Positions 1 through 33,466 of a DNA stretch of 33,466 nt are shown in pieces (position 1 is the first letter of the stretch; each line of letters begins with the position of its first letter). Origin of the DNA: Planctomycetota bacterium (GTDB taxonomy: Bacteria > Planctomycetota > UBA1135); NCBI GenBank assembly GCA_027020785.1, contig JALUVI010000184.1, positions 1-33,466 of the forward strand, read 5' to 3'. The notes under the pieces are model-generated. The model saw only the letters and a list, made by a program, of their open reading frames with translations, was not told where the DNA came from and did not search any database. Both the position numbers and the translations under genes were made by a program.

Positions 1-621
1 GCCGAGGCCGTCGCCTGGGCCTGGGGAGCCGCCGGCGACCTGGGGTTGGACCTCCCCGCTCCCATCGAAGGCGCCGCCCTGGTCCCCGGCGAGGTCGCCG
101 GCATCCTGCGCCTCGCCCTGCACCGCCGGGCCGAGGCGGTGGAAGCGGCGGCGGCCCGTCTGGAAGCGGCACGCAGGGCCTTCCGCGCCGGGCGCGGCGG
201 AGAGGACCTCCGACTCGCCGCTGCCCTGGTCCTCGCCCTCGCCGGCGGCGAAGGGGACCGGGAACTCCTGCGCGAGGCCATCCGCAAGGCCGCGCCGCGG
301 TGGCGCGTGACCTTGCAGCCGGTGTGGCGCTTCGCCGAGCGCAGCCTGGACGACCCCGCACTGGAGCGCGCCTGGCTGACGCGCTGGGCGCGTCGGCTCG
401 GCGCCGGTGCGCTGGGCTACCTCGACGCCGAGGGCCCTCGACTGGTCGCCCTCGTGCTGGCCGGAGGCACCCAGGCCGCCGAGGAATCGCTGCGGCTGGC
501 CGAGGTGGCGCCGCGGCTCCAGGCGCTGGCCGAGCACGACTTCGCGGTGGACGCCGACGTCTGGGCCGACGTCGTCGCCTTCCTGCTGGGGCCGGACTAC
601 CGTTGGGACGCGGAACCCTGA
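1..621 (+). CDS. Hypothetical Ala/Leu-rich helical protein, 5'-truncated at the window edge
   Basis: Open frame continues upstream of the TTG at 46 to base 1 (AEAVAWAWGAAGDLG...); stop at 621. No family recognised. Confidence 0.6.
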   Translation, partial: AEAVAWAWGAAGDLGLDLPAPIEGAALVPGEVAGILRLALHRRAEAVEAAAARLEAARRAFRAGRGGEDLRLAAALVLALAGGEGDRELLREAIRKAAPRWRVTLQPVWRFAERSLDDPALERAWLTRWARRLGAGALGYLDAEGPRLVALVLAGGTQAAEESLRLAEVAPRLQALAEHDFAVDADVWADVVAFLLGPDYRWDAEP

Positions 622-1238
622 CCGCCGAGCAGCCCCTCGAGCAGAGCCAGCTGCTCCGGCGTGTCCACGTCGAGGAAGGGGCCGGCCTCGCCACGCAGGA
701 CCACGTCGAGACGCTGCTCCGCCGGTTCCAGGACGGCGCGCAGCGGCGCGTCCGAGGCGAGAGCGCGGACCTCGCCGAGGCGTGCGGCGCCGACCAGCAA
801 GGGGTGGCCGCCGCGGCGGGTCGGCGTGACGGGGCGCGCCACCAGACGGTCGCGGTCGGGGGCCGCGGCCCAGGCGCCGAGGAGCCGTGCGACGACGCGA
901 GCCGAGAGGAGAGGCACGTCGGCGGGGTGGACCAGGACGGCGTCCCGCGCCGCCAGCGCCTCGAGGCCGAGGTGGAGCGAGCCGGTGCGGCCGCGCTCGG
1001 GTGCCGGGTTCTCGACCAGGACCAGCCCTTCGGTCTCGGCGAGGCCGCGCTCGACCACGGCGTCTCGGCCGCCGGGCGGCAGGACCACCGCGACGCGGCG
1101 CGCTCCGCCGCCGAGCAGCGCGGCGACCAGAGGCGGCAGGGTCCAGCGGCCGTGGAGCTCCAGGAAGGCCTTGGGCGTACCGAGTCGGCGTCCGGCGCCG
1201 GCGGCGAGGAGGACGGCGTCGCAAGTCGGGCCGGTCAC
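597..1238 (-). CDS. MobA/MocA-like NTP transferase (GT-A nucleotidyltransferase)
   Basis: From GTG at 1238: VTGPTCDAVLLAAGAGRRLGTPKAFLELHG... has the LAAGxGxRxGxxK signature and later VHPADVPLL; adjacent to ThiF/MoeB-like gene. Confidence 0.82.
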   Translation of the reverse strand: MTGPTCDAVLLAAGAGRRLGTPKAFLELHGRWTLPPLVAALLGGGARRVAVVLPPGGRDAVVERGLAETEGLVLVENPAPERGRTGSLHLGLEALAARDAVLVHPADVPLLSARVVARLLGAWAAAPDRDRLVARPVTPTRRGGHPLLVGAARLGEVRALASDAPLRAVLEPAEQRLDVVLRGEAGPFLDVDTPEQLALLEGLLGGQGSASQR

Positions 1239-1240
1239 CG

Positions 1241-2257
1241 TCAGCACCCCAGGGTCCGGGCCAGGGCGGAGCGGGCGCGCCCGACGTCGCGCGTGCCGCG
1301 CACCAGGACGCGGCCGTCGGCGAACAGGTAGAGCTCGAGCCCGCGGTGGCGCCAGCGCACCAGGCCGGCGGTGGTCTCCAGCCCCTCCACCCGACCCGCG
1401 AGCCGACGGGCGCCCGCAACGAGGTCGGGGCGGGCGCCATCGGCGGGCAGTTGGACCGCTTCGCTGCCGCAGACCGGTTCGGCCTCGGCGCGGCCACGCT
1501 CGCCGTCGAGCCAGGGGAACCGCCGCGCGCCGCAGGCGGGGCACTCGGGGTCGCGCGGCACGGCGACGGCGTGCACCTCCAGACTCCAGGCATCCAGGTG
1601 GAGGAGACGCGGAGCCTCGGGCGCGTCGCCGACCAGCAGTCGCACCGCCTGCGCCGCCGCCAGCGAGGCGACCGCTCCGACTGCGGGGCCGAGCACGCCG
1701 GCGTCGCGGCACGTCGGCGTCGCGCCGGGCGGCGGCGGCTCCGGCCACAGGCAGCGTAGACAACCGGTGCCGACCGGGAACGCCGCGACCGCGCCGTGGA
1801 TGCCGACGGCGCCGGCGTACACCCAGGGGCGACGCGTCGCGACCGCGAGGTCGTTCAGGAGGTAGCGGGTCTCGAAGTTGTCGGTGCCGTCGAGGAGGAG
1901 GTCGGCCTCGGCGAGCCGCTCCTCGGCCGCCTCGGGGCCGAGGTCCAGTGCGAGCGGGACCAGGTCCACGGCGGAGTCCACCGCCCGCAGCCGCGCGGCA
2001 GCGGCTTCGGCCTTGGGGCGTCCGCGCGCCGCGTCGTCCTCGGTGTAGAGGACCTGACGCTGCAGGTTGGTGGTCTCGACGACGTCCCGGTCCACCAGCA
2101 GGAGGCGGCCGACGCCGGCGCGGACCAGCCACTCGGCCTCGACCGAGCCGAGGGCGCCGAGCCCGACCACGGCGACCGTGGCCCGGGACAGCCGCCGCTG
2201 ACCCTCGGCGCCGATCACGGGCAGGGCGACCTGGCGGGCGTGGCGGGACTCGCTCAT
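1241..2257 (-). CDS. ThiF/MoeB/HesA-family E1-like adenylyltransferase
   Basis: MSESRHARQVALPVIGAEGQRRLSRATVAVVGLGALGS...DRDVVETTNLQRQVLY...DGTDNFETRYLLND; typical Rossmann and adenylation motifs. Confidence 0.92.
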   Translation of the reverse strand: MSESRHARQVALPVIGAEGQRRLSRATVAVVGLGALGSVEAEWLVRAGVGRLLLVDRDVVETTNLQRQVLYTEDDAARGRPKAEAAAARLRAVDSAVDLVPLALDLGPEAAEERLAEADLLLDGTDNFETRYLLNDLAVATRRPWVYAGAVGIHGAVAAFPVGTGCLRCLWPEPPPPGATPTCRDAGVLGPAVGAVASLAAAQAVRLLVGDAPEAPRLLHLDAWSLEVHAVAVPRDPECPACGARRFPWLDGERGRAEAEPVCGSEAVQLPADGARPDLVAGARRLAGRVEGLETTAGLVRWRHRGLELYLFADGRVLVRGTRDVGRARSALARTLGC

Positions 2258-2260
2258 GGG

Positions 2261-2345
2261 TGCGGGAGGGGGGATTCGAACCCCCACATCACCTAGGGAT
2301 ACCAGGACCTAAACCTGGCGCGTCTGCCGATTCCGCCACTCCCGC
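2261..2345 (-). tRNA. tRNA-Leu (anticodon TAG)
   Basis: Reverse complement GCGGGAGTGGCGGAATCGGCAGACGCGCCAGGTTTAGGTCCTGG...GGGGGTTCGAATCCCCCCTCCCGCA; long variable arm, anticodon loop TTTAGGT. Confidence 0.96.
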
Positions 2346-2355
2346 GGGGAGGGGG

Positions 2356-2433
2356 TGGGGTGGATGAGGGGACTCGAACCCCCGGCCTCCAGAACCACAA
2401 TCTGGCGCTCTAACCAGCTGAGCTACATCCACC
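2356..2433 (-). tRNA. tRNA-His (anticodon GTG), with G-1, C73 and encoded CCA
   Basis: Reverse complement GGTGGATGTAGCTCAGCTGGTTAGAGCGCCAGATTGTGGTTCTGGAGGCCGGGGGTTCGAGTCCCCTCATCCACCCCA; anticodon loop TTGTGGT. Confidence 0.95.
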
Positions 2434-2446
2434 GTCCGGGGCCGGG

Positions 2447-2452
2447 ATTCTA
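2447..2452 (-). promoter_or_regulatory. Putative -10 element (TAGAAT) upstream of tRNA-His
   Basis: TAGAAT on the - strand, 13 nt upstream of the tRNA-His 5' end; no convincing -35. Confidence 0.5.
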
Positions 2453-2488
2453 GCGTGGAGCGGCCCCCGGGGCCAGGGGGAGCAGCGG

Positions 2489-3388
2489 TCAGATCGGCTC
2501 GGCGGTGCGCTCCGCCAGGTCGCGGAAGAGCTCGGTCAGCCGCCGGGTCACCGGTCCCGCCGTGGCCCCGTCGCCGATGGCGCGGCCGTCCACCTCGACC
2601 ACGGGGACCAGCTCGCCCATGGTGCCGGTACAGAAGACCTCGTCGGCGCGATGGACCTCGGCGAGCGAGAGGTCGGCTTCGCGGTGGGGGACGTCGTGCT
2701 CGGCGCACAGCTCCAGCACCGCGGCGCGGGTGATGCCCTCGGGACAGTGCCGCGTGAACGGAGTCATGACCACGCCGTCGCGGACCACGAACACGTGGGT
2801 GGCGTTGGTCTCGGCGACGAAGCCGCGGGGGTCGAGCATCAACGCATCGTCGGCGCCGGCCTGCGTCGCCTCCATCTTGGCCAGGATGCTCGAGAGCAGG
2901 TTGGCGTGGTGGATCTTCGGGTCGAGCACGTCGGGCGCCGGGCGGCGCACGCTGCTGGTGGCGAGGCGGATGCCGCGGGAGCCGTACACCGGAGCCTTCC
3001 ACTCGGCCAGCACGATCAAGGTCGGTCCCTGGTCGTTCAGCCGCGGGTCCATGCCCGAGGTGTACTTGACGCCGCGCGACAGGGTCAGCCGCACGTGGAC
3101 GCCGTCGTCCATGCCGTTGGCCTCGAGGGTGCGGCGGAGTTCGTGCCGAATCGCGTCCTCGTCGGGGATGCCGGCGATGCCGATGGCCACGGCCGAGTCG
3201 TGGAGGCGGCGCAGGTGGGCCGACAGGCGGAAGATGCGCCCGCGGTACAGCCGCAGCCCTTCCCACACCGCGTCGCCGCCTTGGACCGCCGAGTCGAAGG
3301 GACTGACTCCGGCCTCGTCGCGGTGGACGAGCCGGCCGTTCACGTTCACCACGAGGTCGCGGTTGCGGGGGTCGAAGCTCTGCAGCAT
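2489..3388 (-). CDS. ilvE: Class IV PLP aminotransferase, branched-chain amino acid aminotransferase type
   Basis: MLQSFDPRNRDLVVNVNGRLVHRDEAGVSPFDSAVQGGDAVWEGLRLYRGRIFRLSAHLRRL...HANLLSSILAKMEA...ETNATHVFVV; PLP-lysine region KIHHANLL. D-amino-acid transaminase or ADC lyase function not excluded. Confidence 0.85.
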   Translation of the reverse strand: MLQSFDPRNRDLVVNVNGRLVHRDEAGVSPFDSAVQGGDAVWEGLRLYRGRIFRLSAHLRRLHDSAVAIGIAGIPDEDAIRHELRRTLEANGMDDGVHVRLTLSRGVKYTSGMDPRLNDQGPTLIVLAEWKAPVYGSRGIRLATSSVRRPAPDVLDPKIHHANLLSSILAKMEATQAGADDALMLDPRGFVAETNATHVFVVRDGVVMTPFTRHCPEGITRAAVLELCAEHDVPHREADLSLAEVHRADEVFCTGTMGELVPVVEVDGRAIGDGATAGPVTRRLTELFRDLAERTAEPI

Positions 3389-3415
3389 GGGACGGAGTGA
3401 GGGGGACGGGAAGGG

Positions 3416-3489
3416 TCCGGCAGGGAGGACTCGAACCCCCAACCTGCGGATTAGAAGTCCGCTGCTCTATCCCGTTGAGCTACTGCCGG
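3416..3489 (-). tRNA. tRNA-Arg (anticodon TCT)
   Basis: Reverse complement CCGGCAGTAGCTCAACGGGATAGAGCAGCGGACTTCTAATCCGCAGGTTGGGGGTTCGAGTCCTCCCTGCCGGA; anticodon loop CTTCTAA. Confidence 0.95.
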
Positions 3490-3591
3490 CGTCTCGGAGA
3501 GGGAGGCGCAGGGGGAATCGTAGCGCCCGCCGTCGGCCGACCGAAGGGAGGAATCGGCCAACGCCTCCGGGGAAACGTCGTAGGCGCGGGC

Positions 3592-4893
3592 ATGACGAGC
3601 ACCCTCCTCCGTGTCTTTCCGGTGCTGGCCCTCCTGGCCGGCCCCGCCTTCGCCCAGGGCGGCTTCCTCGGCGTGCGGCTCGGTGCCCCGGACGATGCGC
3701 AGGACGTGCCGGGCGCGTCCATCGCCGAGGTCCTGCCCCATGGCCCGGCCGCGATCGCCGGGCTCCGTTCCGGTGACCTGGTGGTCCGCGTGGACGACCG
3801 GCGGATCGCCGATGCGCGCTCGCTCGCCGAGGCCGTGGCCTCCTACGACCCGGGTGACGTGGTCGAGCTCGGAGTGGTCCGCGATGGCGAGGACGTCGTC
3901 GTCCCGGTGGTCCTCGGCAAGCGTCCCGCGGCGAGCGCCGGAGCCCGGGCCCGCGGCGGTCGCGGCTCGGGGCACGCCGCTTCGCCCCCCGACGACGCAG
4001 GGGGGGACGGCCGTGACCGCGCGCGTCGGGGCATCGTGATCCTGCGAGGCCCCGAGGGCGCTGTCCGTCTCGACGACGAGGCCCTCGCCGAGCTCCTCGA
4101 GGAGCTGGACCTGGATGGGTTGGAAGACCTCGTCGAATCGCACGGGCTCGAGCTCGGTGAGCACGAAGGCCACGGTTGGTTCGACCACGCCGAGGACGAG
4201 GCCCACGGCTGGCTCGACCGCGACGAAGACGAGGACCACGGCTGGTTCGACCACGACGAAGACGAGGCCCGCGGCTGGTTCGATCGCGACGAGGACGCGT
4301 GTCCCGAGTGCGACACCCAACGGGAACGCGATCGCATCCGCGAACGGCGCCACGGCGGCCCCGACTGGTCCGAGCGCGGCCGCCGCGGCCACGGGCCTTG
4401 GGGCGAGCGTTTCCGCCGCGGCGTGCGCCGGCCGCACGGCATGCCGATGGGCCCGGGCATGGACGTGCCCTTCGGCCTGCAGGGCCCCGGCTTCGACCCG
4501 CGAGCCCTGGAGGAGGTGAAGGAGATGATGGAGCGCATGCGCGCGATGCACGAGTCCATGCTCCGCGACCTCGAGCGGCGCCTGGAGCAGGGCGGTTGGA
4601 GCATGGGCTCGGAGGGGCGCGACCTGGTTCCCTTCGCACCGGGGGGATCCGTCTTCGACCTCCGGCTCCCCGAGGGGGCCCAGGTGCGGGCGCACGTCGT
4701 CTACCCCGCTTCCACGCCGGAGTCCGAGCGCGAACGACTGGTCGAGGAGGCGCGCGAGCGCTGGGGCGACGACGTCGAGGTCGAGTTCCGCGGCGACGCG
4801 ACGGTGATCTCGGTGCAGGTCGAGGCGTGGGGCGGCGACGACCCCGCAGCGCCGTCCCCGTGGCCGGACGAGGACGACACCGAGGATCTCTGA
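3592..4893 (+). CDS. Secreted PDZ-domain protein with acidic 11-aa tandem repeat and Arg-rich segment
   Basis: Signal peptide MTSTLLRVFPVLALLAGPAFAQ; PDZ GFLGVRLG...VLPHGPAAIAGLRSGDLVVRVDDRRIAD; four GWFDxDEDE-type repeats. Confidence 0.88.
   Translation: MTSTLLRVFPVLALLAGPAFAQGGFLGVRLGAPDDAQDVPGASIAEVLPHGPAAIAGLRSGDLVVRVDDRRIADARSLAEAVASYDPGDVVELGVVRDGEDVVVPVVLGKRPAASAGARARGGRGSGHAASPPDDAGGDGRDRARRGIVILRGPEGAVRLDDEALAELLEELDLDGLEDLVESHGLELGEHEGHGWFDHAEDEAHGWLDRDEDEDHGWFDHDEDEARGWFDRDEDACPECDTQRERDRIRERRHGGPDWSERGRRGHGPWGERFRRGVRRPHGMPMGPGMDVPFGLQGPGFDPRALEEVKEMMERMRAMHESMLRDLERRLEQGGWSMGSEGRDLVPFAPGGSVFDLRLPEGAQVRAHVVYPASTPESERERLVEEARERWGDDVEVEFRGDATVISVQVEAWGGDDPAAPSPWPDEDDTEDL
4168..4299 (+). 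repeat. Four tandem 33-nt units encoding [GAD]-[HR]-G-W-[FL]-D-[HR]-[AD]-E-D-[EA]
   Basis: Units at 4168-4200, 4201-4233, 4234-4266 and 4267-4299: GHGWFDHAEDE/AHGWLDRDEDE/DHGWFDHDEDE/ARGWFDRDEDA. Confidence 0.95.
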
Positions 4894-4928
4894 TTCCCTG
4901 CTCGGGGGTCGTCCCGGGCGCGATGTTG

Positions 4929-4965
4929 CCAGGGCCTTGGCCGACGCCGAGGTCCTGGCCCTTTT
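4929..4965 (+). terminator. Putative intrinsic terminator after the PDZ gene
   Basis: CCAGGGCCTTGG-CCGACG-CCGAGGTCCTGG stem (12 bp, two G-U) followed by CCCTTTT. Confidence 0.65.
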
Positions 4966-4988
4966 CGAACGGAGGCCGGGACTTCCCC

Positions 4989-4997
4989 TGATACACT
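4989..4997 (+). promoter_or_regulatory. Putative extended -10 (TGATACACT) upstream of the secreted protein gene
   Basis: TG-N-TACACT just after the terminator and 43 nt before the ATG at 5041. Confidence 0.4.
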
Positions 4998-5040
4998 CGC
5001 ATGGCCCCCGCCCGTCCGCGTTTCCCGCTCCCCCACCCCC

Positions 5041-6249
5041 ATGATCCGAATCCGACTCCTGCTCCCCCTTCTCGTCCTGGGTGCGGCGTTGACCGCCATC
5101 GTCGCCGCCGACCTCCGGGCCCGCGCCCCGCAGGCCGGCGCCCCCGATCTCATCGTGGCCGACATCCCCGACGCCTACGAGTGGGGAACCTCGGGCGGCA
5201 TGAGCGCCTACACCTTCGCGACGACGTCTTGCAACCTCGGTACGGTTCCGCTGTCCTGGGTGTCCAACACCAACCAGCATCCGGTCATCGGGGGCAACCT
5301 GTTCCGGCTCAAGGACGGCGTCCTCGAGCAGCTCGGCACGAGCTGGGTCAAGCACGGCTTCACCGCGCTGAACGGCACCCTCTGCGGCAACTGCCAGCCG
5401 ACTGCGGGAGACTCGCTGGGAGTGATGTGCAGCGATCCCTATTCGGCTTCGCTGAACGGTTACTGGAGCTACCTCGGGCCGCGCTCGGAGATCAACGCCT
5501 ACGACGGCTACTTCCCGTATCCGCCCATCCTCGACCCGCCGACCAACAGCGTCCTCGACCGCCGCATCCAGGTGCCGAACGTGGACGTCGACCCTGCGCT
5601 CAACGCCGGGGCCCGCTACTTCGCCGAGTGTCAGTACGTGCACCCCGAGGACAACGCCTTGCTCGGTAACGGCGAGAACAACGTTTCCTATCGCGAGGTC
5701 ACGATCAGCGGCAGCACTCCGCCGTTCAACCTCGGCTTCGTCGGCGCCACGGTCCGGGAGAAGATGGCGATCGAGGCGTGGCAGGCCATCGATCCCCAGG
5801 TCTCCATCGCCAAGGTCCAGTTCCCGAACGACGGCAGCATGTTCGTCGCCAGTCGGGTCTACGACCAGGGCAACGGCACCTGGAAGTACGTCTACGTGCT
5901 GTACAACCGAGACAGTGATCGTGGCGCACGCGGCCTGGGCATTCCCGTGGACGTCAACACCATGATCAGCAACCGCACCTTCCGCGACGTGGACCACCAT
6001 TCCGGCGAACCCATCCAGACCACCGATTGGGTGGAACTCGACGGGCCGGTCTCGACCTTCCCGCGGGTCATCGGCTGGGCCTGCGGCAAGTACTCCTCCG
6101 ACCCGTCCAACCCCGGACTCCGCTGGGGCAACGCCTTGACCGTGACCTTCGTCGCCGACACGCCGCCGGTCACCGGTCAGATGGCCGTCCTCGCCTTCCG
6201 CGGCAGTGGCCCGGCCTACCAGGTGGTGACGACGAACGTGCCGCAGTGA
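5041..6249 (+). CDS. Secreted protein of unknown function, Cys-containing
   Basis: Signal-peptide start MIRIRLLLPLLVLGAALTAIVAA then DLIVADIPDAYEWGTSGGMSAYTFATTSCNLGTVPLSWVSNTNQHPVIGGNLFRLKDG; no catalytic motif identified. Confidence 0.88.
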   Translation: MIRIRLLLPLLVLGAALTAIVAADLRARAPQAGAPDLIVADIPDAYEWGTSGGMSAYTFATTSCNLGTVPLSWVSNTNQHPVIGGNLFRLKDGVLEQLGTSWVKHGFTALNGTLCGNCQPTAGDSLGVMCSDPYSASLNGYWSYLGPRSEINAYDGYFPYPPILDPPTNSVLDRRIQVPNVDVDPALNAGARYFAECQYVHPEDNALLGNGENNVSYREVTISGSTPPFNLGFVGATVREKMAIEAWQAIDPQVSIAKVQFPNDGSMFVASRVYDQGNGTWKYVYVLYNRDSDRGARGLGIPVDVNTMISNRTFRDVDHHSGEPIQTTDWVELDGPVSTFPRVIGWACGKYSSDPSNPGLRWGNALTVTFVADTPPVTGQMAVLAFRGSGPAYQVVTTNVPQ

Positions 6250-6260
6250 CCTCCCGGCGT

Positions 6261-6289
6261 CGGCCGGAGCCCTGCCGGGGCTCCGGCCG
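6261..6289 (+). terminator. Strong GC hairpin, putative transcription terminator without a clear T-tract
   Basis: CGGCCGGAGCCC-TGCCG-GGGCTCCGGCCG, perfect 12-bp stem with 5-nt loop in the 6249/6330 intergenic gap. Confidence 0.6.
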
Positions 6290-6329
6290 TCCCCGCTCCC
6301 TCCCCTCGCCCCTCCGACCCTCGCCTGCC

Positions 6330-7232
6330 GTGTCCCTTCCTCGATTCTCCGTCGTCCTGGCGACCGCCGCCGCCGCTCCCGTCCTCCTCGGCGCTGCGCC
6401 GTGGTTCTCCAGCGGCCCGCCCGCCGGCTATTCCTCCGGGCCGAACGACTTCTCCAACTGCACCGACTGCCACGTCGGGACGGTGAACTCCGGGAGCGGA
6501 TCGCTGTCCCTGGCCAATGCCCCCGACGGTTGGCTGCCCGGCGCCACCTATGCCCTGTCCCTGACCCTGGACGACCCGGCCGCGACCCGCTGGGGCTTCG
6601 AGCTCTCGACCCAGCACCCGGACGGCGCCCAGGCTGGGACCCTGGTCGTGACCGATCCCGTCGAGACCCAGCTCCTCTCCTTCCAAGGGGTGCAGTACCT
6701 CGAGCACACCGCGCAGGGGACCGCGCCCGGCACCACTGGAGGCCACACCTGGTCCTTCGAGTGGACTGCGCCCGCGGCCGGCGCCGGCAAGGCCGTCCTG
6801 TACGTCTCGGGGAACGCGGCCAACGGCAACTCCAACACGCTGGGGGACCAGATCTACACCATGGCCGTGCCGATGCCGGAGGGTGGCGGCACGCTCCCCG
6901 AGGTGGCCGTCGCCGCCATCCCCGAGACGGTCTTCCCGCGCCGCGGGGCGACCTGGAACGTCCGCGTCTGGCTCCGCAACGTCTCGGCCGCCACGCAGAC
7001 TCCGTTCGTCGTCAGCCGCATTCGCCTGCCCAACGGCAGCGTCTTCCCGAGCTCCGGATGGCTGTTCGGACCGACCCAGGTGACCCTCTCGGCCGGAGAG
7101 TTGCAGCCGCTGGACGTGGCCCACGTCGTTCCGCCCTCCGCGCCGCTGGTCTCGGCCACCTACGAGATCCTGGTCGGAGGTCCCGGCAACCCGATGGATT
7201 CCACGACCTTCGACTTCACCGTGGTCCCCTGA
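6330..7232 (+). CDS. Secreted Reeler/choice-of-anchor-V-like protein with one CXXCH heme-binding motif
   Basis: GTG start, signal peptide, SGPPAGYSSGPNDFSNCTDCHVGTVNSGSGSL...WLPGATYALSLTL...GFELS. Confidence 0.75.
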   Translation: MSLPRFSVVLATAAAAPVLLGAAPWFSSGPPAGYSSGPNDFSNCTDCHVGTVNSGSGSLSLANAPDGWLPGATYALSLTLDDPAATRWGFELSTQHPDGAQAGTLVVTDPVETQLLSFQGVQYLEHTAQGTAPGTTGGHTWSFEWTAPAAGAGKAVLYVSGNAANGNSNTLGDQIYTMAVPMPEGGGTLPEVAVAAIPETVFPRRGATWNVRVWLRNVSAATQTPFVVSRIRLPNGSVFPSSGWLFGPTQVTLSAGELQPLDVAHVVPPSAPLVSATYEILVGGPGNPMDSTTFDFTVVP

Positions 7233-7299
7233 CCCGGGGCGGGGCGGGCAGGACGGATTCCGCGACGAGGCGGCGGGCTGCGGTCCTGCCGTCGCGCGT

Positions 7300-7305
7300 T
7301 ACGCT
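7300..7305 (+). promoter_or_regulatory. Putative -10 element (TACGCT) 6 nt upstream of the ATG at 7312
   Basis: TACGCT-tggggc-ATG; position consistent with leaderless transcription. Confidence 0.35.
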
Positions 7306-7311
7306 TGGGGC

Positions 7312-8907
7312 ATGACCGAGCGCGGATCGTCCCGCCGCCCCGGCCGCATGGCCCGGCGCCGCGCCGCGGTCCTGGTCGGCGTCCACCTCGTCCTCGTCGC
7401 GCACGTCGCTTGGTGGTGGTTCGAGCGGCGGCCGGTCCTGTCGCCGCTCGAGCCCAGCGAAGCGATGCGTTTCGGCGTGGAGGGCGTGGTCAACGCCGGC
7501 CTGCTGCTGTTCGCCGTCGCCGGTCTCGCCACCCTCGTCTTCGGGCGCTTCTTCTGTGGATGGGGCTGCCACCTGATCGCCTTGCAGGACGGCTGCCGCT
7601 GGCTGCTGCTGAAACTGGGCCTGCGCCCGAAGCCGTTCCGCTCGCGTCTGCTGCGCTGGGTGCCGGTCGCCGCCTTCGTCTACATGTTCCTCGGCACGCC
7701 GCTGCTCCGCGCCTTCCGGGGCGAGCCTTGGCCCGGCTTCCGCGGCTTCGAACTCACCACGCAGGCCTTCTGGGCGACGATGCCGACGTGGCCGGTGGCC
7801 GTCGCCACCTTCCTGGTCTGCGGCGGCGTGGTGGTGTGGCTGCTGGGCAGCAAGGCCTACTGCACCTACGCCTGTCCCTACGGCGCGTTGTTCACGGCGG
7901 TGGAAGCCCTGGCGCCCGGGCGCATCCGGGTGGACGACTCCTGCCGCCAGTGCGGCAAGTGCACCGCGGCCTGCACCAGCGACGTCCGTGTCCATGCCGA
8001 GGTGCACGCCTACGGCATGGTCGTGGACCCGGGCTGCATGAAGTGCATGGACTGCGTGGACGCCTGTCCGAACGGGGCCTTGTCGTACGGCTGGGGACGC
8101 CCCGCCGTCCTGGCCCGTGAGCGGGCCGTGCCCGCGCCCGGACCGAAGCCGCTGCCCTGGGGGCAGGACCTGCTCGCCCTCGCGGGGTTCCTGGTCGTCT
8201 TCGTCGCGACCCGCGGCCTCTACGGCGAGATCCCCTTCCTGTTCGCCCTCGGCCTCGGCGGCGTCGGGGCCTGGCTGGCCTGGACCACCTGGGCCTCGTT
8301 CCGTCGCTCGGACCTGCGCTTCGCCCGCTGGCCGCTGCGCCGCGGGGGGCGCACCACCCGCGCCGGTCGGGTCTTTCGGCTGGGTGCTCTCGCCGCGTGG
8401 CTGCTGGTCGCACACTCGCTGGCCTACCAGGCCGTGTCCTGGAAGCGCGACCGCGTCTCCTACGCGATGATGGGGTGGGGCAACGCGGTCCTGGCCGGCA
8501 CCGCAGAAGGGACGCCGCCGGAGGTCCGGGCCCTGGCCGAGGAGGTCCTGCGCCTGACCGCGCTGTCCGAGCGTCTCGCCCTGCTGCCCGACGACCGCCT
8601 TCCCTTCCAGGAGGCCTGGGCGCGGCTGGCCCTCGGCGACGAGGCCGGGTTCCAGGCCGGGCTCGACGAGGTCTTGAGGCGTCGTCCCGGTTTCGGCGAG
8701 GTCCTGCTCCAGCGCGGCCTGTGGCGCTGGCGCCGGGGCGACGTCGCGGGAGCGCGTGCCGACTGGGAGGCGATCCCGTGGTCGGACCCCCGCTGGACCG
8801 AGGCCCGGGCCTGGCTCGCGGACCTGGAGGGGCGCCCCCGCGACGCTGCGGGTGGGGAGGGCGCAGGGGAGGAGCTGCGGGAGGCCTTCGACGGCGCCTG
8901 GCGCTAG
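7312..8907 (+). CDS. NapH/CcoG-like membrane polyferredoxin with C-terminal helical/TPR-like extension
   Basis: FCGWGCHLIALQDGC, CTYACPYGALF, two 4Fe-4S motifs (CRQCGKCTAAC, CMKCMDCVDACP), multiple TM segments; C-terminal ~150 aa helical repeats. Confidence 0.85.
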   Translation: MTERGSSRRPGRMARRRAAVLVGVHLVLVAHVAWWWFERRPVLSPLEPSEAMRFGVEGVVNAGLLLFAVAGLATLVFGRFFCGWGCHLIALQDGCRWLLLKLGLRPKPFRSRLLRWVPVAAFVYMFLGTPLLRAFRGEPWPGFRGFELTTQAFWATMPTWPVAVATFLVCGGVVVWLLGSKAYCTYACPYGALFTAVEALAPGRIRVDDSCRQCGKCTAACTSDVRVHAEVHAYGMVVDPGCMKCMDCVDACPNGALSYGWGRPAVLARERAVPAPGPKPLPWGQDLLALAGFLVVFVATRGLYGEIPFLFALGLGGVGAWLAWTTWASFRRSDLRFARWPLRRGGRTTRAGRVFRLGALAAWLLVAHSLAYQAVSWKRDRVSYAMMGWGNAVLAGTAEGTPPEVRALAEEVLRLTALSERLALLPDDRLPFQEAWARLALGDEAGFQAGLDEVLRRRPGFGEVLLQRGLWRWRRGDVAGARADWEAIPWSDPRWTEARAWLADLEGRPRDAAGGEGAGEELREAFDGAWR

Positions 8908-9079
8908 CCCGGCTCCGTCACCAAGACGCGGATCCGTTCCCATGATGGGGTTCCGAAGGCGCTTTCTGGGCGCTGACGCCTCTTCCCTGTCTCTCCGACG
9001 GCCCTCTGCACCCCGTCGCGGCCTCTCGTCGCTCGGCTGACCGGCTCTCGCACCTCCTCAGCCGCCCCCGAGACGCACC

Positions 9080-9307
9080 CTACCCAGCGGCTCGCTCGGA
9101 TGCGGGCCCTCGTCCCTGGCTCCCCTCCGCTTCGAGGCGGCGGTCTGCCGCCAGGAGGAGGACGGCGCCGGCGTCCGAGGTGGTGTCCGAGCCGTCGAAA
9201 CGGGCCACCCATTCCTTCCGACCGTGGAGTGGGAATCGGAGCTCGGCGGGGTTGCGCCCTGCAGTCGAGCGACGGTGGGTGGGGTTGCGTGATCGGGTGT
9301 CGTTCAC
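9080..9307 (-). pseudogene. Truncated IS1380-family transposase N-terminal remnant
   Basis: LRFPLHGRKEWVARFDGSDTTSDAGAVLLLAADRRL resembles the conserved IS1380-type N-terminus (FDGG..TSDAGALLL...DR); the frame ends within ~20 aa. Confidence 0.5.
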
Positions 9308-9363
9308 GCGCTCCTCTTGCCGAATCCGCCCTCCTCACTCGACACCCTGGTGGCGGATCCGGG

Positions 9364-11355
9364 CTAGGGCGGCGTTCCGTCCCCGTCGGCGTAGCCGAGC
9401 TCGGCGAGGATGCTCTCCTGGGCGGCCGAAGTCGGGGCTGCGGACGTGGCGTAGACGTCGCGTGCGAATGCGGCCAGGAGGAGGTCCTGCAGGGCGGCGG
9501 GCAACCCGAGGTCGGCCAGCCGGTCGTGCAACTCGAGCGGGTCCGTCGCCACCTCGTAGAGCTCGCGGGCGCGGAAGTCCGAATCGTCGGGCGCCCGGCG
9601 GTCGCCGATCACCTTCCAGCCGTCGAGCCGGCCGGCGACCTCGTCGTCGTCCACCGCGACGTGCCCGCGCCCGGACAGGTCCTCGTTCGGCAGGACCTTC
9701 CCCGGCATCGTGTCGAGCGGCTCCAGGCCGGCGTGGGCGAGCAGGGTCGGCGCCACGTCGGCGAGGTGAGGGACCCCGGAAGGGCGGGTGCCGGGCGCGA
9801 TCCCCGGGCCGGCGAGCAGGAAGGGCACCCGCAGCAGCGGCTCGTAGAGCGTGTTGGCGTGCTTCATGCGCCGGTGTTCTCCGAAGTGCTCACCGTGATC
9901 GGAGGTGACCAGCCACAGCGTGGGGCGCCCGGAGGCGGCGACCCGATCGCGCAGTCGCGCCAGCTCCGCGTCGAGGAACATGACCTCCTCCAGGTAGACG
10001 CGGTGCAGGTACTCCGCCGCCGCCTCGGCCTCGGCGCGGACGACCGGATCGCTCGACGACAGCTCCCGCTGGACGAGGACGAGCTCGTGCTCGCCCCACA
10101 TCCCCTTCGGGCCGGTGGGGGCGTAGCGCTCGGCGAGCGGCGGCAGGTCGGCGGTGAGCCGGCCGCGGAACGGCTCCGGCGCCCCATAGGGCTGGTGCGG
10201 GTCCATGAAGTGGACGAACAGGAAGAAGGGGCGATCCTGTGCGTAGAGCTGGTCGAGCAGCTCCTCCGCCTGCTCACGGGTGACGATGGCGCGCTCGAGT
10301 TGGCCGTGACCGCCCAGTCCGCGCGGCGCCTTCTTGGCCGAGAAGTAGAGGGTCTTCTCGAGGAGGGTCGCGACCCAGCGGGTGGGCAAGAGGCCCAGCC
10401 AGCTGCGCCCGTCCAGGAAGCGCGCCGCCTCGTGGATGCGCGACAGTCGAGAGACCGTGGTGTCGTCGTAGACCTCGAAGCCCTCGGCGAAGCCGAACTC
10501 GGCGGAGAGGAGCGGATTGGAGATCACGCCCGCGGTGCGGTAACCGCCGAGGCGGAAGAGGTCGGCGAGGCCCGGGGCGACGACCTGGTGCTGCAGGAGG
10601 TTGCGGTTCCAACGCACCCCGATCCCCATCGCGTCGCGCCCGAACAGCATGGCGGCGTGCCCCGGCACCGTCTGGTTGCTGGGCGAGAGGGCGTAGGGCC
10701 AGGAGGCCCCGGCAGCGGCCAGACCGTCGAAGAAGGGGAGGGCCATCTCGGCCGGGCGGAGCTCCGGGTCCACCGCATCGGCGCGCAGGGTGTCCACCGA
10801 GACGAGGATCACGTCCGGAGACCCCGGAGGCGGCGCCGCCGGGGTCCGGCCGCTGGGGAGAGTCGGCGTCGCCGGCAGGGTGACGGAGGCGTCGGCCTCG
10901 GCCCGGATCGAACGTTCCAGCCGCGCGTCGTGGAGGAAGGCGAGGGGAACGGCGATCGCAGGGCCGAGCAGGACCAGCCCGACGGCGGCCCTCGGGCCGG
11001 GGGCGGCGACGCGGCCGCGCAGGGCCGCGCCGAGCAGTGCGACGGCGAGGAGCGCCCCGGCGGCCCAGCCCGCCCCGCCGGGTAGGAGGCCGAGCTGGGC
11101 CGGCAGCGGGACCAGGCCGAGGCCCAGGCCGAGGGCGAAGGCGAAGCCGAGGGTCCGGGCCGGGGCGGGGAGGAGGGGAGCAGCCGGAACCAGCACCACG
11201 GCGACGGCGGCGGCGAGCAGCAGGTCGCCGATCCAGACCGGAAAGGTCGTCGCATCCACCCCCGGCCCCAGGGCGCCGGCGAGGCCGGAGGCCAGGGCGG
11301 CCAGGGTGGCGCCGGCGAGGACGCCCGCGAGACGACGGAACCAGGGGTGCGCCAT
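9364..11355 (-). CDS. Membrane-anchored sulfatase/alkaline-phosphatase-superfamily protein
   Basis: About five N-terminal TM helices then DVILVSVDTLRADAVD...NQTVPGHAAMLFG...LVTSDHGEHFGEH...LYEPLLRVPFLLAGPGI (PF00884-like). Confidence 0.88.
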   Translation of the reverse strand: MAHPWFRRLAGVLAGATLAALASGLAGALGPGVDATTFPVWIGDLLLAAAVAVVLVPAAPLLPAPARTLGFAFALGLGLGLVPLPAQLGLLPGGAGWAAGALLAVALLGAALRGRVAAPGPRAAVGLVLLGPAIAVPLAFLHDARLERSIRAEADASVTLPATPTLPSGRTPAAPPPGSPDVILVSVDTLRADAVDPELRPAEMALPFFDGLAAAGASWPYALSPSNQTVPGHAAMLFGRDAMGIGVRWNRNLLQHQVVAPGLADLFRLGGYRTAGVISNPLLSAEFGFAEGFEVYDDTTVSRLSRIHEAARFLDGRSWLGLLPTRWVATLLEKTLYFSAKKAPRGLGGHGQLERAIVTREQAEELLDQLYAQDRPFFLFVHFMDPHQPYGAPEPFRGRLTADLPPLAERYAPTGPKGMWGEHELVLVQRELSSSDPVVRAEAEAAAEYLHRVYLEEVMFLDAELARLRDRVAASGRPTLWLVTSDHGEHFGEHRRMKHANTLYEPLLRVPFLLAGPGIAPGTRPSGVPHLADVAPTLLAHAGLEPLDTMPGKVLPNEDLSGRGHVAVDDDEVAGRLDGWKVIGDRRAPDDSDFRARELYEVATDPLELHDRLADLGLPAALQDLLLAAFARDVYATSAAPTSAAQESILAELGYADGDGTPP

Positions 11356-11367
11356 GGATGGATGGCC

Positions 11368-11373
11368 ACGATA
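11368..11373 (-). promoter_or_regulatory. Putative -10 (TATCGT) for the sulfatase-like gene
   Basis: TATCGT on the - strand, 12 nt upstream of the ATG at 11355, in the divergent gap to purD. Confidence 0.35.
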
Positions 11374-11411
11374 GGCCGGGCGGTTCCCATCGGCAAGACG
11401 CGCCGCTCGTC

Positions 11412-11417
11412 TAGAAT
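11412..11417 (+). promoter_or_regulatory. Putative -10 (TAGAAT) for purD
   Basis: TAGAAT-cttccgggac-ATG; same hexamer as upstream of tRNA-His. Confidence 0.45.
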
Positions 11418-11427
11418 CTTCCGGGAC

Positions 11428-12729
11428 ATGGGCATGAAGGTCCTCCTCGTCGGTTCCGGCGGCCGCGAGCACGCTCTCGCCTGGCGCCTGGCCGCGTCCC
11501 CGCTCCTGGAACGACTCTGGATCGCACCCGGCAATCCGGGCTGCGCGGCCCACGGCGAGACGGTTCCGATCGCCGCCGACGACGTCGCCGGCCTGACCGC
11601 GTTCGCGGTGCGCAACGGGGTGGACCTGTGCGTGCCCGGGCCCGAGGCTCCGCTGGTCGCCGGGCTCGCCGACGCCTTGAGCGAGCGCGGCATCCCGACC
11701 TTCGGGCCTTCGGCGGCGGCGGCGGAACTCGAGGGCAGCAAGGCCTGGTGCAAGGAACTGCTGGCGCAGCACCGCATCCCGACCGCGGCCCACCGCACCT
11801 TCTCACGGCTGTCCCAAGCGGTCGGCTACCTCGAGCACGGCGCTTCGTTCCCCTGCGTGGTCAAGGCCTCCGGGCTGGCCGCCGGCAAGGGCGTCGTCAT
11901 CTGCCCCGACCTCCCGTCCGCGATCGAGGCCACGCAAGCCATGCTGGAGGGCGGCCGTTTCGGCGAGGCCGGAACCACCGTCGTGATCGAGGAGTTCCTC
12001 CACGGTCCCGAGGCCAGCTTCTTCTGCATCACCGACGGGCGCACCCTCGAGATGCTCGAGCACTGCATGGACCACAAGGCCCTCTGCGACGGCGGCGTCG
12101 GCCCCAACACCGGCGGGATGGGCGCGATCAGTCCGAACCCGGCGGTGTCGGAGCGCACCCGCCGGCTGGTCGAGCGCCACGTACTCCTGCCGACGGTGCA
12201 CGCCATGAACCGTGAGGGCCGCCCCTTCCGCGGCGTGCTCTTCGCCGGGCTCAAGCTGACCACCGGGGGCCCCAAGGTGCTCGAGTACAACGTGCGCTTC
12301 GGCGACCCCGAGTGCCAGACCCTGATGCCGCGGTTGTGCTCCGACCTCCTGCCGCACCTCCATGCCGCTGCGGTGGGGTCGTTGGACGAACAGGAGCCGC
12401 TGGTCTGGGACGAACGCCCCGCGTGCACCGTGGTCCTGGCGGCCGCCGGCTATCCCGAGTCGCCGCGGCGGGGCGACCCCGTCTCGGGGCTCGCCGAGGC
12501 CGAGGCCCTGGAGGACGTCCACGTCTTCCACGCCGGTACCCGGCTCGACGAGGAGGGTCGCCTGGTCACCGCTGGCGGGCGGGTCCTCGCCGTCACCGCG
12601 CTCGGCGCCGATGCGGCGGCCGCGCGCAATCGCGCCTACGAGGCGGTGTCCCGCATCCGCTTCGAGGGCATGCAGTACCGTACCGACATCGGAATTGCTG
12701 CGGTCGAGGGCGCCGTGCGGCATGCGTGA
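11428..12729 (+). CDS. purD: Phosphoribosylamine--glycine ligase
   Basis: MGMKVLLVGSGGREHALAWRLAASP...APGNPGCA...PGPEAPLVAGLAD...VKASGLAAGKGVVIC...GGMGAISPNP...LEYNVRFGDPECQ. Start may be 11434. Confidence 0.98.
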   Translation: MGMKVLLVGSGGREHALAWRLAASPLLERLWIAPGNPGCAAHGETVPIAADDVAGLTAFAVRNGVDLCVPGPEAPLVAGLADALSERGIPTFGPSAAAAELEGSKAWCKELLAQHRIPTAAHRTFSRLSQAVGYLEHGASFPCVVKASGLAAGKGVVICPDLPSAIEATQAMLEGGRFGEAGTTVVIEEFLHGPEASFFCITDGRTLEMLEHCMDHKALCDGGVGPNTGGMGAISPNPAVSERTRRLVERHVLLPTVHAMNREGRPFRGVLFAGLKLTTGGPKVLEYNVRFGDPECQTLMPRLCSDLLPHLHAAAVGSLDEQEPLVWDERPACTVVLAAAGYPESPRRGDPVSGLAEAEALEDVHVFHAGTRLDEEGRLVTAGGRVLAVTALGADAAAARNRAYEAVSRIRFEGMQYRTDIGIAAVEGAVRHA

Positions 12730-12752
12730 GCCGGCGCCGAGGAGGGGGGGCC

Positions 12753-13226
12753 GTGCAGGCTGAAGCCGCACTGGGCCGCTTCCGTGCCTTCCTCGCCGAG
12801 CGTGGTCTCCGCCTGACGCGTCAGCGCGAAGAGGTCCTGCGCTACTGCTGGAGCACCCACGAGCACTTCACCGCCGACGAGGTCTGGGCCTGGGTGCGCA
12901 GTCGCGACCGGCGCGTCAGCCGGGCCACCGTGTACCGCACGCTGGCGCTGCTGGTCGAGGGCGGCTTCCTCGAGAAGCTGGAGCGGGGGCGCGACGAGGC
13001 GCTCTACGAACACGTCCTCGGCCACCGCCACCACGACCACATGATCTGCCTCGACTGCGGCCGCATCCTCGAGTTCCGCAACGACGAGATCGAGCGCCTC
13101 CAGGAAGAGGTCGCGCGGCGCCACCGCTTCCGAATGCTGCGCCACCAGCTGCGCCTGGAGGGCTACTGCTCGCGATGCGCGCGCCGCCACGGCGGGCCCG
13201 AGGCGGCCGAGGCCTCCTCGTCGTAG
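12753..13226 (+). CDS. Fur-family transcriptional regulator
   Basis: GTG start with upstream GGAGG; LRLTRQREEVLRYCWSTHEHFTADEVWAWVR...RVSRATVYRTLALLVEGGFL...HRHHDHMICLDCGRILEF. Confidence 0.93.
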   Translation: MQAEAALGRFRAFLAERGLRLTRQREEVLRYCWSTHEHFTADEVWAWVRSRDRRVSRATVYRTLALLVEGGFLEKLERGRDEALYEHVLGHRHHDHMICLDCGRILEFRNDEIERLQEEVARRHRFRMLRHQLRLEGYCSRCARRHGGPEAAEASSS

Positions 13227-13241
13227 CGCAGCCGAACCCCC

Positions 13242-13640
13242 CTAGAGTCGCGCTGCGATCTCCTCGGCGACTTCCTTGGCGACGTCGGCGCGGCCGCGGA
13301 CGCCGAACTCGGCGGCGTACACCTTGAGCTTGGCGTAGTCCTGCGAGCCGGGCACGATGAGCACCTGGATCACGACCTGGACCTTGTCCTGCTCGGTGTA
13401 CTCGATGCGGTAGCTGCCGCGCACGACGCGGACGTCGGCCGCTCCAGGGCGGGAGCGCACCACCTGCTCGGCCACCTCGAAGACCCGCTCCGGAGGAGCG
13501 GCGAGGAGCATCTCGCCGCGGTCGTCGGTGAAGCTGTCGTAGGTCCAGACGCCGGCGACGGCGCCGATGCCGACCAGCGCCACCGGAGCGGCGCAGGAGG
13601 CGGCCAGGGCGAGGAGGACGAGGAGGGGGGTGCGCTTCAT
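13242..13640 (-). CDS. Small lipoprotein, DUF3568-like
   Basis: MKRTPLLVLLALAASCAAP (lipobox) followed by VWTYDSFTDDRGEMLLAAPPERVFEVAEQVV... Confidence 0.75.
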   Translation of the reverse strand: MKRTPLLVLLALAASCAAPVALVGIGAVAGVWTYDSFTDDRGEMLLAAPPERVFEVAEQVVRSRPGAADVRVVRGSYRIEYTEQDKVQVVIQVLIVPGSQDYAKLKVYAAEFGVRGRADVAKEVAEEIAARL

Positions 13641-13713
13641 GGTTCGGGGTCCGCGGTCGCCTGGGAGGATACCTCCGGGGCGCTGCGACTTCCATGCCGG
13701 AGGGGGGGGGCGC

Positions 13714-14508
13714 CTAGCGACTCGCCGGGGTGCGGATCCGCGACAGGAGCCCCGCGCAGAACGACGCGGCCACGCCCTCTCCGCCCCACGCACCGTCGCC
13801 ACGGTCCGGGAGGTGGAGCCGCGACAGGTTCCGCTCCGGATGGGGCATCAGGCCCAGGATGCGACCGCAGGGGGCGACCAGGCCGGCGATGCCGCCCGCC
13901 GAACCGCTCGGACAGTGGGGGAAGTCGGTGCGGGGGCGGCCCTCCTCGTCGCAGTAGCGAAAGGCGACGACCCCGGCCTCCATCAGCGTCGCGGCGTCGC
14001 GCTCGTCGTCGGGCAACACGATGCGTCCCTCGGCGTGGGCGCTGACCGCCGCCACCACCGTGCCCTCCGGCCAGGGCTCGCCCAGCGGCGCCTCGGCGCG
14101 CAGCCGCGACCAGCGGCACTCGAAGCGGTGGCTGGCGTTCCAGGTCAGCGACAGCGGCGGCAGGCCGTCCACCCCGGGCAGGAAGCCGGCCTTGAGCAGC
14201 GCCTGGAAGCCGTTGCAGACCCCGAAGAGGACGCCGCCCCGGGCATGGAGCTCGCGCAGCGCGCTGCCGAGACGGCGTTCGAGCTGGAGCGCCAGCACGC
14301 GACCGGCGCCGAGGTCGTCGCCGTAGGAGAACCCGCCGGGGACGGCGAACAGGTCGAAGTCGAGGATTCGCTCCGGCGCGGCCGCGAGCTCGGAGACGTG
14401 GAGCTCCACGACTTCGGCTCCGGCGCGCTCGAAGGCGTAGCGCAGCTCGCGGTCGCAGTTGATGCCGGGCGCGAACAGCTGGAGGACGCGGGGGCGGGCT
14501 GCGGTCAC
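13714..14508 (-). CDS. purQ: Phosphoribosylformylglycinamidine synthase, glutaminase subunit PurQ
   Basis: RPRVLQLFAPGINCDRELRYAFERAGAEV...VPGGFSYGDDLGAGRVLA...FGVCNGFQAL...GLMPHPER. Confidence 0.97.
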   Translation of the reverse strand: MTAARPRVLQLFAPGINCDRELRYAFERAGAEVVELHVSELAAAPERILDFDLFAVPGGFSYGDDLGAGRVLALQLERRLGSALRELHARGGVLFGVCNGFQALLKAGFLPGVDGLPPLSLTWNASHRFECRWSRLRAEAPLGEPWPEGTVVAAVSAHAEGRIVLPDDERDAATLMEAGVVAFRYCDEEGRPRTDFPHCPSGSAGGIAGLVAPCGRILGLMPHPERNLSRLHLPDRGDGAWGGEGVAASFCAGLLSRIRTPASR

Positions 14509-17498
14509 GGCTGGGCGTCGGGGGCGAAGGGCACGTGGAGGGCGCGGGCGAGGGCCGCGGCGTCGCGCCGCAGGACCTCCTCGCCGTCGGCCAGGACGAC
14601 CAGCTCGGGACGCTCGGTCACGACCCCGACGACGGCGTGCGGCAGGGGGGCGAGACGGGAGCGCAACGCGTCGTAGTCGTCCGGGGCGACGGTGAGCAGG
14701 AAGCGGGTCGGGGTCTCGGCGAAGAGGCGCGCCGTGAGCGGAGCCTCGCCGCGGGCGAAGGCGCGTTCGGGCTCCAAGCGCACGCCGAGGCCGCGGTCGC
14801 CGCCGCGCCAGGCTCCGACCACCATCTCGGCGGCGGCGGCGGCCAGCCCGCCCTCGGCGAGGTCGTGGCAGGCCGAGACCTCGCCGGCGGCGATGGCGCC
14901 GTGGACGGCGTGGAACACCTCGGGGGCGCGGTCGAGGTCGGGCCGCGGCGGGCGCGATGCGCCGACCCCGCAGAGGTCGGCCAGGACCGATCCGCCGCCC
15001 TCGGGACCGGTCGCGCCGACCAGGACGAGCAGGTCGTCGGGGCGGCGCAGCGGGGTGGTGGCCGTGCGCGCCACGTCGGGGACGACGGACACCGCGGTGA
15101 TCAAGAGCGTCGGCGGGATGGCGCGTTCCTCGTCGCCGACGCGGTACTCGTTGTTGAGCGAGTCCTTGCCGCTGACGAAGGGGGTGCCGTAGGCGAGCGC
15201 CCCTTCCAGACAGGCCTCGGCGGCGCGCACCAGCGAGCCGAAGCGGTCGGGCTTGCGGCAGTCGCCCCAGCAGAAGTTGTCGAGCACCGCGGTGCGGTGG
15301 GGGTCGCCGCCGGCGGCGACCACGTTGCGCATCGCCTCGTCCAGCGCGCACAGCGCGCCGGCGTGGGCGTCCAGCTCGGCGATGCGCGGCGCGAGACCGA
15401 GGCCGAGCACCACCCCCTCGGGGCGGCCGGGCTCCGGTTGCAGGACCACTCCGTCGCCGGGGCCGTGGCCGAGCGCGCCCTGGTAGGGCTTGCCCACGGT
15501 GGCCGCCTGCACCTCGTGGTCGTACTGGCGCACCACCGCCTCCTTGCTGCGCACCTGGGGATGGCCGAGGACCGCGTCGAAGCGCTCCAGCGCCGCGGCG
15601 AGGTCGGGCCAGGCGGTGGCGGGGAGGTCGTGGCGGACGACGACGGCGTCGCGCTCCGGCTGCGGCACCCCGGCGTGGAGGAACTCCATCGGCAGCTCGC
15701 CGACCACCTCGCCGTGCCAGCGCAGCAGCAGGCGGCGGTCGTCGGTGAAGCGGCCGAGCACCACCGCCTCGACCTCGTGGCGGGCGCACAGTTCGCGGAA
15801 CCGTTCCCAGGCCTCGGGCGGTACGGCGGCGACCATCCGCTCCTGGGCCTCGGAGACCCAGACCTCCCATGGAGCGAGGCCGGGATACTTCAGCGGCGCC
15901 CGCTCCAGGTCCACCTCGGCGCCGGTCTCCTCGCCCATCTCGCCGACCGCCGACGAGAACCCGCCGGCCCCGCAGTCGGTGACGGCGTGGAACAGCCCGA
16001 GGTCGCGCGCCTCCAGGAGCACGTCGAGGACCTTCTTCTCGGTGATCGGATCACCGATCTGGACCGCCGCCGCGTCGGCGGTCTCGGACTCCTCGTGCAG
16101 GGCCTCCGACGAGAAGGTCGCGCCGTGGATGCCGTCGCGGCCGGTGCGGCCGCCGAAGGCGACGACCAGGTCGCCGGGGCGCGCCGCCTTCTCGACCATG
16201 GCGCGCGGGATGGTCCCCAGCGAGCCGCAGTACACCAACGGGTTGGCGACGTAGCCCGGATGACGCACCACGGTGCCGGCGACGGTCGGCACGCCCATGC
16301 GGTTGCCGTAGTCGCGCACCCCGGCGACCACCCCCTCGAGGATGCGGTTCGGATGCATCGTCCCGGGCGGCAGCGCGTCCAGCGGCAGGTCCTCCGGGCC
16401 GACGCAGAAGACGTCGAGGTTGGCGAAGGGGCGGGCTCCGAGTCCGGTGCCGAGGATGTCGCGCAGCACGCCGCCGATGCCGGTGCCGGCGCCGCCGTAG
16501 GGGTCCAGCGCGCTGGGGTGGTTGTGGGTCTCGACCTTGATCGCGACGCCGAGTTCGTCGGTCAGCGCGACCACCCCGGCGTTGTCGCGGAACACGCTCC
16601 AGCACCACTCCGGCGACAGGCGCAGGGTGGCCTCGAACACCGTCTCGCGCAGGAGGTTGCGGTACCTGCGCTCGGCGAGCACCGTTCCATCCGGGGCCAG
16701 CTCGCGCAGGCGCACCGGACCGGTCAGGGTCTTGTGCTTGCAGTGCTCGCTCCAGGTCTGGGCGAAGGTCTCGAGCTCCACGTCGGTGGGCTCGCGCCCG
16801 GCCTCGCGGTAGAAGTCGCGCAGCGCGCGCATCTCGGCGAGGTCCAGCGCCAGGCTGCGCTCGCGCGACAGCCGGAGCAGCGCTTCGTCGTCGAGGTCGC
16901 GCAGGCCGACCTCGACGCGCCCGAAGCGGCGCGGCGCCGGGACCGGGCGCAGCCGCAACGGACGGTCGCCGGTCACGACCTCCTCGATCACGGGATTGGC
17001 CAGCGCGCGCTCGGCGACCCGCAGCAGGGCCTCGGGCTCGACCTCGCCGACGAGTCGGAACGAGCGGTAGGACTCGAGCGTGCGGCCTTCGGGCAGGGCC
17101 AGGCCGAGCAGGTCGAGGGCGCGGGCGGCGGTCTGGGCCTCGGGGTCGGTGACCCCGGCGACGCGCCGCACCAACAGGGTGCGGCGGCCGGTCGCGGGGT
17201 CCTGCGCGGCGCCGGGCTCGAGCACGCGGGCGAACTCGGTGACCGGGTCGCGCAGCAGCTCCTCGACGATCCGCTCCACCGCGGCGGCGTCGAACTCGGG
17301 CGGCAGGAGGTAGCCGCGTCCGCTGCGGACCACGCCCTCGAAGCGCAGGCCGCGGTGGCGCAGGGCCTCGGCGGCGCGGTCGCCGACCGGGTCGGCGCGT
17401 TCGGGACGCAGTTCCAGCTCGACCCGCCAGGCCGGGGGGGCGGCCGCGTCCGGCCCGGCGGCGGAGGTGGGGACGGAGGAGGGGGAGGAGGACGGCAC
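14505..17498 (-). CDS. purL: Phosphoribosylformylglycinamidine synthase PurL with N-terminal PurS-like module(s)
   Basis: PurL core: TDVELETFAQTWSEHCKHKT...VETHNHPSALDPYGGAGTGIGG...VSGKDSLNNEY; N-terminal ~190 aa contains two PurS-like alpha/beta segments. Confidence 0.95.
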   Translation of the reverse strand: MPSSSPSSVPTSAAGPDAAAPPAWRVELELRPERADPVGDRAAEALRHRGLRFEGVVRSGRGYLLPPEFDAAAVERIVEELLRDPVTEFARVLEPGAAQDPATGRRTLLVRRVAGVTDPEAQTAARALDLLGLALPEGRTLESYRSFRLVGEVEPEALLRVAERALANPVIEEVVTGDRPLRLRPVPAPRRFGRVEVGLRDLDDEALLRLSRERSLALDLAEMRALRDFYREAGREPTDVELETFAQTWSEHCKHKTLTGPVRLRELAPDGTVLAERRYRNLLRETVFEATLRLSPEWCWSVFRDNAGVVALTDELGVAIKVETHNHPSALDPYGGAGTGIGGVLRDILGTGLGARPFANLDVFCVGPEDLPLDALPPGTMHPNRILEGVVAGVRDYGNRMGVPTVAGTVVRHPGYVANPLVYCGSLGTIPRAMVEKAARPGDLVVAFGGRTGRDGIHGATFSSEALHEESETADAAAVQIGDPITEKKVLDVLLEARDLGLFHAVTDCGAGGFSSAVGEMGEETGAEVDLERAPLKYPGLAPWEVWVSEAQERMVAAVPPEAWERFRELCARHEVEAVVLGRFTDDRRLLLRWHGEVVGELPMEFLHAGVPQPERDAVVVRHDLPATAWPDLAAALERFDAVLGHPQVRSKEAVVRQYDHEVQAATVGKPYQGALGHGPGDGVVLQPEPGRPEGVVLGLGLAPRIAELDAHAGALCALDEAMRNVVAAGGDPHRTAVLDNFCWGDCRKPDRFGSLVRAAEACLEGALAYGTPFVSGKDSLNNEYRVGDEERAIPPTLLITAVSVVPDVARTATTPLRRPDDLLVLVGATGPEGGGSVLADLCGVGASRPPRPDLDRAPEVFHAVHGAIAAGEVSACHDLAEGGLAAAAAEMVVGAWRGGDRGLGVRLEPERAFARGEAPLTARLFAETPTRFLLTVAPDDYDALRSRLAPLPHAVVGVVTERPELVVLADGEEVLRRDAAALARALHVPFAPDAQP

Positions 17499-17551
17499 GC
17501 CGGGGGTGGCGGGCGGGGCCGGGAAAGGGGGTGGCGCCCGCCTCGGTTCGG

Positions 17552-17558
17552 TATCCTA
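17552..17558. promoter_or_regulatory. Overlapping divergent -10 elements between purL (-) and accA (+)
   Basis: TATCCTA: + strand TATCCT (17552-17557), - strand TAGGAT (17553-17558); each ~55-58 nt from its start codon. Confidence 0.4.
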
Positions 17559-17615
17559 GGGGGAGCGCCGCGGAGGCTCCATCCCGGAGCCCTCCGAACG
17601 TCGGCGCCGCGCTCC

Positions 17616-18770
17616 ATGGCCCGCAAACCGCCCCCGCCCGCTGCCGGACCGAACGCCCTGCCCTTCGAACGGCCGATCGAGGACGTCCGCGGGCGCCTCC
17701 GCGAGCTCGAGGAGCTGGCCGAGAAGACCAACTACGACCTCTCGGAGGAGCTCGAGTTCTACCGCCAGCGGCTCGACCGGCTGACCCGCGAGATCTACGC
17801 CGGCCTGACTCCGTGGAACCGGGTCCAGGTGGCGCGCCACCCCGGGCGGCCGTTGACCACGCACTACGTGGAGGCGCTGTTCACCGACTGGATGGAACTC
17901 CACGGCGACGGCTGCTACGGCGACGACCCGGCGATGATGACCGGCCTCGGCCGCCTCGACGGGCGCGCCGTGATGGTGGTCGGCCACCGCAAGGGCCGCG
18001 ACGTCAAGGACCGCGTCGCCTGCAACTTCGGCTCGGCCCATCCGGAGGGCTACCGCAAGGCCCTGCGCAAGATGCGGCTCGCCGAGCACCTGGGCCTGCC
18101 GGTGGTCTCGTTCGTCAACACGCCGGGAGCCTATCCCGGAGTCGGCGCCGAGGAGCGCGGCCAGGCCCGCGCCATCGCCGAGAACATCTACGCGATGTGC
18201 GGTCTGCGGGTCCCGGTCGTCGTCATGGTCATCGGCGAGGGCGGCAGCGGCGGGGCGCTGGGCATCGCCGTGGGCGACCGGGTCGGGATGCAGGAGAACG
18301 CCTGGTACTCGGTGATCTCCCCCGAGGGCTGCGCCTCCATCCTGTGGCGTTCGGCCGAGGGCAAGGAGGCCGCCGCCGAGGCGCTCAAGCTGACCGCGCC
18401 CGACCTGGCGCGGCTCGGCATCGTGGACCGGGTCGTCCCCGAGCCGGTCGGCGGGGCGCACGCCGACCCCGACGAGGCCATCCGTCTGGTCGGCCACCAG
18501 CTCACCGCCTGGCTGGACGAGCTGGCCGGAGTGCCGGTGGACCGGCTCCTGGCCGAGCGCCACCGCCGCTACCGCCACGTCGCCCAGGTCGAGGCCGACC
18601 TGCATCGTCACGCCGCCGAGCCCGGGAACGGGGCCGGCAACGGCGCCGGCGGCGGGGACGAGGCAGGCGAACGGAACCCGAACGATGCGCCGGACCCGGC
18701 GCGCCGCAGCCCCGTCGGCGGCCGCCCGTCGGGGACGGCTGCGCCCTCGGAAGGGGGAGGTGGCGCTTGA
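17616..18770 (+). CDS. accA: Acetyl-CoA carboxylase carboxyltransferase subunit alpha
   Basis: LPFERPIEDVRGRLRELEELAEKTNYDLSEEL...LFTDWMELHGDGCYGDDPAMMTGLGRLDG...GYRKALRKMRLAEHLGLPVVSFVNTPGAYPGVGAEERGQARAIA. Confidence 0.98.
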   Translation: MARKPPPPAAGPNALPFERPIEDVRGRLRELEELAEKTNYDLSEELEFYRQRLDRLTREIYAGLTPWNRVQVARHPGRPLTTHYVEALFTDWMELHGDGCYGDDPAMMTGLGRLDGRAVMVVGHRKGRDVKDRVACNFGSAHPEGYRKALRKMRLAEHLGLPVVSFVNTPGAYPGVGAEERGQARAIAENIYAMCGLRVPVVVMVIGEGGSGGALGIAVGDRVGMQENAWYSVISPEGCASILWRSAEGKEAAAEALKLTAPDLARLGIVDRVVPEPVGGAHADPDEAIRLVGHQLTAWLDELAGVPVDRLLAERHRRYRHVAQVEADLHRHAAEPGNGAGNGAGGGDEAGERNPNDAPDPARRSPVGGRPSGTAAPSEGGGGA

Positions 18771-18852
18771 GGCCACTCCGCCTGGGGCGGTCTGGGTGCG
18801 ATTTCCTTCCGTTTCGGCCAACGCCGGGGGGGGGCACGCGTAGACGAGGACG

Positions 18853-19536
18853 ATGAGCACGGCCCGCCGCCTCGAACTCGTCCCTTCTCCTGACGTCGGG
18901 GACGCGGAACGGCCCGCCAAGGGAGTCCAGGACTCCCCTGGCAGCCGCGAGGCGGAGGTCTGGGAAGGGCTCACCGACGAGGAGCTCTTCGTGCTCACCC
19001 GCGAGGGCGAGCGCGAGGCCTTCCGCATCCTGGTCGAGCGCTACGAGGGCCGCGCCCTCCACGTCGCCCGCGGCATCGTGGGCAGCATGGAGACCGCGCA
19101 CGAGGTCGCCCAGGAGGCCTTCCTCAAGGCCTATGCGGCGCGCGACCGTTTCGACGCCAAGCGCAGCTTCGCCACCTGGTTCTTCCGCATCCTGCGCAAC
19201 CAGGCGGTGGACCGGCTGCGGCGGCAGGCCCCGGGCACTCCGGGAGCGGCCACCGAACTGGTCGGCGACTTCGGCAGCGGCACGCCGCTGCCGGAGAGCC
19301 AGGCCTCCGCGGCGGAGCGCCGCGAACTCGTTCGCCGCGTCCTCGACGCCCTGCCCGGTCCCTTCCGCGAGGTCCTGGTGTTGCGCGAACTGGAGGGGCT
19401 GGCCTGCACCGACATCGCGCGGCGGCTCGGCACCACGCCGGGCACGGTGCGCTGGCGTCTGCACCACGCCCGCAAGCTGTTCCGGGAGCACTGGGAACGC
19501 ACCCTCGGCAAGGAAGAAGGAGGGGAGGCCCTGTGA
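18853..19536 (+). CDS. ECF-type RNA polymerase sigma factor
   Basis: EAFRILVERYEGRALHVARGIVGSMETAHEVAQEAFLKAYAARDRFD...FATWFFRILRNQAVDRLRR and region 4 LREVLVL-type LDALPGPFREVLVLRELEGLACTDIARRLGTTPGTVRWRLHHARKLFRE. Confidence 0.96.
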   Translation: MSTARRLELVPSPDVGDAERPAKGVQDSPGSREAEVWEGLTDEELFVLTREGEREAFRILVERYEGRALHVARGIVGSMETAHEVAQEAFLKAYAARDRFDAKRSFATWFFRILRNQAVDRLRRQAPGTPGAATELVGDFGSGTPLPESQASAAERRELVRRVLDALPGPFREVLVLRELEGLACTDIARRLGTTPGTVRWRLHHARKLFREHWERTLGKEEGGEAL

Positions 19537-20144
19537 TGCGCTGCGAAGTCGCCCGCGAACTCCTGCCGCTGCACGTCGGCGACGACCTGCCGCTGCCGCA
19601 GGCCCACCGTCTCGAGGAGCACCTCGAGGGCTGCCTGCTCTGCGCCGACGAGTACGCCGTCTTCGCCGACGCGCGCGCCGACCTGCTGTCCCTGGCCGAG
19701 GAACTGCCGCCCCGAGGTTCGCTTTGGGAGGGCATCGCCCCGGGCCTGGACGCGTCCGCCGAGGCCGGGCCGGACCCGGCGGGGGCCCCGCGTCGCCGCC
19801 GCTTCCTGGGCTGGGGCGGGCTCGCCGCCGCAGCGGCGCTCCTGCTCCTCTTCGGGCCGTGGCGTGGCCAGGGCCTGGACGACGGTGCCGCCGTCGGGCC
19901 GATCGGACCCGTCGGCCCGTCCGCGCCGCCGACGCTCCAGGCCGGCATGACTTCGCCGGTGGACGCCTCGGGCCGGCCCTTGATCATCGAGGCCAGCCCG
20001 GACGACCTCCGCGCCTTCCTCTCCGGGGGCGGCGCCTGGCAGGCCGAGGTGCCGTTGGTCCCGACCGCCGGCGAGGTCCTCCCCGTGGCCGAGCCGGTGG
20101 GCGCCAACCAGCCGCCGCCCGGCGGCCGCCGCGGGCGGTTCTAG
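19533..20144 (+). CDS. Zinc-finger (ZAS-like) transmembrane anti-sigma factor
   Basis: 4-nt overlap with the sigma gene; MMRCEVARELLPLHVGDDLPLPQAHRLEEHLEGCLLC (Hx3Cx2C), single TM FLGWGGLAAAAALLLLFG. Confidence 0.88.
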   Translation: MMRCEVARELLPLHVGDDLPLPQAHRLEEHLEGCLLCADEYAVFADARADLLSLAEELPPRGSLWEGIAPGLDASAEAGPDPAGAPRRRRFLGWGGLAAAAALLLLFGPWRGQGLDDGAAVGPIGPVGPSAPPTLQAGMTSPVDASGRPLIIEASPDDLRAFLSGGGAWQAEVPLVPTAGEVLPVAEPVGANQPPPGGRRGRF

Positions 20145-20163
20145 GGCCGCGACCGCTCCCGGG

Positions 20164-21360
20164 ATGCTGCTCCCCGCTTGCGCCCTCGCGTTCGCCGCGC
20201 TCGCCCAGGAGCCGGTCGTCCCCCAGGCCGACGAGCCCCAGGCCCTGGCCGCCTTCGAGGCCGAGGTCCAGCGGCTCTACCTCGACCTCGTGCCGAGCCT
20301 GGTCGAGGTCCAGGCCCGGGTCCGCGGCGGTGCGGAGGGGCCGGTCCGCATCCTGTTCACGGCCGGGCTGGTCCTCGACGACGCCGGCCTCCTGGTCTCG
20401 CCGGTGTTCGTGCCCCCGGGAGCCCGGCCCGAGGAACTCCCCAGCTTCTCGGTGGTCCGCGCCGACGGCGAACGCTTCCCCGCGCGCCTCCTCGACTACG
20501 ACGACTCGTTGCGGCTCGGTCTGCTCCGCGCCGACGGGCTGGTCGGCATGGCGCCCGAGCTGGCGCGCAGCTCCGAGCTCGAGCCCGGCGCGCTGGTGGT
20601 CGCACTCGGCAACGCCCACGGCCTCTTCGGCTCCCTCTCCGTCGGCTTCCTGGTGGACGGCTTCCGTTGGGTCGGCGGCCGCGGCCCCCTGATCCAGACC
20701 ACGGTGCCGGTCCGCCCGGGCGACGCCGGCGGTCTGCTCGCCGACCGGCGCGGTCGCGTGGTCGGCCTGCTCACACGGCCCACCGACGACGCCTCGGAGC
20801 CGGCGGCGGGGTCCGAGTACGGCGGGCCCCACCATCCCGGCCTCGAGGCGACCGCCCTGGCCGGCGAGGGCATCGGCTTCGCCGTGCCGATCGAGTTCGT
20901 CCTCGCCACCTTCTCCGAGCATTGCGGCGACGTCCGTTTCGGCCGCCGGTTCCTCGGGGTCGAGGTGCGGCATCGTCTCGAAGTGGACCAGTGGCGGGGT
21001 GAGCCGCGGCGCCGCTGGGTGCTCGCCGTCCGGCGGGTCGTGCCCGGCAGTCCGGCGCACCGCGCCGGCATCCGTCGCGGCGACGTCGTGGTCCGGGTGG
21101 ACGACCGGCCGGTCAGCAGTCTGGCCGACCTCTCCTGCGCGCTGGCCGAGTGCGGCGCGGAGTCGCGGGTGGTGGTCGACCGCGACGGCTTGCTGCTCGA
21201 GTTCACCGTGGTCTTCGACGATGCCTTCGCGACGCGGGCGCACCGACGACCGCGGGACGGCTCCATCCCCCTCGAGGAGGCCGAGGCGCTCGAGCACGAG
21301 GACTCCTGGGTCGGCCGCCCCGCCGAGGACGAGGAGGAGACGGGCGACGACGGCGGATAG
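20164..21360 (+). CDS. HtrA/DegP-like trypsin-fold + PDZ protein lacking catalytic residues (pseudoprotease)
   Basis: Gap-free reading against the HtrA fold: IQTTVPVRPGDAGGLL (for IQTDA.INxGNSGGxL), GEGIGFAVPIE, PDZ VVPGSPAHRAGIRRGDVVVRVDDRPV. Confidence 0.88.
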   Translation: MLLPACALAFAALAQEPVVPQADEPQALAAFEAEVQRLYLDLVPSLVEVQARVRGGAEGPVRILFTAGLVLDDAGLLVSPVFVPPGARPEELPSFSVVRADGERFPARLLDYDDSLRLGLLRADGLVGMAPELARSSELEPGALVVALGNAHGLFGSLSVGFLVDGFRWVGGRGPLIQTTVPVRPGDAGGLLADRRGRVVGLLTRPTDDASEPAAGSEYGGPHHPGLEATALAGEGIGFAVPIEFVLATFSEHCGDVRFGRRFLGVEVRHRLEVDQWRGEPRRRWVLAVRRVVPGSPAHRAGIRRGDVVVRVDDRPVSSLADLSCALAECGAESRVVVDRDGLLLEFTVVFDDAFATRAHRRPRDGSIPLEEAEALEHEDSWVGRPAEDEEETGDDGG

Positions 21361-21372
21361 GCTGCTCCGGCC

Positions 21373-22680
21373 TTGGTGCCCTCCGTCCCACCGCCCCCGG
21401 CTCGCGAACTCGGCCTGAAGGAACTCGCCGCCATCGGCATCGGCGGCATGATCGGAGGCGGCATCTTCTCGATGCTCGGCCTGGCGGTCCACGTCAGCGG
21501 GCACGCTGCTCCGCTGGCCTTCGCCGTCGGCAGCGTCATCGCGCTGGTCGCCGGCTACAGCTACGCCCGCCTGGCGCTGGCCTTTCCGGACGACGGCGCC
21601 AGCTACGCCTACCTCAAGGCCGCGTTCCCGCGCCACCGCAGCGTCGCCGGGGTGACCGCCTGGACCGTGGTCCTCGGCTACGTCGGCACCCTCGGGCTCT
21701 ACTCCTTCACCTTCGCCGCCTACGGCGCCCACCTCCTCGGCGCCGCCGGCTCGCCGACGCTGCGGGCCGCGCTGACCGTCCTCGTGATGACGGGTTTCGT
21801 CGTCCTCAACGTGGTGGGGGTCCGCGAGCTGGGTCGCGCCCAGGACCTCATCGTCTACGCCAAGGTGGCGCTGCTGTTCCTCCTCGGCGCGGTCGGCTTC
21901 CTCCAGGTGGACCCCGATGCCTACCGGCCGCTGCTGGACCGGGGGCCGGACTCGGTGCTGCTCGGCGGCGCCCTGATCTTCGTCGCCTACGAGGGCTTCC
22001 AGTTGATCACGAACGGCGTCCAGGAAGCGCGGCGCCCCGAGCGCGACGTCTGGCGCGGCATCCTCACCGCCATCCTGGTGGTGTCCGCGATCTACGTTTC
22101 CCTGGCCTTCGTCGCGGTGGGGACCCTGGACGAGGAGACGCTGCTCGGCGCCCGCGAGTACGCCCTGGCGGCGGTGGCCCGCCCCGTGCTCGGCCGCTTC
22201 GGGCCGGTGCTGGTGGACGTCGCGGCGCTGCTCGCCACCGCGTCGGCGATCAACGCGACGCTGTTCGGCGCCAGCCGCGTGGCCCGCGAGGCCGCGGCCG
22301 ACCGCCTCGCTCCGCACTTCCTCGCCGAAGTGGACGCCCAGGGGCTGCCGACCCGCGCCGTCCTCCTGATCGGGGGCTTCGGGCTCCTCCTCGGCCTGCT
22401 CGGGGGGCTCGAGGTCATCGCCTCCTTCTCGAGCCTGACCTTCCTCCTGGTCTCCATCGCAGTCTGCGTCGCCAACCTCCGCCTGCGCCACGAGACCCGC
22501 TCCCGCATCGTCCCGATCGGGCTCGGTCTCGTCTTGATGCTGGCGACGGTGGCGCTGCTGCTCGCCTACATGGTCGAGGACGACCCGAACGGCCTGCGCG
22601 TCGTCGCGGGCATCTACGGCGGGGTCGCCCTGGCCTTCGTGGCGTTCAACCTGCCGCTGGCCCGCCTTCGGCGCCGATGA
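21373..22680 (+). CDS. APC-superfamily amino acid permease
   Basis: LGLKELAAIGIGGMIGGGIFSMLGLAVHVSGHAAPLAFAVGSVIALVAGYSYARLALAFPDDGASYAYLK; ~12 TM. Start TTG at 21373 or GTG at 21376. Confidence 0.92.
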   Translation: MVPSVPPPPARELGLKELAAIGIGGMIGGGIFSMLGLAVHVSGHAAPLAFAVGSVIALVAGYSYARLALAFPDDGASYAYLKAAFPRHRSVAGVTAWTVVLGYVGTLGLYSFTFAAYGAHLLGAAGSPTLRAALTVLVMTGFVVLNVVGVRELGRAQDLIVYAKVALLFLLGAVGFLQVDPDAYRPLLDRGPDSVLLGGALIFVAYEGFQLITNGVQEARRPERDVWRGILTAILVVSAIYVSLAFVAVGTLDEETLLGAREYALAAVARPVLGRFGPVLVDVAALLATASAINATLFGASRVAREAAADRLAPHFLAEVDAQGLPTRAVLLIGGFGLLLGLLGGLEVIASFSSLTFLLVSIAVCVANLRLRHETRSRIVPIGLGLVLMLATVALLLAYMVEDDPNGLRVVAGIYGGVALAFVAFNLPLARLRRR

Positions 22681-23668
22681 GGCGCTCGTACTCCGCGATC
22701 AGGTCGAGCGCGCGGCGGACGCGTTCGTCCTCCGGGGGGAGGTCGGTGCGGCGCAGGAACATCCGCAGGTCGTCGGCGGCCTCGGCGCGGCGGCCGCGCT
22801 CCCAACGCACCATGCCGCGCGAGTAGAGCACCGCCGGCTGGTCCGGGTCGAGCTGGAGCATCCGGGTGTACTCGGTCTCCTCGGCTTCGAGGTCGCCGGC
22901 CTTCTTGTACAGGGCGGCGAGCACCCCGCGCAGGGCGATCTCGCGCCGGATGTCCGACCGCAGGCTGCGGCGCAGCTGCTCCTCCTGCTCCACGGTGAGG
23001 TTGGTCTGCGTCGCAAGGGTGCGGTTCTTGAAGCGCCGCGACTCCTCGAGGATGCCGATCGCCTGGGTCAGGGCGGCCCGGGCCTCGTCGTCGTGGCCGA
23101 GCAGGCTGGCGACCTGCCCCTTCAGCTGGAGGTAGTAGAGGGCGTCGCCGGCCTCGGTCAGGGCTTCGTCCACCAGTGCGTCGGCCCGGCGCAGGTGTTC
23201 CATGGCGCGCTCGCGCCGCTCGGCGATGTCGGCGCGCCGCTGCGCCAGGTAGTCGGCGTCGGCGTCCGGCGTGTCGTCGAGGAGTTCCTCCTCGCGCGCC
23301 AGGTGCTGCAGCAGGAGCGACGCGTAGCGGTAGTGGAACTCGGCCAGCGAGTAGGCCGCCTGATGGCTGCGTTCCTCGAGGTGGTCGTAGGCGTACTGCA
23401 GGTGGGGTTCGGCCTGGACCACCTTGTCCAGCGTGCCCTGCATCAGCATGGCGCGCCCGGCGATGAGGTGCAGTTGCGCGTCCTCGTCGTCGATGGCCAG
23501 CCCCATCAGAGCCTGTTGTTCGGCCTGCGGGTAGCGGGCGACCCCGTAGTATTGGACGGCCCGCTGCAGGAACTGGTCGCGAGTCGCGATCTCGTTCTCG
23601 CTCGGTCCGGAGGCGCAGGCGGCGGCCAGCGCGGCGAGCAGGACGGGGACCGCGGCGCCCGGTCTCAA
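22646..23668 (-). CDS. TPR-containing lipoprotein
   Basis: LRPGAAVPVLLAALAAACASGPSENEI lipobox; helical repeats YGVARYPQAEQQALMGLAI, AALYKKAGDLEAEETEYTRMLQLDPDQPAVLYSRG. TTG start overlaps ndk stop. Confidence 0.82.
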   Translation of the reverse strand: MRPGAAVPVLLAALAAACASGPSENEIATRDQFLQRAVQYYGVARYPQAEQQALMGLAIDDEDAQLHLIAGRAMLMQGTLDKVVQAEPHLQYAYDHLEERSHQAAYSLAEFHYRYASLLLQHLAREEELLDDTPDADADYLAQRRADIAERRERAMEHLRRADALVDEALTEAGDALYYLQLKGQVASLLGHDDEARAALTQAIGILEESRRFKNRTLATQTNLTVEQEEQLRRSLRSDIRREIALRGVLAALYKKAGDLEAEETEYTRMLQLDPDQPAVLYSRGMVRWERGRRAEAADDLRMFLRRTDLPPEDERVRRALDLIAEYERLIGAEGGPAAG

Positions 23669-24126
23669 GGCGCGTCCTCGTCGTCCCAGGCCCAGACCGC
23701 GGTGGCCGGTTCCCAGGCCAGGGTGCCTTCGGGGAAGAACAGCTTGAGCTCGCGCTCGGCGCTCTCCGGCGAGTCGGAGCCGTGCACGAGGTTGAAGGAC
23801 CGCGAGATGCCGAAGTCGCCGCGCAGGGTGCCGGGCTCGGCCTCCGGGCCGAAGGTGGCGCCCATCATGCGGCGCACCACGGCGACGGCGTCGGGGCCGC
23901 GCAGCGCCGCCGCGATCACGGGCGAGGCGGTCATGAACCGCACGAGGCCTTCGTAGAAGGGCTTGCCGACGTGCTCGGCGTAGTGCTGGGCCGCGAGCTC
24001 GGGCGTGATGCGCATGAGCTTGAGGCCGACCATCTGGAGCCCCTTGGCCTCGAACCGGGCCAGGATGGCGCCGGCCAGGCCGCGGTGCAGGGCGTCGGGT
24101 TTGAGCAGGACGAGGGTGGTTTCCAC
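23665..24126 (-). CDS. ndk: Nucleoside diphosphate kinase
   Basis: VETTLVLLKPDALHRGLAGAILARFEAKGLQMVGLKLMRI...RRMMGATFGPEAEPGTLRGDFGISRSFNLVHGSDSPESAERELKLFF. Confidence 0.97.
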   Translation of the reverse strand: METTLVLLKPDALHRGLAGAILARFEAKGLQMVGLKLMRITPELAAQHYAEHVGKPFYEGLVRFMTASPVIAAALRGPDAVAVVRRMMGATFGPEAEPGTLRGDFGISRSFNLVHGSDSPESAERELKLFFPEGTLAWEPATAVWAWDDEDAP

Positions 24127-24198
24127 GGGCAGGGGGGCCCGGCCTCCAGCCGGGGGCGCAGAGCATAGCGGAAGGGACGGATTCGGCCACCCGCCGGG

Positions 24199-24227
24199 TT
24201 GCGGCGGGGGATGGGTGGGCCTAACAT
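24199..24227 (+). promoter_or_regulatory. Putative sigma70-type promoter of the atp operon
   Basis: TTGCGG (24199-24204), 17-nt spacer, TAACAT (24222-24227), in the divergent gap to ndk. Confidence 0.5.
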
Positions 24228-24605
24228 GTGCGCCCCTTCCAGGACCCGCCCCCCGAATCCTGGAAACGGGCCCGAAGACGGCGCCCGGACTCGGGGGCCC
24301 CGCTCCTTCCTTTCCCCCCGCGAGGAACCCTGGAACCCGTCGAACCGCCCTCGGAACCGCCGCGCCGCGACCCCCGCTCCGCGGAACGCGCACGTTGGTT
24401 GGAGCTGTCCTCCCTGGGCATCGAGTTCGCCGTGAGCATCGTCCTGTTCGGGGCGGGCGGATGGTGGCTCGACGGTCGGCTCGGCATCCGCGAGAGCTTC
24501 CCCGCCTGCCTCATCGTCGGCGTGCTCCTCGGCTTCGCCTACGGGACCTGGCGCGTGCTGCGCGCCTTCCGTCCGCCGCCCGCTCCGCCCCGCGACGAGC
24601 CATGA
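24228..24605 (+). CDS. AtpZ/AtpI-like small membrane protein (start uncertain)
   Basis: ARWLELSSLGIEFAVSIVLFGAGGWWLDGRLGIRESFPACLIVGVLLGFAYGTWRVLR; first gene of the atp cluster. The GTG at 24228 directly abuts the predicted -10, so the true start is probably further downstream. Confidence 0.75.
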   Translation: MRPFQDPPPESWKRARRRRPDSGAPLLPFPPRGTLEPVEPPSEPPRRDPRSAERARWLELSSLGIEFAVSIVLFGAGGWWLDGRLGIRESFPACLIVGVLLGFAYGTWRVLRAFRPPPAPPRDEP

Positions 24606-24961
24606 CCGCACCGCGCTTCCTGGTCGCGACCGCCCTCCTCGGCGGCGCCGTCGTCGCCGTGGCCTGGGACGGTCCGGTGCGCGCCGGCGCGCTCGCCGGT
24701 TGGGGCGCCGCCTTCGCGCTGGAAGCGCTGTGGGCGCCGCGGCTCGCCGGCGGAGCGGTCCAGGCCGTCCTCCTCGCATCGTTCCTGACGCGCATCACCG
24801 TGCTGCTCGCCGGCACCGTGCTGCTCGCCGCGAGCGGCCTGGCCGATCCCCTGGCCTGGCTGCTCGCCCAGGCCGCCGCCGGCCTCGTCGTCGGCGCCGT
24901 CCGCTTCGCCTCGCTCCTCGCCGCCTCGCGGCCCCGACCCACGGACCGAGAACCCCGGTGA
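24602..24961 (+). CDS. Small membrane protein, AtpI-like by position and topology
   Basis: MTAPRFLVATALLGGAVVAVAWDG..., ~4 TM, 4-nt overlaps with both neighbours in the atp operon. Confidence 0.65.
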   Translation: MTAPRFLVATALLGGAVVAVAWDGPVRAGALAGWGAAFALEALWAPRLAGGAVQAVLLASFLTRITVLLAGTVLLAASGLADPLAWLLAQAAAGLVVGAVRFASLLAASRPRPTDREPR

Positions 24962-25788
24962 ACCCCGCCTCCCTCGTCGCCCTCCTCCAGCACTCCGCCC
25001 CCTCGGGCGGCGGCGGTGGAGAGCACGGCGACCCGTTCGAGCACCTGCTGCCCCACGTCGTACCGCAGCCGGCCGGCTACCACCTGTTCGGCCTCGAGGT
25101 CCACAACATCCAGCTGTTCCAGGTCCTCGCCGTGGTGCTGGTGTTCGCGGCCTTCGTCGGCGTGCCGCGCGCGGTCCGGACCAACGGCGGCGGCTTCCTC
25201 GCCCGGAGCTTCGCCGGCGCCTTCCTGTGGCTGCGCGACACCGTGGTGTACCCGAACCTGGGCGAGAAGGCCGGCCGCCGGCTGCTGCCCTACTTCGTCT
25301 CGCTGTTCTTCTTCATCACCTTCATGAACCTGCTCGGGCTGGTCCCGGGCGGCGCCACCGCCACCGCCAGCGCCTTCGTCACCGGCGCCCTGGCCTCGTG
25401 CACGCTGGCGATGATGGTGTTCGGCGGCATGCTCGTGCAGGGGCCGCTGACCTTCTGGAAGAACCTGGTGCCCCCGGGGGTTCCCGGCTGGATGGCGCCG
25501 GTCCTGTTCTTCCTCGAGTTCATCGGCCTGCTGGTCAAGCCCTTCGCCCTGACCCTGCGTCTGATGGGCAACATGACGGGCGGCCACCTGGCCCTGCTCT
25601 CCTTCCTGGGACTGATGCTCTACTTCGGTCAGTCCTCCGTGGCCGTCGGCTTCGCCGTCAGCCCCTTCGTGGTCGCCTTGTCGGCGTTCATGATGCTCAT
25701 CGAGGGCTTCGTGGCCCTCCTGCAGGCCTACGTCTTCGTCATCCTGTCGGCGATCTTCGTCGGCATGTGCCTGCATCCGCACCACTAG
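24958..25788 (+). CDS. atpB: F0F1 ATP synthase subunit a
   Basis: GTG start; YFVSLFFFITFMNLLGLVPG...FFLEFIGLLVKPFALTLRLMGNMTGGHLALLSF...LIEGFVALLQAYVFVILSAIFVGM. Confidence 0.97.
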   Translation: MNPASLVALLQHSAPSGGGGGEHGDPFEHLLPHVVPQPAGYHLFGLEVHNIQLFQVLAVVLVFAAFVGVPRAVRTNGGGFLARSFAGAFLWLRDTVVYPNLGEKAGRRLLPYFVSLFFFITFMNLLGLVPGGATATASAFVTGALASCTLAMMVFGGMLVQGPLTFWKNLVPPGVPGWMAPVLFFLEFIGLLVKPFALTLRLMGNMTGGHLALLSFLGLMLYFGQSSVAVGFAVSPFVVALSAFMMLIEGFVALLQAYVFVILSAIFVGMCLHPHH

Positions 25789-25809
25789 ACCGTCACCCGA
25801 ACCAACCAG

Positions 25810-26082
25810 ATGCTGCAACTCCTCCTCGAAACCGCTACCACCGCCGCTCAAGAAGGCGGGAGCGCCACCTCCCTCGCGGTCGCCGCGATCGGTGCCGGAC
25901 TCGCCGTCGTCGGCGCCGGCATCGGCATCGGGCTGATCGGCTCGGCCGCCGGCCTGGGCATCTCGCGTCAGCCGGAGGCCGCGGGCGACATCCGCGGCAA
26001 CGCCCTGCTGCTGTCGGTCCTCGTCGAAGGCGTGTGCATCATCGCCATCGTCGTGGCCCTCCTCTTCTGGCTGAAGCAGTAG
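25810..26082 (+). CDS. atpE: F0F1 ATP synthase subunit c
   Basis: AIGAGLAVVGAGIGIGLIGSAAGLGISRQPEAAGDIRGNALLLSVLVEGVCIIAIVVALLF; RQP loop and conserved Glu. Confidence 0.97.
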   Translation: MLQLLLETATTAAQEGGSATSLAVAAIGAGLAVVGAGIGIGLIGSAAGLGISRQPEAAGDIRGNALLLSVLVEGVCIIAIVVALLFWLKQ

Positions 26083-26094
26083 CCCTCCGTCGGC

Positions 26095-26122
26095 GCCGCC
26101 GTCGGCCCCGGTCGGCGGCGGC
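26095..26122 (+). other. GC-rich stem-loop in the atpE-atpF intergenic region
   Basis: GCCGCCG (26095-26101) pairs with CGGCGGC (26113-26119 or 26116-26122) around TCGGCCCCGGT. Confidence 0.5.
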
Positions 26123-26142
26123 CCGGCCACCCCATCCGCGCC

Positions 26143-26676
26143 ATGCACCTCCTCCTCCTGCTCCCGCCCGGCGAGGTCGGGCTCGACCACATCTTCGACG
26201 CCGGTGCGTCGTCGTTCTGGTGGACCCTGCTGATCTTCGGGGTCTCCCTGCCGTTCCTGTGGAAGCTCGTCTTCGGACCGCTGATGCGGGCCATGGAGGA
26301 GCGCGAACTCGCGGTCCGCAAGGCCGCGGAGGACGCCGAGCGCGCCCGCCTCGAGACCGAGGAGATGCGCGCCTCCATGCAGCAGGAACTGGAAGCGGCC
26401 CGGCTCGAGGCCTCCAAGCGACTCGACGAGGTCAAGCGCATCGCCGCGCAGCGTGAACAGGAGCTCCTGGCCCAGGCCAAGGCCGAGGCCGAGAAGGAGC
26501 GCCAGCGCGCGCGCGACGAGATCGAGACCGCGCTGCGCTCGGCGCGCCAGGAGCTGCGCACCGAGGCGGCCCGGCTGGCGCTCGACGTCGCCGAGCGGGT
26601 GCTCGGCCGCGAGTTCACCGCCGAGGACCAGCGCCGTCTGCTCGACGAGTTCGCGCGCGACGCCCAACTCAACTGA
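26143..26676 (+). CDS. atpF: F0F1 ATP synthase subunit b
   Basis: [50 protein letters not shown]... one TM plus long coiled coil. Confidence 0.95.
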
Positions 26677-26678
26677 CG

Positions 26679-27233
26679 ATGTCGGCCCGACCGCTCTCGC
26701 CCGCCGCCCGCCGCTACGGCCGCGCCCTCCATGCCGCCGCGCGCGAGGCCGGGGCGTTGGACCAGGTCCGCGCCGACGTGGGCCTGCTGCAGGCGGTGTT
26801 CGCCGACGAGGCGGCCCGCAGCGCCGTCTCCGACCCGCGCATCGCCGTGGATCGCCGCCAGGCCATGATCGAGAAGGCCTTCGGCGAGCTCCTCCATCCC
26901 CTCACCCGCAACACCGTCCGCGTCCTGGCTCGGCGCGGGCGCCTCGAGGTCCTGCCCGAGGTGCCGGACGCCTTCCTCGAGACGGACGACCGCCTCGCCG
27001 GGCGCGTCCACGGCGTCGCCGAGTCGGCTCTGCCCCTGGACGAGGCCACCCTGTCCGACCTCGCCGCTTCGCTCGGGCGTCGTCTCGACAAGCAGGTCGT
27101 GCTCGAAGCGCGGCAGCTCCCCGAGCTGATCGGCGGCATCCGCGTCACCCTCGGCTGCGAGCGCTACGACGGCAGCCTCCGCGGGCGCCTCGAGCGCCTC
27201 GAGCGGAAACTCCTCGACCCCTCGACCCTCTAG
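26679..27233 (+). CDS. atpH: F0F1 ATP synthase subunit delta
   Basis: [31 protein letters not shown]...[25 protein letters not shown]. Confidence 0.94.
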
Positions 27234-27244
27234 TCCCCACCCCG

Positions 27245-28819
27245 ATGAAACTGCAAGCTTCCGAAGTCACCTCGGTCCTCAAGAAGGAGATCGAAGGGTT
27301 CCAGGCCGAAACCAGTTCCGAGCAGATCGGCACCGTGCTCCAGGTGGGCGACGGCGTCGCCCGGATCTACGGCCTCGACCACTGCATGATGTCCGAGTTG
27401 ATCGAGTTCCCCGGCGGGGTCATGGGCATGGCCCTGAACCTCGAGGAGGACAACGTCGGCTGCGTGTTGCTCGGCGACGCGGCGTCGGTCAAGGAGGGCG
27501 ACACCGCCAAGGCCACCGGCAAGATCATCTCGGTGCCGACCGGGGACCGACTGCTGGGGCGGGTGGTGGACGCGCTGGGGCGGCCGCTCGACGGCAAGGG
27601 TCCGGTGGGCACCACCGACGAGGACCTGCGCCCGATCGAGCAGACGGCGCCTTCGGTGGTGGAGCGCCAGCCGGTGTGCGAGCCGATGATGACGGGGCTC
27701 AAGGCCATCGACGCGATGATCCCGATCGGCCGCGGTCAGCGCGAGCTGGTCATCGGCGACCGCCAGACCGGCAAGACCGCGATCGCGATCGACGCCATCA
27801 TCAACCAGAAGCGGACCGGCGGAGGGGATCCGAAGAACCCCGATCAGGTGCTCTGCGTGTACGTCGCGGTGGGGCAGAAGCAGTCCACGGTGGTGGACGT
27901 CCAGCGCAAGCTGGAGGAGCACGGCGCCATGCCCTACACCATCATCGTCAACGCCTCGGCTTCCGAGGAGGCGGCGATGCAGTTCATCGCCCCCTACGCG
28001 GGAACGGCGATGGCCGAGCGCTACCGTGACGCGGGGCGCCACGTGCTCGTCATCTACGACGACCTCACCAAGCAGGCCTACGCCTACCGCCAGGTGATGC
28101 TGCTCCTGCGGCGGCCGCCCGGGCGCGAGGCCTACCCCGGCGACGTCTTCAACCTGCACAGCCGCCTCCTCGAGCGCAGCGCCAAGCTGGCCGACGACGC
28201 CGCCAAGCTGAACCCGAAGAAGTACAGCGCCGGCGGGGGATCGATCACCTCCTTGCCCATCATCGAGACCCAGGAAGGCGACGTCTCGGCGTACATCCCG
28301 ACCAACGTGATCTCGATCACCGACGGTCAGATCTTCCTCGAGGCCAACCTGTTCTACGCCGGGGTCCGCCCGGCGGTGAACGTCGGCATCTCGGTGTCGC
28401 GGGTCGGCGGGGCCGCCCAGACCCCGGCGATGAAGAAGGTGGCCGGCGGCCTGCGCATCAACCTGGCGCAGTACCGCGAGCTCGAGGCCTTCGCCCAGTT
28501 CGGGTCCGACCTCGACAAGTCCACCCAGGAGACCCTGAACCGCGGGGCGCGGCTGGTCGAGCTGTTGAAGCAGGGCCAGTACCACCCGTTGCGCAACGCC
28601 GACCAGATCGTCCAGATCTTCGTCGGCTCCAGCGGCCTGCTCGACGACCTGCCGGTGGAGCAGGTGCGGCGCTTCGCCGACGAGTTCACGGCCTACATGT
28701 GGGACACCCACGCCGAGCTCATGGAGAAGCTCGAGCGCTGGGACACCAAGTGGAGCGACGAACTCGCCGCCGAGGTGACCGCCGCCTGCGAGACCTTCCG
28801 GCAGTCGTTCGCCGTCTAG
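27245..28819 (+). CDS. atpA: F0F1 ATP synthase subunit alpha
   Basis: [39 protein letters not shown]...[19 protein letters not shown]...[17 protein letters not shown]. Confidence 0.99.
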
Positions 28820-28852
28820 CCCTCCCCGCCGCCTCCGACACCGAGCACCGCC

Positions 28853-31169
<2,317 letters not shown>

Positions 31170-31177
31170 GAATCGGG

Positions 31178-31183
31178 TATCCT
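31178..31183 (+). promoter_or_regulatory. Putative internal -10 (TATCCT) upstream of atpC
   Basis: TATCCT-gtccatcc-ATG; 8 nt from the start codon inside the atpD-atpC gap; same hexamer as upstream of accA. Confidence 0.3.
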
Positions 31184-31191
31184 GTCCATCC

Positions 31192-31608
31192 ATGGCAGCC
31201 CGCACCCTGACCCTCCGCGTCGTCTCCCCCGAGGGAGTCGTGGTGGAGACCGAGGCCGAAGCGGTGACCGTGCCCAGCGAGGCCGGCAGCTTCGGCGTGT
31301 TGCCGCGGCACGCGCCGCTGGTGGCGTTGACCGACAGCGGGTTGCTGAAGGCCTCCGGCGGTGAGGGCGGGGACCGCGAGTACCTGATCCACGACGGTTT
31401 CGTCGAGGTCCTCGACGACACCGTCACCATCCTGACGCGCGCCGCGGAGCTGCCCACCGAGATCGACCTCGAGCGGGCCGCCCGGGCGGCGGAGCGCGCC
31501 CGTGAACGCCTGCGCAAGGGCGGACTCCGGGACCTCGACTACGCCCGGGCGCAGGCTGCTCTGCGCCGCGCCCTGGCCAGGGAACGCATGGCACGCCGGC
31601 ACGCATGA
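31192..31608 (+). CDS. atpC: F0F1 ATP synthase subunit epsilon
   Basis: LTLRVVSPEGVVVETEAEAVTVPSEAGSFGVLPRHAPLVALTDSGLL. Confidence 0.96.
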   Translation: MAARTLTLRVVSPEGVVVETEAEAVTVPSEAGSFGVLPRHAPLVALTDSGLLKASGGEGGDREYLIHDGFVEVLDDTVTILTRAAELPTEIDLERAARAAERARERLRKGGLRDLDYARAQAALRRALARERMARRHA

Positions 31609-33407
31609 GCAGCCGGTACGCCGCCGCGTGGCGCAGCCACGCCTGCGGGGAGCTCCGTGCCGCACACGCCGGAGAGCGGGTGACCCTGGCCGGCTGGGTG
31701 GCCAACCGCCGCCGCCACGCCTCGGCCCACTTCGTGGACCTGCGCGACCGCTGGGGGCTGGTCCAGCTGATCGCCGACGAGGAGTCCTCCGCGGCCGTGC
31801 GCGAGGCCCTGGACGCGCTCCACCCCGAGGACGTCGTCCGGGTGGAAGGGGTGGTGCGCCACCGCGGAGAGGGCCTGGTCAACCCGGAGCGCCCGACCGG
31901 CGAGATCGAGGTGGTCGTCGAAGCGGTGGAGGTGCTGTCGCGCGCCGAACGCGTGCCCTTCGAGATCCAGGACGAGCTCGACGTTCCGGAGGAACTGCGG
32001 CTGGAACACCGCTACCTGGACCTGCGGCGGCGTCCGATGCAGGAGCGGCTGGCCCTGCGCTCGCGCATGAACCAGGCCATCCGCTCGGCGCTGCACGCCG
32101 AGGAGTTCCTCGAGGTCGAGACTCCGATGCTGACCCGGTCCACCCCCGAAGGGGCGCGCGACTACCTGGTGCCGAGTCGGGTCAAGCCGGGCGCCTTCTA
32201 CGCCCTGCCGCAGTCGCCGCAGCTGTTCAAGCAGCTGTGCATGGTGGGGGGGCTGGACCGCTACTTCCAGATCGCGCGCTGCATGCGCGACGAGGACCTG
32301 CGCGCCGACCGACAGCCCGAGTTCACCCAGCTCGACCTGGAGATGAGCTTCGTCGCCGAAGAGGACGTCCTTGGCGTGGTCGAGCGGGTGATGGCCGCGG
32401 TGTTCCGCGAGGTGCTGGGCCGCGAGCTGGAGCTGCCGCTTCCGCGTCTCTCCTACGCGGAGGCGATGCGGCGCTTCGCCAGCGACAAGCCCGACCTGCG
32501 CATCCCGCTCGAGGTGGTGGACCTCGGGGGCGCGCCCGGGGAGCCCGGGCCCGCGGCGCGCCTCGGCTTCGGGGTCTTCGACACGGTGCTCGCCGAGGGT
32601 GGGCTGGTCCGCGGGATGCGCCTGCCCGGGGGCGCCAGCCTGTCCCGCAAGGAGATCACCTCCCTGGAGCAGGCCGCCCGGGACGCCGGCGCCGGCGGCG
32701 CGGCCTGGGCCAAGGTCACGGCGGAGGGGACCACGGGTCCGTTGTCGCGGTTCCTCGGCGGCGCGGCCGGCGCCGCCTTCCTCGAGGCGTTGGAGGCCGC
32801 TCCCGGCGACCTCGTGGTCGCCGTCGCCGACCGGCCGCGGCGGGCCCTGACCGCGCTGGATGCGGTGCGCCGCCGCGCCGGCGAACTGCTCGGCCTGGTC
32901 GCTGCGGAGGACCGCCTGCTGTGGGTGACCGAGTTCCCCTTGTTCGAGGAGGGGGACGAGGGCGAGTGGGTGCCGGCCCACCACCCGTTCACCTCGCCGG
33001 TCCTCGAGGACGTCCCGGCGCTGGAGGCCGGCGACTTCGCGCGGGTGCGTTCCCGCGCCTACGACCTGGTGTGGAACGGGGTCGAGCTCGGTTCGGGCTC
33101 GATCCGGATCCACGACCGCGACCTGCAGGAGACGGTCTTCCGCGCCCTGGGGCTGCCCCCCGAGGAGGCCCGGCGCAAGTTCTCCTTCCTGCTGGACGCC
33201 TTCCGCTACGGGGCGCCGCCGCACGGCGGTTTCGCCGTCGGCCTCGACCGCCTGGCCATGCTGCTGGCCGGCGCCGAGAGCATCCGCGAGGTCATCGCAT
33301 TTCCCAAGACCGCCAGCGGCGGCTGCCTCCTGACCGGGGCGCCGGCCCCGGTGGACGATTCCCAGCTCGCGGAGCTTCGGATCCGCGCGCTCGAACCCCG
33401 AACCTGA
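31605..33407 (+). CDS. aspS: Aspartate--tRNA(Asp/Asn) ligase, bacterial type with GAD domain
   Basis: HACGELRAAHAGERVTLAGWVANRRRH...RYLDLRRRPMQERL...TPEGARDYLVPSRVKPGAFYALPQSPQLFKQLCMVGGLDRYFQIARCMRDEDLRADRQPEFTQLDLEMSF. Confidence 0.98.
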   Translation: MSSRYAAAWRSHACGELRAAHAGERVTLAGWVANRRRHASAHFVDLRDRWGLVQLIADEESSAAVREALDALHPEDVVRVEGVVRHRGEGLVNPERPTGEIEVVVEAVEVLSRAERVPFEIQDELDVPEELRLEHRYLDLRRRPMQERLALRSRMNQAIRSALHAEEFLEVETPMLTRSTPEGARDYLVPSRVKPGAFYALPQSPQLFKQLCMVGGLDRYFQIARCMRDEDLRADRQPEFTQLDLEMSFVAEEDVLGVVERVMAAVFREVLGRELELPLPRLSYAEAMRRFASDKPDLRIPLEVVDLGGAPGEPGPAARLGFGVFDTVLAEGGLVRGMRLPGGASLSRKEITSLEQAARDAGAGGAAWAKVTAEGTTGPLSRFLGGAAGAAFLEALEAAPGDLVVAVADRPRRALTALDAVRRRAGELLGLVAAEDRLLWVTEFPLFEEGDEGEWVPAHHPFTSPVLEDVPALEAGDFARVRSRAYDLVWNGVELGSGSIRIHDRDLQETVFRALGLPPEEARRKFSFLLDAFRYGAPPHGGFAVGLDRLAMLLAGAESIREVIAFPKTASGGCLLTGAPAPVDDSQLAELRIRALEPRT

Positions 33408-33466
33408 ACCCACTCCCATCGCCCGCCCACGTTTCCGCCGCTACGCGCCGCCCGAGCGCGAGAAGT

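Follow-up and report, generated by a model that had tools for sequence, protein, structure and literature searches.

A pseudo-HtrA as candidate stress receptor in an ECF sigma/anti-sigma factor cassette of Planctomycetota

The analyzed stretch of DNA (33,466 nt, in the following called the window) is part of a planctomycete MAG and contains a cassette of three genes, all on the + strand, which encode an ECF sigma factor, a zinc-finger membrane anti-sigma factor, and an HtrA+PDZ protein. Judged by its sequence, the latter is a true pseudo-HtrA. We hypothesize that it might be the receptor of an RpoE-like envelope-stress core, with a PDZ domain that docks the C-terminal Phe of the anti-sigma factor and shields its tail until barrels compete; this reading is tentative, and we give it slightly less than an even chance. 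The analysis directly yielded a conserved cassette, a dead catalytic triad, a single split from the active HtrAs, a C-terminal aromatic residue of the anti-sigma factor, a promoter, and the presence of both RseP and an active HtrA.

The cassette and the catalytic site of its HtrA-like protein

The genes and domains of the cassette are as follows.

18853..19536, + strand: ECF sigma factor, 227 aa; Sigma70_r2 (1e-18) and Sigma70_r4_2 (Pfam)
19533..20144, + strand: membrane anti-sigma factor, GTG start, with zf-HC2 (ZAS) domain (Pfam), one hydrophobic TM-like stretch, and periplasmic tail
20164..21360, + strand: pseudo-HtrA, 398 aa, with signal-peptide-like N-terminus, degenerate trypsin-like domain, and one PDZ domain; Trypsin_2 and PDZ (Pfam), AF2, Foldseek
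20953..21213, + strand: PDZ domain of the pseudo-HtrA, residues about 264-350, with a carboxylate-loop-like FLGV at its start; PDZ_2 264-349, PDZ_6 289-337

Coordinates, strand, the 4-nt overlap of the first two genes, and the 19-nt gap before the third had been reported in a preliminary description of this DNA and are correct. Sigma70 regions 2 and 4, the zf-HC2 His-Cys-Cys motif, the hydrophobic TM stretch (called by eye on the alignment), and the overlap of the genes identify the first two products as an ECF sigma/ZAS membrane anti-sigma pair. Residues C4, H30, C34, and C37 of the anti-sigma factor are invariant in the family. The ECF of the window shares 62-75% identity with its orthologues, and its relatives in the ECF alignment are Planctomycetota MAGs, including UBA1135.

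The product of the third gene matches DegQ, DegP, and DegS by sequence (PDB sequence matches), and its AF2 model (pLDDT 79.6) has the DegP/DegQ/DegS fold. DegP was the top Foldseek match, followed by lower-ranking DegQ and DegS structures, some of them with YQF peptides. A trypsin-like fold followed by a PDZ domain is the architecture of the HtrA/DegP (S1C) family; the His-Asp-Ser triad of that family is lacking, which makes the protein a non-peptidase homologue. Alignment to an active planctomycete HtrA and to the active paralogue of the same genome placed Phe82, Arg117, and Ala188 at the His, Asp, and Ser positions, exactly the replacements that had been proposed earlier. A profile alignment put Ala instead at the His position, again no His, with Arg and Ala at the Asp and Ser positions, and residues 60-100 contain no His at all. 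The paralogue (L105), which is encoded elsewhere in the genome and is unlinked to the cassette, is intact (NYHV, RHDI, GNSGG). The NCBIfam equivalogs for DegS and Do scored below their curated cut-offs (TIGR02037, 93 bits with a cut-off of 416; DegS, 62-64 bits with cut-offs of 408-423). The PDZ domain, previously described as intact, is indeed so, and its Gly265 is invariant across the family.

Proteolysis might still be possible if the catalytic residues were displaced or replaced by others, and single members of the family do retain Ser (L035, L085, L255, L257, L314), Asp (L043, L273), or Cys (L034, L264) at triad positions. However, His and Asp are retained together in none of the members classed as dead, and the Ser position varies freely among the orthologues (A, G, H, N, C, R, S). 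An intact alternative triad, named in the preliminary description as one of the findings that would overturn its reading, was searched for in 19 family members; in none of their alignment columns is a His, Ser, Cys, Lys, Glu, or Thr invariant, and an alternative triad or dyad was rejected because an invariant nucleophile or base is missing. Retained proteolysis is thus very improbable.

Conservation of the cassette and of the anti-sigma C-terminus

The pseudo-HtrA was present in 22 of the 26 family genomes, and in the first 18 family cassettes the 4-nt overlap of the ECF and anti-sigma genes was found without exception (18/18), with the pseudo-HtrA gene next. By means of anti-sigma profiles and neighborhoods, the survey was extended to 122 ECF/anti-sigma cassettes in which the anti-sigma factor is complete. 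The third gene encoded a dead HtrA in 50 cassettes from 25 family groups, a partial one in two, an active HtrA in three, a protein with HEAT and PDZ only in 35, and other proteins in 32. The linkage to ECF pairs, for which a neighborhood survey had been suggested, is therefore conserved. The module had been called unusual; this holds only with a qualification, as cassettes with a dead HtrA are what this ECF group commonly has among the sampled Planctomycetota.

An active HtrA directly follows the pair in a single family group (f39: L266, L294, L300), and the anti-sigma tails of that group are non-aromatic (R, P, H). The HEAT/PDZ-only cassettes represent the sister families f5 and f8 (L092-L099, L101-L103, L107-L117, L121-L144), in which a HEAT-like + PDZ protein replaces the HtrA. 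In families f2 and f4, both proteins are present, one after the other. Two UBA1135-type genomes (L090, L091) contain the ECF/anti-sigma pair without an HtrA.

In a tree of HtrA-like proteins, 51 dead and 14 active sequences were separated by one branch (support 96). This is compatible with a single origin of the dead HtrAs, in a tree that holds just 14 active HtrAs and some long branches. For close pairs of pseudo-HtrAs, dN was 0.2-0.35 and dS was saturated or near 3 (YN00; the ratio is readable only where dS is unsaturated). The pseudo-HtrAs are under purifying selection. A loss confined to one genome was rejected in view of the 22 family genomes and the cassettes across the phylum. The missing catalytic residues of the window sequence could also be those of a decaying or mis-assembled htrA gene without function; however, the reading frames are intact phylum-wide, dN is far below dS, and the split from the active HtrAs is a single one. 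Because the gene recurs in the family genomes and dN is so low, it is neither a sequencing error nor a decaying gene, and we consider decay improbable in the extreme.

A second conserved feature lies at the very end of the anti-sigma factor.

20130..20141, + strand: anti-sigma tail R-G-R-F-COOH, proposed PDZ ligand; aromatic end in 39/50 pseudo-HtrA cassettes

Beside dead HtrAs, the last anti-sigma residue is Phe in 33, Tyr in 5, and Trp in 1 of the 50 cassettes, whereas just 2.4% of the background ORF ends at the same loci (n = 658) are aromatic and 1.4% are Phe. The penultimate residue is D, S, E, or N in 38/50. As the residues just upstream align poorly between families, the terminal residue stands out. 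In five dead-HtrA family groups the tail is not aromatic and ends with Arg (f24, f36), His (f34), Ile (f38), or Leu (f89). The anti-sigma factors of the HEAT/PDZ-only cassettes end with Arg in 30/35 cases, those of the UBA1135-type genomes without HtrA end with -PRR, and the "other" cassettes have mixed ends, aromatic in 6/32, with at least one of them (L267) cut by the contig end. Aromatic tails without an HtrA also occur (L268, L270, L325, L331, L099, L123). In L270 (f32), the anti-sigma factor ends with -LNF and no HtrA-like gene was found downstream; the promoter motif described below precedes 4/6 f32 cassettes. In L331 (f71), it ends with -GEY and the next gene encodes a membrane-anchored protein that is Spy/CpxP-like by eye.

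When dead HtrA and aromatic tail were compared on the ECF tree, six independent pairs tended in the expected direction (2.7 same, 0.1 opposite, 3.2 without difference), which is not significant; part of the correlation is thus shared ancestry. The Omp85 proteins of the family end with Phe in all complete cases (11/11). C-terminal residues are the ligands of PDZ domains, and the C-termini of barrels are recognized by DegS (PMC8103513); solved DegS-YQF complexes were among the structural matches of the pseudo-HtrA. From these sequence features we infer that the anti-sigma tail may be a PDZ ligand of the adjoining pseudo-HtrA and a mimic of barrel ends.

The promoter motif and the predicted regulon

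A dyad search upstream of the ECF genes yielded the motif C[CT]AAC-N16/17-CGTA. AAC in the -35 element and CGT in the -10 element are the general form of ECF promoters. Two exact copies are present in the window, among 18 exact sites in its genome.

18818..18842, + strand: predicted autoregulatory ECF promoter, CCAAC-N16-CGTA (family motif), 10 nt before the ECF start codon
3558..3582, + strand: second copy of the promoter motif, CCAAC-N16-CGTA (exact match)
3592..4893, + strand: secreted PDZ-domain protein, predicted to belong to the regulon, with its start 9 nt downstream of the motif; PDZ_2 5e-13

The PDZ protein contains acidic repeats (about DEDEDHGWFDHDEDEARGWFD) after its PDZ domain. 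Of 24 family members, 20 have the motif upstream of the ECF gene, against an expectation of 0.7 and with no occurrence on the reverse strand; phylum-wide, it was found in 63/124 cassettes (0.64 expected), including 28/31 of f8. Its distance to the start codon is conserved, usually 9-17 nt, which supports the ECF start at 18853.

The whole-genome motif counts were overall not above those of reversed-pattern controls. A regulon deduced from motif counts alone was therefore rejected, as many single sites would be chance occurrences, and sites were retained when they were close to a start codon and recurred before related genes in different genera. A scrambled-pattern control gave 16 downstream ORFs with one cross-genus pair; the real set was larger (52 ORFs). 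The motif precedes genes for a secreted M24 aminopeptidase (own genome, G002, G016, G023), an M1-like metallopeptidase (own genome, G001; called by its HEVGH motif, with no Pfam match on the partial frame), M16 peptidases (G001, G003, G006), PDZ proteins (own genome, G020, G013), TraB (G001, G023), a DUF3568 lipoprotein (G001, G003, G016), and an active htrA with intact TNAHV/A and GNSGG (G006, G013, G020). It was also found before genes for NfeD (own genome) and an SPFH protein (G004), and an M28 peptidase is likewise among the predicted regulon genes. It was not seen upstream of the active htrA of the window organism itself. As the predicted targets are mostly secreted or membrane quality-control proteins, they fit an envelope-stress regulon.

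Two further sites were noted. One copy lies 40 nt upstream of the start of a gene for a secreted thioredoxin-like protein (G000:C153, L353), which has an in-frame TGA at its first active-site Cys (GSDW-TGA-GYCK) and may encode a selenoprotein. Another lies 5 nt before the start of a second ECF sigma gene (G000:C240, L361) and might indicate a sigma cascade or be a chance site.

The regulon also bears on the possibility that the pseudo-HtrA is simply an output of the ECF, i.e., a non-proteolytic periplasmic chaperone that is linked to the pair only via autoregulation of the operon. The operon has its own predicted promoter, other secreted PDZ proteins share the motif, and chaperone activity of HtrA proteins is established (PMC12826053). 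However, neither the conserved aromatic tail nor its absence in lineages without a pseudo-HtrA would be explained, and we regard this possibility as rather unlikely.

A receptor model and its relation to known systems

The preliminary description had proposed a non-proteolytic sensor or scaffold, or else a substrate trap. The pseudo-HtrA itself and its linkage to ECF/anti-sigma pairs are borne out, and a binding role without proteolysis is favored by the intact PDZ domain, the C-terminal Phe of the anti-sigma factor, and the envelope-type predicted regulon. In the model, C[CT]AAC-N16/17-CGTA promoters would serve the ECF to transcribe its own operon and the genes for secreted quality-control proteins, and the transmembrane anti-sigma factor would hold the ECF. 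The secreted HtrA without catalysis would be the receptor, with a PDZ domain that binds the C-terminal Phe of the anti-sigma factor, which resembles the Phe ends of outer-membrane beta-barrels. In the absence of stress, the pseudo-HtrA would stay bound to the anti-sigma factor and shield its periplasmic tail, as RseB shields RseA. Under stress, unfolded barrels with exposed C-terminal Phe would compete with the tail for binding, at the PDZ domain or at the dead cleft, and the tail would be released. An active HtrA would then make the first cut in the anti-sigma factor, and RseP and cytoplasmic proteases would free the ECF. The site-2 protease RseP (TIGR00054) scored over the cut-off in 26/26 family genomes, including the own genome; together with the active HtrA elsewhere in the genome, this means that regulated proteolysis could proceed even though the linked HtrA is not catalytic. 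The PDZ-tail docking, the competition by barrels, the shielding, and the order of the cuts are what we infer from these features, and the sequence cannot decide whether docking shields or presents the tail.

The main rival of shielding is presentation: the pseudo-HtrA would bind the tail and bring it to an active HtrA, or activate that HtrA, in mixed trimers or as an adaptor. The tail and the PDZ domain are equally good evidence for this. In addition, a second, active HtrA is encoded further along the same operon, behind the dead one, in several cassettes (L254, L261, L264, L276, L314, L317, L305), and a pseudoprotease that activates an HtrA protease has a precedent in MamO, which activates MamE (PMC4794232). 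However, in most cassettes, that of the window included, no active HtrA is encoded in the operon. We consider presentation unlikely, though a serious competitor; if it were true, deletion of the pseudo-HtrA would hold the response off.

In its broadest form, the shielding model describes a pathway of the whole phylum. Stress would be received by a dead HtrA, whose PDZ domain holds the barrel-mimicking end of the anti-sigma factor until unfolded barrels displace it, and the two functions that DegS unites, sensing and cutting, would fall to separate proteins. This generalization is possible but somewhat doubtful. If true, it would be a general envelope-stress answer for much of Planctomycetota. 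The pseudoproteases would form a bacterial family that has been conserved for a long time and has a defined partner, and the sensor-protease DegS would have a naturally divided counterpart, in which PDZ ligand binding is separable from catalysis. ECF/anti-sigma pairs, HtrA stress proteases, and pseudo-HtrAs are already known separately. What appears to be new is an ECF/anti-sigma operon with a conserved third gene for a dead HtrA, together with the matching C-terminal aromatic residue of the anti-sigma factor. In the open-access literature searched (most subscription papers and all preprints were outside the scope), neither this combination nor any pseudo-HtrA next to an ECF/anti-sigma pair was found, though absence is not proved thereby, and no paper on the sensing of envelope damage by Planctomycetota was found there.

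Several known systems resemble the cassette in part. In Mycobacterium, sigE-rseA-htrA (Rv1223) has the same gene order of ECF, anti-sigma factor, and HtrA, and the HtrA is regarded as active. Mycobacterium HtrA structures were among the PDB and Foldseek matches, and their PDB entries name Ser-to-Ala mutants of the native protein. This system differs from the cassette of the window in lineage and in the anti-sigma factor. In Pseudomonas, the algU-mucA-mucB-mucC-mucD operon contains an HtrA-type gene and operates by RseA-like signaling; MucD is regarded as active. The magnetosome protein MamO is, like the protein of the window, a trypsin-like HtrA with a degenerate triad; it has a non-catalytic role and an active HtrA partner (PMC4794232). 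In contrast, MamO, which belongs to a clade of HtrAs from alphaproteobacterial magnetotactic bacteria and has a metal-binding His pair, acts in biomineralization in these bacteria (PMC4794232), whereas the setting of the window protein is ECF signaling.

The sigmaE-RseA-RseB-DegS-RseP system of E. coli shares with the planctomycete system an ECF with a transmembrane anti-sigma factor, RseP, a PDZ/HtrA fold for the periplasmic step, and a regulon of the envelope type (predicted in the planctomycetes), which in some planctomycete relatives includes htrA. In contrast to E. coli, the linked planctomycete HtrA is dead, the HtrA-type gene lies inside the operon, and the anti-sigma factor is of the ZAS type and carries a C-terminal Phe of its own. 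By analogy, we propose that the pseudo-HtrA may play the part of RseB, the periplasmic binder of the anti-sigma factor.
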